NCBI GenBank assembly: GCA_945881835.1
Contig: CAMCVP010000006.1
Span: 1 to 64,000 of the forward strand
DNA length: 64,000 nt
Reading direction: 5' to 3'
From: Chryseobacterium gleum
Lineage (GTDB): Bacteria; Bacteroidota; Bacteroidia; Flavobacteriales_D; Sanyastnellaceae
Part shown: positions 1 to 64,000 of the stretch, in pieces
How the letters are laid out: each line of letters opens with the position of its first letter
Position numbering within the stretch: the first letter of the stretch is position 1
Made by a program: the position numbers and the translations under genes
Notes under the pieces: model-generated
Databases searched by the model: none
What the model was told of the DNA's origin: nothing
The model's input: only the letters and a program-made list of their open reading frames with translations

Positions 1-461
1 TTCATTTTCCAGATAATATGATAACCATTGAAAAATGGCTACCTGAGAAACCGATGAGTTCGGTTTATTTCGACGGAGAGAAAGAAACTTGGATGGTGAA
101 GCGATTCTTAATTGAACCAAGCAAAGGATTGGTTCGATTCATTACCGAACACCCAAAATCGAAATTGGCGGTTGCAACAACGAACCATTTCCCAAATGTC
201 TACATACGTTTCAATAAGAAATTTAAGCAGGCACAAAACAAGATGGACGAAACTGTGAACCTGCCAGATTTTATTTCGGTGAAGGGAATTAAAGCAATTG
301 GAAATCGACTATCGACCTATCCAATCCTTTCTGTTGATCTACTTGAACCAGATGCGGAACGTGAACAAGAAGCCAACGAGGCTATTTTGGCAACCCGGCC
401 GCAGACGACTACAGCCTTAAATGAAGACGGAACTGAAGCGATTCAACCATCTTTATTTTAG
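1..461 (+). CDS. parC: Topoisomerase IV subunit A, C-terminal fragment
   Basis: This is the 3' end of a gene entering from the left edge. The frame is open from position 3, upstream of the first ATG at 18, so that ATG is internal. The remaining roughly 150 residues match what I know of the end of Bacteroidota type IIA topoisomerase A subunits: an IEKW-x-PEKP stretch followed by VYFDGEKE and KRFL, part of the C-terminal DNA-wrapping domain, then a variable acidic and Thr-rich tail ending in SLF. The subunit cleaves and religates DNA together with ParE to decatenate chromosomes. The catalytic Tyr is outside the window, so the choice of parC over gyrA rests on the tail sequence alone. Confidence 0.75.
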   Translation, partial: HFPDNMITIEKWLPEKPMSSVYFDGEKETWMVKRFLIEPSKGLVRFITEHPKSKLAVATTNHFPNVYIRFNKKFKQAQNKMDETVNLPDFISVKGIKAIGNRLSTYPILSVDLLEPDAEREQEANEAILATRPQTTTALNEDGTEAIQPSLF

Positions 462-537
462 ATTTAACTGAATAGAATTAAATAATTGAATTTCAGTATT
501 TAAAGTGTATTGATTTAAACAATATAACAAACCAAAT

Positions 538-1227
538 ATGAACGCACCGCATATCCATCTTTTAATCAACCATTTGCCAATAATTGGACTAATTATCGGG
601 ATTTTGGTGGTTATTTTCGGTCTTTTTAGCAAAAAACAAGTCATTTCCTCAGTTGGATTGTGGATTACAATGATTGCTGGATTCTCAAGTTATCCGACTA
701 TGTATTCTGGTGGTGCTTCTGAACATTTTTTCGAAGAAAATGAAGGGAAATACTGTGTCAGTGAAGAGTTGATTCACGAACACGAAGAAGCTGCTGAATT
801 GGCTTTTTGGCCGTGTATTGCAACGGGACTATTTGCTGGTTTAGCGCTAATTGGCAACAAAAAAGGTCATAAACACACGAAAAAAGCCGAAATTCTAGTG
901 GTTTTCATCGGAATTATCGCAATAATCCTAATAGGAAATGCTGGATTAACTGGAGGCCAAATTCGTCATCCAGAAATTTCAAGTTGTTGTTCAGCTGAAG
1001 GATCAGGAGAATCTTGCAAAGGAATGTCTGGACATGAGGGTTGCGCAGGTATGTCAGGCCATGAAGGATGCATATACATGAATTCAGAGAAATGCACCGC
1101 GAGTTGCATGCCAGGTTGCAAACACGACGGAACAGATCCTTGTTGTAAAGGAGATTCTACCATGCAGAAGAAGGCTTGCTGCAAGAAAGAATCAGATGAT
1201 TTAGAGAGTTCTGAAGAAGAGCATTAG
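538..1227 (+). CDS. DUF2231-like membrane protein with Cys/Met/His-rich tail
   Basis: The protein has 229 residues. The N-terminus (HLLINHLPIIG) and four hydrophobic segments, at about residues 10-30, 38-55, 90-107 and 120-140, resemble DUF2231-type inner-membrane proteins of Bacteroidota, whose function is unknown. The last 80 residues are unusual. They contain two near-identical copies of GMSGHEGC and many further Cys, Met and His residues (CC, CKGM, CMPGCKH, PCCKG, KACCKKE). Such a tail could bind soft metals such as copper, but that is inference. The gene stands alone on the + strand between parC and the convergent ABC operon. Confidence 0.6.
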   Translation: MNAPHIHLLINHLPIIGLIIGILVVIFGLFSKKQVISSVGLWITMIAGFSSYPTMYSGGASEHFFEENEGKYCVSEELIHEHEEAAELAFWPCIATGLFAGLALIGNKKGHKHTKKAEILVVFIGIIAIILIGNAGLTGGQIRHPEISSCCSAEGSGESCKGMSGHEGCAGMSGHEGCIYMNSEKCTASCMPGCKHDGTDPCCKGDSTMQKKACCKKESDDLESSEEEH

Positions 1228-1321
1228 GAGGTCCTGATCAGAAAAGTCATGAAGCTCGGAGAAATCGGAGTTTTTTTAATGTCCTGATAATCAGATTTCA
1301 GCCTCTCCATAAGACACATAA

Positions 1322-1336
1322 TTTACATTATGTAAA
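1322..1336. repeat. Perfect short palindrome TTTACAT-T-ATGTAAA
   Basis: A 7-bp perfect inverted repeat with a one-base centre lies in the convergent space between the DUF2231-like gene and the ABC operon (1228-1429). The same 200 bp also holds two CTGAT/ATCAG palindromes near 1236 and 1284. It could be a protein-binding site or a hairpin, but no gene start lies next to it, so no role is assigned. Confidence 0.4.
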
Positions 1337-1398
1337 GTAGTTTTGGGTATTAGATACGAAAGATTTTTCTTCCTTATTAATAGCATCTATTATCCAAT

Positions 1399-1438
1399 CT
1401 TAACCTCTCTTAACCTCTCTTAATCTCTCTTAATCATT
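1399..1438. repeat. 10-bp tandem repeat over the ABC operon stop codon
   Basis: The unit CTTAACCTCT occurs at 1399 and 1409, then as CTTAATCTCT at 1419, with a decayed fourth copy from 1429. The repeat runs into the stop codon of the ABC ATPase (1430-1432), so on the operon's sense strand it forms the first part of the 3' untranslated region as purine-rich repeats. Confidence 0.8.
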
Positions 1439-2101
1439 TACAATATGACCGTCAGACATGGTAATTGTTCGGTCACTCGCTTTCGCAAAGTCATTGTCGT
1501 GCGTTACCGCAATAATGGTCTGACCTTTTTCATGCGCCAATTCCTGAAGAATCTCGAAAACCACCTGAGTATTCTTGCTATCCAAATTCCCGGTCGGTTC
1601 ATCACCCATGATAATCAAAGGATCATTGATGAGTGCCCTGGCAATTGCTATTCGCTGCTGCTGACCACCCGAAAGTTTTGAGGCTGGTTTAAGCGCTTGA
1701 TCTGTCATGTCCAACATGCGCAATTTTTCCAAGGCCTTGTATTCAATTTCCTCCTTCGATAATTTACCCAATTTTAAAGCCGGAATCATAATGTTGTTCA
1801 AACAAGTAAAATCGGCAAGCAAATAGTGAAATTGGAAAATGAAACCAATCTTTTCATTTCGAATTGCGGCTAATCTATCCTGACCATAAGAACTTACATG
1901 TTCACCGTCAATGATTAATTCGCCTTTGTAATCGGTATCCATAGTCGAAAGGACATACAAAAGCGTTGATTTTCCACAACCTGACTTTCCAACAAGAGTC
2001 AGAAACTCACCTTTTTCCACCCCAAAAGAAATATCGTTCAGCACTTTGAACTCCACCGGATCGTGAAAAAGCTTCTGTATGTTCTTTACTTCCAGTATCA
2101 T
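1430..2101 (-). CDS. ABC transporter ATP-binding protein (MacB/LolD type)
   Basis: This 223-residue ATPase subunit carries Walker A GKSGCGKS at residues 38-45, the signature LSGGQQQRIAIARAL near 143, Walker B with IIMGDEPTGNLD near 165 and the switch His in VTHDND. Length and motifs fit the LolD/MacB-type ATPases that pair with FtsX-like permeases. It is the last gene of a minus-strand operon: its start overlaps the permease stop by one base, and a periplasmic adaptor gene lies further upstream. That makes a MacAB-like tripartite exporter more likely than lipoprotein release by LolCDE. The substrate is unknown. Confidence 0.9.
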   Translation of the reverse strand: MILEVKNIQKLFHDPVEFKVLNDISFGVEKGEFLTLVGKSGCGKSTLLYVLSTMDTDYKGELIIDGEHVSSYGQDRLAAIRNEKIGFIFQFHYLLADFTCLNNIMIPALKLGKLSKEEIEYKALEKLRMLDMTDQALKPASKLSGGQQQRIAIARALINDPLIIMGDEPTGNLDSKNTQVVFEILQELAHEKGQTIIAVTHDNDFAKASDRTITMSDGHIVND

Positions 2102-3330
2102 TATTTTCGGAATATGCTTACAGGATCAACTTTTGCTGCCTTTCGGGCAGGGACATAACCTGCTAAAAATGTGATAACGAACCCTATTGCTATTCCCTTT
2201 AAGAAAACAAAAGGTTCAAATCGAATAGGGAAATTCCCAATGTCGCCGCCAATATATACATGACTCAAGATATTCACTAAAATCATCGCGAACCCCACCC
2301 CTAACACAACACCAATCATTCCAATGGTAAGAGCCTGATAAACAAATATCCGAACAACATCTTTCCCATTGAAACCAATGGCCTTCAATATGGCAATATC
2401 GTTTATCTTTTGAGAGACAGTCATGTTCAAGATGTTGTAAATCCCGAAGCACGATACAATCAAAAGCGTGAACGAAATGAAAGTGATAACAACCTTCCTC
2501 ATTTTAGAAGCAGCCATATACGAAGCGTTCGCTGCTTTCCAATCTTCTGCTTTGTAACCAGTTAGTTGCGACAAATCAGCTGCTATTTGAGGAGCTCGAT
2601 TCGGATCTTTAACATTGACATTGATGTCTGTGATATACGTATTTCCTTCTCGAAGCAGCTGCTGGGCAACAGCAATGTTCACATATGACTTGGTCTTATC
2701 TTCCTTCGAATTATTGGTTTGAAATATTCCGACAACTGTTAAATTCAGGTTTACTCCTCTGGAAGATGTGATATTCAGAATGTCGCCAGTATTCAAATTC
2801 ATACGCTCTGCAATACCACTTCCAATAAGAATTCCGCTTCTGTTCAATTCCAGGTTTTGAATCGATCCTTGAACCATGAACGTTTCAATCTTATACAATT
2901 GATTTCCCTCCATTGGCGGAAAGCCAATAGTTGTGCCCGAAATTTGAGATTCTCCGTTATTGTAGAATACGGGTGTGTTGACTTGTGGAAAAGCGACTAC
3001 CACGTCTTCATTTTGACGAACCAAGTCTAATATTTCATTCGGATTCTCAATAGTATTTTTGGTTGGAACCACTTTCGGATTAATAATTAACACAGAATTT
3101 TCATTGTCTGGTTGAAGCGGCGCACTCAGCACATCGTCTTTGTAAATCCGTATGTGCGCCGTGGTCTTGAAAAACGATTCACTCGACTGTCGGTCGAAAC
3201 CGGCACTCAATGAATTCATGAAAATAAAGATGGAAATACCAAGCAATACCCCAACAATAGCCACCGTGGTCATCTTCCTACCCGAAATGAAGTAGGTCGT
3301 TGCAATTTTTCTATTGATGGAATTCGCCAT
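2101..3330 (-). CDS. ABC transporter permease, FtsX/MacB family
   Basis: The 409-residue protein has the MacB/FtsX layout: one N-terminal membrane helix (about residues 18-40), a large periplasmic MacB_PCD-like domain (about 45-270), and three C-terminal helices (about 280-400). The last part contains the characteristic NILNMTVSQKINDIAILKAIGFN and ends in VPARKAAKVDPVSIFRK. Such permeases work by mechanotransmission, driving a periplasmic partner rather than moving substrate through the membrane. The start codon overlaps the adaptor gene's stop by one base (TAATG), so translation is probably coupled. Confidence 0.88.
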   Translation of the reverse strand: MANSINRKIATTYFISGRKMTTVAIVGVLLGISIFIFMNSLSAGFDRQSSESFFKTTAHIRIYKDDVLSAPLQPDNENSVLIINPKVVPTKNTIENPNEILDLVRQNEDVVVAFPQVNTPVFYNNGESQISGTTIGFPPMEGNQLYKIETFMVQGSIQNLELNRSGILIGSGIAERMNLNTGDILNITSSRGVNLNLTVVGIFQTNNSKEDKTKSYVNIAVAQQLLREGNTYITDINVNVKDPNRAPQIAADLSQLTGYKAEDWKAANASYMAASKMRKVVITFISFTLLIVSCFGIYNILNMTVSQKINDIAILKAIGFNGKDVVRIFVYQALTIGMIGVVLGVGFAMILVNILSHVYIGGDIGNFPIRFEPFVFLKGIAIGFVITFLAGYVPARKAAKVDPVSIFRK

Positions 3331-4436
3331 TATTTTTTAATTGGCTGAAGAACGTCACTTTCAGAAAGTCCTTCAAGGATCTCAACATACTCCGTGCTTC
3401 GAATTCCAACTTTAACCTTTCGCGGCTCCTCCTCTCCTTTTACCAAAACGGTTTCTGAGAAACTTAAATAGCTTCTTGGAATAAGAAGCACATTTTCTTT
3501 GGTTGATATGTCTATGTTGGCTTCCAATCTCGTTCCCAATACATTGAAATTGAGCGGTGAGTTGAATTGCACATCAACCAAATAAGATTGGCTCGCCTCA
3601 TCGAACAACGGGTAAATACGCAGAACAGTTCCCTCTAAAACCTGATCTTTAGAAGTGTTCAAACGAATGTGAACGGTCTGACCAATCTTAACCTTTTCAA
3701 TACTGTTCTCGTCTAAGTTCAACTTCGCAACTAAGGTGTTCATGTTGGCCATTTGTGCAATTGCATCGCCTTTTCGAATGAAATCACCCTTTTTCTTCAG
3801 AATTTTGGCCACTTTTCCGTTTTCCAAGGCTTTTAACTCATTGAACAGCGCTGCATTTTGTTGGGTCTTTGCACTTGCCTGAAGTGCCAACTTACTCATT
3901 TCAGCTTGCTGCTTCACACTTTTGTATCGTTCTTTTAGAGCATTCAAATTCGAAACTGAATTCTCATAATTCAATTTGCTCGTTTCAAGTTGAATGGTAC
4001 TTGCAGCATCAGATACGATAAGTCGCGAATACCTTTCAAACACCAATTTATCTTGGGCCACCTTCTTCTCTGCAAAGGCAATGTTGTTCTCCAATTCTTT
4101 CAAGGCCGGTCCATTTGCTGAAACATTTTGCTCGGCCAATAACAACTGCTGTTGCGTTGAAGCAGCCTGTGCTTCGGTTGAAGAATTGTCTATTCTTGCC
4201 AAAAGTTGTCCAGTTGAAACACTGTCTCCATCTTGAACGAAAAGATCCATTAGGTATCCTTCTGTCTGTGCCGACAAATTGTATTTGTCAATTGCTTCAA
4301 TGCTTCCCGAAGCAAAAACAGTTTCCGTAATGTTCTTTCGAACAGGCTGAACCTCCTGCTTGTTTCCTCCACACGCAACAAATGCAAGTGTGCAAACAAG
4401 CAGTTTGGTGAAACTAACTAACGTGATATTTTTCAT
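3330..4436 (-). CDS. Periplasmic adaptor lipoprotein (MacA/HlyD family)
   Basis: This 368-residue membrane-fusion protein begins with a lipoprotein signal (LAFVAC, Cys at residue 22). A biotinyl-lipoyl half-motif follows (GYLMDLFVQDGDSVSTGQLLARID), then a long alpha-helical hairpin (about residues 75-200), the second lipoyl half (KILKKKGDFIRKGDAIAQM) and beta-barrel/membrane-proximal domains. It would bridge the MacB-like permease to an outer-membrane channel. It lies one base downstream of the dioxygenase-type gene and one base into the permease gene, so the four genes probably form one transcript. No TolC homolog is present in this window. Confidence 0.85.
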   Translation of the reverse strand: MKNITLVSFTKLLVCTLAFVACGGNKQEVQPVRKNITETVFASGSIEAIDKYNLSAQTEGYLMDLFVQDGDSVSTGQLLARIDNSSTEAQAASTQQQLLLAEQNVSANGPALKELENNIAFAEKKVAQDKLVFERYSRLIVSDAASTIQLETSKLNYENSVSNLNALKERYKSVKQQAEMSKLALQASAKTQQNAALFNELKALENGKVAKILKKKGDFIRKGDAIAQMANMNTLVAKLNLDENSIEKVKIGQTVHIRLNTSKDQVLEGTVLRIYPLFDEASQSYLVDVQFNSPLNFNVLGTRLEANIDISTKENVLLIPRSYLSFSETVLVKGEEEPRKVKVGIRSTEYVEILEGLSESDVLQPIKK

Positions 4437-4437
4437 T

Positions 4438-5307
4438 TCAACTCGAACTTTTAAATGAATGCATACTCAAACTTCCCATGGCGTAATATTCATTGAAAAA
4501 TGAAATCTCATCCTTCCCCAATGCCGCCATTGAGTATAATGCTGGCCAATAATGATCAGGTGTTGGAATCGCGTTTTTATAAGCTGCTCCCCTTTGTTCA
4601 ATATTCTTAAAGAATTCGAAATTCTTCATCTTCAATTCTTTCGAAATATTCTCTTGAGCCTCAATAGCCCAATCATATCCCGACTCTAAATTATTCCAAT
4701 CAATAGCCCTTAGATTGTGAACCAAATTACCTGACCCAACAATTAAAACGCCTCTTTCTCTTAATGCTTCCAGTTTTGCTCCTAACTCTAAATGTTGAGC
4801 ATGCGATAATGTGTAATCAATGCTTAGCTGCAAAACTGGAATGTTTGCCATTGGGAAAATCTGTTTCAATACACTCCAAGTGCCATGATCTAAACCCCAC
4901 TCTTCGTCCAAGCCTTCTTCCCCCAAATTCAAATGTTCCGCAATGTGATGTGCAAGCGCTGAATCTCCTTTTGCCGGATATTCAACTGCGAAAAGTTCAT
5001 CTGGAAATCCACCAAAATCATGAATCGTTCGAGGCATCTCCATGGCAGTAACCTTTGTGCCTTTGGTTAACCAATGCGCCGAAATACAAAGTATGGCTTG
5101 CGGTGTTTCCAAATGCTGAATCGATTTCCTCCACCCTTCAACATATTTGTTCTGCTCAATGGCATTCATGGGTGAACCGTGTCCGAAAAAGAAAACTGGA
5201 AATTTAGGAGTTGTCTTTCCGTTGCTTAGAACTTCCAACGCACTTAAAGGGAGCACCGCTCCTACCGACAATATCCCCATGGTTTTCAAAAATTTCGTTC
5301 TATTCAT
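4438..5307 (-). CDS. ygiD: 4,5-DOPA dioxygenase extradiol-family protein (YgiD-like)
   Basis: The 289-residue LigB-type extradiol dioxygenase carries the family's His motifs: FFGHGSPMNAI (H43), CISAHW (H78), IHDFGGFP (H96) and LDHGTWSVL (H141), with a further GSGNLVHNL near 195. In this family the His residues hold a divalent metal that opens catechol rings. Residues 1-29 are hydrophobic and look like an export signal, as in other Bacteroidota members. It heads the operon with the MacAB-like exporter, so enzyme and exporter may act on related aromatic compounds; that link is inferred from gene order only. Confidence 0.85.
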   Translation of the reverse strand: MNRTKFLKTMGILSVGAVLPLSALEVLSNGKTTPKFPVFFFGHGSPMNAIEQNKYVEGWRKSIQHLETPQAILCISAHWLTKGTKVTAMEMPRTIHDFGGFPDELFAVEYPAKGDSALAHHIAEHLNLGEEGLDEEWGLDHGTWSVLKQIFPMANIPVLQLSIDYTLSHAQHLELGAKLEALRERGVLIVGSGNLVHNLRAIDWNNLESGYDWAIEAQENISKELKMKNFEFFKNIEQRGAAYKNAIPTPDHYWPALYSMAALGKDEISFFNEYYAMGSLSMHSFKSSS

Positions 5308-5348
5308 TCGGTTAAACCGTTGCGCTTTCTGCTAAATTCAATCCTGAC

Positions 5349-5356
5349 TTACATTT
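5349..5356 (+). promoter_or_regulatory. -7 promoter box TACATTTG
   Basis: This is an exact match to the Bacteroidota -7 consensus TAnnTTTG, ending six bases before the GTG start at 5363. No clear TTTG -33 box is seen; TTTC at 5326 is the best candidate. The expected transcription start lies at or next to the start codon, implying a leaderless or nearly leaderless message. Confidence 0.5.
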
Positions 5357-5362
5357 GCGAAA

Positions 5363-6187
5363 GTGAAGCGAATTTACGAAATATCCATCCCTCATTTTAC
5401 GACAAAAGGCACCTTTGAAGCTGCTATTCGTCAGTTCAGTGCTTTAGATTCTTTGGAAATAGATGCGCTTTACCTTCTTCCAATAAATCCAACCGACATT
5501 ACGTACAGCAAATCGCCTTATTGTATAACCGACAATTTTCAAGTTCGAAAGGAATTAGGTGGTCCTAATGGATTGAAATTATTCACAGAAGCAGCTCATG
5601 TAAAGGGAATGAAGGTGATCCTAGACGTGGTCTTGAATCACGCTTCGATTAATCATACGTTTGCGAATGACTCGGATTTTTTTGCCCTAGATGGAAATAA
5701 ATCGCCCTTTCATCCAATTGGAACGAATTGGAATGATGTCTTTCAGATAAATCATTTGAACGATTTCCATTCGGGGAATTTATTGAATTCACTTTTTTCC
5801 TTTTTGGAAATGGGAATCGACGGCTTTCGATTCGACGCGACCTCTTTCCTTCCAAATAAAAATATAGAACACTGGCTTTCAGAATTAACTCGAAAGAAAT
5901 CCGATGTTATTTTATGGAGCGATTCAATTCTTTTGGAAAAAGACGCGCTTCCTTTTACACATGTCTCTGCTCCTCTTGGTAAATCGAATTTCGATGAGCC
6001 TAGAAAGGCAATTCAGATAGCATCGCTCGGTTCACATGACTTGCTCCGAAATCAAGGAAGTCTTCTAGAAGTATATGGTGAAAATGTGAGCGCTATTCAA
6101 CAAGAGTTAATTCAGCAATCAGAAGCGTATCTATTTCCTATGGGAAGTGAAAAGGGATTTGATTTCAAATACGATTTTTTCCTTTAG
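5363..6187 (+). CDS. Short GH13-like (alpha-amylase superfamily) protein lacking the acid Glu
   Basis: At 274 residues this is far shorter than usual GH13 enzymes and is little more than a TIM barrel. Region I is DVVLNH (88-93). Region II is GFRFDA (154-159), which keeps the nucleophile Asp158. Region IV is SHD (224-226). The SPYCITDNF stretch near 51 matches the conserved SPYS-D-Y entry. The region III position that should read like EVW is instead ILWSDS (183-188), so the catalytic acid Glu appears absent, and there is no C-terminal beta domain. It may be non-hydrolytic, a transglycosylase variant, or decaying. The GTG start follows a -7 box directly. Its end overlaps the convergent permease gene by four bases. 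Confidence 0.7.
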   Translation: MKRIYEISIPHFTTKGTFEAAIRQFSALDSLEIDALYLLPINPTDITYSKSPYCITDNFQVRKELGGPNGLKLFTEAAHVKGMKVILDVVLNHASINHTFANDSDFFALDGNKSPFHPIGTNWNDVFQINHLNDFHSGNLLNSLFSFLEMGIDGFRFDATSFLPNKNIEHWLSELTRKKSDVILWSDSILLEKDALPFTHVSAPLGKSNFDEPRKAIQIASLGSHDLLRNQGSLLEVYGENVSAIQQELIQQSEAYLFPMGSEKGFDFKYDFFL

Positions 6188-7260
6188 TTGGAAGAGGTCC
6201 GAATTCGGGGATCAAGAATTCCGTAGATCCATTCAACCAAAACATTCACTACAATAAAGACGGTCGAAACTAAAATAACTCCGCCCATGACAATGGGTTG
6301 GTCTTGCTTTTCAATGGCAGTAAAAAGTTCTTGACCTATCCCCTTCCACCCGAAAACAAATTCCACAAACACCGCACCTGCTAACAAGGAGGCGAACCAA
6401 CCCGAAACTGCCGTCACAACTGGGTTTAACGCATTCGGAAGGGCATGTCTGTAAAGTACTCTTCTTTCAGAAAGTCCCTTCGCGCGAGCGGTTCGGATGA
6501 AATCCTGAGACATCACATCCAACATGCTACTTCTTGTTAATTGAACAATAATGGCAAGCGGACGGATCATTAAGGTAATCATGGGAAGAATTAAATTCTT
6601 CAAGTCAATGTACTTTCCTTCCCAGACATCAACGCTGTACCAACTTCCGGTCATGCTCAATCCAGTGTAATCACGCAACAAGACTGCTCCTATCCATGCT
6701 ACGATAAGTGCAACAAAGAAGGAAGGTCCGGCCATTCCAATCGCCGAAACAAACAGGACAGACTTGTCAATCCACGTATCTTTTTTCTGATAAGCCCAAA
6801 TTCCTAAAGGAATTCCAAGCAATAGACTTATGAGGATGCTTCCCAACGCGAGGACAAATGTTCCAGGAAAGGATTCGGCAAATATGGAAGACACTGACTT
6901 CTCTGAAATGAACGATTTCCCAAGGCTTGGGAACTTAATCCAAAGAGCGCGTTTTTCGCTAATTTGAAATGACCATCCACTATATAAAATGGAATCCCCG
7001 TAAAAGGCCTCACTGAAATTATCCGATCTGTTGATACTAATTGGAGATAAATTATTGAGATATTCCAAATAGCGAATTCCCAACGAATGGTTCAGACGAA
7101 GCTTGTTGCGCATGTTCGTCACTACTTCTTGATTGGCGTTTTCACCCACAAGATTTTGAACTGGATCGGAACCTGTTAAATTGAAAAGGAAAAACACCAC
7201 AGTCACAACGCCCCAGAGAACGAGTAACTGATATCCTATTTTCTTTGCAACCTTCACCAA
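6184..7260 (-). CDS. Peptide-type ABC transporter permease (DppB/OppB family)
   Basis: The 358-residue inner-membrane protein has the DppB signature: an N-terminal helix followed by FFLFNLTGSDPV, a periplasmic insertion, then a BPD_transp_1 core with TRSSMLDVMSQDFIRTARAKGLSERRVLYRHALPNALNPV as the ATPase-contact (EAA) loop. It ends in IDPR-type WIYGILDPRIR. The start is TTG at 7260 or GTG at 7257; neither has a clear ribosome site. The partner permease, ATPases and binding protein are not in this window, so the substrate cannot be assigned. Confidence 0.85.
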   Translation of the reverse strand: MVKVAKKIGYQLLVLWGVVTVVFFLFNLTGSDPVQNLVGENANQEVVTNMRNKLRLNHSLGIRYLEYLNNLSPISINRSDNFSEAFYGDSILYSGWSFQISEKRALWIKFPSLGKSFISEKSVSSIFAESFPGTFVLALGSILISLLLGIPLGIWAYQKKDTWIDKSVLFVSAIGMAGPSFFVALIVAWIGAVLLRDYTGLSMTGSWYSVDVWEGKYIDLKNLILPMITLMIRPLAIIVQLTRSSMLDVMSQDFIRTARAKGLSERRVLYRHALPNALNPVVTAVSGWFASLLAGAVFVEFVFGWKGIGQELFTAIEKQDQPIVMGGVILVSTVFIVVNVLVEWIYGILDPRIRTSSN

Positions 7261-7363
7261 ACGAAAATAGCCGTTTTGATTCTAGAACATTCTCAGACAA
7301 TCAAATGTTATACACGGCACACTTATTGAAAAGTCGGGCGCAGTATTTTTTCAATAACCTTCT

Positions 7364-7371
7364 TACTTTTG
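7364..7371 (+). promoter_or_regulatory. -7 promoter box TACTTTTG
   Basis: This matches TAnnTTTG and lies only four bases before the ATG at 7376, again pointing to a leaderless or near-leaderless start. The -33 element is not evident. Confidence 0.45.
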
Positions 7372-7375
7372 AATC

Positions 7376-8407
7376 ATGGAAAAACGAAATCTTTACATTT
7401 CTTGGACATTGCGCGTTTTGCTTTGTGGACTCTTTGTGTTTTCAGCAATCACGAAAATGCTTCCATTAACTCCCTTCGAAAAACAATTGGTCGATTTAGG
7501 TTTCGCCGATTGGCACACTGCTCCTTATTATGCTCGACTAATAATTGGAATTGAACTCGGATTGGGTATCGCACTCATTCAAAATCATTTCTTCAAGCGA
7601 ATAGTTCTTCCATTAACTGCGCTTTTACTTGTTGCCTTTTGTATTCATTTGTCATATCAAATAGCAATAGGACAAGGTGGAAACTGCGGATGTTTCGGGC
7701 AGTTCATTGAAATGACTCCGACAGAAGCGTTAATAAAAAACATAGTCACACTTGTATTTTTGGGCTGGCTTTTCTTCATTAGTAAAGAAAAGAAAAGTGC
7801 AAATCGTTTTTCTTTTCTCCTTTTAATATGGTCGTTCTCTACTCTATTCATGTTCATGGCATTTCCGTTCGCACCATTCAAAGAACTTAGCAATGTAACA
7901 GTTGACACTTCAAGTATTCCATGGGAAGATGAATCTGCTCCTGCAAGTCAAACGGTTGATACCGCGCAGACTCAAACAACAAATGCTCCAGCCGTTGTTG
8001 TTAATCCAGGCCCTGCCGCTGTGGTTTCTAAATTTTCTAAATTGAATGTCTTCAGTGGTTTGAAAGTAAAAATCGATGAAGGAAAGCGCATTGTTTGTTT
8101 CTTCATTCCCGGTTGCGACCATTGTCGCGAAGCGGCTAAAGCAATTACTGAGCTTTCGAAAGATCCGAATTTCCCTAAAGTATATATTTATTTTGGAGAC
8201 GAAGAAGTAGAGAAAATTGACGAATTCTTCCAAGTTGCTGGAAAGAAATATCCTTATCAAGTTCTAGGCATGGGTGAATTCTTCACGCTCATGGGACCTC
8301 AGGGAGAAACTCCGGGAATTCTTTATTTGTGGAACGGAAACATTCAGAAATCTTATTTCGGAGAGCAATTCAACAAAGAAGATTTAAAAAACACGTGTAA
8401 CCAATAG
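7376..8407 (+). CDS. MauE/DoxX-type membrane domain fused to a thioredoxin-like domain
   Basis: The 343-residue protein starts with a four-helix MauE/DoxX-like domain (about residues 8-165). This includes LFVFSAITKM, the paired-Cys loop GNCGCFG near 103, and a following helix. A proline/alanine/threonine-rich linker (about 180-215) leads to a C-terminal thioredoxin-like fold (about 225-343) with a CDHC motif (FFIPGCDHC). The pairing suggests electron or disulfide relay across the inner membrane, as in MauE/VKOR-like systems. The partner substrate is unknown. Confidence 0.7.
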   Translation: MEKRNLYISWTLRVLLCGLFVFSAITKMLPLTPFEKQLVDLGFADWHTAPYYARLIIGIELGLGIALIQNHFFKRIVLPLTALLLVAFCIHLSYQIAIGQGGNCGCFGQFIEMTPTEALIKNIVTLVFLGWLFFISKEKKSANRFSFLLLIWSFSTLFMFMAFPFAPFKELSNVTVDTSSIPWEDESAPASQTVDTAQTQTTNAPAVVVNPGPAAVVSKFSKLNVFSGLKVKIDEGKRIVCFFIPGCDHCREAAKAITELSKDPNFPKVYIYFGDEEVEKIDEFFQVAGKKYPYQVLGMGEFFTLMGPQGETPGILYLWNGNIQKSYFGEQFNKEDLKNTCNQ

Positions 8408-8450
8408 GCGTCTCGTACGTCATATCCCTGTGAATATTTCAATATTGAAC

Positions 8451-10970
8451 ATGCATTTTAAGACAGCGCTTACAAGCGTTGTCTTTTTGTTTTTTTGGAA
8501 TTTTAGTTTTGCAACAACTGTTAAAGGTGTCGTAAAAGATGAACAGGGATTGCCTCTTTTTCACGTTGCTGTTTTTGTTCCAGGAACAAATTTGGGAACG
8601 CATACCAACGAAAAAGGTGAGTATCAATTAAACATAAAGCCCGGTAAATACGAACTAAATTACAATTTCATTGGGTATGAAACGGTGATTAAGTCACTTC
8701 AAATTGGACAAGAAAAAACGGCCTTAATCGATATTGTTCTAAAAGTGAATAATAACGAATTGCCCATGCTTGTGGTGAATGCAGATCGAAGAGATTTTGT
8801 AAAACGATTGGTTCGCGGTGCTTCCGACCAACGAGAGTTCTACGCAAAGCAAATTGAAAATTATTCCGTCGGATTTTATGGACGAACTTCTATGGAAAAG
8901 ATTGATTTTATAAGAGATTCATCCTTTAAAGTTATTCAGCCACCGGTAATTAAAAACGAAATTTATCATGTGAATGAAGGTGCTGGGACGCTTTATTCCA
9001 ATGAAAATCAGATTAAGCTGAAGGTTGATGCGTTTCGTGACTATACTCCGAAGCAAAATGAAAGTTTTGCTTCCGTCAGTGTCAATTTTGAATACGGTGA
9101 AGAATCTATTGTGAACGATAGAGATCGATTCCAAGACCCATATGAACTTACAAGTCAGTCGTGTTATTCTGAATACAGCCTCCGAGAAAATGCGCTTACT
9201 CTTCCTCAATTATCAGATAAAAAAATTATCTCTCCCATTGCTTCAACAGCCCTTCTCTCCTACACCTTTGATTTAGTAGGAATAGATACGTTGAACGGAG
9301 AAAAGTTCTACAAACTTTCAGTCATGCCAATTTTCAAGCAGGAAGCGCTCTTCAACGGATATATATGGATACAAGACACAACCTTTGTTGTTGGAAAATT
9401 GGAATTGAATTTAGCAGATGAAGTCATGCCCTTCTTCTCTGAATTTTCTTGGAAGGAAGAATTCATAGAATTGGAATTCAATAAATGGATTAGTAAAGGA
9501 AAATCTATTTATGGAAAAGTAAAAGAGGGGAAAACACAACGCATTTGTCATGTTGAATACAAATTCAAAGAATATGAATTCAACATTTCGACTCCACTCA
9601 ATATGCAAACGAGCGAGGTATTGAAATATGACGATTTCGCTTTTGATAGAGACAGTATCTACTGGGAGAGCAAACAGCTCATTCCTCTTTCAACACTTGA
9701 ATTGAAATACAAATACGAATGTGATAGCATACAAAAGAGATACGACGATCCGAAGATTCAGGCAGAGAAAGATTCGGCCTTTAATAAAATAACTTTTTGG
9801 GATGTCACACTTTCAGGAGTGGCTTGGAGAAACAGAGCAAAAGGAACAACTTATTATATCAATCCATTGATTGCCCAAGCGAATATCTTTGGAATTGGCG
9901 GTTACCGACACAAATTCGGAGGGAATTTCAGTCAATACATTAAGAAGAATGACTTCCTTTTGGAAACAGATGGCTTCATCGATTACGGATTCGCAAACAA
10001 AGATGTGAGAGGAAAAGCGGGAATTGGATTGACCTATAATCCAAGAAAATTCGTTCGGACATACATTCGTTTTGGAGATTATTACGACATGATCAACACC
10101 TTCTCTTCGTTTAGTTCTGTTTTTAGTCGTAGCAATTATGTTCGGGCAAAAATGTACAGCATTGAGCAACGTATGGAATTAGTAAATGGATTGTACGCTT
10201 CTTTAACATACGAGTTCTGTGATCAAATGCCCATTAACAACTTGGTTCAAGACGGTTGGTCCGATCAACTTTTTGGAGATGTTAACCAACCCATCGAATT
10301 TCAACGCTACACTAAATCAGAATTTAATTTGAATCTTCAGTGGAGACCCGGACAGACATATTATTTCAAGAAAAATAGAAAAGTTGTAACCGGATTCAAA
10401 TACCCAGAGGTTCGCTTTAATTACCGCAAGGGTGTTCCAAAAATGTTCGGCAGTGAAGTGAATTTCGATTATATAGAATTGAAAATTCACGACGACTATC
10501 AGCTTCCTCGTCTTGGAACAGGTTCTTGGACTGTTCAAGGGGGAGCCTTCGTAAATAAAACCAATTTGCGGTTATTGGAATACAAATACTTCAGAGGTTC
10601 TGACTTCTTTATTTTTTCGGATCCCAACGCCTCTTTCCAATTACTTGACCGTGTATTCCTTACACCTAATGCGTATTACAGAGGGAATTATGTTCATAGT
10701 TTCAATGGTTTGTTCTTCAATAAAATTCCATTATTGAATCGATTGAAATTGAATGAACTTGCAGGTAGTGCATTCATTGCTATTCCAAGTGAGAATTTCA
10801 TTCATCAGGAAATATTTGTTGGTATTCAAAAACAAATTCGAATCAAAGAACAATTATTCAGATTGGGAGCCTTCTTGGTTACATCCGATTCGAATCTCGA
10901 TAAGGCCAATTACACGTTTAAATTTGGAATCAGCTTTTGGAACACTTACACAAAAAAATGGAGTTATTAA
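8451..10970 (+). CDS. DUF5686 outer-membrane protein with CarboxypepD_reg-like domain
   Basis: The protein has about 839 residues from ATG 8451; an in-frame GTG at 8430 is possible but would put extra polar residues before the signal peptide (TALTSVVFLFFWNFSFA). After the signal comes a carboxypeptidase-regulatory-like beta sandwich (TVKGVVKDEQGLPLFHVAVFVPGT), then a long beta-rich region ending in IS-FWNTYTKKWSY with alternating aromatic residues, typical of the DUF5686 barrel family. The function of these proteins is unknown. The architecture resembles TonB-receptor-like proteins but no plug domain is seen. Confidence 0.78.
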   Translation: MHFKTALTSVVFLFFWNFSFATTVKGVVKDEQGLPLFHVAVFVPGTNLGTHTNEKGEYQLNIKPGKYELNYNFIGYETVIKSLQIGQEKTALIDIVLKVNNNELPMLVVNADRRDFVKRLVRGASDQREFYAKQIENYSVGFYGRTSMEKIDFIRDSSFKVIQPPVIKNEIYHVNEGAGTLYSNENQIKLKVDAFRDYTPKQNESFASVSVNFEYGEESIVNDRDRFQDPYELTSQSCYSEYSLRENALTLPQLSDKKIISPIASTALLSYTFDLVGIDTLNGEKFYKLSVMPIFKQEALFNGYIWIQDTTFVVGKLELNLADEVMPFFSEFSWKEEFIELEFNKWISKGKSIYGKVKEGKTQRICHVEYKFKEYEFNISTPLNMQTSEVLKYDDFAFDRDSIYWESKQLIPLSTLELKYKYECDSIQKRYDDPKIQAEKDSAFNKITFWDVTLSGVAWRNRAKGTTYYINPLIAQANIFGIGGYRHKFGGNFSQYIKKNDFLLETDGFIDYGFANKDVRGKAGIGLTYNPRKFVRTYIRFGDYYDMINTFSSFSSVFSRSNYVRAKMYSIEQRMELVNGLYASLTYEFCDQMPINNLVQDGWSDQLFGDVNQPIEFQRYTKSEFNLNLQWRPGQTYYFKKNRKVVTGFKYPEVRFNYRKGVPKMFGSEVNFDYIELKIHDDYQLPRLGTGSWTVQGGAFVNKTNLRLLEYKYFRGSDFFIFSDPNASFQLLDRVFLTPNAYYRGNYVHSFNGLFFNKIPLLNRLKLNELAGSAFIAIPSENFIHQEIFVGIQKQIRIKEQLFRLGAFLVTSDSNLDKANYTFKFGISFWNTYTKKWSY

Positions 10971-11022
10971 GTCGCATTTGAATTGTGGCACTATCTTTAT
11001 AAACGAATTAAAAACAATTGCT

Positions 11023-11571
11023 ATGAAAAAGCTCTCTCTCTTTTTAGGTTTCGCTCTTCTCCTTCTTGCAGGTTGTAAGACAAATGCGAATCTTGGTGAA
11101 AAAGTAAACGAACCTTTCACAGGTAACAAGTACGAGTCTAACGATCGTTACTTCAGAGGAACTGGAAAAGGTCAGTCAATGGACGAAAACATTTCACGCA
11201 ACAAAGCCGATCTTCAAGCGAAAAAAGTATTAGCTCAGCAAGTTGAGACCAATGTAAAGGTTGTTACTGATCAGTATTTGGGTGAAACAGAATTAAATAA
11301 TCGCTCTGAAATTACCGACAAATTCCAATCGTTAGCGCGTGAAGCAACAAACACCCAGATTGCTCACTTACGTAAGATTGGAGAAGAAAAGTACAAAATG
11401 CCTGACGGCACATTTACGACATACATCGCTTACGAAATTCATAAGCGCGACATGTATCGCTTTATGAAAAAACAAATTAAGTTGAACTCGAAATTAAACG
11501 ATGCAGAACGTAAGACCATTGAAGATATGATCGATGAAGAATTGAAAAAAGCGGAAGCTTTAGGAGATTAA
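11023..11571 (+). CDS. Lipoprotein, LPP20-like
   Basis: ATG 11023 begins a clean lipoprotein signal (MKKLSLFLGFALLLLAGCK). A longer in-frame reading from 10753 would overlap the preceding gene and is rejected. The mature part (about 165 residues) is lysine/glutamate rich and mostly helical. A segment, RYFRGTGKGQSMDENISRNKADLQAKKVLA, recalls LPP20/LptE-like outer-membrane lipoproteins in which activity repeats begin after a G-x-G turn. The role is unknown. Confidence 0.7.
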   Translation: MKKLSLFLGFALLLLAGCKTNANLGEKVNEPFTGNKYESNDRYFRGTGKGQSMDENISRNKADLQAKKVLAQQVETNVKVVTDQYLGETELNNRSEITDKFQSLAREATNTQIAHLRKIGEEKYKMPDGTFTTYIAYEIHKRDMYRFMKKQIKLNSKLNDAERKTIEDMIDEELKKAEALGD

Positions 11572-11591
11572 TTTCATCATGAAATAAAAAG

Positions 11592-11616
11592 AAAAAGGTG
11601 CTTATGCACCTTTTTT
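11592..11616. terminator. Bidirectional intrinsic terminator
   Basis: The stem AAAAAGGTGC / GCACCTTTTT with a TTAT loop sits between the convergent lipoprotein and helicase genes. A-rich and T-rich flanks allow termination in both directions. Confidence 0.85.
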
Positions 11617-12888
11617 GTTTTCACCACCTCTGTTCTTAGATTGGTATTTCGGTTTGAAATTTCGCTTACCTCCTACTCCTCCGCTACCCCCATGTCGAGG
11701 CTTTCCATTTCCTTTTCCTTTCATTACAGGATTGTATTCTGGGACAGCGCCATAACTTTCAGCAACCGGTAACTTCTCAACATCCTGTTGAATAAGCATT
11801 TCTATCTTTTTGAATTTCACTTGATCTTCTGGAGAAACAAACGTAACAGCTTCGCCAAATGCATCAGCTCTTCCAGTTCTTCCAATGCGGTGCACATAGT
11901 CTTCCGCATCTCCAGGGACATCGAAATTCACCACACAATCAATTCCTTTAATGTCAATTCCTCTACTCACAACATCCGTTGCTACCAAGACCGCGCATTT
12001 GCGATTTCTAAATTCATTCAACGAATGTTCACGCTCACTTTGTTCCAAATCACTACTCATCATTAAAGCTTGAATTCCCTTTTTTCTAAGTGCACTGTGA
12101 ATATTTATCACACCCGATTTTGTGCTACTGAATACAATGGTTGTCTTTTCTTTTCTTTCAAAAAGATAATCTACCAAAATTGGAATTTTCTGATTCGGGA
12201 AAACCACAAATGCACCTTGCGTAACATTAGCCGGTGGTTTCGATAGCGCAATGTTTATTGTAATAGGATCATTCAAAAATCCTCGCGATAAACTAAAGAT
12301 GGTATCAGGCATGGTTGCCGAGAACAGCAAACCTTGTCTGTTATCTGGCGTCTGCGCAATGATACGTTGAATGTCTGGTTGGAAACCCATGTCCAACATG
12401 CGATCGGCTTCATCGAGAATAAGAAATTTCAATTTGGAAAAATCGACGTATCCCAAATTGATGTGCATGTTCAGTCTTCCAGGAGTAGCAACAATAATGT
12501 CTGTTCCTGTTGTTAATGCATGCTTTTCCTGCGTAAAAACTTTTCCATCACTTCCACCATAAATAGGCATAGAAGAAATATCTGTGAAGTAACCGTAGGC
12601 AGAAATGGCCTGATCTATCTGTGTTGCAAGTTCTCTTGTCGGAACAACAATAAGCGCTGAAACTGATGTTCTATTTGTTTCTTGAATAATGCTATGGATA
12701 ACGGGTAGCAAGAATGCCGCTGTCTTTCCTGTACCTGTTTGAGCAATGCCTAGAACATCTTTTCCTTGCAAAATATGCGGAATCGATTCCCTTTGAATGG
12801 GAGTCGGTTTTTGAATTCCCATGGAATCTATTCCTTGTATTAAATCTTCATTTAGTCCTAAACTCGAAAAATTTTCTTCACTACTCAT
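11602..12888 (-). CDS. DEAD-box RNA helicase, RhlE-like
   Basis: All core motifs are visible: the Q motif (GIQKPTPIQ), AQTGTGKT, PTRELA, TPGR, DEAD, SAT, then HRIGRTGRAD. The tail (about the last 45 residues) is Gly/Lys/Arg rich, as is common in RhlE-type helicases, and likely binds RNA without specificity. The start at 12888 (MSSEENFSSLG) is preferred to an in-frame ATG six codons upstream, because homologs begin close to FSSLGL. Such helicases remodel rRNA precursors or assist RNA decay, often in the cold. Confidence 0.92.
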   Translation of the reverse strand: MSSEENFSSLGLNEDLIQGIDSMGIQKPTPIQRESIPHILQGKDVLGIAQTGTGKTAAFLLPVIHSIIQETNRTSVSALIVVPTRELATQIDQAISAYGYFTDISSMPIYGGSDGKVFTQEKHALTTGTDIIVATPGRLNMHINLGYVDFSKLKFLILDEADRMLDMGFQPDIQRIIAQTPDNRQGLLFSATMPDTIFSLSRGFLNDPITINIALSKPPANVTQGAFVVFPNQKIPILVDYLFERKEKTTIVFSSTKSGVINIHSALRKKGIQALMMSSDLEQSEREHSLNEFRNRKCAVLVATDVVSRGIDIKGIDCVVNFDVPGDAEDYVHRIGRTGRADAFGEAVTFVSPEDQVKFKKIEMLIQQDVEKLPVAESYGAVPEYNPVMKGKGNGKPRHGGSGGVGGKRNFKPKYQSKNRGGENKKGA

Positions 12889-12931
12889 AACACAAAGGTC
12901 TAACATTCTTCGAGTCTTTTAACAATATGAC

Positions 12932-12939
12932 TATTTTTG
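12932..12939 (+). promoter_or_regulatory. -7 promoter box TATTTTTG
   Basis: This matches TAnnTTTG four bases before the GTG start at 12944. With the usual spacing the transcript would begin at the start codon. Confidence 0.4.
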
Positions 12940-12943
12940 TTGC

Positions 12944-13591
12944 GTGAAGAAATCATTATTGATCGTGATATTTCTGCTAATAATTTTTTTGTCCGTATTC
13001 GGACAGAAAGATGAACGCAATAAAAAATCGGACTACCCTTTCATTAAACCTGAACTCATTTTAGATGGAAGGCTCACGTTAATTAGCAATGAAGGTGCTC
13101 GTCTTGGTGGATTTCGCTTGGGGGTTGAAATGAATCGCGTTAATCGATTCGGATTCGGTTATTACTCTTTTTCTAACGGAGTTCAAACGGAATCACTGAA
13201 TGAAATTTCATCCAGTATTGTTTCGGCAGATTTAGAATTGAACTACTTGTCGCTTTATTATGAGCGCGTTTGGTTATTTACGAAAAAATACGAATGGAGC
13301 TCTACACTTCATGTCGGTGCTGGTAATGTTTCTGGTTCTTTCACATATGGAAATGGTGATGTTGGAAACTACAGCGAGCCCGTGCAATTAACTGAAGTTA
13401 GTACCACGCTCTACAGGCATTTGACATACTTCATGTCTGTTGGAGGAGGAATCGGATATCGTCAAACACGGAACGCACCAACGGAATTGTTGCCAATTTA
13501 TAACGCACCTATTTTTATTGTTAAGTTGAGATTTCAGCCCATTAAAGCGGTTCGCGGTCTCTGGAATAAAGACATACGTAAACGATATTGA
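12944..13591 (+). CDS. Exported hypothetical beta-rich protein
   Basis: The protein has 215 residues with a strong signal peptide (LLIVIFLLIIFLSVFGQ, cleavage expected after about residue 21). The mature part has alternating hydrophobic/aromatic strands (RLGGFRLGVEMNRVNRFGFGYYSF, YLSLYYERVW) typical of small outer-membrane barrels. No family is recognised. The GTG start is supported by the signal peptide and by the promoter box directly upstream. It is followed after three bases by ligA, probably on the same message. Confidence 0.6.
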   Translation: MKKSLLIVIFLLIIFLSVFGQKDERNKKSDYPFIKPELILDGRLTLISNEGARLGGFRLGVEMNRVNRFGFGYYSFSNGVQTESLNEISSSIVSADLELNYLSLYYERVWLFTKKYEWSSTLHVGAGNVSGSFTYGNGDVGNYSEPVQLTEVSTTLYRHLTYFMSVGGGIGYRQTRNAPTELLPIYNAPIFIVKLRFQPIKAVRGLWNKDIRKRY

Positions 13592-16299
<2,708 letters not shown>

Positions 16300-16310
16300 A
16301 GTTGAAGATA

Positions 16311-17777
16311 TTATGAGATTAGCTCAGACATGTTTCTAGCCGATAGTATTGCTAAAGGAACTCCTCCACCCGGGTGGACACTTCCACCCACAAAATACAA
16401 ATCTTTGATTCTCGATGAGTTGTTGGCATGACGGAAAAATGCAGCACTCGATGAATTTGATGCGTTACCATACAGCGCACCTAAGTGAGACGAAGTATCT
16501 TCTTCGATTCCCTTGGGTGTCCAAAAGTGCTCACAAGAGATTTTTTCTCTGATTTTATCGCCTAACATTTTCTCTAACTTCTGAATAATATTTTCTCTCG
16601 CCTTTTCAACGATTTCATCCCAATTTTGGCCTTTGTTATTGGGAGCATTTACCATAACAAACCAATTTTCTCCGTTCATTGGAGCATCCGAAATTATGTG
16701 TTTTGAAGTAACATGTACATAAACAGTTAGATCATCATCCAAAGTCTCTTCCTCGAATATCCTTCGAAATTCGTCTATGTAGTTCCTAGAAAAAAATATA
16801 TTATGAATACTTAACGATTTATTCACGTAGTCCTTGAGCCCCCAATAAAAGATTAAGGCAGACGAAGATTTTTCTTGGTTGAGTATTACTTCTGGTTCTC
16901 TTTCCTTTGGTAAAAGTTTCTTGTAAGTTGGGAACACATCCATATTGCTTACAATCAAATTTGCCTTTTCTATTTTATTTCGATTAAATCGAATAGCGCT
17001 TGCCCTTCCCTCTTCAATAATAATTTCTTCAACTTTCGAATTGAAAATAAATTGAACGCCTTGTCGCTTTGCCAATTCGCATAACTGATGGGTAATATCA
17101 AACATTCCTTTATCGGGAATGAACGCACCAATCCCCTGTTCCACATGCGGAAGCAATTGCATGAGTGCAGGAGTTTTGAACGGACTGCTTCCATTGTAAG
17201 TTGCATATCGCTGAAAGTATTGAATAGTCTTCGGATTTTTGAAATACTTTTTAAGCTGTATGGTGTATGTTCCAAATAATGGCAGGCGCGGAATTCGAAG
17301 AACTCCTTTCCAAAATGCTTTTGTTTTGTACAGTTTTGAAAGCTTGAGAGGGCGCTCTAAAAACAATGGAGCGGTTGTTTTGTAAATGAATTCTGCTTTG
17401 TCGAAGAATGCTCTGACTTTTCGTTCGTCTTCATCAAAAGCCTGCACAATAGCATTAACGTTGTCTTCACGATTGCCCTTCGCTTCAAAAACAAATCCAT
17501 CAGAATACCAATATTTGCAAAGAATGGGAAGCTCTGAATACGTAAAGTGATCGAACATATTTTCATCGCATAAGCTGAATAGTTCTTCAACATATTGCGG
17601 TAGGGTAAACAAACTCGGCCCGCGATCAAATCTAAATTCCCCCAGCTTGAACTCTGAAAGCTTTCCTCCGGGTCCATTCGAAGATTCAAATACTTGAACA
17701 GAATAGCCTTTTTTCGCTAAACGAATTGCTGCGGCAATGCCACCTATACCCGCTCCTATTACTAATGCCTTCTTCAT
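16311..17777 (-). CDS. crtD: CrtI-family carotenoid desaturase, probably CrtD
   Basis: The 488-residue FAD enzyme has the dinucleotide-binding N-terminus GAGIGGIAAAIRLAKKGYSV, the substrate-side motif FDRGPSLFTLP, and the C-terminal GG-x-VHPGGGVPLAILSA signature of phytoene-desaturase-type enzymes. Its operon mate is a CruF-type hydratase, which favours a 1-hydroxycarotenoid 3,4-desaturase (CrtD) over phytoene desaturase (CrtI). Sequence alone cannot separate the two, so the enzyme family is certain and the exact step is inferred from context. Confidence 0.75.
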   Translation of the reverse strand: MKKALVIGAGIGGIAAAIRLAKKGYSVQVFESSNGPGGKLSEFKLGEFRFDRGPSLFTLPQYVEELFSLCDENMFDHFTYSELPILCKYWYSDGFVFEAKGNREDNVNAIVQAFDEDERKVRAFFDKAEFIYKTTAPLFLERPLKLSKLYKTKAFWKGVLRIPRLPLFGTYTIQLKKYFKNPKTIQYFQRYATYNGSSPFKTPALMQLLPHVEQGIGAFIPDKGMFDITHQLCELAKRQGVQFIFNSKVEEIIIEEGRASAIRFNRNKIEKANLIVSNMDVFPTYKKLLPKEREPEVILNQEKSSSALIFYWGLKDYVNKSLSIHNIFFSRNYIDEFRRIFEEETLDDDLTVYVHVTSKHIISDAPMNGENWFVMVNAPNNKGQNWDEIVEKARENIIQKLEKMLGDKIREKISCEHFWTPKGIEEDTSSHLGALYGNASNSSSAAFFRHANNSSRIKDLYFVGGSVHPGGGVPLAILSARNMSELIS

Positions 17778-17848
17778 TGTTCAACAACAAAGAAAAAGAG
17801 AAATGAGCTAAAATGTTCAATTCCATTTTCATTTTTAAAATAGATGTG

Positions 17849-17856
17849 TATATTTG
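17849..17856 (+). promoter_or_regulatory. -7 promoter box TATATTTG for tRNA-Met
   Basis: An exact TAnnTTTG match ends 12 bases before the tRNA 5' end, in the position expected for the tRNA promoter. Confidence 0.65.
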
Positions 17857-17868
17857 CACCCCATTTAT

Positions 17869-17942
17869 GGCGAGGTAGCTCAGCTGGTTAGAGCGTGCGA
17901 TTCATAATCGCAAGGTCTTGGGTTCAAGCCCCAATCTCGCTA
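17869..17942 (+). tRNA. tRNA-Met (CAT), elongator type
   Basis: This is a complete cloverleaf. The acceptor GGCGAGG pairs with TCTCGCT, giving G-U pairs at both ends. The D-arm contains GGTTAGAGC. The anticodon stem TGCGA/TCGCA carries loop TTCATAA. The T-arm is TTGGG-TTCAAGC-CCCAA, with discriminator A and no encoded CCA. The anticodon stem lacks the three consecutive G-C pairs of initiators, so it is an elongator tRNA. A lysidine-modified Ile2 tRNA also has a CAT anticodon and cannot be fully excluded. Confidence 0.9.
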
Positions 17943-17948
17943 CTTTTT

Positions 17949-17976
17949 AAACCCCTTGATTTTTCGAGGGGTTTTT
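17949..17976 (+). terminator. Intrinsic terminator after tRNA-Met
   Basis: AAACCCCT and AGGGGTTT form the stem around a short AT loop, followed by a T run, seven bases after the tRNA. Confidence 0.8.
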
Positions 17977-17990
17977 CGTTTTTATTGTTG

Positions 17991-17998
17991 TACTTTTG
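17991..17998 (+). promoter_or_regulatory. -7 promoter box TACTTTTG for typA
   Basis: This matches TAnnTTTG 22 bases upstream of the typA ATG, directly after the tRNA terminator. Confidence 0.6.
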
Positions 17999-18020
17999 CG
18001 CCCAAAATAAGATTCGCGCA

Positions 18021-19832
18021 ATGCAAAAAATTAGAAACATCGCTATTATCGCTCACGTTGACCACGGTAAAACAACCTTGGTAGATAAAATGCTTCATGC
18101 TGCTAAATTGTTTAGAGACAATGAAGTTCACAACGATTTAATTTTAGATAACAACGATTTGGAGCGTGAGCGCGGTATTACCATTCTTGCAAAGAACGTT
18201 TCTATTCAATACAAAGATTACAAAATCAATATTATCGATACCCCTGGTCACAGTGACTTTGGCGGAGAAGTTGAGCGTGTATTGAACATGGCTGAAGGTG
18301 TATTGCTTTTGGTTGATGCCTTCGAAGGACCAATGCCACAAACTCGTTTCGTTTTGCAAAAGGCAATTCAAATGGGATTGAAGCCTATTGTTGTAATTAA
18401 TAAGGTTGACAAAGAAAACTGTCGTCCAGACGAAGTGCATGAGCAAGTATTCGATTTGATGTTCAGCTTAGGTGCTACAGAAGATCAATTGGATTTCGCA
18501 ACAGCATACGGTGCTGCGAAAAACGGTTGGATGAGTTTGGATTGGAAGGTTCAGACAGATACTATTGAGCCTCTTTTGGATTTAGTAATTGAGCACATTC
18601 CTGCTCCTATCAAAAGAGAAGGAACACCACAAATGTTGGTTACATCATTAGATTACTCTACTTACACAGGACGTATGGCGATTGGTAAACTTCACCGTGG
18701 CGAATTGAAAGCCGGAATGAACGTTACCCTTGCTAAACGTGATGGGGTTATGGTTAAAGGAAAAATCAAAGAATTATACATCTTTGAAGGTTTAGGTAAG
18801 CGCAAAGTTGAGTCTGTTGTATCTGGTGATATATGCGCAATTAACGGAATGGAGAATTTCGAAATTGGTGACACGTTCACCGATTATGAAAATCCGGAAG
18901 CTTTACCAACCATTTCTGTAGACGAACCAACCATGAGTATGTTGTTTACGATCAACGACTCACCTTTCTTCGGTAAAGAAGGCAAATTTGTTACTAGCCG
19001 TCACATCAAAGATCGTTTAGAAAAAGAGTTAGAAAAGAACTTGGCATTGCGTGTTCAAGAAACTGATAAAGCGGACCGTTTCAATGTATTCGGAAGAGGT
19101 GTACTTCACTTATCTGTATTGATCGAAACGATGCGACGCGAAGGATATGAGTTACAAATTGGACAACCACGCGTAATTCTTAAGACCATAGACGGCGTTA
19201 AGAGTGAGCCTATTGAAGAGCTCACCATTGACTTGCCAACGGATATGGCTGGAACGGCTATCGAAGCTGTATCGAAGCGCAAGGGTGAAATGAAAAACAT
19301 GGAGCCGAAGGGAGATCGCACTGTTATCGAATTTGAAATTCCTTCAAGAGGTATTATTGGATTGAGAAGTTACTTGTTAACGGCTACTCAAGGTGAAGCA
19401 ATTATGACGCACCGTTTCAAAGAATACCAACCCATGAAAGATGAAATTCCTGGAAGATTGAACGGATCTTTGATTTGTATGGAAACGGGTAATGCAATTG
19501 CTTACAGTATCAGTAACCTACAAGACAGAGGTAAGTTCTTTGTTGAAGCAATGGAAGAAGTTTATGAAGGTCAAGTTATTGGTGAGCACTCGCGTGATAA
19601 CGACTTGGTTGTGAACGTAACTAAGACGAAGCAGTTAACCAATATGCGTGCTTCTGGAACTGATGCAAAAACGGTAATGGCGCCCCCAATCCAATTCACA
19701 TTGGAAGAAGCTCTTGAGTACATCGGCCCAGATGAATACGTTGAGGTTACTCCGAAATCTATTCGTATCCGTAAGATTTATTTGAATGAAGGCGATCGCA
19801 AGCGTTTCGCGAAGCAGTTCACTCAACAATAA
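18021..19832 (+). CDS. typA: Ribosome-associated GTPase TypA/BipA
   Basis: The 603-residue translational GTPase starts at ATG 18021 ([20 protein letters not shown]). An open frame upstream runs through the tRNA and is not coding. G motifs: AHVDHGKTT (G1), RGITI (G2), DTPGHSDF (G3), NKVD (G4). An EF-Tu domain 2-like region, EF-G C-like domain and the BipA-specific C-terminus ([18 protein letters not shown]) follow. BipA binds the 70S ribosome and supports 50S assembly at low temperature or stress. The length is normal for the family. Confidence 0.97.
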
Positions 19833-19885
19833 AAATTCTTGTGGTTATTAACAATTCGATTGTTTATATAACTATATTTGCTGTT

Positions 19886-20272
19886 ATGGTAGTTGCTGTA
19901 ACAGAAGGCGTAAAAATTTCAGTTTTTTCTTTATTTGAAGAAAGAATGTCAGCTGCCCCACAAGGCAGCTTCGTCTTTTCCTACCGTATCTCAATAGAGA
20001 ATCAAAATGACTTCCCTGTTCAATTGCTACGCAGACATTGGTTTATCACAGACTCGAATGGATTAAAGCGTGAAATTGAAGGGCCAGGAGTTGTTGGAGA
20101 GCAACCTGTTATTGCACCCGGTGAGAACTTCTCTTACACATCGGCGTGCGACTTACAATCTCCATTTGGGTTAATGAAAGGATTCTATTCTATGCAAATG
20201 AAAGGGGCCACTTCTCTATTCAAAGTTCATGTTCCAGAATTTTCATTGGAAGCTGACTTCATGAAGAACTAA
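19886..20272 (+). CDS. apaG: ApaG family protein
   Basis: The 128-residue ApaG beta-sandwich starts at ATG 19886 (MVVAVTEGVKISV); the open frame from GTG 19841 adds 15 residues not seen in the family. Diagnostic stretches are YRISIENQND, VQLLRRHWFITDSNG, EGPGVVGEQPVIAPGE, and GFYSMQ near the end. The role of ApaG is unclear; it is linked to cobalt/magnesium resistance and resembles the FBXO3 ApaG domain. It lies 53 bases after typA. Confidence 0.9.
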   Translation: MVVAVTEGVKISVFSLFEERMSAAPQGSFVFSYRISIENQNDFPVQLLRRHWFITDSNGLKREIEGPGVVGEQPVIAPGENFSYTSACDLQSPFGLMKGFYSMQMKGATSLFKVHVPEFSLEADFMKN

Positions 20273-20295
20273 TTCATCTAAAAATTTTCATCTAA

Positions 20296-20320
20296 AAAAA
20301 AGCGGCCTTAGCCGCTTTTT
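20296..20320. terminator. Bidirectional terminator AAAAGCGGC-CTTA-GCCGCTTTT
   Basis: A perfect 9-bp stem with A and T tracts on both sides closes the apaG transcript. In the other direction it would close the disrupted OmpA-like gene at 20334-22207. The intact paralog has a similar GCGG-stem terminator at 22384. Confidence 0.88.
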
Positions 20321-20333
20321 CTTTGTTCTGAAG

Positions 20334-20384
20334 TTAATCGTTCTTAATAATCTCAATATCCATTGGTAAACTTCCCCTTAACCG
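20334..20384 (-). pseudogene. Possible orphan C-terminal end of a disrupted OmpA-like gene
   Basis: Directly beyond the left end of the IS remnant, the minus strand reads 16 codons ending in MDIEIIKND and a stop. The intact paralog at 22427-24835 ends VDIEFVKN and a stop. The match is short, but it sits in the right place, strand and order relative to the truncated paralog at 20900-22207 and just before a matching terminator. It is probably what remains of that gene's C-terminus after an insertion and deletion. Confidence 0.45.
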
Positions 20385-20500
20385 TGTAATACTCCCCTTT
20401 TGTTGGAACAAAAGGGGAGTATTAAAAAGGAACTTCGAGGTATATTCAATACCGCACATTGTTTACGAAGGGATAATTTTTTGTCCCGCGGATTAATCAT
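20378..20500 (-). pseudogene. Truncated IS3-family transposase OrfB
   Basis: The ATG overlaps the orfA stop (ATGA). The first 26 codons give MINPRDKKLSLRKQCAVLNI and then PRSSF, a standard OrfB N-terminus of IS3-family elements. Thereafter the frame runs into the palindrome at the element's end and stops after 40 codons. The DDE catalytic domain (about 250 residues) is entirely missing, so the element cannot transpose by itself. Confidence 0.8.
20387..20424. repeat. Perfect 38-bp palindrome at the IS deletion junction
   Basis: The arms taatactccccttttgtt and its exact reverse complement flank a GG loop, giving 18 perfect pairs. The outer arm is part of the IS terminal repeat, so the inner arm is an inverted copy of the IS end. 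It occupies exactly the place where orfB sequence stops, so it probably formed with the deletion. Confidence 0.92.
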
Positions 20501-20811
20501 TTCCATTCGCTTTCGGGTATCCCCAATCTGCGCGCACTTTTTTTTAAAAAGTCATTCTCAACTTTCAGTTGACCAATTTGTGCATAAAGCTTCTCCATTT
20601 CAGGGGAATCTTCATCTTGTATTTTACCCTTTTCACCACCGAAGACCGATGACATGTTTTCTAGAAATTCAGTTTTCCATTTTGAAATGGTGACTGGATT
20701 CACTTCAAAATGCTGGCTCAATTCGGCAAGCGTTTTTTGATTTTTTACAGCTTCTAAAGCCACCTTGGCCTTGAATTCCGGGCTGAATTTTCTTCGCGTT
20801 CTTTTTGTCAT
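20497..20811 (-). CDS. IS3-family transposase OrfA
   Basis: The 104-residue protein begins with a helix-turn-helix (RRKFSPEFKAKVALEAVKNQKTLAELSQHF and VNPVTISKWK), followed by a leucine-zipper-like helix (EMEKLYAQIGQLKVENDFLKK) and ends GIPESEWK. This is the standard OrfA of IS3-group elements. It can bind the IS ends but has no catalytic activity without OrfB, which is truncated here. Confidence 0.92.
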   Translation of the reverse strand: MTKRTRRKFSPEFKAKVALEAVKNQKTLAELSQHFEVNPVTISKWKTEFLENMSSVFGGEKGKIQDEDSPEMEKLYAQIGQLKVENDFLKKSARRLGIPESEWK

Positions 20812-20899
20812 GATTTAGTAAATTTAATTGTATTTCTTTAACTAAACTCATGGTTCAAGATTCACGAAGTATTACAATGAATACAAACAAGAATTTGAT

Positions 20900-22207
20900 T
20901 TACAGTTTCCGTCGTATGCCATATCTCTTGCTATTCAAATAATAACGCAAACCAAAACTCATATTGAAAAACCGCCCATTTAAAGCCGTATTTGTTTGTG
21001 CATTCTGAAGATCAAAACCAGAGGATTGAAGTGAATGACTATTGAATGTAGCATTGGCCATTAGCGAAATAGATTTCGAAATGCGATAAGAAGGATTAAT
21101 TGAAAATACTAAGGCATACATATCGTCGCCGTTCAAGAAGTTGTCGCTCAAATTATTCAAACTGTTTTCATTGTAATTTATTGCAAAGCCTAGTCCTAAT
21201 CCAAAAGCTAAATCCATATTACTGCTTTCGTTATTAAATATTCCAAGTGAGCGCATGTCAGCTATAATTTGATATGTCGTTTTGATATATTTAGAATTGA
21301 AGGAAGATTCATTCTTAGCCTCTTTAAATAAATCAAAAGCCACATCAAATCTTCCAAGATATCTTGAATTTGGATATTTGTGATTTGCACCAATATTAAA
21401 GTGACTAATGGAACTGCTTTTGAATTTATTAGATTCTACTTTGGTCTTTCCAGCGAAATGGATCCCAAAAGAGGCATCAAAAGTGGTAAAAAAACGCAAC
21501 TTATTGTTGATGTATTTTATATCTCTGCTGAAATAATGAAAAGTCTCAGGTATTATTCGAATACCTATATTTAAAGTTCTCAAGGAACCCTTAAATGCGG
21601 TATTAACTATGGAATTTGTAAAATCAAACGTCACTGATTGAGCAGAATGATTGACTATCGTGAACGATGTAAATAACTTAACTTTTTCACTAATCTCTAT
21701 ACTTGGACAGATTCGGAAGCTTACATTGAACATGTCATCGGCATTACTTAAAAAAGTATTGTCGCCACTTGGATATTGTTTACTTTTCATAAACGAATAA
21801 CCCAATCCCATACCTAAATCACAATCAAACATTTGCCAGAATATCTTTTTATTGATAACCGCTTTATTTGTTCTACCCCAACCAATAATATTTTTAATAT
21901 TCGCGTTTAAATAAGCTGTTGACCTGAAATAGTTCGTATGAAACGGAAGTGATTTAGAGCTGTTAACCAATCGAACGCTGGACAATTCAAATCTGCCTCC
22001 GATCTTGTTATTTGTGAAATAATTAGTCCACCCAAATGTGAAATTTGAAACAGCGAGATTTTTGGACTTGTATCCCTCTGAAATTTGACGGAGACCGAAA
22101 CTATTGCCAAAACCAAAGTCGCTTGAGGATTTTAATTTATTAACATCTCTCTGCGTGAACGCAACAATAGAAACGATTGACAATAGAATGGTAAAAATAA
22201 AATTCAT
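20900..22207 (-). CDS. Truncated two-repeat barrel protein, paralog of the OmpA-domain gene at 22427
   Basis: The reading starts at ATG 22207 with a signal peptide (MNFIFTILLSIVSIVAFTQ); a GTG seven codons upstream is rejected. The 435 residues contain two copies of a roughly 200-residue beta-rich repeat (DFGFGNSFGLRQI, then DASFGIHFAGKT), matching repeats 1 and 2 of the downstream paralog almost segment by segment. It stops as SKRYGIRRKL where the paralog enters repeat 3, 24 bp from the end of an IS remnant. It has no OmpA domain and so cannot anchor to peptidoglycan. It is either a disrupted copy or a shortened working version. Confidence 0.75.
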   Translation of the reverse strand: MNFIFTILLSIVSIVAFTQRDVNKLKSSSDFGFGNSFGLRQISEGYKSKNLAVSNFTFGWTNYFTNNKIGGRFELSSVRLVNSSKSLPFHTNYFRSTAYLNANIKNIIGWGRTNKAVINKKIFWQMFDCDLGMGLGYSFMKSKQYPSGDNTFLSNADDMFNVSFRICPSIEISEKVKLFTSFTIVNHSAQSVTFDFTNSIVNTAFKGSLRTLNIGIRIIPETFHYFSRDIKYINNKLRFFTTFDASFGIHFAGKTKVESNKFKSSSISHFNIGANHKYPNSRYLGRFDVAFDLFKEAKNESSFNSKYIKTTYQIIADMRSLGIFNNESSNMDLAFGLGLGFAINYNENSLNNLSDNFLNGDDMYALVFSINPSYRISKSISLMANATFNSHSLQSSGFDLQNAQTNTALNGRFFNMSFGLRYYLNSKRYGIRRKL

Positions 22208-22383
22208 TTTTATGGAGTAATTTAACACTTAAAATACGACATAAAATCATTAACCATAATTCATCTAGAAAGATAATATAATTTGTAGCTGAATTATTAC
22301 TCAAATCGTATTTTTCAAGAGGAATTCTAAGCAATAATGATGAGAATTAAACAAATAGAAAAAGAAATCAAATGTATCTAAAT

Positions 22384-22413
22384 AAAAAAGCGGCAACTCA
22401 ACCGCCTTTTCTT
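22384..22413 (-). terminator. Intrinsic terminator of the OmpA-domain gene
   Basis: The stem is AAAAGCGG / CCGCCTTTT with one bulged base, flanked by A and T tracts, 14 bp beyond the stop at 22427. Confidence 0.7.
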
Positions 22414-22426
22414 TATAACTCTATTC

Positions 22427-24835
22427 TCAGTTTTTAACAAATTCAATATCTACACGACGGTTCTTTTTTCTTCCTTCAGCTGTTTCATTTGAAGCAACAG
22501 GACGAGTGATACCGTAATATTCAATTTTCACTTTTTCTCCAGATATACCTTGTGAAATCAGATATGCTTTAACATTAGCAGCTCGCTTGCGAGATAACGC
22601 CATATTGTACTCGGGAGAACCTGTAATATCCGTGTGGCCACTTACCACCACTGATAAGAATTTATTATTCTTCAATTCCAGGGCTAAATCTTTTAGAATT
22701 TGTTTTTGAGATTCAGGCACTTCTGTAGAATTAGAAGGGTAATCGGAAACAGGATTTCTAGAAACTTTAGTTCGCAATTCAGGAGTTGGGCTTGGCTCAA
22801 CAACCGGAGTTGGCACTACAACTGGCTCTGGAGTTGGTTCTACAACTGGTTCTGGTGTTGGCTCAACAACTGGTTCTGGTGTTGGCTCAACAACAACAAG
22901 CTTAGAAATTGTGTCAACAGGAGTTACAGCTAAAACAGCGCGTGGCTTTGTACTCTTAAGTGTATAAGATACTCCAACACTCGCATTCATTAATCTTCCG
23001 TTAAACATTGTTTTGTTAACTGACTCTGACATATCGTATGTCAAAGATTGAAGCGAATGAGATATGTACGTGTAAGCTGCAAATACTGACAAGCGATCAG
23101 ATACTTGGAAAGTAGGAACAACCTTAGCCGCTAAATTCATCATGTCATCACCTTTGGTAATGAAATAGTCTTTTTGGTCGCCACCTCTGAAAGTACTTGC
23201 ACCAATTCCAATACCAAATTGAACATCGAATTTTTTGGCAGGTCGAGTGGAAGAAAGGGACTGTCTGAATTGATTTTGAACAGTTGTCATTAAGAAGTAG
23301 TTCGCTCTAAAATAATTCGAAGAAGGACTCACCGAAGAAGAGTTTGAGCCTAAAGCGTCAAATGCAAATTCGAATCTACCGAAATAAATTGGGTTAATAA
23401 ACGGGTGGTTCAACCCTACGGCAACATGTTTACCTGGAGTTGCTTTCAATGTAAACTTATCTGCAATAGGTGTTCCTGCAAAATGACTTCCAACAGCTGC
23501 GTCAACCGTCCACAATCGAGGTATGCGATTTGCAATTTCTGATGTGTAATTTGTTCTACGATCAGCCAAGTTAAACCTTAAACCCATGCTCATGTTCATG
23601 AATCTCCCATTCAGAGCACTGTTCGATTGTCCTACTGACATATTCCAAGTGCTTGACTGCAACGAGTGACTTGTGAAAGACGCATTTGCAATCAAAGAAA
23701 TGTATTTTGAAATTTTGTACGAAGGACTAACACTAAATACTAGAGCGTACATATCATCTCCATTTAAGAAAATGTCGCTTATTCTTTCAGAAGTTTCAGC
23801 GTTGTACATAGTAGCAAACCCTAATCCTGCTCCAAAAGCCAAATCAAATTTATTCTCCTCGTTGTTTACTCCTCTTAATGTTCGCATATCAGCAATAATC
23901 TGATAAGTAGTGCGGAAGTAATTTGTAGTAAATGGTGTTTGACCATCGATTTCTTTAAATGTATCAAAGCCAATGTCGAATCTACCGAAAAGTCTTGAGT
24001 TGGGGAATTTGTGATTTGCTCCAACATTTAAGTGACCAAGAGTTCCTTTAAATTTTTGTGACAAATCTTCTGTTTTTCCCGCAAAATGATTCCCAATTGA
24101 CGCATCGAATGAAGTAAAGAAATGCCATTTCTTATGTTCATCTTTCAAAGTGCGATCGTATGTTCTTTCAGTTCCTGGTGTAAATCTAATTCCAACATTT
24201 AATGTTCTGAATGCACCATTGAAAGCTGTGTTGTCTATAGAATTACTGAAATCAAAAGTTGAAGATTGAGCAGAATGATTGATTCTGGTGTACGAAGCAA
24301 ACAATTTTATTCCTTCGCTAATCTCAATACTTGGTGCTACTCGGAAACTAATATTCAACATATCATCCGCCTTGCGTAAGTAAGGTGAATCACTCACGGG
24401 CACAAGTTTGCTCGTCATGGCCGAATAACCAATTCCCATTCCCAAGTCTATGTCAAAAGCTTGCCAAAAAGTTTTCTTATCTACCTCGCCTCTGTTTGTT
24501 TTTCCCCATCCCGAAAGATTCTTCAAACTTGCGTTCAAATAGTACGTTGAACGGAAATAACTTGTTTGAAATGGCGACGAAAGTGAATTGTTAACCATTT
24601 TATCGTAAGACAATTCAAGTCTACCTCCGAATTTGTTGTTCGTGAAGTAATTTGTCCAACCTAAAGTTAGGTTTGATGCCGTTAAAGCGTTAACATTGAA
24701 CCCTTCATCAATTTGACGCAAACCAAAGTGGTTTCCGAAACCCAAATCAAATGAAGATTCTAGTTTCTTCGTGCTGTGTTGCGAAAAAGCCAAAAGCGAG
24801 AGGCTTAAGAAGAATAATGTGAAAAATGATTTCAT
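22427..24835 (-). CDS. Three tandem barrel-like repeats plus OmpA peptidoglycan-binding domain
   Basis: From ATG 24835 (MKSFFTLFFLSLSLLAFSQ signal) the protein has 802 residues; an ATG 11 codons upstream is less likely. After the signal come three repeats of about 200 residues, opening with FDLGFGNHFGLR, FDASIGNHFAGKT and VDAAVGSHFAGTP. Each carries LGWTNYF/LGANHKFPN-like strands, SNYFR(T/A) strands, a GDDMY/DMLN loop and a SLQSST(D/N) strand. A TPEPVVEP linker in several copies (about residues 650-685) joins an OmpA-C domain with VVSGHTDITG, KRAANVKAYL and NRRVDIEF. It is probably an outer-membrane protein tied to the cell wall; fusing three barrel-like units is unusual. Confidence 0.82.
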   Translation of the reverse strand: MKSFFTLFFLSLSLLAFSQHSTKKLESSFDLGFGNHFGLRQIDEGFNVNALTASNLTLGWTNYFTNNKFGGRLELSYDKMVNNSLSSPFQTSYFRSTYYLNASLKNLSGWGKTNRGEVDKKTFWQAFDIDLGMGIGYSAMTSKLVPVSDSPYLRKADDMLNISFRVAPSIEISEGIKLFASYTRINHSAQSSTFDFSNSIDNTAFNGAFRTLNVGIRFTPGTERTYDRTLKDEHKKWHFFTSFDASIGNHFAGKTEDLSQKFKGTLGHLNVGANHKFPNSRLFGRFDIGFDTFKEIDGQTPFTTNYFRTTYQIIADMRTLRGVNNEENKFDLAFGAGLGFATMYNAETSERISDIFLNGDDMYALVFSVSPSYKISKYISLIANASFTSHSLQSSTWNMSVGQSNSALNGRFMNMSMGLRFNLADRRTNYTSEIANRIPRLWTVDAAVGSHFAGTPIADKFTLKATPGKHVAVGLNHPFINPIYFGRFEFAFDALGSNSSSVSPSSNYFRANYFLMTTVQNQFRQSLSSTRPAKKFDVQFGIGIGASTFRGGDQKDYFITKGDDMMNLAAKVVPTFQVSDRLSVFAAYTYISHSLQSLTYDMSESVNKTMFNGRLMNASVGVSYTLKSTKPRAVLAVTPVDTISKLVVVEPTPEPVVEPTPEPVVEPTPEPVVVPTPVVEPSPTPELRTKVSRNPVSDYPSNSTEVPESQKQILKDLALELKNNKFLSVVVSGHTDITGSPEYNMALSRKRAANVKAYLISQGISGEKVKIEYYGITRPVASNETAEGRKKNRRVDIEFVKN

Positions 24836-24957
24836 TTCAAATTTTTTAGTGGGACAAATGTAGTTCATTTATTCGAAATATATTGCCTGTTAACAATTTA
24901 ATAATAGGATTTTGTGATACTTTAGCATGTATTTTTGATCTCATAAATTTGAAAGTG

Positions 24958-26016
24958 ATGCGAAGTGAATCTAGAATTTTTGTAGCAGGGCATAATGGTT
25001 TGGTTGGAAATGCTATTGTCAAGGGGTTGCGCTCTAAAGGATATAACAATATTATTTGTAAAAGCAGACAGGAATTAGACTTGTTAAATCTATCTAAAGT
25101 TCAGGAATTTTTCCAAAATGAAAGTCCGGAATATGTTTTTTTGGCCGCTGCTAAAGTTGGAGGAATTGTTGCGAACAATACCTATCGGGCAGATTTCCTT
25201 CTAGAGAACTTAACCATTCAAAACAACGTAATTTCTTGTTCGTACAATGCTGGAGTTACAAAACTTTTATTTCTTGGAAGCACCTGTATTTATCCAAAAA
25301 ATGCTCCACAACCTTTAAACGAGAATTCACTTTTGACGAGCGAATTAGAATACACGAATGAGCCATATGCTATTGCAAAAATTGCAGGAATTAAATTGTG
25401 CGAGAGTTATAATATTCAATACGGAACGAATTTCATTTCGGTAATGCCAACCAATTTATATGGTCCTGGCGATAACTATAATTTTGAAAAATCTCACGTT
25501 CTTCCTGCATTGATGCGTAAGATATACTTGGCAAAGTGCCTTCAAGATAAAAATGAATTGGCTATTCTGAGTGATTTAAATTTAAATGATTTTAAAGAAG
25601 CTAGAGATTATTTAAATTCAATTGGGGTGGCTGATGGTGTTGTAAACATATGGGGGTCAGGAAGACCAATGCGCGAGTTTATGTGGTCAGAAGATATGGC
25701 CAATGCTTGCATTCACGTTATGCAAAATGTGAATTTTTCGGATCTAAAAACTTCAGGCGAAATTCGTAATACGCACATTAACATCGGCACTGGCGAGGAA
25801 ATTTCAATTGCAGATCTTGCCGTTTTAATTTCCGAAGTTGTTGGTTACACTGGGGAATTTCATTTCGATTCTTCTAAGCCCGATGGAACAATGCGTAAAC
25901 TTACCGATGTTTCGAAATTGCATGCTTTGGGTTTCAAACATGATGTATCATTGTCACAAGGAATCGAGCGAGTATACAACTGGTATCTTGAAAATTCACT
26001 AACTGCCAAACATTAA
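24958..26016 (+). CDS. fcl: GDP-L-fucose synthase
   Basis: From ATG 24958 the protein is 352 residues (MRSESRIFVAGHNGLVG). It is an SDR-fold epimerase/reductase turning GDP-4-keto-6-deoxymannose into GDP-L-fucose. Visible: NAD(P) motif GHNGLVG, catalytic Ser in GSTCIYP, YAIAK with the Tyr-x3-Lys pair, and NLYGPGDNY. A roughly 30-residue insertion (LSDLNLNDFKEARDYLNSIG) before VNIWGSGRPMREF is typical of this subfamily. The 25 residues from an upstream start look unlike the family. It ends directly against the acetyltransferase gene. Confidence 0.9.
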   Translation: MRSESRIFVAGHNGLVGNAIVKGLRSKGYNNIICKSRQELDLLNLSKVQEFFQNESPEYVFLAAAKVGGIVANNTYRADFLLENLTIQNNVISCSYNAGVTKLLFLGSTCIYPKNAPQPLNENSLLTSELEYTNEPYAIAKIAGIKLCESYNIQYGTNFISVMPTNLYGPGDNYNFEKSHVLPALMRKIYLAKCLQDKNELAILSDLNLNDFKEARDYLNSIGVADGVVNIWGSGRPMREFMWSEDMANACIHVMQNVNFSDLKTSGEIRNTHINIGTGEEISIADLAVLISEVVGYTGEFHFDSSKPDGTMRKLTDVSKLHALGFKHDVSLSQGIERVYNWYLENSLTAKH

Positions 26017-26583
26017 TTGAAAACCATTCTTTATTTAATCTACTTGCCAATCAATGCAATTTGGCTAACACTTCAAGGGGTTTCCTTTTGGAAGGTACAT
26101 TGTTATGGGTTCTTGTTTGTTTCAAATAAAGGACAATTCAAACTAGGTAAAGACTTCCTAGTCAACTCACACCGATTCGCGAATATTATTGGAAGTGGAT
26201 CTTCCTCTTCTATTATGATTGGGAACAATGCGAAACTTACAATTGGTGAAGATGTCGGTTTTTCTAATTCCACCATTTGCTGTCGCGAAGAAATCACAAT
26301 CGGTGATCACACCATTATTGGAGGAAACTCAAAAATTTGGGACACTGATTTTCATCCAACTTCTATCGAGCAAAGAAAGATTGATATAGATTCAAACGCG
26401 AAAACCTCCCCTATTTACATTGGAAAATATGTATTCATTGGGGCTGATGTAACGATTATGAAGGGAGTCTCTATTGGAGATTTTGCCGTTATTGGCGCAG
26501 GAAGTGTTGTACGGTCGAACATTCCAGACAATGAAGTTTGGGCAGGAAACCCTGCTGTTTTCTTTAAGAAACTATCGAAATAA
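26017..26583 (+). CDS. Hexapeptide-repeat acyltransferase
   Basis: The 188-residue protein begins at TTG 26017, immediately after the fcl stop, so the two are probably co-translated. After a hydrophobic N-terminus the left-handed beta-helix repeats are clear (IGNNAKLTIGEDV, IGDHTIIGGNSKIW, IGKYVFIGADVTIMKGVSIGDFAVIGAGSVV). The likely catalytic His lies in DTDFHPTS. It resembles the WcaF/maltose acetyltransferase group used to O-acetylate surface sugars, consistent with the fucose gene beside it. Confidence 0.82.
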   Translation: MKTILYLIYLPINAIWLTLQGVSFWKVHCYGFLFVSNKGQFKLGKDFLVNSHRFANIIGSGSSSSIMIGNNAKLTIGEDVGFSNSTICCREEITIGDHTIIGGNSKIWDTDFHPTSIEQRKIDIDSNAKTSPIYIGKYVFIGADVTIMKGVSIGDFAVIGAGSVVRSNIPDNEVWAGNPAVFFKKLSK

Positions 26584-26584
26584 A

Positions 26585-26610
26585 AAAAGGCTGGAAAGTT
26601 CCAGCCTTTT
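26585..26610. terminator. Bidirectional terminator
   Basis: A perfect 11-bp stem (AAAAGGCTGGA with its complement, AAGT loop) lies between the convergent acetyltransferase and protease genes. Confidence 0.9.
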
Positions 26611-26627
26611 AATTGAAATTCTAACTA

Positions 26628-29603
26628 CTATTTCTTGATGATGCTTAATGTCTCTAAGTTCTTCCTGTTTTGTCTAAGAACAATTTGGTAAGATCCCTTC
26701 GCCCATTTTTCTGATGGAATTGAAATGTTCTGAAGTTGTGTTCCGTATTCATGAACCGGAATTGAATAAACGGTTCTTCCAACAGCATCTAAAACCAAAA
26801 CCTCCATTGATTCAGGTTTTGAAAGTTGGAATTGAATATTAGTAGAAGTTGTTGTTGGATTTGGAAATGCAACAGCATTAAACACATTTACCGAAGTTTC
26901 CTCAACTCCAATGACTGCATCTTCATAGACGATAAAATCATCCAAAGCTCCTTCAACCAATGAGCCTCCATTCAAATTGACTGTTGGACGAAGACTGTCA
27001 CTAGCTATAAACTGAAGCTTCATTTGTGCTGTCGGTGTCATGAAATCACTTACGTGGAATGCATTTCTTCTCCAACGCATATCACTGGTTTTTGTGTTTT
27101 CAACATAAGTCCATGTAGCACCATTATCGTTACTCATACGAACTTGCCAGTAATCTGCACCTGGATTTGCACCCCCTGGAGGGCTATTGGTATACCATCT
27201 GTAATAGCTGATGATTGGATTTGTAAAACTTGATAAATCAATTGTAGTTGTTTGAAGCGTTGTTCTTCCACCATCAACATCATTTTCTCCAATGCCTCCT
27301 CCTATTGTTCCGTTTCCTGTGAAGAAGCAATACTCTCCGGCTGGAGTAACTTGATCTCCCGTTTGAACAATTGTTCCTGGGGCCACATCCACTGTAGCGC
27401 TAGGAATTGGAATTTCTAACAACCAAATACCTGTAGTTGCATTGTCACCAGCCACACCTGTTTGCCATGCGCCCCAATCTTCGTTATTATCGCAATCGTG
27501 ACGTCCAACTTCGTTCACACCAATTAACATTATATGTGGAATTGTTGGAAATAAAGCTTGATGAGCACCAACAGGATTAACCGTTCCAACTGAACCGTTA
27601 ACATCGTTAGCCGTAAAGAAATATTTCAGAATTGTTCCGGGACCGAATCCGTCGAATGTAGTTTCGAAAGATCCCGATGCATCTGTCATTGCAGAGACTT
27701 GCCAAGCTGCATTGTTCACCTGATAGTGACAGTTAACATCTGTCAAATATTGAGTGTAAGGGAAGAATAAATCCAAGTCCGCAGAAAGCGTGATTGGAAC
27801 AATCGGTTCTCCGTAATTTGAAGGTGTGTGGGATATTACTGCAGGTGAAATAAGCGTTATTCCATGTAGATAGAAACCTTGAACTATTGCATTTCCATTT
27901 GGAGTTCCGTTTGTAATATCTCCGTCGTTATCGTCGGCTAGTAAAACATCTAACAAAATATCGGTAAAGGCCTCCCCTTCGTTTCCGTCTGCAGCTTCTG
28001 CTTGCAAACCAGCGTAGGCTTCAACAAATAAAGGCATTGTATTATTCCAATCACCACCCATTAATAAGTGCGTATCATACCAAGCTCCCATAATTATTTC
28101 ACCATCTGCATGCACCTCACCAACTAAATCTTGTGGATAAACCTTACGCTCGGTGTCATATCTTCTTATTCCGTCTTGGTTATCTGTATAGAAACCAATA
28201 CCAACAACAGGATTATCAATTAAAGAGATTCCCCAATAATCTGCGTAACCTTCTCCTATGGCTCCATTCATAAAGAATGAACCTAAACTTTGATAATAGT
28301 TATCGTTAATTCCATGTCCATATTCGTGAAAAACAACATCGGCCAATAAACTCGTTGCATTACAACCGTTACCGATTGCATAAAAGTTAATTGAACTTCC
28401 ATCATAGAACGCATTGCAATCACCAGTGGTTAAATCAATGTTGGTTGGAAGTTGGAAATCCATTCCTGTAAAGTTTGGCATCCAAAATTTGCAATGGTCA
28501 TGAATTCGGTTCACACTCTTGTAGGCCGAAAGTTCACGCACATTAGCAGCTGTTGTCATATCAATTGTGTTCAAACCTGCTTGAAGTGTCACATTCTTTT
28601 GTGGAGTTACTCCGTTTGTATTTACAGTGCTCCAAGGCCCTTCAAGTCGAATAATTGCATTCGCGCCAGCATTTACACCTATGGTTGCTCCGCCTGTCAA
28701 ACCCATGGTATAGTCCGTTCCTGATACCGTAACATAAATGTTGTTCAGTCCTTCTGTTGTAATTACACCATAAGGATTCGTCATGTACACATCGCCATTA
28801 ACTTGAACATCAACAACCAATTCTTCTGCACCAGATTTCTTCGGACCTCCTTCTGCATGCGAAACCAAATTCTTTCGCATTACTATTTTTCCTGAAATAG
28901 CATCTACATAAGTTAAGTAGCGTTGAGGAACATTTTGTGAATTTCGTGTCGCAACAGTTACCGAATAAATTTTACGGTAATCGAAAGAAGTTGCGGTTGG
29001 AACAGGTAAAATGAAAAGCTCAGCTGTTGATTGAATGGTTTCAATAGTTGAAGTTATTCCTTGTTGAGCAGCCAAACGCGCTTGTTGTTCTCCAATAGCA
29101 GGCTTATCTTCCATTTGAATATTCGGATGCACACCGAATGCGAACTGAACCACTTTGCCATTGACCAACTTCACAGAGGATTTACTAAAAAGTACTTTCA
29201 TTCCATTGAAAGTCTGATCGAAAACAACATTTGTAAATTTACTGGTCTTAACTTCTGGTCTTGCAGAAATCTGAACAGTCCCAGAGCAAAACGACTGATT
29301 CATTTGATTTAAAAATGAGATCGCTTTATCAGTATCGGAAGAACCAACAACATCAATCGGATTTCCAAATGCCTTTGTTGGCATTCCTGTTCTTTCAGAG
29401 AAGAGCGAAGTCCATTTTGGATGCGCTCCTTGAAACGCCTTCCAAACAGAAGAATTCGATAGAGTCATTTGTTTGTCGGCATGATATGCAACTTCAGATT
29501 GATAGAGTCTTACTTCCAATGGATCGAAATTTCTTTCAATATCGTTTTGTCCAAAGATGGAAAAAGATAAAAACAACGAAAGGCCTAAAAATATCTTACG
29601 CAT
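26628..29603 (-). CDS. Secreted M36-type metalloprotease with T9SS sorting domain
   Basis: The 991-residue precursor has a signal peptide (residues 1-18) and a pro-region with an FTP-like segment (FDQTFNGMKVLFSKSSVKLV). The fungalysin-type catalytic core carries zinc motif HEYGHGIND near residue 425, and the third ligand is in GAIGEGYADYWG. Two beta-rich modules follow, then a C-terminal sorting domain (VAFPNPTTTSTNIQFQL ... KGSYQIVLRQ). It should be exported across the outer membrane by the T9SS as a digestive or virulence-type protease. It is flanked by terminators and likely stands alone. Confidence 0.9.
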   Translation of the reverse strand: MRKIFLGLSLFLSFSIFGQNDIERNFDPLEVRLYQSEVAYHADKQMTLSNSSVWKAFQGAHPKWTSLFSERTGMPTKAFGNPIDVVGSSDTDKAISFLNQMNQSFCSGTVQISARPEVKTSKFTNVVFDQTFNGMKVLFSKSSVKLVNGKVVQFAFGVHPNIQMEDKPAIGEQQARLAAQQGITSTIETIQSTAELFILPVPTATSFDYRKIYSVTVATRNSQNVPQRYLTYVDAISGKIVMRKNLVSHAEGGPKKSGAEELVVDVQVNGDVYMTNPYGVITTEGLNNIYVTVSGTDYTMGLTGGATIGVNAGANAIIRLEGPWSTVNTNGVTPQKNVTLQAGLNTIDMTTAANVRELSAYKSVNRIHDHCKFWMPNFTGMDFQLPTNIDLTTGDCNAFYDGSSINFYAIGNGCNATSLLADVVFHEYGHGINDNYYQSLGSFFMNGAIGEGYADYWGISLIDNPVVGIGFYTDNQDGIRRYDTERKVYPQDLVGEVHADGEIIMGAWYDTHLLMGGDWNNTMPLFVEAYAGLQAEAADGNEGEAFTDILLDVLLADDNDGDITNGTPNGNAIVQGFYLHGITLISPAVISHTPSNYGEPIVPITLSADLDLFFPYTQYLTDVNCHYQVNNAAWQVSAMTDASGSFETTFDGFGPGTILKYFFTANDVNGSVGTVNPVGAHQALFPTIPHIMLIGVNEVGRHDCDNNEDWGAWQTGVAGDNATTGIWLLEIPIPSATVDVAPGTIVQTGDQVTPAGEYCFFTGNGTIGGGIGENDVDGGRTTLQTTTIDLSSFTNPIISYYRWYTNSPPGGANPGADYWQVRMSNDNGATWTYVENTKTSDMRWRRNAFHVSDFMTPTAQMKLQFIASDSLRPTVNLNGGSLVEGALDDFIVYEDAVIGVEETSVNVFNAVAFPNPTTTSTNIQFQLSKPESMEVLVLDAVGRTVYSIPVHEYGTQLQNISIPSEKWAKGSYQIVLRQNRKNLETLSIIKK

Positions 29604-29659
29604 GTTGATTAAGGTTTATGGACCTAAGAAACGAAGAAATCTTGAAACAAAAAAGCGAA

Positions 29660-29818
29660 TTACTTTTTCTTTTCGGCCAAAAGAGAAAACATACTTTGCA
29701 TTAATTCTTCACGAGCCAACAACTCACGCTCGAGCTTTTCCTTTTGCGCTTTTACCTCATTCAATTCATTTTGAAGAGGATTTACAGAAGCCGGAGTAGA
29801 ATTATTCTTGTTTTCCAT
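29660..29818 (-). CDS. Small coiled-coil protein, 52 residues
   Basis: An ATG at 29818 opens 52 codons ending TAA at 29660. The product begins MENKNNSTPASVNPLQNEL and continues as one charged heptad-patterned helix (LNEVKAQKEKLERELLAREE and LMQSMFSLLAEKKK). Low-complexity polar N-terminus plus a single amphipathic helix is typical of small multimerising proteins. It lies on the same strand as, and 57 bp upstream of, the protease gene. No family is recognised, so it is a hypothetical protein supported by composition and clean start/stop only. Confidence 0.55.
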   Translation of the reverse strand: MENKNNSTPASVNPLQNELNEVKAQKEKLERELLAREELMQSMFSLLAEKKK

Positions 29819-29865
29819 GGTTATGAGATGAACAAATATATTTCAATTTATCTGAAATCCGAACT

Positions 29866-30666
29866 TCAAAGTAAAAAAGTTCGATTAAAGTAGTTTTTAC
29901 TCCACTCTATTTCAGGCTTTTCGTTAAAGATACCATACACCGTGCTGCCCGTGCCCGACATACTTGCATAATGAGCGCCGGCCTCAACTAGTTTCACTTT
30001 TATTTTTTCAATTTCAGGAAACAAATTGAAAACCTGCGTCTCGAAATCGTTATTCAGCGCTTCATTCAACTCTTGACTTTCAATAAGTTTCTTCCAATCG
30101 AAATTGGAAGGCTTGGGTTGAATGCCTTGAAATGCTTGAGCTGTGGAGATGTGTATTCCCGGATTAACCACCACGAGAGACTTTCCACCTAAACTAAAAT
30201 CTACTGGGTTAACCACTTCTCCCCTTCCCGAAATGAGCGCGGCTTTGTTTTGAACGAAAAAAGGACAATCGCTTCCCAGTTGAGCCGAAAGTTCTTCTAG
30301 GCGAGGAATGGATAAGTTCAAATGGAACAAATTATTTAACGCCTTCAACATAAAAGTTCCGTCACTTGATCCACCGCCCATCCCTGCTCCACTGGGAATA
30401 ATCTTTTGCAAATGAATTTTCACATGACCAATCCCGTATTCCTCTTGAAGCAGCTTCCAGGCTTTGTAAACTATATTTTTCTCGGTTGGAATATCATTCG
30501 ATTCTCCGGTGCAGACCAAGGTTGTCTCTTCTGTTGAAGGTGTAACCTCGAGTATATCGCACAAGGGAATGGGCATGAACAAACTTTCCAAATTGTGAAA
30601 TCCGTCTGTTCGCTTTTCAGTAATGAACAGTCCTAAATTTATTTTTGCATTCGGAAAAACTAACAT
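29866..30666 (-). CDS. ispE: 4-diphosphocytidyl-2-C-methyl-D-erythritol kinase
   Basis: The 266-residue GHMP kinase is of the IspE type: FPNAKINLGL at the N-terminus, the phosphate loop PSGAGMGGGSSDG near residue 91 and the C-terminal SGTGSTVYGIF. It phosphorylates CDP-methylerythritol in the MEP route to isoprenoids, which would also feed the carotenoid genes found elsewhere in this window. It follows era with a one-base gap, so the two probably share a transcript. Confidence 0.95.
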   Translation of the reverse strand: MLVFPNAKINLGLFITEKRTDGFHNLESLFMPIPLCDILEVTPSTEETTLVCTGESNDIPTEKNIVYKAWKLLQEEYGIGHVKIHLQKIIPSGAGMGGGSSDGTFMLKALNNLFHLNLSIPRLEELSAQLGSDCPFFVQNKAALISGRGEVVNPVDFSLGGKSLVVVNPGIHISTAQAFQGIQPKPSNFDWKKLIESQELNEALNNDFETQVFNLFPEIEKIKVKLVEAGAHYASMSGTGSTVYGIFNEKPEIEWSKNYFNRTFLL

Positions 30667-30667
30667 C

Positions 30668-31579
30668 TTAATCGAGATATCCCATTTGAGTCAGTGCGCG
30701 AGTATCGTTTCTCCACTTTTCAACTTTCACAAACATTTCAAGGAATACTTTCTTACCTAAGAAACTTTCCATGTCTTTGCGGGCGTTAGTTCCTACGCGC
30801 TTCAGCATACTTCCTTGATGACCAATGATGATGGCCTTTTGCGATTCGCGTTCAGTTAGAATAACCGCTGCAATGCGAATGATGGTTGGCTCTTCTTTGA
30901 AGGCTTCAACAATAACTTCACATGAATAAGGAATTTCGCGGTCATAGGTCGTGAAGATTTTCTCACGAATGATTTCACTTACGAAGAAGCGTTGTGTGCG
31001 ATCTGAGATTTCGTCTTTCGGGAAGAATGCTGGGTGTTCAGGAAGAACAGCAAGAATCTCGTTCAATAACTCCTTGGTATAGATTTTCTCCAAAGCTGAA
31101 ACTGGAAAAACCTTTGCATTGGGAAGAGCTTCGTTCCAAAACTGAAAAGCCTCGTTGGCTTTTTCAGTACCAGCCTTGTCGAATTTATTCAAAACAACGA
31201 AGATGGGAACCTCCATTTTCTTCAGGCGATTGAAGGTTTCTTCGTGAAGGCCTTTCTTATCGAGCAGGTCAATGACCAATAAAATTAAATCGGCATCTTT
31301 GAGTGCGGTGCCGACCGATTTCATCATTCCCTCTTGTAATTTATACTTCGGATCGAGCACCCCTGGGGTATCGCTGTAAACAATTTGATAGTCTTCATCG
31401 TTTAATATACCCATTATTCGGTGACGCGTGGTTTGCGCTTTTGGTGTGACTATGCTTAGCTTTTCACCCATTAAAGCGTTCATTAGCGTAGACTTACCCG
31501 CATTTGGGTTACCGATCAAGTTCACGAAACCCGCTTTGTGCGTGGCTTTTTTTTCTCGTTCTTCAGATTTTTCTTGCAT
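30668..31579 (-). CDS. era: GTPase Era
   Basis: The start at 31579 (MQEKSEEREKKATHKAGFVNLIGNPNAGKST) gives 303 residues. A longer reading to 31675 would run through tRNA-fMet and is rejected. G1 NPNAGKST, G3 DTPG, G4 NKFD and G5 SALEK are present, and a KH domain with IIGHQGSMLKRVG occupies the C-terminus. Era binds the 3' end of 16S rRNA for 30S maturation. Upstream lies the fMet promoter region in the opposite direction. Confidence 0.95.
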   Translation of the reverse strand: MQEKSEEREKKATHKAGFVNLIGNPNAGKSTLMNALMGEKLSIVTPKAQTTRHRIMGILNDEDYQIVYSDTPGVLDPKYKLQEGMMKSVGTALKDADLILLVIDLLDKKGLHEETFNRLKKMEVPIFVVLNKFDKAGTEKANEAFQFWNEALPNAKVFPVSALEKIYTKELLNEILAVLPEHPAFFPKDEISDRTQRFFVSEIIREKIFTTYDREIPYSCEVIVEAFKEEPTIIRIAAVILTERESQKAIIIGHQGSMLKRVGTNARKDMESFLGKKVFLEMFVKVEKWRNDTRALTQMGYLD

Positions 31580-31597
31580 ATTGCTTGTAAAATTAGT

Positions 31598-31605
31598 TAT
31601 ATTTG
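31598..31605 (+). promoter_or_regulatory. -7 promoter box TATATTTG for tRNA-fMet
   Basis: An exact TAnnTTTG match 27 bases before the tRNA 5' end, with TTG triplets at 31574 and 31581 as candidate -33 elements. The region also serves as upstream sequence for era in the other direction. Confidence 0.6.
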
Positions 31606-31632
31606 CACTCCCAAAGGGGAAAACTTTTAGAG

Positions 31633-31708
31633 TGCGGGGTGGAGCAGTTGGTAGCTCGTTGGGCTCATAACCCAAAGGCCACAGGTTCGAGTCCTGTCCC
31701 CGCTACCA
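31633..31708 (+). tRNA. Initiator tRNA-fMet (CAT)
   Basis: The cloverleaf has the initiator hallmarks. Position 1 and 72 are both T, so the top acceptor pair is open. The anticodon stem TTGGG/CCCAA carries three G-C pairs next to the CTCATAA loop. The T-arm is ACAGG-TTCGAGT-CCTGT. The CCA tail is encoded (31706-31708), unlike the other two tRNAs in this window. Confidence 0.93.
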
Positions 31709-31711
31709 AAG

Positions 31712-31739
31712 ATCCTGACTAACGTCGGGATTTTTTTTT
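31712..31739 (+). terminator. Intrinsic terminator after tRNA-fMet
   Basis: ATCCTGAC and GTCGGGAT pair (one G-U) across a TAAC loop, followed by nine T. It ends at the first base of tRNA-Arg, so the two tRNAs are partly uncoupled. Confidence 0.85.
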
Positions 31740-31811
31740 GGTCCTGTAGTATAATGGATATTACATGGGTTTCCGAAGCCCAGAATTCGCGTTCGATCCG
31801 CGACGGGATCA
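31740..31811 (+). tRNA. tRNA-Arg (CCG)
   Basis: The acceptor GGTCCTG pairs with CGGGATC (two G-U pairs). The anticodon stem is TGGGT/GCCCA with loop TTCCGAA, giving anticodon CCG, which reads CGG arginine codons. The T-arm is TCGCG-TTCGATC-CGCGA, with discriminator A and no encoded CCA. It lies 24 bp before the next gene. Confidence 0.9.
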
Positions 31812-31835
31812 CTACTTTTGATTGAATTTATTGAT

Positions 31836-32354
31836 ATGCCTATGTTCAAGAATCGAATTGTTCTAGCCTTCGCGTTATTATCAACCATTGCTTTCAGCGC
31901 ATGTTCCTCTGCTCCGAAAACTCCTGAAGAATTCGGGCAAGCGGTATTTGAAGCTGTTAAATCGAAAAACGAAAAAGATTTCCGTGCCTTGTATCTAACC
32001 GAAGATGAGTTCAGCGATATCATTGACCGAAGCAACCTTTCAGAAGAAGTTAAAAATCAAGAACGTGGACGTGCCATTGGATTAGACAAGTCTATGGAAA
32101 AGTTAGCCATCGAATCTTTTGAAGGATTGGAGCGCCTTTCAAACAATTACAGCATCGATTGGTCGAAAGCCAATTTCAAAAAGGTCGATGTTTATCGCGC
32201 TGAACACATGGGCATTCAAGGTGCGCATTTCATGGATGTGTATTTCGATTACAACGGATTCGAATATGCTCTGCACATATACGATTGTTGGGAAACAGAG
32301 AACGGTTGGAAAACCTTCAAAGAAGTTTCATTGTCGGCTGTAGCCACGAAGTAG
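31836..32354 (+). CDS. Lipoprotein of unknown function
   Basis: ATG 31836 (or 31842) opens a lipoprotein precursor: LAFALLSTIAFSAC with the lipid-carrying Cys near residue 23. The mature part of about 150 residues is acidic and helical at first (TPEEFGQAVFEAVKSKNEKDFRALYLTEDEF), then beta-rich (GAHFMDVYFDYNGFEYALHIYDC). This resembles small DUF-type lipoproteins with an NTF2-like half. It is followed after one base by the TauE/SafE gene, so it may belong to that transcript. No function is assigned. Confidence 0.6.
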   Translation: MPMFKNRIVLAFALLSTIAFSACSSAPKTPEEFGQAVFEAVKSKNEKDFRALYLTEDEFSDIIDRSNLSEEVKNQERGRAIGLDKSMEKLAIESFEGLERLSNNYSIDWSKANFKKVDVYRAEHMGIQGAHFMDVYFDYNGFEYALHIYDCWETENGWKTFKEVSLSAVATK

Positions 32355-32355
32355 T

Positions 32356-33108
32356 ATGTCGGTTCTTCTTCTTCCCTTGCTATTCTTTGTAATCTCGCTT
32401 ATTTATTCAAGCGCGGGATTCGGTGGAGGAAGTATGTATTTGGCCATTCTTTCCGGTGCTGTATTCACACTGGCCTTTCCACAAGGAGAAATAAAAACAT
32501 TGGCCTTACTCTGTAACGCATCGGTAGCAACGTATAGCAGCATTCAATTTATAAGAAATAAATTTATTGACTGGAGGCCGAACATATGCTTGCTTGCATT
32601 CAGCATTCCCTTTGTTCTTTTGGCTACTCAGATAAGGTTGGAAGAAAAAGTATTTCTGCTTTTTCTGTCCATTGGACTTCTTCTTTCCGCATTCTTTATG
32701 CTTTTGCCATTGTTTGTTAAGTTGAGCAGTCCACTTTCATTCAATAAAAAATTACTTTGGCCTTTTTCTGCTGTCATCGGATTTATATCTGGATTAACGG
32801 GTATTGGCGGAGGAGTCTACCTCTCGCCTTTTCTCTATTTTTCGAAATGGGGAGAAGAAAGAAAAATAGCGGCGACGACTTCCCTATTTATTGCTGTAAA
32901 TTCATGGGTAGCCCTTGTGCCTATGCTTTTCCAATCGAAGAATTTACTTATCGAAATTGAAACATATTATTTGATTGGAGCAGTATTGATCGGCGCAATT
33001 CTCGGAAATTTAAGTGCGCTTAAATTCCTTCCGAAGAATGGCATTCGATTAATAACCATTGGAATCTTGCTTTATGCCGGCATTCGTTTGTTACTTCGCA
33101 GTCTATGA
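32356..33108 (+). CDS. TauE/SafE-family membrane transporter
   Basis: The 250-residue protein has seven to eight membrane helices and the duplicated glycine motifs of the family: SAGFGGGSMY near residue 20 and GLTGIGGGVYLSP near 149. Members export sulfite or other small sulfur- or carbon-containing anions. Its end overlaps moaD by four bases and moaD overlaps moaE, so all three are likely one operon. That suggests a link to sulfur or molybdenum-cofactor metabolism, but the substrate is inferred, not shown. Confidence 0.85.
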   Translation: MSVLLLPLLFFVISLIYSSAGFGGGSMYLAILSGAVFTLAFPQGEIKTLALLCNASVATYSSIQFIRNKFIDWRPNICLLAFSIPFVLLATQIRLEEKVFLLFLSIGLLLSAFFMLLPLFVKLSSPLSFNKKLLWPFSAVIGFISGLTGIGGGVYLSPFLYFSKWGEERKIAATTSLFIAVNSWVALVPMLFQSKNLLIEIETYYLIGAVLIGAILGNLSALKFLPKNGIRLITIGILLYAGIRLLLRSL

Positions 33109-33344
33109 AAAAGGAAGTTCAACTTTTCGGAATACTGAAGGAACAATACGGAAGCCCTGTATTTGTCGATGTTTCCGATTTGCCTATTTCAACGAAAGAA
33201 CTTATTGCCGCTTTTCGAAATCAATTTAAAGAAGTTCAAGACCTTCCTTTTTTAATTGCGAAGAACCACTTCATGATTCAAGAAAATGAGTTGGTAGAAG
33301 CGGCAGATCATATAGCCTTATTACCTCCAGTTAGCGGCGGATGA
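33105..33344 (+). CDS. moaD: Molybdopterin synthase small subunit MoaD
   Basis: The 79-residue ubiquitin-fold protein ends in PPVSGG, the diglycine that is activated and thiolated to carry sulfur into precursor Z. MoaE, the catalytic partner, is the next gene with a four-base overlap. The adenylating enzyme and other cofactor genes are absent here. ThiS-type carriers share the fold, but the MoaE neighbour settles the assignment. Confidence 0.9.
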   Translation: MKKEVQLFGILKEQYGSPVFVDVSDLPISTKELIAAFRNQFKEVQDLPFLIAKNHFMIQENELVEAADHIALLPPVSGG

Positions 33345-33757
33345 AGACAGATTTCCAACTTATAGATCATGCGAACGGGTTTCCCGATATTGAACAATTT
33401 CGTTCTGAACGATCAGGAGCTGAAGTTGTATTCAACGGAATTGTTCGCTCGCCGAACAAAGGTTCAGATGTTCTTTACTTGGAGTTCGAAGCCTATGAGG
33501 CGCTATTTCACAATGAAATGAAACGCATTGCTGAGAGTCTCGAATCCCAATTTCAAATTAATACGATCGTTCTTCATCATCGCATTGGCCGCGTGCTTCC
33601 GGGGGAGCTAGCGGTTGTTGCAGTTGTTTATTCTCTGCACCGAAAAGATGCCTTCGGTGCATGTGAAGCCCTAATGAATGAATTGAAGGCTACCGTTCCC
33701 ATTTGGAAAAAGGAGTTCAATTCTGACGGTTCCTTTTGGGTGAGTCAAACTCCTTAG
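33341..33757 (+). CDS. moaE: Molybdopterin synthase large subunit MoaE
   Basis: The 138-residue protein has the MoaE core: GAEVVFNGIVRSPNKG, LEFEAYEALFHNEM, VLHHRIGRVLPGE, and the catalytic-end segment VPIWKKEFNSDGSFWV with the conserved Lys-Lys. With MoaD it converts cyclic pyranopterin monophosphate to molybdopterin in the cytoplasm. The gene ends one base before the convergent subtilase gene. Confidence 0.93.
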   Translation: MKTDFQLIDHANGFPDIEQFRSERSGAEVVFNGIVRSPNKGSDVLYLEFEAYEALFHNEMKRIAESLESQFQINTIVLHHRIGRVLPGELAVVAVVYSLHRKDAFGACEALMNELKATVPIWKKEFNSDGSFWVSQTP

Positions 33758-33758
33758 T

Positions 33759-35270
33759 TCAATACTGTTGGGCCAATTGAACGGCACTGAGGGCGTTCAT
33801 TCTTCCATAACCATGATCAACGTCTTGAATAATGGAAAACTGTGCTGTGTATCGAAGAATCCATAAAATCTGAAATTTCGAAAGGGATGGTTTGACAGAC
33901 CAAACGATGGCCGCTATGGCTGCTGCTGAAGCTGTTGCTGCGCTTGACCCTCCAATGTATTGAAGCCCGTCGTTGTATTGATTAATCCCAACTGCCTTGC
34001 GATTTGCATCCCAACTGCGTTCCATGACAATGGTAAAATCAACTTGCGCACCTTCATGACATGTTTGACAAGTAATATCCTGGTCATTTACTCCAGTAAC
34101 AGCCTGGCACTCTGAAAAGGCTGCTGGATAGATCACTCCGAGTCCTGAAGTGAAATAAGTAGATGTCCCAGCGGCAGCGAATAAGAGCTTTCCCATTGAA
34201 TTGGCATAGGTCACTGCATCGAGCAAAACGCTGCTGTAAAAGGGTGTCCCCATGGACATGCTAATGATTTTAACTGCGGATTTATTGGCGAGGTAGACAT
34301 AGGCATTCTTGACTGCGAGCCTTTCAGCCGAGGTATTGAGATACACATCGTCTGCCGCATGAACGGTAAAGAGACTTGCTTTGTGAGCACCACCAATGGC
34401 GTTGCCAAAACTGGCCCAAGGCGCGGCAATGAGTCCGGCCATAGCGTTGCCGTGGTTGCATGAAGTGTATGCGCTTGAGCCAATGGTGTATGTGGTTTCA
34501 TGCGTTCGTCCCACATTCGAATAACCCGAATTAAATTGTTGAAAGAGGAGAAACTGATTTGAAGAAACTCCGGCATCGATGACCCCTACTCCTATTCCCA
34601 TGCCTTGACGAATGCCCCAGGCTTGCGGAACGTTGTGGTAGTTCCAATGCCATGAAATTTTAGCGCCTGTGCCGGTTGTTGTATAATCTCCCGCTTGAAC
34701 CGCATCATAATTAGGGGTGCAACCGCTTTCAGTTCTGTTGACGGCTTCATCTATGAAATCGTTCAAGGGTTCTATGTATCGAATGTGTTCGGAACTCATG
34801 AGCCAAGCCACCAAAGCGGGACTCTTTGAGTGAAATGAAACAATGGGCAGGTGAAGATCTACTTCCAGCACGAACTCCTCTCGACTCACTTCCCTGCCCA
34901 TCTCAACCGTTAAAGTGTCCTCCAAACTCTTCAGCAAACTCTCTCTTAAGTTCTCCCACTCGTTGCGTTTAGACAAATCTTCTAAGGGCAAACTGTCGGT
35001 TTCTCCACGAAGTTTCAATCCAACGGCGAATTCGCCTTGCGACAACTCGATGGCTGCAAATAACTCTTCTTGAGATAAGTCGGACCATTTCCAAGAACGT
35101 CCTTCATTGAGCCAGCGGGTAATTTTCTGTTCAACTTCATGTTGAACTTCTACATTATTCGCTTCAAGTTTCGGAATTGGTGATCGCTTTTCAAAAGTTG
35201 AAATCGATTCCGTTTGTTCCTTTCCGCACGAGAAAAGAATTAAGAAAAGGGGAAGATGTTTGAATTTCAT
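33759..35270 (-). CDS. Subtilisin-family serine protease, lipoprotein
   Basis: The start at ATG 35270 gives about 503 residues. It opens with a lipoprotein signal (LFLILFSCG, Cys near residue 15), so it is probably anchored to a membrane rather than released. A pro-region of about 170 residues precedes the S8 core. The triad is visible: Asp in GVGVIDAGV, His in NHGNAMAGLIA and Ser in GGSSAATASAAA. The C-terminus stops right after the domain, with no T9SS sorting signal. Confidence 0.88.
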   Translation of the reverse strand: MKFKHLPLFLILFSCGKEQTESISTFEKRSPIPKLEANNVEVQHEVEQKITRWLNEGRSWKWSDLSQEELFAAIELSQGEFAVGLKLRGETDSLPLEDLSKRNEWENLRESLLKSLEDTLTVEMGREVSREEFVLEVDLHLPIVSFHSKSPALVAWLMSSEHIRYIEPLNDFIDEAVNRTESGCTPNYDAVQAGDYTTTGTGAKISWHWNYHNVPQAWGIRQGMGIGVGVIDAGVSSNQFLLFQQFNSGYSNVGRTHETTYTIGSSAYTSCNHGNAMAGLIAAPWASFGNAIGGAHKASLFTVHAADDVYLNTSAERLAVKNAYVYLANKSAVKIISMSMGTPFYSSVLLDAVTYANSMGKLLFAAAGTSTYFTSGLGVIYPAAFSECQAVTGVNDQDITCQTCHEGAQVDFTIVMERSWDANRKAVGINQYNDGLQYIGGSSAATASAAAIAAIVWSVKPSLSKFQILWILRYTAQFSIIQDVDHGYGRMNALSAVQLAQQY

Positions 35271-35343
35271 GGTCAAATCTTACATTGAACCCTGAAAAAG
35301 TCCTATATGCAATTTATTCGTAAAAACGAGCTAAACAATTGAA

Positions 35344-35371
35344 TTTGACAAGGTTATTTAGCATATCTTTG
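35344..35371 (+). promoter_or_regulatory. Candidate promoter TTTG-16-TATCTTTG
   Basis: TTTG at 35344-35347 and TATCTTTG at 35364-35371 fit both Bacteroidota promoter boxes, 90 bp before rpsT. A closer box is at 35434, so rpsT may have two promoters. Confidence 0.45.
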
Positions 35372-35411
35372 TAGCTATAAGAATTATTATGAGATAATTC
35401 GAAAAAAGTAC

Positions 35412-35441
35412 TTGTGCGAACAAATATTTAATGTACATTTG
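35412..35441 (+). promoter_or_regulatory. rpsT promoter: TTG-19-TACATTTG
   Basis: TTG at 35412-35414 and TACATTTG at 35434-35441 have the usual spacing and lie 20 bp before the rpsT start. Confidence 0.7.
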
Positions 35442-35461
35442 CAAACCAATTTTTACTAGAA

Positions 35462-35716
35462 ATGGCGAATCACAAATCAGCAATTAAAAGAATCCGTAGC
35501 AACGACGCTAAGCGTCTTCGCAACAAATATTACCACAAGACAACTCGTAACGCTGTTCGCAAATTGCGTTCATTGAAGAGCAAAGCGGAAGCTATTGCTT
35601 TGTTACCTGCAGTTTCGTCTATGTTGGACAAATTAGCCAAGAACAATGTGATTCATTCTAACAAGGCCTCTAACTTAAAGAGCAGCCTTACTGTTTATGT
35701 AAATAGTTTGAAATAA
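35462..35716 (+). CDS. rpsT: 30S ribosomal protein S20
   Basis: The 84-residue, strongly basic, helical protein has the S20 opening [21 protein letters not shown] and [12 protein letters not shown]. It binds 16S rRNA early in 30S assembly. It stands alone between two promoters and a strong terminator. Confidence 0.97.
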
Positions 35717-35746
35717 TAAGTTGTTTTCATTGGTTTGTGTTTTTTT

Positions 35747-35772
35747 AAGCCGTCTTTATGACGGCTTTTTTA
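35747..35772 (+). terminator. Intrinsic terminator of rpsT
   Basis: The stem AAGCCGTC / GACGGCTT with TTTAT loop is followed by a T run, 30 bp after the stop. Confidence 0.9.
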
Positions 35773-35842
35773 TTTGGCATAAACGCGCATAAGTGTTTCT
35801 TGACTTCCGAAGGATCTCTACTTTCTTTTGCGAAAAAAAAGT

Positions 35843-36529
35843 ATGAGTATAAAAGTTGATTTGTTAGAGAACGATTTACCCAGAGAGAAGCTACTAAGTC
35901 ACTCTGCCAGCAGTATTACAGATACTGAATTACTTTCCATCCTAATTGGCTCAGGAAATGCCAAGGAGTCCGCTATTCAGATTGCAGATAACCTACTTCA
36001 TAAAGCGGGGAATTGTCTTCATGAACTCAGTCGGTATTCATTTTCCGAGCTTTCAGCTATTCAAGGTTTAGGGCCTGCAAAATGCTCAACGTTGTTAGCC
36101 GCATTTGAGTTGGGCAGAAGAAAACGTTCTGCTGAACGCAAGAAAGGTGTTTCAGTAGGAAGCTCAGCCCATGCATTCGAAATCTTCCATCAACATCTTT
36201 CCGATTTGAATCACGAAGAAATGTGGGTACTCTTTCTTAGCAGAAACAATCAGGTTATCAAACTCGAGAAAGTCTCTGAGGGTGGATTCAGTGGAACCGT
36301 AGTAGATCCGAAACGTATCTTTCATTTGGCACTTCAACACAAAGCTTCACAATTGATCATTGCACACAACCATCCGAGTGGAAATCTAACACCAAGCGGA
36401 GAGGACATTCGAATTACTGAAAAGCTTATTCAAGCAGGGCGATTGTTGGAGCTACAAGTTTTGGATCATTTGATTGTAACTGAGAGCAGTTATTATAGCT
36501 TTGCAGACGAAGGAAAAATGATCGCATGA
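35843..36529 (+). CDS. radC: DNA repair protein RadC
   Basis: The start at ATG 35843 (MSIKVDLLENDLPREKLL) is preferred to TTG 35828. About 228 residues: an N-terminal HhH-like half (LSAIQGLGPAKCSTLLAAFELGRR) and a C-terminal JAB/MPN domain with metal motif HNHPSGNLTPSGED. The cellular role of RadC is unsettled despite its name. The stop overlaps wecB by four bases (ATGA). Confidence 0.93.
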   Translation: MSIKVDLLENDLPREKLLSHSASSITDTELLSILIGSGNAKESAIQIADNLLHKAGNCLHELSRYSFSELSAIQGLGPAKCSTLLAAFELGRRKRSAERKKGVSVGSSAHAFEIFHQHLSDLNHEEMWVLFLSRNNQVIKLEKVSEGGFSGTVVDPKRIFHLALQHKASQLIIAHNHPSGNLTPSGEDIRITEKLIQAGRLLELQVLDHLIVTESSYYSFADEGKMIA

Positions 36530-37638
36530 AAAAAATTATGACTGTAGTGGGTGCTCGTCCGCAAATTATTAAATCTGCGGCCATCACTCGTGCGATTGAA
36601 AATGATTCATTTCTTCAGGAAATAAAGATTCATACACAACAGCATTCTTCGGAAAGCATGTCGGGACAATTGTTTTCCGATTTGAAAATTAAATCTCCTG
36701 ATGTATTGTTGGAAGCTCCTTCCGGAAATACAGTCGAACAGATTGCGCACATGTCTATGGCGCTTCAAAAAGCCATAGAACTGTACTCTCCTGATATGGT
36801 TTTGTTATATGGAGATACGAACAGTACACTTGCTGGTGCATTGGCCGCAGCGCACATGCAAGTTCCCATTGCGCATGTAGAAGCGGGACTTCGTTCCTTC
36901 AACAGACATATGCCCGAAGAAATCAATCGTGTCACTACTGATCATTTGAGCACGTTGCTCTTCACTCCTACTTCTGCCGCTACTCTTCAACTTAAAAAGG
37001 AAGGATATAGCAATACTGAAGTTTCAGGTGCAACCGCTGCGAATGCCGTTGTTGTTGAATGTGGCGATGTTATGTTAGACAATGCACTTTATTATTCGAA
37101 CGGAATTGCGAAGGAAAGAGAGAATTTTATATTCCTTACACTTCACAGGCCTTCGAATGTCGACAATCCTAAATTACTCTTGCCTTTCTTGCAAGAGTTG
37201 GTTCAGATTGCTTCTGACTTAAAAATGGAGCTTCATTTTTCCATTCACCCGAGAACAGCAAAATCGTTAGAAGATTCAAATTTGAAGGATGAATGGGAAC
37301 GATTGAAATTGAATTCCAATTTCATTCTATTTCCACCTTTCAACTATACCGAAACACTTGGCAAACTTACGCAAGCTTCACTTGTATGGACTGATTCTGG
37401 TGGATTGTGTAAAGAAGCGTTTTACATGGGAACTCCTTGTTTAATTCTTCGAAGTGAAACGGAATGGACCGAGTTGGTAGATCACAGCTATGCCAAAGTC
37501 GTTCACAACGACTTGGAAAAAATAAGAACTGAAAGCGTCAATTTCCTTCAACACGGAATACCAGACTCCCTACCATTGTATGGAAAAGGAAATGCCGCGA
37601 AAATCATTCTATCAAGCATTAAATTATTTTTCGCTTGA
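36526..37638 (+). CDS. wecB: UDP-N-acetylglucosamine 2-epimerase (non-hydrolysing)
   Basis: The 370-residue GT-B-like enzyme shows MTVVGARPQIIKSA, GDTNSTLAGALAA, VEAGLRSFNRHMPEEINR, LTLHRPSNVDNP and TDSGGLCKEA. It interconverts UDP-GlcNAc and UDP-ManNAc for surface polysaccharides. It overlaps radC upstream and the deacetylase-like gene downstream by four bases, so all three are probably one operon. Confidence 0.92.
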   Translation: MKKIMTVVGARPQIIKSAAITRAIENDSFLQEIKIHTQQHSSESMSGQLFSDLKIKSPDVLLEAPSGNTVEQIAHMSMALQKAIELYSPDMVLLYGDTNSTLAGALAAAHMQVPIAHVEAGLRSFNRHMPEEINRVTTDHLSTLLFTPTSAATLQLKKEGYSNTEVSGATAANAVVVECGDVMLDNALYYSNGIAKERENFIFLTLHRPSNVDNPKLLLPFLQELVQIASDLKMELHFSIHPRTAKSLEDSNLKDEWERLKLNSNFILFPPFNYTETLGKLTQASLVWTDSGGLCKEAFYMGTPCLILRSETEWTELVDHSYAKVVHNDLEKIRTESVNFLQHGIPDSLPLYGKGNAAKIILSSIKLFFA

Positions 37639-38909
37639 TTGCCATTTATTCTGAAATAGAATCGCCGCGATTGAATTATGTCTTAAAGGCATTGTTCCAA
37701 CCCGTTTCTGTTCCTTTTTTTATTTTGAAGAACAAAAGTGAATTCGATGAATTCAAAGGTGCGAAGTTCATCTATTCTGAAAACGCTTGGGACAATCATT
37801 TACATATTCCCCCATCTGGTTTTTTCTTAGTTGATTCAATAATTAAATCAGAACAATTCGACTTCCCATTTGAAGTGCCTGAGAACGGCGCTTTTCATTT
37901 CAATTTCGATGTACTCGCTGCGAGTTTTATTTTAATTAGTCGCTATGAGGAAGAAGTTGTTTCATCGCGCGATGCTTTTGGTCGATTTGAGAGCAAGAAT
38001 AGCCTTTTAAGCAAACGCAGTTGGCTCGAGCGTCCATTGGTGGACGAATGGCGTTTAGCATTGCTTAGAGCCATTCAAGAACGTTTTCCATTCTTCGACT
38101 ACTCGCCTACTTCACACCAAATTCAATTAACGATTGATGTTGACAGCGCTTTTGCTTATTTGCACAAAGGAATGTATCGCACTGCAGGAGGATTCGCGAA
38201 GGATGTTGTGAAGTTTCAATTTGGAAATTTATTTCGAAGAACGCTTGTGTTGCTTCGCTTGCGCGAAGACGATTATAACACATACGATTACATTGCATCT
38301 CTTCAAGAGAAGTCTGGATTTGATTTGACGTATTTCTTTTTGTTGGCCAACTTCGGTGCTTACGATAAGAATGTTCCATACACGAGCAAAGCACTTCAAC
38401 ATTTAATTCAATCTCTTTCGAAGAAGTATCGCTTGGGAATTCATCCGGGCGTTGCTTCGCACGATTCCCTTTCCACATTGAAAGAAGAAATTAGAAGGCT
38501 TCAATTTATTACTGAAAAGAAAGTTACGCATGCGCGAATGCATTACTTGAAAATGAACGGAGCGGAAACCTATCGCAATCTTCTTCAATGCGAAATTGAA
38601 AATGATTACAACTTGGGATTTGCTGATGTAATTGGATTCAAATCAGGGACTGCCCTGTCGCATTATTGGTATGACTTCAAACAGGAAAAAGAAACCACCT
38701 TGTTGTTACATCCGTTTGTAGCAATGGATGCGACCTTGAATCGATACATGAAACTTTCAGCGCGGGAAGCCATTGATAAATTGAAGGAGTTGAAGCAAAC
38801 CTGCTCGAGACTTCAAGTACCTTTTTGTTTGTTGTGGCACAACGAAAGTTTTTCGGAATGCAACGAATGGAAAGGTTGGAAGGAAGTGGTGGCTGAAGTT
38901 ATGCGTTGA
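37635..38909 (+). CDS. Polysaccharide deacetylase-family protein
   Basis: The 424-residue protein starts at TTG 37635 inside the wecB stop. The second half has an NodB-like deacetylase fold: LTIDVDSAF (metal Asp pair), LGIHPGVASHDS and HYLKMNGAETYRNL; the N-terminal 130 residues form a separate alpha/beta domain seen in Bacteroidota homologs. A role in capsule or polysaccharide modification fits the wecB neighbour. It overlaps the convergent lpxH by 11 bases. Confidence 0.75.
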   Translation: MIAIYSEIESPRLNYVLKALFQPVSVPFFILKNKSEFDEFKGAKFIYSENAWDNHLHIPPSGFFLVDSIIKSEQFDFPFEVPENGAFHFNFDVLAASFILISRYEEEVVSSRDAFGRFESKNSLLSKRSWLERPLVDEWRLALLRAIQERFPFFDYSPTSHQIQLTIDVDSAFAYLHKGMYRTAGGFAKDVVKFQFGNLFRRTLVLLRLREDDYNTYDYIASLQEKSGFDLTYFFLLANFGAYDKNVPYTSKALQHLIQSLSKKYRLGIHPGVASHDSLSTLKEEIRRLQFITEKKVTHARMHYLKMNGAETYRNLLQCEIENDYNLGFADVIGFKSGTALSHYWYDFKQEKETTLLLHPFVAMDATLNRYMKLSAREAIDKLKELKQTCSRLQVPFCLLWHNESFSECNEWKGWKEVVAEVMR

Positions 38910-39645
38910 GTTTCTTCAACTCGAAAATTCCATCTTCCATGACACCGTAGGTGTAATGATGAAGCCAATCTCCAATGTTGATGTACTCTGAACTCTCCCC
39001 CACTTTAATTTGCATGGGCAAATGACGGTGTCCGAAAATGAAATAATCGAAGTGTTCTTTTAGAAGTTGTTCCTTCGCGAAGACCGCAAGCCATTCGTTT
39101 TCTTCTCCTAAAAATTTCTTATCGCTTTCTCCGGAAACGCTGCGGCTATAGCCCGAACTCTTCTGCGCTAGCCAAATTCCAAAATTCGGATGAAGCCTTG
39201 CGAAGAGCCATTGACAAAAACTCGAAGCAAAGAATTTCTTTAAGATCTTGTATCCGTTGTCGCCAGGGCCAAGACCATCTCCGTGACCAATGAAATACTT
39301 CTTACCGTTCCACTCGCGCACAATGGGTGCTCTGTGTAGGGTAATGCCGCATTCTTGTGGAAGGTAATCGAAGATCCACATGTCGTGATTTCCTATGAAC
39401 CAATGCACCGGTATTCCGCTGTCAGTTATTTCGGAAATCTTTCCGAGCAAACGCGTGAATCCGCGAGGAACTGCGCGCTTGTATTCAAACCAAAAATCGA
39501 AAACATCTCCGACTAAAAATATTTCGCTTGCATCTTTTCGAACTTCTTCGAGCCATTGCACAACTTTCTTTTCACGCACAAGGCTCTCCTCGAAATTGGG
39601 AGCGCCAAGGTGAAAATCGGAAGCGAAATAGACTTTGTTCTTCAT
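38899..39645 (-). CDS. lpxH: UDP-2,3-diacylglucosamine diphosphatase
   Basis: From ATG 39645 the protein is 248 residues (MKNKVYFASDFHLGAP); a TTG five codons upstream overlaps the previous gene. Metallophosphatase motifs: DFHLG, GDVFDFW, GNHD, GHGDG and FGHRHLP. It cleaves UDP-diacylglucosamine to lipid X in lipid A synthesis. It is the last gene of the lpxK-gatB-tlpA-M1-lpxH run, starting one base before the M1 gene's stop. Confidence 0.92.
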   Translation of the reverse strand: MKNKVYFASDFHLGAPNFEESLVREKKVVQWLEEVRKDASEIFLVGDVFDFWFEYKRAVPRGFTRLLGKISEITDSGIPVHWFIGNHDMWIFDYLPQECGITLHRAPIVREWNGKKYFIGHGDGLGPGDNGYKILKKFFASSFCQWLFARLHPNFGIWLAQKSSGYSRSVSGESDKKFLGEENEWLAVFAKEQLLKEHFDYFIFGHRHLPMQIKVGESSEYINIGDWLHHYTYGVMEDGIFELKKLNA

Positions 39646-39646
39646 C

Positions 39647-42600
39647 TTATTTTCCGGCAATGCTGCGAATAAGTTTGAACGGTTCTAGACCAATAAGATC
39701 AATGTTCATCATAACTCCGTTGAAGTATCCAGGTAATTGAGCGTCTTGAACTTTGTTATTACCGTATATTGGAAGTGTAACACTCCAAACATTCGGAATA
39801 ATTTGTAATACCGCTGAAGTGTTCCAATAAACACCTTCGGCATTGATTTGCGGACACTGTGGGCTCCAAGCGTCAAGTATGGTTCCTTGCAATGAGATGT
39901 TGAATTTTTCGATTGGAAGTTGAATACCAACTGTTGTTGAAAGCAAACGTTTTGTTGCTCCAACATTGCGCAGGTTCACTCCGAGATTTCCCATTCCGTT
40001 AGTCACTTGCGATGAAGCAAATCCGGAAGAAGCTCCTCTTCCGAAATACAAATTATCGAAAGCGTAGTCATATGAACCCGAAACTCCTGATAGTCCGAAC
40101 GCTCCGTTTTGTAGAGCATACAAAGCGTTGTTATCGACTTGATATCCTGCAAAAGCTTTCATATAAACATCGCGGTCTTTGGTTAATGAATACTTGAAGC
40201 GATAAGTTCCTCCTGCGCTCAATAGTGTTCCAATTTGAGTGGAAGCATCACGAACATAAGAAGCCTGTTGAAGGACACGTCCGTTTACATTCAGTGTTTG
40301 ACGTGGACCAATCTTCTGAGACCAATTGGCGTCGAACTGAATGAATTCACGGCTGTAGTCATTGACCAAACTCTCTTCAACGGTATTGATGTTAAAGGTG
40401 TTTCTCATCCATTGGAATTGATAAGCCAAAGCCACATTGATAATGGTTCCCTTATTGAAATTCGAAGGTTTGTTGCGGAAGGTATAAGCCACATAAGGTT
40501 TGAACAACATGTAGTTATCATACGAATCGCTTACATCAGTTGTATAGTCGTCCATTCCAAAACGTTGAACTTGTGTTCCTGCAGTGAAATTCAATTTGTG
40601 GTAGGCGACGCTTGCGAATCCGTTTACAGCTTTTCTTTCGAAGCTATACAGCGGAGTAACATTCCATTCGAAATTCTTACGAAGGAGTTGTTTGTTGTGA
40701 AGGTTCACCCCGATCATACTTCCGTCGTGAACGTTGTACGCATACATTGGAAGGTAGAACAATTCGGTTTGCTTCGGATTGTCGATGCTTGAAAAGAACT
40801 TCATTTTAACAGGCTCTACTTTCTTGAATAGACCTGAACTTCTCATGGTGTTGTTCTCTCTGTTTACTTCAGGGATTACTCCTTCAGGATCGATTGAATA
40901 AGATGACGAACTTGGAGCAGTAATCCAAACTGATTTTCCAGGAGCAATGGCTTCCTTCGTCCAGATTGGAGTTTTACTTCCTTCTGTTCCGATAGATACT
41001 GCACCGGCAGCATAACCGGTGTTCTTTACTTTCACTTTTGAATTTCCAGGTTCAACGGCATTCTGTTTAATTCGAGTAATGCTGAAATCGATCTTCTCTG
41101 TGGTCTTGATTAATTCATTGAAGAACCAATCGAGTTTTTGACCTGTTGTTTCTTCAAACACGGCTTGAATGTCTTCCGGTTGTGGGTGTTTGAATTTCCA
41201 TTTCTCGAAATAATTGTGCATGCACTTATCGAACAACGGTTCGCCTAAATACCCTTTCAAATAATAGAACAACAATGCTGTCTTCTTGTAAACGATTCCG
41301 CCGTAATTCAGTTCGGTGAAGTTGTCTGAATGACATTGCAAAGGTTGATCAAGGTTTTGAGAAGCAGAGATTAAATAAGATAGTTCACTCAATGAACGTT
41401 GCGAGAAATCTGACAAGCCCAAAGTCTTGTCTAATCCACCAATTCCAATGGCTGCACCCAATGATGCATCTGGATACTTTGTATCCATATAACGGTCTTC
41501 GTTGAACGAGTTCAATCCTTCGTCCATCCATGCGTTGTCACGTTCGTTACTTCCTAAAATTCCGTAGAACCAGTTGTGTCCCACTTCGTGCATGATAACT
41601 GTTTCAAGCATGCGATCATTTCCAGCAGAACCAATAACGGTTACGTTTGGATATTCCATTCCGCCACCTGCACTAATGGTTCCGTCTACTGCGGTAACTT
41701 GATTGTATGGGTAGTCACCATTCCACAAAGAATAATAATAGATTGCGTCATGCAAATACTCTGAAGACTTGATCCACAACTTCGCACTTTCAGGAGTGAA
41801 TAAGGCCCAAGTGGTTACTTGATTCTTATTCGCAGGCGTTTCAACATTTCCTTTCAAAACAATCCAACGCTTATCTGCGAACCAACCGAAGTCGTGCACG
41901 CGAGATTGAATGTAACGAACCGTTTTCCATTCTTTAGATGATTCTGGAAATTCATTTAAATCTCCTGATTTCAATGTGTACTCAGCAATTTTTTGCGAAG
42001 CCTTTGCAGCCTCTTCATTCATGAACATCACTTCTGATGGAGTTTGACAATCTCCGGTAGCACCCAAGATGTAGTTCTTTGGAAGCGTAATGCTCACATC
42101 GTAAGAACCAAATTCACTGTAGAATTCTCCTTGCGTTAAGTAAGGCATTTGGTGCCATCCGTTTCTATCGTAAACCGCAGGCTTTGGATACCATTGCGTA
42201 ATTTGAAAACTTTGTCCAATATGACCCAAGCGCGAAATACTTCCACTTGGAATCTTCACACGGAAAGGAGTTGTGATGGTAATGCTTTGACCCGGTTGAA
42301 GCGGAGAAGCCAATAACAATTTGCAGATGTCAATGTTCTCTCCATCGTATTCCCATGACGCTTTCACTCCGTTTACTTTGAAATCAAGCGAATCAATGTA
42401 TCCTTTGTTCTCTGCTAATGTCGTGAACAGAACGAAATTGCGAGTTCGAGCCAACTGCTTGGCAAGCGCTGTGTTTCTGTTTTTATACGCATTCGGCCAG
42501 ATGTGCATGTAGATTTCGTTCAATGCAACCGAACTGTTGTTGGTGTAGATCAACTCCTCGTTTCCGTAGAGCATGTTGCGTTCATCGTCGAGCTTTACAT

Positions 42601-42700
42601 CGATTTTGAATTTTACATCTTGTTGGAAATAAGGTTTGCTTTGAGCGAAAGACGAAACACTCATTCCGAATGCGACAAGAGCTAATGCGATTTTTTTCAT
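39647..42700 (-). CDS. M1-family metallopeptidase
   Basis: The 1017-residue protein has a signal peptide (MKKIALALVAFGMSVSSFAQ), then the M1 fold: SAGGGMEYPNV exopeptidase-type loop, HEVGHNWFYGILG zinc motif near residue 370, and the second Glu in NAWMDEGLNSF. The C-terminal 400 residues are beta-rich, including outer-membrane-like strands (YAFDNLYFGRGASSG), an uncommon extension. No T9SS tail is seen. It probably acts on peptides in the periplasm or at the outer membrane. Confidence 0.88.
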   Translation of the reverse strand: MKKIALALVAFGMSVSSFAQSKPYFQQDVKFKIDVKLDDERNMLYGNEELIYTNNSSVALNEIYMHIWPNAYKNRNTALAKQLARTRNFVLFTTLAENKGYIDSLDFKVNGVKASWEYDGENIDICKLLLASPLQPGQSITITTPFRVKIPSGSISRLGHIGQSFQITQWYPKPAVYDRNGWHQMPYLTQGEFYSEFGSYDVSITLPKNYILGATGDCQTPSEVMFMNEEAAKASQKIAEYTLKSGDLNEFPESSKEWKTVRYIQSRVHDFGWFADKRWIVLKGNVETPANKNQVTTWALFTPESAKLWIKSSEYLHDAIYYYSLWNGDYPYNQVTAVDGTISAGGGMEYPNVTVIGSAGNDRMLETVIMHEVGHNWFYGILGSNERDNAWMDEGLNSFNEDRYMDTKYPDASLGAAIGIGGLDKTLGLSDFSQRSLSELSYLISASQNLDQPLQCHSDNFTELNYGGIVYKKTALLFYYLKGYLGEPLFDKCMHNYFEKWKFKHPQPEDIQAVFEETTGQKLDWFFNELIKTTEKIDFSITRIKQNAVEPGNSKVKVKNTGYAAGAVSIGTEGSKTPIWTKEAIAPGKSVWITAPSSSSYSIDPEGVIPEVNRENNTMRSSGLFKKVEPVKMKFFSSIDNPKQTELFYLPMYAYNVHDGSMIGVNLHNKQLLRKNFEWNVTPLYSFERKAVNGFASVAYHKLNFTAGTQVQRFGMDDYTTDVSDSYDNYMLFKPYVAYTFRNKPSNFNKGTIINVALAYQFQWMRNTFNINTVEESLVNDYSREFIQFDANWSQKIGPRQTLNVNGRVLQQASYVRDASTQIGTLLSAGGTYRFKYSLTKDRDVYMKAFAGYQVDNNALYALQNGAFGLSGVSGSYDYAFDNLYFGRGASSGFASSQVTNGMGNLGVNLRNVGATKRLLSTTVGIQLPIEKFNISLQGTILDAWSPQCPQINAEGVYWNTSAVLQIIPNVWSVTLPIYGNNKVQDAQLPGYFNGVMMNIDLIGLEPFKLIRSIAGK

Positions 42701-42744
42701 GTTGAATTTATTACTTCGACGAATAAGTTTCTCTACAGTTACTA

Positions 42745-43887
42745 TTATAATCCTAATTTTTTCAATTCGCTTTCTAATCCACCACCGCGAAGCGATTCGC
42801 CCATGGCTACTATCTTTCCTTCCTTGTCAATTAATACAGGAAAAGGAATACTTTCAATTTCATACAAAGGAACAACCGCAGAGCGCCATCCGCCTAAATC
42901 AGAGACGTGATTCTTCCAAAGCAATCCGTCTTTTTTAATGGCTGCTTCCCAAGCCGTTTTGTTTTCGTCCAAGGAAACAGAAAACACATCGAATCCTTTT
43001 GACGCGTATTTGTTATACACTGCAACGACATTTGGATTTTCTTTTCGACACGGCCCACACCAAGATGCCCAGAAGTCAAGAAGCACAACCTTTCCACGAA
43101 GACTGCTTAATGCTTTCGTTTCTCCGGTTAGGTTTGGAAGGGTAATTTCTGGCGCCATTTTTCCAACTGCTATGTTGGAATTTGAGGCTGCACTTGAACT
43201 ACTTGCATTCTTAATTTGTCCAACTAATTTCTCTAAAGTCTTATACGCCGCAAGGTTTCCACAAGTAGGCTTGGTATCGGTTAAGACACGCTGATACCAA
43301 ATGAAATCGAAACGCGGATCTAGGTTCTGAACAATGGAAATGGCCAATAAACTCGCAGAGTGTTTTTCCAACCACCCTTTAATAAATGCGTTAGCTTCCT
43401 TCTGTGCCGCAGCGAATTGCGCTTCCCATTTGGCAATCCATTGTGTGCTGTCTAAAGCGGGATCTGTTGACGGGCGATTAATTTGAGTTTGCGCTTCAGC
43501 AAGTTTTTCCATCATGGGTTCCCACTTCTTCACCAAGTCCATGTACTCCACCGTTTGCTCAGAGCCCTCAACTTTGGCGTTGCTTAGATTCGCAAATTCA
43601 GCGGTGATTTCAACATGCTCTGAACTGTCTGTGATGAGTTGAAGAAAATTCCCTTCTTTGAAATAGATTCGGTAAAAGTCTAAAGGAAGGTTGCTGTGCG
43701 ATTTCAAACTGAAACTTCCGTCTGAACCTACAACAGTGCTATCGATGGGAAGAACCATACTGTCGGAAAGCGATTCCAAATAAATCGTTTTTCCTTCAGC
43801 ACCCGTAATTACGCCTGAAATGGAATTGGAATTTCCACATGATGCGAAAGAAATTGCAGCCGCAATTAAGATGAAAAAATTTCTCAT
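42745..43887 (-). CDS. DUF4369-TlpA thiol-disulfide lipoprotein
   Basis: The 380-residue protein is a lipoprotein (AISFASCG, Cys near 17). It has an N-terminal DUF4369-type beta domain (about 22-110), a helical middle, and a C-terminal TlpA/thioredoxin domain with redox motif WCGPCRKE near 277 and cis-Pro region IPFPVLIDKEG. It likely reduces or oxidises periplasmic disulfides. Its start overlaps the gatB stop by four bases. Confidence 0.87.
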   Translation of the reverse strand: MRNFFILIAAAISFASCGNSNSISGVITGAEGKTIYLESLSDSMVLPIDSTVVGSDGSFSLKSHSNLPLDFYRIYFKEGNFLQLITDSSEHVEITAEFANLSNAKVEGSEQTVEYMDLVKKWEPMMEKLAEAQTQINRPSTDPALDSTQWIAKWEAQFAAAQKEANAFIKGWLEKHSASLLAISIVQNLDPRFDFIWYQRVLTDTKPTCGNLAAYKTLEKLVGQIKNASSSSAASNSNIAVGKMAPEITLPNLTGETKALSSLRGKVVLLDFWASWCGPCRKENPNVVAVYNKYASKGFDVFSVSLDENKTAWEAAIKKDGLLWKNHVSDLGGWRSAVVPLYEIESIPFPVLIDKEGKIVAMGESLRGGGLESELKKLGL

Positions 43888-45341
43888 TGATCTAATAATT
43901 GTTGAATAAGTCCAGATGCTGTTTTCGGATTGGCCTTTCCTCCACTCTTTTTCATGAGTTCACCCATGAACAATCCGAGCATTCCTTTATTTCCTGCTTT
44001 GTATGCAGCAACCTTGTCCGGCCAAGCTGCAAGAATCTCTTGCGCGATTTGCTTAATGCTGTTCTCGTCTGCATCTTGTATCAAATTCAATTCAGCAGCA
44101 ACGTCTTCAGCCATTTTGGAAGAATGATTAGCTAACGCTGGAAGAATTTTTTCAGCGGCAGTGGAGCTTGAAACTTTTCCAGCATCTACTAAATTGATGA
44201 TACTTGCTAGTTGTTCTGGAGTGAACGGGCTCTGTTCTATTTCGAGGGCTTGCTCTTTTAAGAATCCTTTTACAGGACCCATTAGCCAATTGCAAGCAGC
44301 CTTATAATTTTTCGTTTTTGAAATGATACGCTCGTAATAAAGCGCAGTTTCCTTTTCGCTTGTCAATACATTCGCATCGTATTCCGATAGATTGAATTCT
44401 TTCAAATACTTATGCAGCAACTCTTTTGGAAGAGGTGGCATTGAAGAATGTATGCGTTGAATATGATCTTCTGTAATGACTACAGGCGGAAGATCGGGCT
44501 CTGGGAAGTAGCGGTAATCTTGCGCATCTTCTTTACTCCGAAGCAAAGAAGTAGTTCCGTCTGCAGCGTTGAAGCTACGCGTTTCTTGATTGATCACTCC
44601 ACCTGCTTCAATGATATCGATTTGACGCGTCATTTCGTGCTCAATAGCGCGTTGCACATTGCGAATGGAGTTCATGTTCTTCACCTCGCAGCGCGTTCCG
44701 AATTCTGGAGCGCCTTTCTTTCGAACCGAAATATTCGCATCGCATCGCAGCGAACCTTCTTCCATGTTACCGTCGCAGATATCTAAATAGCGAACGAGTT
44801 TTCTAACTTCAGTTAGATACAAATACGCTTCGCGTGAAGTGCGCATATCTGGCTCGGAAACAACTTCAATAAGCGGAACACCGGCACGATTCAAATCGAC
44901 AAGCGTGTCGAATGGATCTTGATCGTGCATGCTTTTTCCAGCATCTTCTTCCAAGTGCGCTCGCGTAATTCCAATGCGTTTTTCAGAACCGTCGTCTTCA
45001 CGAATAATGATTTCTCCACCTGTGCAGATGGGAGTTTTGTCTTGCGTAATTTGATATCCCTTCGGTAAATCGGCGTAGAAATAATTCTTGCGCGCGAAAA
45101 ATACAGGGGTGTTTATTTGCATGTCTGTGGCAAGCGCCAACTTAATAGCGAAGTCTACAGACTGGGTGTTTACTTTCGGCAATGTACCTGGATGTCCCAA
45201 TGTGATTGGGGAAACCAAGGTATTCGGCAAGGCGCCGAATAAGTTCGCGTCTGAAGCATAAGCCTTCGAAGCCGTTTTTAGTTGCATGTGGACTTCCAGT
45301 CCAACTACCAATTCGTATTGATCGTATACAGATTGTTCCAT
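43884..45341 (-). CDS. gatB: Asp/Glu-tRNA(Asn/Gln) amidotransferase subunit B
   Basis: The 485-residue GatB shows GLEVHMQLKT at the N-terminus, PVFFARKNYFYADLPKGYQITQ, SLRCDANISVRKKG and the C-terminal YqeY-like tail domain. It is the kinase/tRNA-binding subunit that makes Gln-tRNA or Asn-tRNA by transamidation. gatA and gatC are not nearby. It follows lpxK with no gap. Confidence 0.96.
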   Translation of the reverse strand: MEQSVYDQYELVVGLEVHMQLKTASKAYASDANLFGALPNTLVSPITLGHPGTLPKVNTQSVDFAIKLALATDMQINTPVFFARKNYFYADLPKGYQITQDKTPICTGGEIIIREDDGSEKRIGITRAHLEEDAGKSMHDQDPFDTLVDLNRAGVPLIEVVSEPDMRTSREAYLYLTEVRKLVRYLDICDGNMEEGSLRCDANISVRKKGAPEFGTRCEVKNMNSIRNVQRAIEHEMTRQIDIIEAGGVINQETRSFNAADGTTSLLRSKEDAQDYRYFPEPDLPPVVITEDHIQRIHSSMPPLPKELLHKYLKEFNLSEYDANVLTSEKETALYYERIISKTKNYKAACNWLMGPVKGFLKEQALEIEQSPFTPEQLASIINLVDAGKVSSSTAAEKILPALANHSSKMAEDVAAELNLIQDADENSIKQIAQEILAAWPDKVAAYKAGNKGMLGLFMGELMKKSGGKANPKTASGLIQQLLDQ

Positions 45342-46367
45342 TTATTTCTTTACTTCATTTACAGCATTTAGTAATGCTGTTTCACCTGCGATAAATTTTA
45401 TTTTCATTCGAAGAAAATACAAAGGAAGTTCTTCAAATCCCTTGATGTTCTTGCATTTCACCACATCTTTTTCAGTGGTTAACAGAACCGTATTTTCCTG
45501 TCCAAAGTTAATCCATTCTTTCCGAATGCGAGCGACATCTTGAGGGGTGTATTCGTGATGATCGTTCAAGGCCATTTCAATGGTTGCTAGGCTCCTATTT
45601 CTTCCTTCCATAAAAAATGGAATTGGATTGGCGAGTCCTGCAAAACATACGCTGCGCATATTGCTGTTCCACGGATTCATATGACTGAATGCGGGTTCTG
45701 GCGTGTCGTATTCAATGGTGGTAAATGCTAGCACCTGATTTTCATTCAACTTCAATTCAAACTTTATTGTTTCTCTAGCCTCTTCCGAAAGATCTTCTGG
45801 ACATTTAGTAACAACAATTGCATCGGCAGATTGTGCTCTTTTTTTCAAGTCGCGTAAACCACCCACAGGAAACAAATGGTCGTTCACAAACAAGTCGTTG
45901 TAGGTCGTTAGCAGAATTGAAAAATCGGGATTCAATTTTCTATGTTGAAAGGCATCGTCTAAAACAACTTGCTGAATTTGCGGAAAGGATTGTTTCAATT
46001 GATAAATTCCTGAAAGTCTATTTTCAGAAACGGCTCCGATTAAGGATTGGAAATGATTTCGAACCACTGCTGGCTCATCGCCAATTTCTGAAACATTCGA
46101 ATCTGAAGTAATTAATTGAAATCCTTTGGTTTTACGGCCATATCCGCGAGAAACAAATCCGGTTTTAGAAGCGTCAAACTTTTCAATTAACCAAATAGCG
46201 AAAGGCGTTTTTCCGGTTCCTCCTAATTTCAAATTTCCAATTACAATAGAAGGAACTGCTGCTTTTTTCGAACTTAAAATTCCAACAGAAAATAAAAAAT
46301 GACGGAAGTGCAAAATGCTTCCTAGCAGAAAAGAAAAAGGCCAAAGAGTTGCTCTGAATAAACGCAT
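45342..46367 (-). CDS. lpxK: Tetraacyldisaccharide 4'-kinase
   Basis: The start at 46367 (MRLFRATLWPFSFLLG) gives 341 residues; an in-frame start at 46418 would overlap the divergent nif3 gene. Motifs: P-loop GNLKLGGTGKTPF, DDAFQHRKL and the C-terminal LTTEKDVVKC. It phosphorylates the lipid A disaccharide at the 4' position at the inner membrane. It heads the operon, 31 bp from divergent nif3. Confidence 0.93.
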   Translation of the reverse strand: MRLFRATLWPFSFLLGSILHFRHFLFSVGILSSKKAAVPSIVIGNLKLGGTGKTPFAIWLIEKFDASKTGFVSRGYGRKTKGFQLITSDSNVSEIGDEPAVVRNHFQSLIGAVSENRLSGIYQLKQSFPQIQQVVLDDAFQHRKLNPDFSILLTTYNDLFVNDHLFPVGGLRDLKKRAQSADAIVVTKCPEDLSEEARETIKFELKLNENQVLAFTTIEYDTPEPAFSHMNPWNSNMRSVCFAGLANPIPFFMEGRNRSLATIEMALNDHHEYTPQDVARIRKEWINFGQENTVLLTTEKDVVKCKNIKGFEELPLYFLRMKIKFIAGETALLNAVNEVKK

Positions 46368-46398
46368 CGGTGTAACTTGGCTGCAAGTTAGATTAAAA

Positions 46399-47493
46399 AT
46401 GCGTATTGAAGAAGTCATTTCCTATTTAGAACAATGGGCTCCGCCTATTTTACAAGAGTCTTACGACAATTCTGGATTGTTGGTTGGAAATAAGCAAAAC
46501 GAAATCACTAATGTATTGGTGAGCCTCGACTGCACGGAAGACGTTATTGAGGAAGCCATTGCGAAGAATTGCAACCTTATAGTTTCACACCATCCGATTG
46601 TTTTCAAAGGCTTGAAACGCTTTACTGGCGCCGATTATGTTCAGCGCACTGTTATTAAAGCCATTCAAAACAACATTGCGTTGTATGCGATTCATACGAA
46701 TCTCGACAATACCATTGAAGGTGTAAATGGGGAAATTGCGAAACGTCTTGGATTGAAGAATGTTCGTCCGCTTGTTCCATTAAACGGACATCTGCTCCAA
46801 CTCACTGTGTTCATTCCGAATGATCATTTCGAAAAAGTTCGAACGGCATTGTTCGAAGCTGGGGCTGGAAGTTTGGGCAATTACAGTGAATGTGGTTTTT
46901 CGGTAGTTGGAAATGGAAGTTTCAAGCCAGAGGAAGGCGCGCAACCTTTTGAAGGAGAACATGGAATTCGAACCGAACAAGAAGAAATTCGGTTTGAAGT
47001 GATATTGCCCAGTTGGAAAAAAACGAATGTTCAGCGAGCACTTTTCGAATCACATCCGTATGAAGAAATTGCACACAATTGGCAAACCCTTCAGAACCCC
47101 ATTCATCAATTTGGAAGCGGAGCAATCGGAGATTTAGAAGCACCTATACCCTTGACTGATTGTTTAAGTATATTGAAAAAAGAATTTAATAATCACAGTA
47201 TTAAGTACACTCAAACAAACAAACTCTCGATTCAGAAAATTGCAGTTTGTGGTGGAAGTGGTCAGTTCTTATTGGGGGCTGCGAAAGCTCAAGGAGCTGA
47301 TGCATTTATTACATCGGATGTTAAATACCACGAGTTTTTCGATGCTGAAGGACAGTTGTCGTTTATTGATATTGGACATTTTGAAAGTGAGCAGTTTACA
47401 ATTGAGTTGATTCATGCAAAAATCACTGAAAAATTTCGTACATTCGCGGTCCACAAAACGGGTGTAATAACGAACCCCGTTCTCTATTACTGA
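46399..47493 (+). CDS. Nif3-like dinuclear metal centre protein
   Basis: From ATG 46399 the protein is 364 residues; an upstream start at 46315 overlaps lpxK. NIF3 motifs: LQESYDNSGLLVGN, NLIVSHHPIVFKGLKRFTG with two metal His, and GHFESEQ near the C-terminus. The middle insertion (about 130-240) is the usual PII-like domain of long Nif3 proteins. The function is unsettled, although GTP cyclohydrolase-like activity is often cited. It is followed by the zinc-ribbon-type protein, a common pairing in Bacteroidota. Confidence 0.92.
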   Translation: MRIEEVISYLEQWAPPILQESYDNSGLLVGNKQNEITNVLVSLDCTEDVIEEAIAKNCNLIVSHHPIVFKGLKRFTGADYVQRTVIKAIQNNIALYAIHTNLDNTIEGVNGEIAKRLGLKNVRPLVPLNGHLLQLTVFIPNDHFEKVRTALFEAGAGSLGNYSECGFSVVGNGSFKPEEGAQPFEGEHGIRTEQEEIRFEVILPSWKKTNVQRALFESHPYEEIAHNWQTLQNPIHQFGSGAIGDLEAPIPLTDCLSILKKEFNNHSIKYTQTNKLSIQKIAVCGGSGQFLLGAAKAQGADAFITSDVKYHEFFDAEGQLSFIDIGHFESEQFTIELIHAKITEKFRTFAVHKTGVITNPVLYY

Positions 47494-47497
47494 CATT

Positions 47498-49264
47498 ATG
47501 GCAAAAAAAGCATTAAAACCAAAAGCAAAAGCACCAGCTAAGCCAAAGGTTACTGCTAAGAAAGCAGTTAAAACAGTTGTGTCGAAGGGAAAGGAAAAAG
47601 CGGTAAAGAAACCTGTTGCAAAAAAAGTAGAAAAGAAAGCTGTTAAACCGGCTGCGAAACCTGTAGCGAAAAAGGTTTTAAATCCTGTGGCTAAAAAAGT
47701 AGTTAAGCCCGTTGCGAAAAAGGTTATAAAACCTGCACCGAAAAAAGTTGTAAAGCCAGTGGCGAAAGCAGTGAAGAAGGAAGTGAAAAGTATTAAAAAA
47801 GTAGTGAACGTAGTGATAAAGACCAAAGCGAAGGAAGTGAAGAAAGCAGTTAAACCAGTTGCTAAGAAGGCTGCTACTGCTAAAAAAGTTGAAACAAAGA
47901 AAGCTGTTGCACCTGCTAAGAAAGCGGCTCCAACGTCTAAACCAGTTGCTTCAAAGAAGGCAGCCCCTTCCAAAAAGGTTGAACCGAAAAAGGTTGTCGC
48001 TCCTGTAAAGAAAGCGGCTCCTACAAAAAAAGTTGTAGCCTCAAAGCCGGTTGCGGCGAAGCCAGCATTGAAATCACCGGTAACTCCTGCAAAGTCTGAG
48101 AAAAAAGAAAAAGTAGCCAAAGCGGAGAAAGTTGTTGCAGAAGATGGAATTGAAATTCCCGTGGTTTTAGCACCAGAAGATGAAGCAATTCTTGCTGAAG
48201 CATTAACACTTGCAAAGCCAAAGCGCGAAGCAAAGATTCGTAAAGAAGTTATTGCTGAAGGTCCTATTGATGGGAAGCCTAGAACATTTAAAATTGGTAT
48301 TGCACCGGCACTCGCAGAGAGGAGAGTTGCAAACCCTATTCACGTAGCTTCAGAAATGGACCCCAAGCAGGCCATATTTGTACCTATTGCCAAACCTGAG
48401 AAAAACGAAAAAAACAATCCCGTAAACGATCCAGAAACTATGATTTCAATTAATCAAATGAACAAGTCGAACAGCGAAGATGCTAAAAAAGGTATCTCTG
48501 TTGAATCTAAATTAAGACACTTATATGCTCTTCAATTGATTGACTCTCGAATTGATAAAATTCGCGCTACACGCGGAGAATTACCATACGAAGTTGAGGA
48601 TTTGAAAGATGAAGTTGCTGGTTTAGAGGGGCGCTTGGATCGTTTGAATGCTGAATTCAAAGGAGCTGATGACAGTATTGTGACTTGTAAGTCTGCAATA
48701 AAAGAAGCTGAAGCTTTGATTGTTAAATACAAGGAGCAATTGACGAAGGTGAAAAACAATCGTGAATTCGATTCTTTAAACAAAGAAATTGAGTTTCAAG
48801 AATTAGAAATTGAATTGCAGTCAAAGCATATTCGTACAGCTGAGACCACAAAGACAACGAAACAAGGTGAGATCGACAATACAACTTCAAAATTAAACGA
48901 GCGTGCAAACGACTTAAATTTGAAAGAAACCGAATTAACTGAATTAATGAGTGAGACTCAGAAAGAAGAAGATTTTCTTTCTAAACGCAGCGATGAAGCG
49001 AAGAAGCATATTGACCTTCACTTGTTAGAGCGTTATGTTCGCATGCGCAAGTCTGCTCAAAACGGATTGGCTGTTGTACCAATTGAGCGTGATGCTTCTG
49101 CTGGTTCATTCATTCAAATCCCTGCTCAAGTTCAAATGGACGTCCGTTTACGCAAACGTATCATTACCGATGAGCACAGCGGAAGAATCTTAGTAGATGA
49201 GGAGATGGCTTACGAAGAAGAATTGAAATTCAAAGAAGTTCTTCAGAAGGAAATGGCGAAGTAA
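47498..49264 (+). CDS. Histone H1-like region fused to a degenerate C4 zinc-ribbon protein
   Basis: The 588-residue protein has an N-terminal 215 residues made almost only of Lys, Ala, Pro and Val in KPVAKKV/KAAPTKK-type repeats, like histone H1-type bacterial proteins. After a linker, residues 330-588 match the long coiled coil plus zinc ribbon (DUF164-type) family usually found after nif3 (LRHLYALQLIDSRIDKIRATRGELP). The ribbon's Cys positions are changed: ASAGSF and DEHSGRILVD where CxxC pairs are expected, so zinc cannot bind in the usual way. An internal ATG near 48439 could give the ribbon part alone. Confidence 0.8.
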   Translation: MAKKALKPKAKAPAKPKVTAKKAVKTVVSKGKEKAVKKPVAKKVEKKAVKPAAKPVAKKVLNPVAKKVVKPVAKKVIKPAPKKVVKPVAKAVKKEVKSIKKVVNVVIKTKAKEVKKAVKPVAKKAATAKKVETKKAVAPAKKAAPTSKPVASKKAAPSKKVEPKKVVAPVKKAAPTKKVVASKPVAAKPALKSPVTPAKSEKKEKVAKAEKVVAEDGIEIPVVLAPEDEAILAEALTLAKPKREAKIRKEVIAEGPIDGKPRTFKIGIAPALAERRVANPIHVASEMDPKQAIFVPIAKPEKNEKNNPVNDPETMISINQMNKSNSEDAKKGISVESKLRHLYALQLIDSRIDKIRATRGELPYEVEDLKDEVAGLEGRLDRLNAEFKGADDSIVTCKSAIKEAEALIVKYKEQLTKVKNNREFDSLNKEIEFQELEIELQSKHIRTAETTKTTKQGEIDNTTSKLNERANDLNLKETELTELMSETQKEEDFLSKRSDEAKKHIDLHLLERYVRMRKSAQNGLAVVPIERDASAGSFIQIPAQVQMDVRLRKRIITDEHSGRILVDEEMAYEEELKFKEVLQKEMAK

Positions 49265-49270
49265 ACTTTA

Positions 49271-49308
49271 GGGGAGAATAATTACTCGGGGCGAATAATT
49301 ATTCGCCC
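49271..49308. repeat. Tandem 17-bp repeat ending in a perfect 20-bp palindrome
   Basis: GGGGAGAATAATTACTC (49271-49287) is followed directly by GGGGCGAATAATTATTC (two mismatches). The second copy continues into a perfect 20-bp palindrome GGGCGAATAA/TTATTCGCCC at 49289-49308. A similar palindrome occurs at 54670, so this seems to be a dispersed intergenic family. Confidence 0.85.
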
Positions 49309-49317
49309 TAATTAAAG

Positions 49318-49346
49318 AAAAAGGGATGATTAAATCATCCCTTTTT
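49318..49346. terminator. Bidirectional terminator
   Basis: A 13-bp perfect stem (AAAAAGGGATGAT and complement, TAA loop) lies between the fusion gene and the convergent helical-protein gene. It includes that gene's stop codon. Confidence 0.9.
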
Positions 49347-50790
49347 TAATGACCAATTCAATGAACCGGTCTTCCATGTTTTTCACTTTAGGGAATTCAG
49401 ATAGGAGTTTTCCAGTTTTCAAAAATTCTTTTTGATCGTCACGTTGAAGCTTATTGTAAATCTTCAACATTTTCAAGAAATAGATATCGGCTTCGTGATC
49501 GCGTTCGCGCTGCGTGTAAAAGCGAATAGTACTTTTCAATGCATATTCAACCAATTCGGTATTGCCCAAACAAAGGTGAACGAGAATATTCAATACACGC
49601 ACGTGTCCGTATATATCTTGACGTAATTCTTTGCCCGAGTTATTGATAATTTCGTTTACATGCTTAAGCGATCTTTGATGCAAGCCGCAGGAGAATTCAT
49701 AGAGGGCAAGTCTATAATGCATCATCATTTCGAATTCCTTACTTAATACATTTTTCGTTTGCTGTACCGATAGGAGAATATCATCGGATTGAATCTTCTG
49801 GTCGAACATAAGAGCCATCTCCACCTGAATCTGCTTCAGAATGCGGAAACGAAATGCAACTAAATCTGGATTCTGAAAATATTCAACCTCATCCAAAGCC
49901 TCTACCTTCTTATATAACTCTGTTGCTCCTGCCCTATCGTCTAACAGAACCTTACATGTTAGTAATTGTCCCAAAGCACGTAAATATCGCTTGGCCTTGT
50001 CCTCTCTAATCCATTCATACTCTTCGAATAAAGCAATGACTTCGGTAAAGTAAACGGATGCAGATTCAATATTGCTTTCAGCAATTGCACAAAATCCCAA
50101 TGAATACAATCGAATACAATTCGAACGAATAGACTTTGCCTTTGAAGCGTCTTCAAGAAGTTTCGAATCACGAATCTCTCGAAGCATTTCTTCATGAATG
50201 GCTGAAGGTGTAAATCCGCCTGATCTAAAAATAGCGTTGACCTTTCCATAAATTACTTGATATTCCGCAAGGTTTTGAAGCAGCGATAAAACATGTGCCT
50301 CTTCTTCTGCCAGCTCATCAATGGATTGAGAAAACTCTCCGTTTTCATAATCCTCTTCGAGCAAAGTCTTTTGCCACGAGATAATTTCAAACAGATAATA
50401 AAAGAACTCATAGGAAACAGCCAATTTCTTGGCTCGTTTCAGTTCCTTTTTGCATTCTTCATGTAAACCTTTTTTGTGAAGAATATCGACATTCTTCAAG
50501 GCCTGTTTCAAAATACTTCGAACGCTGTTCTCTCCATGATAGGAGCGCAGTGCCTTCAATATTAATTTGAACAGATGATTTTTTTCGGAAGGAAGATGCT
50601 TCAAGAATAGTTCTCCTTTGAACGATTCTTTCACAAATTCTTCGTCGTACTGATCCATCTTTTCAAGCAAATCGAAGAGACGTACGTAGTTCTTCTCGCC
50701 CGCTTGCAACGAGCTTTGTAGCTTAAAAAAACGCTTTTCACTCTTGGTCAACGAGTGAACCAGATCAAAAAGATCGTGGGTAGGTTTCAT
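49330..50790 (-). CDS. Conserved helical (TPR-like) protein of unknown function
   Basis: The 486-residue protein starts at ATG 50790 (MKPTHDLFDLVHSLTKSEKRFFKL). It is nearly all alpha-helix with repeated 30-40-residue antiparallel pairs (LLASLQ-, LYSLGFCAIAESNIESASVYFTEVIALFEEY), like TPR or similar solenoids. It lacks a signal peptide, so it is cytoplasmic. I recall similar proteins across Bacteroidota but no known function. The stop lies within the terminator above. Confidence 0.6.
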   Translation of the reverse strand: MKPTHDLFDLVHSLTKSEKRFFKLQSSLQAGEKNYVRLFDLLEKMDQYDEEFVKESFKGELFLKHLPSEKNHLFKLILKALRSYHGENSVRSILKQALKNVDILHKKGLHEECKKELKRAKKLAVSYEFFYYLFEIISWQKTLLEEDYENGEFSQSIDELAEEEAHVLSLLQNLAEYQVIYGKVNAIFRSGGFTPSAIHEEMLREIRDSKLLEDASKAKSIRSNCIRLYSLGFCAIAESNIESASVYFTEVIALFEEYEWIREDKAKRYLRALGQLLTCKVLLDDRAGATELYKKVEALDEVEYFQNPDLVAFRFRILKQIQVEMALMFDQKIQSDDILLSVQQTKNVLSKEFEMMMHYRLALYEFSCGLHQRSLKHVNEIINNSGKELRQDIYGHVRVLNILVHLCLGNTELVEYALKSTIRFYTQRERDHEADIYFLKMLKIYNKLQRDDQKEFLKTGKLLSEFPKVKNMEDRFIELVIKKGMI

Positions 50791-50903
50791 ACTTGCAGTT
50801 TGGTTGTTTGTTGTGTTAGTGGTGGTTTCAATTCCTCTAACAAAATTTAAGACTCCAAGAATACGAAAAAGGTTGTTTCATTAAATTAGAATATCTTGCG
50901 GAC

Positions 50904-53285
50904 ATGAAAAATCTCTCTTTGAATGCCTTGCTTTTTCTTGTGCTTTGTTCAATTATGTCTTTTCAATCTTTAGGGCAAACGAATTGCACGCACAAACATT
51001 CGCATAAAAATCTCTCTAACAGCAACAGTCGTTGCGATACGTTAGACATTATAGACACATACGTATATCTAGACTTCACGAATTTTACAAGCAGTACTCT
51101 TCGAGGATATTCGGAACTTGTTGTTGCTCCGATGATGACGAGTGTAACTCAATTGCATTTAGATATTGAAGGATTAACGGTTGATTCGGTATTTATCAAT
51201 TCCAATGCAGCTCTCTTTTCTCACAGCGGTTCTGATTTGTTTATTGAACTACCAAATCTACCGTCGTGGGTGAACTTCACAGCGCGCGTTTATTATCATG
51301 GTACACCCATTCAAGATAACAGTTGGGGAGGATTTTATTACAGCAGTAGTTATGCGTATAACATTGGAGTGGGCATGAGTGCGCTTCCTCATAATTTTGG
51401 AAGGGTGTGGTTCCCGTGTTTCGACAATTTCAGAGAGCGCTGCACCTATACGATACAAACTTTAACAGATGGTGGAAGGACTTCGTATTGTGGAGGATTG
51501 CGATCTTCTGTGGAAAATGTAGGCGGTGATTCTTTGCTTACCACCTGGAATTTATTGCAACCAGTTCCCTCCTATTTGGCTAGCGTTGCTGTTACGAATT
51601 ACACCCATGTGGAAGATGAGTTCACTTCCTTGGGCGGATACACCCGCCCAATCTGGCTTGCAGCAAGGGCTGCAGACACGTTAGACATGAAGAACAGTTT
51701 TGTGCATTTACACGATGCGCTGCAAGCCTTCGAGACGAAATACGGTAATTACGCCTTTGATAAAGTTGGATTCACAGCCGTGCCTTTCACAGGAGGAGCC
51801 ATGGAACACGCTACAAACGTTGCCTATCCGCTCTTTGCCATTGATGGCACAACAACATATGAAACTCTTTATGCGCATGAGCTCAGTCACCATTGGTGGG
51901 GCGATTTAATTACCTGCGAGACAGCAGCGGAAATGTGGATTAACGAAGGCATGGCTTCTTATAGTGAGCGAATTTTCACAGAGTGGTTGTATGGTAGCGA
52001 TGCTTACAACACTTCCATTCGAAACAATCACAGAAATGTATTGTTGAATGCTCCGCGCAACGATGGTGGATATTTCCCATTGAATGCCATACCTGAAAAC
52101 ATTACTTACGGCGAAACCGTTTACAACAAAGGAGCCGATGTGGCGCATACATTAAGAGGCTTCATGGGCGACGAGAATTTCTTTCAAGCCATTCATGACC
52201 TCATGACTGAATACCAGTATAACACGTTGAACTCGGTTCAGATGCGCGATTTCTTTCAAGCTTATACAACTGAAGATCTCTCTGAGTTCTTTAACGGATG
52301 GGTGTTTCAGCCGGGGTATCCCGATTTTCGACTTACGGGATATAGCTATTCATCGCAGTTTGTGGGATATGAATTGAATGTTCACATTGACCAATACCTT
52401 CATCACAATACAGACTACTTGAACAATGTTCCTCTTGAAGTGACGGTTATGGATTTTGAAGGAAATACAGACACGGTACTCATTCACGCCTCTGGAGAAT
52501 CGAGCTCAGCTACAGCCACTGTCTTGTTCGAACCCGCGCATGTCATGTTGAACAGAGCAGATAAATTGCATTACGCCACGCTTGCCGATGAAGCCTGGAA
52601 TTCGACTACGGGTGCGCACGATTTAACCTTCGCCAATTTCGAATACGATATTGATGAAATGGGAAATATGGACAGCATTTTCGTTCGAGCTGAAATGCAT
52701 TTGACCGCCGCAGATCGCGTTACCGCACTTCCACTAACCGACTATGTGATTTCACCGGATAGATATTGGCATGTGAACACCTACGCCAATGAAACAACTT
52801 TGACACAAATGACCTTGCGCTTTAACGGATCAGCGACCGCTGCGAGTGCATTGGACACTTCATTGTTCCAATTGGTTCAGCAGTATGGAATGAATGAAAG
52901 CAATTTGGTCTTGTTGTATAGATGGAATGCTTTCGAGCCATGGACCGAAATTCCGAATGCAACTTTGTTTACGTCTGGTAGCACCACGAATTGGAATGGA
53001 CGTTTCGAAGTGTTGAATCCTCGTCCCGGAGATTACGCATTCGCCTTTCATTCGGGAATTGTATCAGTAGATGAAATTGAAAATCCGTCTTTACCCTTCA
53101 ACATAAATAACAACGAAATAACTTCTACACGTTTTAGTGGGAAGTACAGTCTGACGAATGCGAACGGACAACAGTTGTTGAAAGGAAAAGTTACCGAAAG
53201 CTTGCGATTAGATATTTCGGAATATGCATCTGGAATCTATTTCCTTCAATTGAATAGTGTGACTTATAAAGTGTTTTTGAAATAA
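50904..53285 (+). CDS. Secreted M1-family aminopeptidase with T9SS sorting domain
   Basis: The 793-residue precursor has a signal peptide (residues 1-24), an M1 fold with the substrate loop GGAMEHATNVAYP, zinc motif HELSHHWWGD near residue 324 and the second Glu in INEGMASYSE. A C-terminal T9SS sorting domain follows (SLTNANGQQLLKGKVTESLRL ... YASGIYFLQL). It likely trims peptides outside the cell. The second M1 gene at 39647 lacks the sorting domain, so the two act in different places. Confidence 0.9.
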   Translation: MKNLSLNALLFLVLCSIMSFQSLGQTNCTHKHSHKNLSNSNSRCDTLDIIDTYVYLDFTNFTSSTLRGYSELVVAPMMTSVTQLHLDIEGLTVDSVFINSNAALFSHSGSDLFIELPNLPSWVNFTARVYYHGTPIQDNSWGGFYYSSSYAYNIGVGMSALPHNFGRVWFPCFDNFRERCTYTIQTLTDGGRTSYCGGLRSSVENVGGDSLLTTWNLLQPVPSYLASVAVTNYTHVEDEFTSLGGYTRPIWLAARAADTLDMKNSFVHLHDALQAFETKYGNYAFDKVGFTAVPFTGGAMEHATNVAYPLFAIDGTTTYETLYAHELSHHWWGDLITCETAAEMWINEGMASYSERIFTEWLYGSDAYNTSIRNNHRNVLLNAPRNDGGYFPLNAIPENITYGETVYNKGADVAHTLRGFMGDENFFQAIHDLMTEYQYNTLNSVQMRDFFQAYTTEDLSEFFNGWVFQPGYPDFRLTGYSYSSQFVGYELNVHIDQYLHHNTDYLNNVPLEVTVMDFEGNTDTVLIHASGESSSATATVLFEPAHVMLNRADKLHYATLADEAWNSTTGAHDLTFANFEYDIDEMGNMDSIFVRAEMHLTAADRVTALPLTDYVISPDRYWHVNTYANETTLTQMTLRFNGSATAASALDTSLFQLVQQYGMNESNLVLLYRWNAFEPWTEIPNATLFTSGSTTNWNGRFEVLNPRPGDYAFAFHSGIVSVDEIENPSLPFNINNNEITSTRFSGKYSLTNANGQQLLKGKVTESLRLDISEYASGIYFLQLNSVTYKVFLK

Positions 53286-53286
53286 T

Positions 53287-53961
53287 ATGGAATCACCTGC
53301 ATCTTTTTCTACGCGTCGCGAATGGCTCTTTATATTTTTGGCCGGACTTTTCATTACGAATGCAATAACTGCAGAGTTAATCTCGAGTAAGCTCATTCAA
53401 ATTCCCATTCAAATTGGAAATTGGAAGCACACGTTCATCACGATAGTTGGGGTTCTGCCCTGGCCTATTGTGTTTTTGCTAACCGATACGTTGAATGAAT
53501 TTTATGGAGAAAAAGCCGTTCGACGACTGTCGTGGATCACCACCATTCTTATTGGCTATTGCTTCATCATTGTTTTACTCGCACTTCAAATTCCGGCTGT
53601 TCCTGGAATTGGTGTGACTGACGATCAATTCGGTGCGGTGTTCGGACAAGCGCCGTGGATTATGGTTGGAAGTATTGCTGCGTTTTTGATTTCGCAGTTG
53701 ATGGACGTTACCATTTTCCATTGGATCAAAAGCAAAACAGGAAACAAATACATTTGGCTTCGAAGCACGGGAAGTACGGTGGTATCTCAAATCGTAGACA
53801 CCGTTGTGGTGTTATACGTTGGATTCGTCCTTCCAGGAAAAATGGATTGGAACACTTTTGCTGAAGTTGCCCCGACGAATTATTTGTTGAAGATGGGAAT
53901 TGCTGTAGCGCTAACACCGCTCATTTACGCGGTGCATGCGGGTATTCGCAAGATTATCTAA
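53287..53961 (+). CDS. yhhQ: Queuosine precursor transporter (VUT/YhhQ family)
   Basis: The 224-residue membrane protein has about six helices and family stretches AGLFITNAITAELISSKLI, FLLTDTLNEFYGEKAVRR and SQLMDVTIFHWIKSKTG. It imports queuine or preQ bases for tRNA modification. It starts one base after the M1 gene and ends overlapping the convergent porin-like gene by eight bases. Confidence 0.88.
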   Translation: MESPASFSTRREWLFIFLAGLFITNAITAELISSKLIQIPIQIGNWKHTFITIVGVLPWPIVFLLTDTLNEFYGEKAVRRLSWITTILIGYCFIIVLLALQIPAVPGIGVTDDQFGAVFGQAPWIMVGSIAAFLISQLMDVTIFHWIKSKTGNKYIWLRSTGSTVVSQIVDTVVVLYVGFVLPGKMDWNTFAEVAPTNYLLKMGIAVALTPLIYAVHAGIRKII

Positions 53962-54649
53962 AGAGGCCCTTTCCGAATTCAATCTTCATTCCGGTTGAAA
54001 TAATAATACCGGTAGATTTAATATTGAAAACAGACGATGGACTGTCGAAAAGGTTTGTCCATCCTTGTTGCTTCGCAGCAGAAACATAGAATTTATATCG
54101 CTTCGCTTTCGTTACGCCTATCCCCGCTTCTATTTGAGTAGACAATTCGAATTGTGAAGCCGTGCTTGTCACATCGTCCCACGTGTAATCGATGATTTGT
54201 CCGTTAGAATCAATCACAGGTGTTTCCGCAATAGCCTTCATTAAATAACCGGGAATGAATGCAACATTACCGAAGATGTATGCGCGATTACCCAATTGAA
54301 CACCCACTTTTACAGGTAAAGAGAAGTAGTTGAATTTATTTCGTAGATCAGCGACACCTAATTGAGTGCCCACAGAATCTGTAATCGCAAGTGGACTGCT
54401 GAATCCGCGTTGTACCATATTAATTTCTCCACCTACCGTTAAAAAACGAAAGTGAACGCGATCGTATGTTAAGCTTACATTTCCTCCAACAATATCTTTC
54501 GTGGTGTAACTTGAAAGATTGGTATTCACATTGGAAATGTTCATCCCGGCCTTGATTCCGAATTGTCTGTAAGGGGTTTGCGCTTCGCTGCTTAATGTAG
54601 AAAGCGATGCAACAAGGGCCAGTGCTGTTAAACGAAAAATATTTTTCAT
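53954..54649 (-). CDS. Outer-membrane beta-barrel protein, porin family
   Basis: From ATG 54649 (MKNIFRLTALALVASLSTLSSEAQ) the protein is 231 residues. A longer reading to 54808 lacks a signal peptide and overlaps the FkbM gene. Alternating aromatic/hydrophobic strands (FGIKAGMNISNV, FLTVGGEINMVQRG, NYFSLPVKVGVQLG) match the 8-stranded OMP_b-brl type; the C-terminus ends GKGLFR. Porin-like outer-membrane protein; substrate unknown. Confidence 0.8.
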   Translation of the reverse strand: MKNIFRLTALALVASLSTLSSEAQTPYRQFGIKAGMNISNVNTNLSSYTTKDIVGGNVSLTYDRVHFRFLTVGGEINMVQRGFSSPLAITDSVGTQLGVADLRNKFNYFSLPVKVGVQLGNRAYIFGNVAFIPGYLMKAIAETPVIDSNGQIIDYTWDDVTSTASQFELSTQIEAGIGVTKAKRYKFYVSAAKQQGWTNLFDSPSSVFNIKSTGIIISTGMKIEFGKGLFR

Positions 54650-54669
54650 TTTGTAAAGGTAAGACTTAG

Positions 54670-54689
54670 GGGCGAAATATTTTTCGCCC
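54670..54689. repeat. Palindrome GGGCGAAA-TATT-TTTCGCCC
   Basis: An 8-bp perfect stem in the 43-bp gap between the FkbM stop and the porin start, with the same GGGCGAA arms as the 49289-49308 palindrome. It might be a small dispersed repeat family. Confidence 0.75.
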
Positions 54690-54692
54690 GTA

Positions 54693-55424
54693 TTATGCGC
54701 GTGCGCTGGCAATGAAATAATAATCGGTGTTGTTGTTGAAGCTGTTTTCGAAATCATGTCCAGACAGGGGTTTGTTGTTTGAAATGAAATCTTGTAACGT
54801 GAAAACATCCAAACCTATTTCATTGGAGAGAAAAGAATGTAATTCTTGTGGATTGGTGTCATAGAAGTCGCTTGCTCCTTTTCCGCATTCGAAGAGAATG
54901 GTTGGTTTATGGGCTGTAAGCAAATTCTTTGCTCCTTTCAATACACCGAACTCGGCACCTTCCACATCGATCTTCACAAAGTGAATGGGCGTTGTGGTTG
55001 GAATAACATCGTCGAGCAATTTCTTCTCGACAGTGATCTCTTCAATTTCCGGATTGTCGATGTCGTATCTGCGACGCTTGATGCCGCTATAAGCAGGCGC
55101 GTTTTTCACCCATTGAAAAGTTGTTTCTCCAGATGAGTTTGATAAAGCGTAAGGAAAAATAGCAGCCTTGTTTTTGTATTTCGAGCTGAGTTGATTGAAT
55201 AGCGAAGGAATGGGTTCAAACGCGAAGTGCTTTCCTTGCGGAGCGAGCTTTAGCATGTAGTTGAGCATTTCTCCTTTGTGACATCCAATATCAATGCAGT
55301 TGAAGTTGGCTTGAATTCCGTCTTTCATGATTCTACGCGTAAGTCTGTCGTACCTCAAATTTTTCGTTAAATCGAAATGAAGAAATATGAGTAGCTCCCT
55401 TACTGCGTCTTTAATCTGGCTCAC
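54693..55424 (-). CDS. FkbM-family methyltransferase
   Basis: A GTG at 55424 (VSQIKDAVRELLIFLHFDL) opens about 243 residues with CIDIGCHKGEM (SAM binding), FAFEPIPSLFNQLSS and VKIDVEGAEFGVLKGA, all typical of FkbM methyltransferases that act on sugars in polysaccharides or lipids. The frame is open much further upstream, through the hairpin array at 55471 and into the GNAT gene. That part has no methyltransferase homology and is read as non-coding, but the true start is uncertain. Confidence 0.78.
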   Translation of the reverse strand: MSQIKDAVRELLIFLHFDLTKNLRYDRLTRRIMKDGIQANFNCIDIGCHKGEMLNYMLKLAPQGKHFAFEPIPSLFNQLSSKYKNKAAIFPYALSNSSGETTFQWVKNAPAYSGIKRRRYDIDNPEIEEITVEKKLLDDVIPTTTPIHFVKIDVEGAEFGVLKGAKNLLTAHKPTILFECGKGASDFYDTNPQELHSFLSNEIGLDVFTLQDFISNNKPLSGHDFENSFNNNTDYYFIASARA

Positions 55425-55470
55425 GGATAATTTTTTATAAAAATAGGAAACAATTCCATTGAAAATAGAA

Positions 55471-55605
55471 GAATGTGCTGAAGCACGAATGCCCGCTGGG
55501 CGAATCTCTTCGAGGAATGCCGATGGCGAATGCTTCGCGAGGGCACATGGCTGTGCGAGGGTCCGTTGGACGAGGGCAACTTCGTTGCGAAGGTCTTCGA
55601 CGAGG
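55471..55605. repeat. Array of nine variable mini-hairpins with constant 4-bp linkers
   Basis: Nine units, each a perfect inverted repeat, lie head to tail. Stems on the + strand: GTGCT/AGCAC (55475), GCCC/GGGC (55491), CTC/GAG (55506), GCC/GGC (55519), GC/GC (55532), GCACA/TGTGC (55543), GTCC/GGAC (55561), GCAAC/GTTGC (55576), GTC/GAC (55593). In total 34 base pairs, all Watson-Crick. Loops are 2-4 bases. The ten linkers are GAAT (five), GAGG (four) and GAAG (one). The array lies between the GNAT stop (55619) and the FkbM start. On the sense strand four loops read GAA. Confidence 0.92.
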
Positions 55606-55618
55606 GCGGTTTCGATTT

Positions 55619-56104
55619 TCAATTCAACTCCAAACGCATGAGAATATCGCGTTGAAGGTCGGAGCCGAGAAGGAAATCGTGTTCGCCGTTGGAGGTGAAA
55701 CCTAGAGATTTGTAAAATGAAATGGCTTTGGTGTTGTGCTCCCAGACGCCAAGCCACAGGGAAGTGAAGCCTATAGATTTCGATTGTTCCATAGCAAAAT
55801 TCATGAACGTCTTTCCTACTCCAATTCCTTGAAACTTTTTCAAGATGTAAATACGTTCTATTTCGAATGTTTCGGCGATGTTCAATTTCATGTAACCCGA
55901 CAGTTCTTCTTCAACATAAATAAAATAGAATGAAGATGCTAGAGATTCCAATTCGAGCGTGAGTTGATCCAATGAAAGATTGTGCTCGAAGTAATGCGTC
56001 ATGTTTTCCTTCGTGTTGAAGGCGGCGAAGGTTTCTTCAAAGGTGTTCTTCGAAATTTCTTGAAGCCATGACAATTCTGAAAGATGAACCTGAACAATTC
56101 TCAT
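55619..56104 (-). CDS. GNAT-family N-acetyltransferase
   Basis: The 161-residue protein has the GNAT fold: ELSGYMKLNIAETFEIERIYILKKFQGIGVGKTFMNFAMEQSKSIGF contains the acetyl-CoA loop QGIGVG. SLWLGVWEHNTKAISFYKSLGF is the usual C-terminal half. It resembles the RimI/ribosomal-protein or small-molecule acetyltransferases; the substrate is unknown. The hairpin array begins 14 bp after its stop. Confidence 0.85.
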   Translation of the reverse strand: MRIVQVHLSELSWLQEISKNTFEETFAAFNTKENMTHYFEHNLSLDQLTLELESLASSFYFIYVEEELSGYMKLNIAETFEIERIYILKKFQGIGVGKTFMNFAMEQSKSIGFTSLWLGVWEHNTKAISFYKSLGFTSNGEHDFLLGSDLQRDILMRLELN

Positions 56105-56130
56105 GAGGTGAAAATAATTACTTCGAAGGG

Positions 56131-56598
56131 CTAACGAACAATTCGCGGATCGAAAGCAAGTCGCTCCTTCGAGATGATTTCAATTTTGTGAGCGTCGGGA
56201 TGATGAGGATTAATCAGCAAATTGAACTCTTGAGGGACGATGCTGCTTGGGACTTTCAAGACAGGGGCTTTCAATTTTTGGACAAACGAGTCGCCTAAGT
56301 TTTGCGTAAAAACCGAAGGCGGATGAGCGTTCCAATTCTTGGGAAGATCGGCAATGGACAACATCTGAATCTTCAATGCATCTGGAATTTCAATTTCAAC
56401 CAAATAGCGATCGGTTGGAATTTCCATTACGCCATTCAAATGCGCAGTAATCTCAAGTAAAGCAAGCGCCCTGCTCTCTGAAGTATAGACCATGCGCGTG
56501 TGCTCGCTGTTCCATCGAAAACTTGAAGACATGGATGCACCAATGCCTTTCAAGGTATCTTTCAAATACTTTTTACGATCGATTCTATAAACTAGCAT
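56131..56598 (-). CDS. RES-domain toxin
   Basis: The 155-residue RES domain shows an N-terminal VYRIDRKKY, the Glu in LALLEITAHL and the C-terminal PSSIVPQEFNLLINPHHPDA. RES toxins degrade NAD+ and stall growth. It overlaps its antitoxin gene by one base (TAATG), the normal order being antitoxin first. A type II pair is near certain. Confidence 0.9.
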   Translation of the reverse strand: MLVYRIDRKKYLKDTLKGIGASMSSSFRWNSEHTRMVYTSESRALALLEITAHLNGVMEIPTDRYLVEIEIPDALKIQMLSIADLPKNWNAHPPSVFTQNLGDSFVQKLKAPVLKVPSSIVPQEFNLLINPHHPDAHKIEIISKERLAFDPRIVR

Positions 56599-57029
56599 TA
56601 CGCGAAGTTTCCGTATTCAATTCGATTCAAACACTTGCGCACTTCCGCAACACCGGAGAGGGTATCGAAGAGCGACTGAGGTGTAATGCCGTTCAACGAT
56701 TGATTCGGCATTTCCAACCAACGATTGAATTTCTCTTCTTCGTGGTTGAAGACCTCTTGGCCAAACGATAATAATTCAGAGATGGCAACAACCAGTTCAG
56801 ACTCTTTACTATTTAGAACAGCTTCTTGCCTTTTGTTTAAGTTGTAGGTTGTCTGCGCTATGCCCAAGACACCCAATAAAAATTTAATGGGTCTTTGCAT
56901 GCGCTCGCTAAGCTCGTCTATGGTGGAATAAGGCAAGCCTTTTCGAATGATTTCTATTCTTCCTAAGCTGTTGCCATAAGCCATGGCGCTTTCTTGAAGA
57001 ACCGATTTTTTGGAATTGGAAGATTTCAT
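56598..57029 (-). CDS. Xre/MbcA/ParS-type antitoxin (DUF2384 family)
   Basis: The start at 57029 (MKSSNSKKS) gives 143 residues; an earlier in-frame ATG at 57071 overlaps the operator. The C-terminal part SELLSFGQEVFNHEEEKFNRWLEMPNQSLNGITPQSLFDT is the DUF2384 toxin-binding region, and the N-terminal half should bind DNA. It likely represses its own operon through the palindrome directly upstream. Confidence 0.88.
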   Translation of the reverse strand: MKSSNSKKSVLQESAMAYGNSLGRIEIIRKGLPYSTIDELSERMQRPIKFLLGVLGIAQTTYNLNKRQEAVLNSKESELVVAISELLSFGQEVFNHEEEKFNRWLEMPNQSLNGITPQSLFDTLSGVAEVRKCLNRIEYGNFA

Positions 57030-57040
57030 AAGTAGCAATT

Positions 57041-57060
57041 TTGTTGTAAAGATACAACAA
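57041..57060. promoter_or_regulatory. Candidate operator of the RES/Xre operon
   Basis: TTGTTGTA and TACAACAA form a perfect 8-bp inverted repeat around AAGA, 12 bp before the antitoxin start. A further half-site TGTTGCAA begins at 57064. The minus-strand promoter-like TATCTTTA overlaps the palindrome, so bound antitoxin would block transcription. Confidence 0.7.
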
Positions 57061-57073
57061 ATATGTTGCAAAC

Positions 57074-59878
57074 TTAAAGTTCTTTCTTAAGAAATAATCC
57101 CGTCAAAGACTTCTTATGCTTCGCGACTTGCTCTGGCGTGCCGGTGGCGACAACGTTTCCGCCGCCTTCTCCGCCTTCGGGGCCCATGTCTATGAGGTAG
57201 TCGGCGCTTTTGATGACGTCCATGTTGTGCTCAATAACCAAGACGGTGTTGCCGCGTTCAACCAGTTGATTCAACACGTTCAAGAGCATTTGAACGTCTT
57301 GAAAATGCAGTCCTGTTGTGGGTTCGTCTAAGATATAAATGGTCTTACCGGTGTCGCGCTTCGCTAATTCGGTAGAGAGTTTCACACGTTGTGCTTCTCC
57401 TCCACTGAGCGTTGTGCTGTGCTGACCGAGTGTGATGTATCCCAATCCAACGTCGTTCAAGGTCTTCAACGTGTTGTGAATGTTTCGGTGATTTTCGAAA
57501 AATCCAACGGCTTGCTCAACAGTCATGTTCAACACATCGGAAATGGTTTTTCCGTTGTAGAAAATCTCCAACGTCTCGCGGTTGTAGCGCTTACCGTTGC
57601 ACGCTTCGCAATGCACATAAACATCGAGAAGGAAATTCATTTCAATTAAACGAACTCCTCCACCCTTACACGTTTCACATCTTCCACCTGAAATATTGAA
57701 ACTGAATCTCCCCGGCTGATAACCGCGAATACGCGATTCAGGAACCGACGCATACAAATTTCGAATGTCGGTGAAGATGCCAGTGTATGTACTCGGATTG
57801 CTTCGCGGGGTTCGACCAATAGGGCTTTGATCTATTTCAATAACCTTGTCTAAATGCTCGAGTCCTTCCAGTTTCTTATAAGACAAAGGCTTTCGCTGTC
57901 CGTTGTAGAAATGTGCGTTCAGAATTGGATAAAGCGTGTGACTAATGAGCGAAGACTTTCCACTTCCACTTACACCTGTTACACAAGTGAATGTGCCCAA
58001 CGGAATTTCAATGGTTTCTCCTTTCAGATTATGTCCGTTCGCTCCTTTCAACACCAACTTCTTTCCATTGCCTTTGCTGCGTTCCTTCGGAACCGGAATG
58101 GCTAATTTTCCACTTAAATAATTCGCAGTAACACTTCCAATTTTAATAAAATCTTTTGGCTTTCCTGCAGCAACCACGTTACCTCCGTGACGGCCAGCAC
58201 CTGGACCAATGTCAATGATGTAGTCGCTTTCCAACATCATGTCCTTGTCGTGTTCCACCACAATGACACTGTTTCCGCCGTCGCGCAGATCTTTCAACGA
58301 TTGAATGAGTTTCTCGTTGTCGCGTTGATGAAGGCCAATGCTCGGTTCGTCGAGAATGTAGAGCACTCCAACCAACTGCGAACCTATCTGTGTTGCCAAT
58401 CGAATGCGTTGCGCTTCTCCTCCACTCAATGTCTTTGCGCTTCGATTTAAATTCAAATATCCCAAACCTACGTTCAACAAGAACTTCAAGCGTGTGCGAA
58501 TTTCCTTCAAGGGTTCACGCGCAATGATTTCTTGTTTCTTGTCGAAACTTGAATCGATGCCTTCGAACCAAGCGCTGAGCTTTTCAATGTTCAAGGCGCT
58601 CAATTCTGAAATTGTTTTTCCTGCTACTTTGAAATGAGAAGCTGTGTCTTTCAAACGCGCACCTTTACAAGTCGGACAAGCCTTTTTGTTCATGAAGGTC
58701 TCGGCCCACTTGCGAACTGCAGGGCTTCCGTCTTCTTCCGCATGTCTTTCAATGAAAGCGATAAGCCCGTCGTAGCGAGTGTTCATGGTTTGTCCGTTCG
58801 ACAATTCCACTTCCACTTTATCGTCGGTTCCGTATAGAATAACCTGAATGGCGTCTTCATCTACTTCCTTCAACGGTGTATTCACGGTGGCTCCGTACAT
58901 CTTCAAAATAGCAGCCACTTGCTGGTTAATCCAAGAGTTCTTGTTTTCACCCAGAGGAGTTATTCCGCCTTGCTTAACACTTTTTTTATCGTCGGGAATT
59001 ATCTTTTCAATGTCTATTTCAGCCACTTCACCCAAACCGCTACAGTAGCTGCATGCGCCATAAGGGCTATTGAATGAAAAGAGATTCGGTTCGGGTTCTG
59101 GAAAGGAAATTCCAGAGGTTGGACACATGAGGTTTTTGGAAAAGTGATGAACCGTTTCGGTATCCAATTCCATGACCATCACATCGCCTTTGCCCATTTT
59201 GAGGGCGGTTTGAACCGTGGCCTTCAAGCGAGGATTGTTCGGTTCAACCGAAAAACGATCAACTACCAATTCAATGTCATGCACCTTGTAGCGATCGAGT
59301 TTCATTTCTTTCGTCATCTCCTTCAACTTACCATCGATACGCGCGCGGACGTATCCTTGCTTCATGAGCGAATCGAAGAGTTCGCGGTAGTGACCTTTTC
59401 GTGCTTTCACTAGCGGAGAAAGAATAGCGATTTTTTTCGCCTTGAAATCCTTCGCTATTTTTTCAATGAGTTGCTCTTCGGTGAATCGCACCATTTTCTT
59501 TCCGGTTGCCGGACTGTACGCGTCTGAAGCACGGGCGTACAACAAACGCATGAAGTCGTACACTTCAGTAATGGTACCGACTGTAGAGCGTGGGTTGCGA
59601 CTAACTGTTTTTTGTTCGATGGAAATAACCGGAGAAAGTCCGTTTACTTTATCGACATCGGGACGTTCCATTTCACCCAAAAACTGACGGGCGTAGGCAT
59701 TGAACGTTTCCATGTAACGACGCTGACCTTCTGCGTAAAGCGTATCGAAAGCCAGTGATGATTTTCCGCTTCCAGAAAGGCCTGTAATGACAACAAGCTG
59801 ATTTCTTGGAATGGTTAAGTCTATATTTTTAAGATTGTTTTCTCGTGCTCCGAGAATTTCAATTTTTTCTTCTTCCAT
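57074..59878 (-). CDS. uvrA: Excinuclease ABC subunit A
   Basis: From ATG 59878 (MEEEKIEILGAREN) the protein is 934 residues, a normal UvrA length. Two ABC modules: Walker A GLSGSGKS and GVSGSGKS, signatures LSGGEAQRIRLATQI and LSGGEAQRVKLSTEL. Zinc modules CPTSG ... CSYC and CETC ... CEAC are present. It finds bulky DNA damage with UvrB. The gene starts two bases after fahA, likely one transcript. Confidence 0.97.
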   Translation of the reverse strand: MEEEKIEILGARENNLKNIDLTIPRNQLVVITGLSGSGKSSLAFDTLYAEGQRRYMETFNAYARQFLGEMERPDVDKVNGLSPVISIEQKTVSRNPRSTVGTITEVYDFMRLLYARASDAYSPATGKKMVRFTEEQLIEKIAKDFKAKKIAILSPLVKARKGHYRELFDSLMKQGYVRARIDGKLKEMTKEMKLDRYKVHDIELVVDRFSVEPNNPRLKATVQTALKMGKGDVMVMELDTETVHHFSKNLMCPTSGISFPEPEPNLFSFNSPYGACSYCSGLGEVAEIDIEKIIPDDKKSVKQGGITPLGENKNSWINQQVAAILKMYGATVNTPLKEVDEDAIQVILYGTDDKVEVELSNGQTMNTRYDGLIAFIERHAEEDGSPAVRKWAETFMNKKACPTCKGARLKDTASHFKVAGKTISELSALNIEKLSAWFEGIDSSFDKKQEIIAREPLKEIRTRLKFLLNVGLGYLNLNRSAKTLSGGEAQRIRLATQIGSQLVGVLYILDEPSIGLHQRDNEKLIQSLKDLRDGGNSVIVVEHDKDMMLESDYIIDIGPGAGRHGGNVVAAGKPKDFIKIGSVTANYLSGKLAIPVPKERSKGNGKKLVLKGANGHNLKGETIEIPLGTFTCVTGVSGSGKSSLISHTLYPILNAHFYNGQRKPLSYKKLEGLEHLDKVIEIDQSPIGRTPRSNPSTYTGIFTDIRNLYASVPESRIRGYQPGRFSFNISGGRCETCKGGGVRLIEMNFLLDVYVHCEACNGKRYNRETLEIFYNGKTISDVLNMTVEQAVGFFENHRNIHNTLKTLNDVGLGYITLGQHSTTLSGGEAQRVKLSTELAKRDTGKTIYILDEPTTGLHFQDVQMLLNVLNQLVERGNTVLVIEHNMDVIKSADYLIDMGPEGGEGGGNVVATGTPEQVAKHKKSLTGLFLKKEL

Positions 59879-59880
59879 AG

Positions 59881-61149
59881 TTAGTCGCGTGCGGGAAGAA
59901 CTTTTCCGCTGCATTTACCAAAACCAACTTTCACCCCTTCTTGTTCAGCAAAACCTGTAATAGTAACAGTGTCTCCATCTGCGATGAACGAACGCGTTGA
60001 TCCATCGGGCATTTGCACAGGCTTGGTTCCTTTCCATGCAATTTCCAACATGCTTCCGAAAGAACCCTCTGTTGGACCACTAATGGTTCCGCTTGCCATC
60101 ATGTCTCCGCAGCGAACGTTACATCCGCCAACGGTATGATGCGCCAGTTGCTGATTCATGTTCCAATACATGTGTTTGAAATTGCTGTTCGAAACCACTT
60201 GCTTTTCGCCGGCTTCGGTTTGAATTTCAACTTGAAGATTGATGTTGATGTTCTTAATTCCGTTGTATTGAAGGTATGGCAAAACCTCTGGATCTTGCAA
60301 TGGACCTATGGTTCTGAAAGGCTCTAATGCATCGAGCGTAACAATCCAAGGAGAAACTGTTGAAGCGAAGTTCTTTGCCAGGAAAGGACCGAGTGGCACA
60401 TATTCCCAACGTTGAATATCACGTGCGCTCCAGTCGTTGAAGAGCATAAGTCCGAAGATATATTCGTCTGCCTCTTGCGTTGAAATACGCTCTCCCATTG
60501 GCTTTCCGTCGAATGTCACGAATGCCATTTCCAATTCGAAATCGAGTTGCTTGGTTGGTCCGTAGGTTGGAAGGGTTTCGTCTGAAGGATTGATTTGTCC
60601 GCAAGGGCGCGTCACTTCAGTCCCATCTACCACAATGCTTGAAGCTCTTCCGTGGTAACCCACAGGAAGGTGTTTCCAGTTTGGAAGTAGGGCTTTAGCA
60701 GGATCGCGAAACATAGTTCCAACATTTCTTGCGTGATCTATGCTGCTGTAAAAATCTGTGTAATCTCCAATTTCAATGGGAAGGTGCATTTGTACTTCGC
60801 TCATTTTAATTAAGCATGAACGAAGTTCATCTTTCACCACTGCATCTTGTTTGGCGTTGAGTAAGTCGGCCAATCTCATGCGTAAAGCAGAGCAAGCCTT
60901 CTTTCCATGCTTCATCATTTTATTCAATGAATGCGTGCGGTATTCTTCAGCGCCGAAGGGTAAAGCAGAAATGTGATTCTGTTGAAACACACGGAAAATA
61001 TCTAAGACATAATTTCCAATGGCTACTCCCACACGAAGATCTCCTCTTCCTGTTGAGAATATTCCGAAGGGTAAATTCTGTAACGGAAACTCTGTATTCT
61101 CAGAACCTTCGACCCAAGTCTTTTCGCTAAATGGAATGATATTTTTCAT
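59881..61149 (-). CDS. fahA: Fumarylacetoacetase
   Basis: The start at 61149 (MKNIIPFSEKTWVEG) gives 422 residues; the long extension to 61317 overlaps the divergent gene. Motifs: IGDYTDFYSSIDHARNVGTMFR and FELEMAFV contain metal ligands; VSPWIVTLDALEPFR and SGTISGPTEGSFGSMLEI follow. It splits fumarylacetoacetate to fumarate and acetoacetate as the last step of tyrosine breakdown. Other tyrosine genes are not in this window. Confidence 0.93.
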   Translation of the reverse strand: MKNIIPFSEKTWVEGSENTEFPLQNLPFGIFSTGRGDLRVGVAIGNYVLDIFRVFQQNHISALPFGAEEYRTHSLNKMMKHGKKACSALRMRLADLLNAKQDAVVKDELRSCLIKMSEVQMHLPIEIGDYTDFYSSIDHARNVGTMFRDPAKALLPNWKHLPVGYHGRASSIVVDGTEVTRPCGQINPSDETLPTYGPTKQLDFELEMAFVTFDGKPMGERISTQEADEYIFGLMLFNDWSARDIQRWEYVPLGPFLAKNFASTVSPWIVTLDALEPFRTIGPLQDPEVLPYLQYNGIKNININLQVEIQTEAGEKQVVSNSNFKHMYWNMNQQLAHHTVGGCNVRCGDMMASGTISGPTEGSFGSMLEIAWKGTKPVQMPDGSTRSFIADGDTVTITGFAEQEGVKVGFGKCSGKVLPARD

Positions 61150-61208
61150 ACGCTTTATTTTCACTTCAAATGTACTTCGCTTTTCGGTTCTTTCTAACTT
61201 GCGTCCGC

Positions 61209-61781
61209 ATGAAAAAATCAACGAAATACATGATAGCTGGAACCGCGTTTTGTCTGCTCGGTCTTCATTTTTCGTTGAGTGCGCTCTATGCTTTCCGCAG
61301 GCATTACGACATTCCAATTGTAGAATCTTTGGCGAATAAATACGGATTCCCCTTTTTCCATCAGGGATATAGCCTGTTTGTGCCTATGGCGGAATTCGAT
61401 GATTTCATTGAGGTTCGGTACCGCGAAGGCGGCAATTGGACCGAATTTCAAGAGATTGGTCAGCGCTACGAATATGCTGTAGATAGTAAACTTCGTCAGT
61501 TCGAAGAATTCACTTCTGCGAATTTGAATAATCAAATCGTCAATAATTTATACTGGAAGGAAGGTGTTCGTCAACTTGAACGGATTGAACAATCGACCGA
61601 TTACGGCAGGGCTGTTTATTTCTGTCAGCGTCTGGAACGTGCCAAGCGCAAGCTCACTCATTCGCATACTTACATAGATTCCATGCAGGTTCGCATGGCA
61701 TTTCATTTTCATCCGTTGAACGGCGAGCAGAAGAACGATGTGTTTGAATTCAGTAAAGTTTTGGTTGAAATAGACAAATGA
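61209..61781 (+). CDS. Hypothetical single-pass membrane protein paired with HTTM-like gene
   Basis: From ATG 61209 (MKKSTKYMIAGTAFCLLGLHFSLSALYAF) the protein is about 190 residues: one N-terminal membrane helix and a polar, likely periplasmic domain with VRYREGGNWTEFQEIG and FCQRLERAKRKLTHSH. No family is recognised. Its end overlaps the HTTM-like gene by four bases, so the two are probably made and used together, as partner subunits of the HTTM protein; that is inferred. Confidence 0.6.
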   Translation: MKKSTKYMIAGTAFCLLGLHFSLSALYAFRRHYDIPIVESLANKYGFPFFHQGYSLFVPMAEFDDFIEVRYREGGNWTEFQEIGQRYEYAVDSKLRQFEEFTSANLNNQIVNNLYWKEGVRQLERIEQSTDYGRAVYFCQRLERAKRKLTHSHTYIDSMQVRMAFHFHPLNGEQKNDVFEFSKVLVEIDK

Positions 61782-62614
61782 AGAAGCGCATTGAAAATTA
61801 TATAGAAGGGTTATTCGTTCCATACGCTTCCTCTTCGAACGAGCGTATGTTCGTGAGTTTAGTCTATGCGTGGTTCGTCTTTTTCGCCTTTTGGAATTGG
61901 CATTCGGTGTGGTTGATTTGGGGGGAAGACAGCGTGTGCATTCGTTACGGCGCTGGCGATACGCGTTTGAACAATTTGGTTTACGCGTTGATGTATAATT
62001 TAAGTTGGTTCAAGCCCGTGTTTATTGTCCATTTGGTTGTTTCCTTTTTCTCGATCTTCCATTTTCGAGGGGTCTTTGTTTTTCGAGGACTAGCATGGCT
62101 TTCCGCTTTGTGGATATATTATGCGGGAATAAACGCCATGAATGCGGGTTATGTGTATATGATGCTTTTGATGTTTTATGCCATCCCTTATTCAGCAATG
62201 GCGACCAAACCCTTTTGGGCGTTTTTATCACGATTAAGTTTGCTTGCAGCGGGTATTCAGGTTGGATTAATCTACTTCTATACTTCGTTGTATAAAGTTA
62301 CCAGTTGGCAATGGCTTAGTGGCGAGGCTATCTATTTGACATTGATTAGCGATTGGTTTAGTAATGAGACTATACGTGGAATTACGCAGGCCCTGCCCTA
62401 TTTCCTGTCGGTAATTCTTGCTTATATCGTTATGCTTTTTCAACTCACTTTTCCAATTATAATTAATTGGAAGAAGACCCGGAAATATGCCGTAATCTTA
62501 GGTGTTTGTATTCACTTCTACATAGGCATCTTCATGCACATGTGGGATTTTGCAGTGGCGATGATGGTGCCTTACACGCTTTTTGCAAATCGTGATGACA
62601 TCGCGCAGCGATAA
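61778..62614 (+). CDS. HTTM-like multi-pass membrane protein
   Basis: The 278-residue protein has about six to seven helices with many aromatic residues (FFAFWNWHSVWLIWG, GLAWLSALWIYYAGINAMNAGYVYMMLL, GLIYFYTSLYKVTSWQWLSGEAIYLTL). It resembles the HTTM (horizontally transferred transmembrane, gamma-carboxylase-like) family, especially in the YFYTSLYKV region. The last codons (DDIAQR, stop) are made from the first unit of the hairpin array at 62594. Confidence 0.65.
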   Translation: MKKRIENYIEGLFVPYASSSNERMFVSLVYAWFVFFAFWNWHSVWLIWGEDSVCIRYGAGDTRLNNLVYALMYNLSWFKPVFIVHLVVSFFSIFHFRGVFVFRGLAWLSALWIYYAGINAMNAGYVYMMLLMFYAIPYSAMATKPFWAFLSRLSLLAAGIQVGLIYFYTSLYKVTSWQWLSGEAIYLTLISDWFSNETIRGITQALPYFLSVILAYIVMLFQLTFPIIINWKKTRKYAVILGVCIHFYIGIFMHMWDFAVAMMVPYTLFANRDDIAQR

Positions 62615-62680
62615 TGACACAACACGTTGTGATGACAGCGGAGCTGATGACCGACGAAGTCGGATGACCCTTCGGGAAGG
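62594..62680. repeat. Array of five variable mini-hairpins with constant GATGAC linkers
   Basis: Each unit is preceded by GATGAC (once AATGAC). Stems on the + strand: ATCGC/GCGAT (62600), ACAAC/GTTGT (62619), AGC/GCT (62637), CGAC/GTCG (62652), CCTTC/GAAGG (62669). All 22 pairs are Watson-Crick; loops are GCA, AC, GGA, GAA and GG. The first unit supplies the end and stop codon of the HTTM-like gene, and the last stops two bases before the AlgH stop codon. The logic is the same as for the array at 55471. Confidence 0.92.
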
Positions 62681-62682
62681 AA

Positions 62683-63255
62683 TCAATTCAAATTCGGATC
62701 CTCGGGGAAATTAGAGAGTAGCTTTCCTTTCGGGCCGAGGCGTTCCATAACTTCCTTCCAGACGTTGTTCTCTTTCGAGTTCATAATTAATTTGGAAGGG
62801 ACATTCACCACGAACCAAGACTTGGAGGTTATTTCTTCTTGAAGTTGTCCAATAGACCAGCCGCTGTAACCTACGAAAAAACGAATGGCATTTTCCGGAA
62901 GGGTTCCTTCTTCAATGCGTTCGCGAATGCGAGCGAAATCTCCGCCGTACCAAACACCTTCCACAATGGGCGTGCTTCCTTCAATCTCTTCTCCCAACGA
63001 ATGAATGTAAAAGAGACTGTCGTTCTTTACGGGTCCGCCTAGGCTCACACGTCCAGGCATCTCTGGGAAATTTGCAATGATCTTGCTAATCGGAAGGTCT
63101 ATGTAATTGTTCAACACGAATCCGAATGACCCCTCTTCGTTGTTCTCGCACATGAGAATAACGGTCCGATGAAAAAACGGATCGCTGATGTAAGGCTCAG
63201 ACAACAAGACTTGTCCACGCTTCGGCACAGTGCTATCGCTCGGTTGAAAATTCAC
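62683..63255 (-). CDS. YqgE/AlgH family protein
   Basis: A GTG at 63255 (VNFQPSDSTVPKRGQVLLSEPYISDPFF) gives 190 residues; TTG 63300 would overlap the divergent gene. Family stretches: RGQVLLSEPYISDPFFHRTVIL, GSFGFVLNN, SLGGPV, RFFVGYSGWSIGQLQEEI. The UPF0301/AlgH family has a stable fold but an unsettled role. It converges with the HTTM-like gene across the hairpin array. Confidence 0.9.
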   Translation of the reverse strand: MNFQPSDSTVPKRGQVLLSEPYISDPFFHRTVILMCENNEEGSFGFVLNNYIDLPISKIIANFPEMPGRVSLGGPVKNDSLFYIHSLGEEIEGSTPIVEGVWYGGDFARIRERIEEGTLPENAIRFFVGYSGWSIGQLQEEITSKSWFVVNVPSKLIMNSKENNVWKEVMERLGPKGKLLSNFPEDPNLN

Positions 63256-63276
63256 AGGGCTAAAATAGGAATTCCT

Positions 63277-63284
63277 TACTTTCG
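63277..63284 (+). promoter_or_regulatory. Weak -7-like box TACTTTCG
   Basis: One base off TAnnTTTG, four bases before the ATG at 63289, as in three other genes of this window. Confidence 0.3.
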
Positions 63285-63288
63285 CAAC

Positions 63289-64000
63289 ATGCGTTTTCAA
63301 TTATTAGTTTTTCTTTTCCTTCTTCCATTTGTATCCCTTGCCCAACCTGGCGGAGGAGGCGGTGCTTACTTTCGACATTTCGGAGTTCCCGGAAAAGATT
63401 ATACTTCTGAATTATGCTTGAAGCACATGAAACTGCAGCTCATGAGCGGCGAACGTTCTAACATCATCGATTCAGAACAAAAAGAAATTCGCAGCTTGAA
63501 TCTCGAACACAACGGTTGGTCGGCTCGTTACGCTGGACTAGATTACCGCCAAGTCGAAAACCATTACCGCTTGGTTTGGAAGGAAGACAATGATTCCATG
63601 GTGGTGATCTTCACGAACCTTATGCATGAAAACGGAGCGGGATATTCAGAGACGTTCGACAGTCTGGTCTTTATGCCGGGGCATTATGAATTGAAACTTT
63701 CACTTGAACCTCGCTTTAACGGAGCAAGTTTCACGCCTACAACGGCTTCCATCTGGTTCAAAAGAAATATTGCAATGAAGTTAGAACCAAAAATTCCAAC
63801 TTATTCCTTCTATTACTACTACAACGCCGCGCATCAAGAAAATTCGCAAGTCAAATACGAAGACTCAGAACCTCATTTGAACAGGGCGCAACAAATGGCC
63901 GAAACGTTCGAGCAACAAAAATTAGTGCTCACGGAACGCATTCGCTTTCATCGTCTAAAATTCAATAATGAAACAGCCTTGAGTCTTGCTTTAGAGTTAG
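63289..64000 (+). CDS. Exported protein, 3' end beyond the window
   Basis: The ATG at 63289 opens a signal peptide (MRFQLLVFLFLLPFVSLAQ) and a frame that stays open to the window edge (237 codons). The mature part contains GGGGGAYFRHFGVPGKDYTSELCL and a beta-rich region with SFYYYYNAAHQENSQV, then a charged stretch (RAQQMAETFEQQKLVLTERIRFHRLKF). No family is recognised. The gene is divergent from algH and incomplete here. Confidence 0.65.
   Translation, partial: MRFQLLVFLFLLPFVSLAQPGGGGGAYFRHFGVPGKDYTSELCLKHMKLQLMSGERSNIIDSEQKEIRSLNLEHNGWSARYAGLDYRQVENHYRLVWKEDNDSMVVIFTNLMHENGAGYSETFDSLVFMPGHYELKLSLEPRFNGASFTPTTASIWFKRNIAMKLEPKIPTYSFYYYYNAAHQENSQVKYEDSEPHLNRAQQMAETFEQQKLVLTERIRFHRLKFNNETALSLALEL

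Follow-up and report, generated by a model that had tools for sequence, protein, structure and literature searches.

The spacer between a GNAT acetyltransferase gene and an FkbM-type methyltransferase gene in a 64 kb stretch of Flavobacteriales DNA (the window, i.e. the whole stretch analysed) is occupied by nine consecutive mini-hairpins on short constant linkers. It raises the question of how base pairing can be kept in units whose stem sequences all differ. Arrays of this kind are dispersed over the genome, fall into classes, have a polarity, follow a loop rule on one particular strand, turn over at fixed sites and are confined to one genus. The preferred reading, whose chances are judged to be even, is that they are extragenic DNA repeats of the REP/BIME kind, copied as folded linker-plus-hairpin units in single-stranded DNA.

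Structure of the array

The nine units described at 55471-55605 in an earlier note on this DNA were recovered with exactly the stems and linkers claimed. Under a model of perfect hairpins plus exactly 4 bp, the top-scoring chain in the window was 55475-55601 (9 units, 34 Watson-Crick pairs), with stems of 5, 4, 3, 3, 2, 5, 4, 5 and 3 bp and with linkers GAAT (five times), then GAGG/GAAG. Its score was 41, compared with 19-30 for the best chain per shuffle in 12 dinucleotide shuffles of the window. The forward strand reads gaat GTGCT(ga)AGCAC gaat GCCC(gct)GGGC gaat CTC(ttc)GAG gaat GCC(gat)GGC gaat GC(ttc)GC gagg, and continues GCACA(tggc)TGTGC gagg GTCC(gtt)GGAC gagg GCAAC(ttc)GTTGC gaag GTC(ttc)GAC gagg. 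In the minus-strand reading, which is sense for the GNAT and FkbM genes, four loops are GAA and the heptamer GCGAAGC is present at 55532-55538, both as the earlier note had stated. An Rfam search of the window at the gathering score returned tRNAs only and no match at the array. The features of the locus are listed in Table 1.

A second array in the window, at 62601-62676, consists of the hairpins TCGC(gca)GCGA, CACAAC(ac)GTTGTG, CAGC(gga)GCTG, CCGAC(gaa)GTCGG and CCC(ttc)GGG. It fills a convergent intergene, and its first hairpin overlaps the last codons (3' end) of the upstream gene. Elsewhere in the window (56131-57071), a RES-domain gene lies beside an Xre/MbcA/ParS-type antitoxin gene, probably forming a toxin-antitoxin pair.

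Table 1. Features of the two arrays in the window and of their flanking genes
Feature	Position	Strand	Remarks
FkbM-type methyltransferase gene	54693..55469	-	downstream of array; start codon position approximate
Class A mini-hairpin array	55471..55605	-	9 hairpins; linkers CCTC/CTTC then ATTC (minus-strand reading)
Unit GTGCT(TC)AGCAC	55475..55486	-	unit, ATTC linkers and next downstream hairpin common to locus L058
Unit GCCC(AGC)GGGC	55491..55501	-	
Unit CTC(GAA)GAG	55506..55514	-	
Unit GCC(ATC)GGC	55519..55527	-	
Unit GC(GAA)GC	55532..55538	-	at CCTC-to-ATTC linker switch; GC(GAA)GC-ATTC-GC also readable as GCGAA(GCA)TTCGC
Unit GCACA(GCCA)TGTGC	55543..55556	-	tetraloop GNNA, not GNRA
Unit GTCC(AAC)GGAC	55561..55571	-	
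Unit GCAAC(GAA)GTTGC	55576..55588	-	
Head unit GTC(GAA)GAC	55593..55601	-	constant first hairpin of class A arrays
GNAT acetyltransferase gene	55619..56104	-	stop 17 bp before head unit
HTTM-like membrane protein gene	61778..62614	+	convergent with next gene across class B array; just below Pfam cut-off
Class B array, linker ATGA/TCAT	62601..62676	.	between two convergent genes
AlgH-like (DUF179) gene	62683..63300	-	convergent partner of HTTM-like gene

Classes, abundance and distribution

The search of the genome and its relatives that the earlier note had proposed yielded dozens of arrays in the 2.53 Mb Flavobacteriales genome to which the window belongs, and arrays in seven of its eight congeners as well. 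Used as a query against the same genome, the window array matched 17 places. At least four classes are well supported, each with its own linker: A (ATTC/CCTC), B (TCAT/ATGA), C (TTGA/TCAA) and D (five-letter GGAAT/ATTCC); TTTG-type and AGA-type linkers define less certain classes. In structural scanning, class B stems start with C and class C stems with T, and constant 6-bp junctions (CATTCG, GTCATC, ATTGAT) occur at every unit. Clusters in which three hairpins share the same 4-nt linker numbered 33 in a 434 kb sample of the own genome (0.3 after shuffling) and 29 in an additional 265 kb (0.6 after shuffling). A strict count over 716 kb of own-genome stretches, which had partly been selected because they had matches, gave 38 class A, 16 class B, 13 class C and 29 class D arrays. 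Matches to the linker patterns in the own genome amounted to 152 for class B and 57 for class A.

Class A DNA matches were found in seven of the eight other genomes of the genus, the eighth (G007) having one decayed copy, and in none of 31 other genomes at the family and order level. The class A and B linker patterns gave mostly zero matches in 294 other Bacteroidia genomes; the higher counts listed among these were low-complexity or coincidental repeats lacking the hairpin design. Stretches sampled outside the genus (56 stretches from 56 genomes, about 0.96 Mb) contained four clusters with 4-8 nt linkers, none of them convincing, which is the level of the shuffled background. A reversed control pattern led to long TACTGAY-like heptad tandem repeats in G250, a genome of another family (e.g. 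C2:14337-14788), which are unrelated. The named records with orthologous flanks are metagenome-assembled genomes (MAGs), most of them titled Flavobacteriales bacterium, and isolate names suggest that the genus comprises lake bacteria. Two MAG records (L061, L063) are titled Chryseobacterium gleum; their FkbM genes are 92-94% identical to those of the genus, and the titles look wrong.

The copies are many and mostly intergenic, which is the distribution expected of REP sequences. Arrays were present in 20 of 50 convergent, 39 of 140 tandem and 10 of 61 divergent intergenes. They reach about 17 units in length and are direct repeats, most class A arrays being direct throughout, and inverted halves occur in some class B and C arrays. 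A 17-unit class C array (L017, 5459-5709), its second half inverted relative to the first, fills a convergent intergene.

Pairing and polarity

Pairing was assessed on units delimited by linkers alone, i.e. with pairing not a selection criterion. All 14 distinct class A 13-mers were hairpins (1.4 expected), as were 13 of 17 distinct 11-mers (3.6 expected; own-genome samples, expectations from column shuffles). Genus-wide, 369 linker-bounded class A units were paired and 48 had one mismatch; a further 76 stretches with at least two mismatches include unrelated background. Units measure 7-19 nt with stems of 2-7 bp, and 34 distinct stem sequences were tallied in class A. The proposal of the earlier note, structure over sequence, is supported in so far as the structure outlasts the stem sequence: stems vary while pairing is kept in the 369 units, and at orthologous loci entire stems have changed and still pair.

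Class A arrays are polar. The head unit GTCNNNGAC, i.e. GTC(NNN)GAC, opened 47 of 82 arrays, compared with 29 occurrences among 364 later units (nominal p about 1e-21), and AAATC or a similar sequence frequently precedes it. Linkers switched from CCTC to ATTC 14 times and in the reverse direction three times. Class D arrays often lie directly upstream of the class A head, and the last class A unit is often trailed by pyrimidine tracts such as TTCCCCTCTCTTACC. The tract TTCCCCTCTCTTAACCTTCTCTTACC, or one similar to it, recurs on the 3' side of numerous class A arrays and at L134, L135 and L225; tracts of this type are also present at orthologous sites that have no class A array.

Turnover at orthologous sites

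Genes flanking orthologous sites remain about 80-98% identical, while the arrays between them show turnover of units or of entire classes, in which pairing is retained. This includes the FkbM boundary, where the gain, loss and change of units that the earlier note had suggested looking for was observed between relatives: genes 92-98% identical to those of the window are preceded by very different arrays, ranging between one or two and well over ten units, or by no array. At a second boundary, the terminal hairpin TTGCTCT(aat)AGAGCAA is kept in five species beside differing unit strings, and two species have no array. One convergent intergene carries class B in G000, G001, G003, G005 and G008 and class C, at the same place, in G004 and G006. 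A single unit has been gained or lost in tandem between the orthologous sites L143 and L144, higher-order repeats occur at L060, and arm changes were seen on both sides of stems.

Across 134 flank-defined array pairs, homologous units differed at 6.4% of stem positions, 15% of loop positions and 9% of linker positions, and the stem-pair changes comprised 36 compensated and 30 uncompensated cases. Uncompensated changes, which the earlier note had counted against its proposal, therefore exist, whereas shuffled sequences, its second control, gave no such arrays. Some of the compensated cases are probably unit replacements (swaps), so the counts support maintenance of pairing and do not thereby establish point-by-point compensation. 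In G007 a recognisable but mostly mispaired array remains at one orthologous site, an array is absent from another region and class A sequence matches vanish, which suggests that array upkeep has been lost in this genome.

Loops and fold

In each class, GNA/GNNA loops (N variable) prefer one strand, which is defined by the linker. The ratio of GNA to TNC was 61:3 in class C (GAA 41, GTA 9, GCA 8, GGA 3), 32:1 in class D (GGAAT) and 28:9 in class B. CCTC-linked class A units had 27:6 for triloops and 35:1 for tetraloops (GNNA:TNNC), and ATTC-linked class A units showed a weak bias only (75:52). With the strict linkers used for the class A tally, 36 of 47 tetraloops overall were GNNA and one was TNNC; nine of the 36 fit the GNRA pattern of RNA. 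The p-values for loops are nominal because the counts are drawn from paralogous copies. According to PMC4686876, DNA mini-hairpins are extraordinarily stable, as a rule, if they combine a GNA or GNNA loop with two or more G-C pairs. Most class A and B stems have at least two G-C pairs, many of the A-T rich class C and D stems do not, and the loops are mostly closed by C-G. Separately, class A favours the C-rich strand, with fewer G than C (49 vs 26, p 0.007; own and genus stretches), and classes B-D do not.

Class A arrays in tandem intergenes were oriented 15 times in the sense and 19 times in the antisense direction of transcription. For the window array, the RNA folding energy was ordinary (z -0.99 and -0.53), and the DNA folding energy was slightly better than that of shuffled sequence (z -1.35). 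The adherence to the GNA/GNNA rule on a linker-defined strand and the lack of a bias toward the transcribed strand point to a fold of single-stranded DNA, which would be the relevant one in vivo. The structured RNA 3' region offered as an option in the earlier note is not supported by these data, as orientation ignores the genes and tetraloops are of the GNNA and not the GNRA type, and a reading at the RNA level was dropped.

Candidate enzymes

Genes for Y1 HUH transposases were found in four of the nine genomes of the genus; none was found in the array-bearing genomes G002, G003 (96% complete), G005 and G008. Mini-hairpin arrays lie near five of the six Y1 loci examined, an adjacency that by our own estimate is not significant given the array density. 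The Y1 genes are more tightly flanked by larger, different hairpins (GGCATGGG..CCCATGC; GCCCC..GGGGCGACA). Such larger flanking hairpins, including CCCCCAG..CTGGGGG, at the loci L157, L158, L159, L160, L161 and L109 are probably a separate REP-like family. The Y1 proteins of the genus carry YIxNQxxHH (Y---Q--HH); in PMC6006769, Y---Q--HH is the signature of subclass 1.2, which is generally without typical IS200 terminal structures. Owing to the four array-bearing genomes in which none was found and to the non-significant adjacency, the Y1 transposase was not accepted as the proven agent, and as the best candidate for the copying enzyme it is a speculative one. Copying by reverse transcriptase was set aside, as RVT_1 was found in none of the nine genomes. 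The hairpin-templated copying suggested in the earlier note is conceivable.

Origin of the arrays

The arrays are built from units of a constant 4-5 nt linker and a tiny hairpin, in which the linker with the adjacent outer stem base, the ability to pair and the GNA/GNNA loop on one strand are the conserved parts, and they are found preferentially near gene 3' ends. In the REP-like reading, the substrate for recognition and copying would be a unit folded in single-stranded DNA, tagged by the sequence of its linker and by the structure of its hairpin, in a manner similar to the recognition of REP sequences by TnpA-REP. Arrays could then lengthen, shorten or swap units at constant linkers. We infer that pairing is kept through substrate recognition: it would persist because only units that fold stay substrates, and perhaps one arm templates repair of the other. 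The mostly unpaired array of G007 is what would be expected if upkeep needs something that was lost there. A more far-reaching version, possible but on balance doubtful, is a self-propagating single-stranded mini-hairpin system, in which a dedicated ssDNA enzyme of the genus, reading linker and fold only, would insert, delete and alter units at set positions between genes; the stem sequence would be free, and each linker class would be a separate lineage with its own specificity.

The main rival is an enzyme-free origin as a replication-born minisatellite, by slippage and template switching at hairpins and without dedicated enzyme or function, in which quasipalindrome correction would make the arms perfect. 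Rather unlikely as it is, it is consistent with the tandem gain or loss of one unit, the higher-order repeats, the one-mismatch intermediates beside perfect class A units, the arm changes on both sides and the lack of RVT_1 genes in the genus, but it leaves unexplained the confinement to a genus, the several linker classes, the constant head unit and the dispersal to many unlinked sites. Selection at the RNA level, by which 3'-UTR or intergenic modules would protect mRNA ends or shape termination, would fit the intergenic position, the enrichment between convergent genes and the local hairpins predicted in RNA; the balanced orientation, the ordinary folding energies, the loop type and the absence of an Rfam match at the array make it improbable, and stems of 2-3 bp are negligible in RNA. 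Constant 6-bp junctions at every unit and the clustering of arrays between genes might also suggest protein-binding or nucleoid-organising sites in double-stranded DNA, with linker and outer stem bases as operator and palindromy for dimer binding. That is very improbable, since stem length and sequence vary freely, the unit spacing is not helical and double-stranded operators leave strand-specific GNA/GNNA loops unexplained. The assemblies are MAGs, and lone arrays with stems of 2-3 bp are unimpressive on inspection; chance or an assembly artefact is nevertheless scarcely credible in view of the excess of clusters over shuffled sequence and of the arrays at the same gene boundaries both in other genomes of the genus and in named MAG records of independent origin.

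If the units are indeed copied in folded form, the GNA/GNNA rule, established for DNA mini-hairpins by biophysicists in vitro, would be at work in nature on the scale of genomes, and the arrays would form a repeat family whose membership is set by fold and linker and not by sequence. How REP-like palindromes spread and keep their pairing is an old question, which becomes testable here through orthologous sites with known flanks in nine genomes.

Comparison with known systems

The earlier note knew of no element of this design, and none is described in the open-access literature searched. A CRISPR array is likewise polar with units separated by a constant element; the element kept constant here measures 4 nt, and what varies is a palindrome from a small vocabulary. 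The d(GCGAAGC) mini-hairpins, whose exact heptamer is present in the window, share the GNA/GNNA rule with G-C stem pairs, but are known from biophysics and aptamer engineering and not, in the literature found, as a dispersed genomic repeat. The ends of IS200/IS605 elements combine a hairpin with a tetranucleotide guide, read by the Y1 HUH transposase on single-stranded DNA (PMC6006769). The present units also pair a hairpin with a tetranucleotide; unlike those ends, they occur many to a site, and no transposase-bearing element is bounded by them.

Atypical flanking hairpins are reported in PMC6006769 for the Bacteroidetes TnpA-Y1 subclass 2.6, and for class 3 (CnGA foot). The link to Bacteroidetes given there for subclass 2.6, and the weaker, non-GTAG secondary structures of which copies occur at other places in the genome, resemble the present case, whereas the Y1 proteins found here bear the signature that the same source assigns to subclass 1.2. 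Its treatment of subclass 2.6 and class 3 contains no arrays of free-stem units on constant linkers.

The closest likeness is to REP, BIME and REPIN sequences, which likewise consist of palindromes scattered between genes, have a constant tetranucleotide at the foot of the hairpin and form clusters and mosaics; the inverted halves of such mosaics have a counterpart here in some class B and C arrays. TnpA-REP (RAYT) acts on one strand of single-stranded DNA (PMC8266576). REP sequences have this cognate transposase, whereas the Y1 link here is a candidate only. The present arrays further differ from them in stems of 2-7 bp of free sequence, an identical linker on both sides, direct-repeat arrays and GNA/GNNA loops. 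The REP tag GTAG or CGTC is absent from the hairpin foot, where the linkers are ATTC/CCTC, TCAT, TTGA and GGAAT, and units of 7-19 nt fall short of the 20-50 nt palindromes of conserved sequence typical of REP. Lacking both this tag and a palindrome of conserved sequence, the arrays are not filed as REP; they are regarded as a new variant within the extragenic palindromic repeats, one that works like REP and conserves fold and linker in place of sequence.
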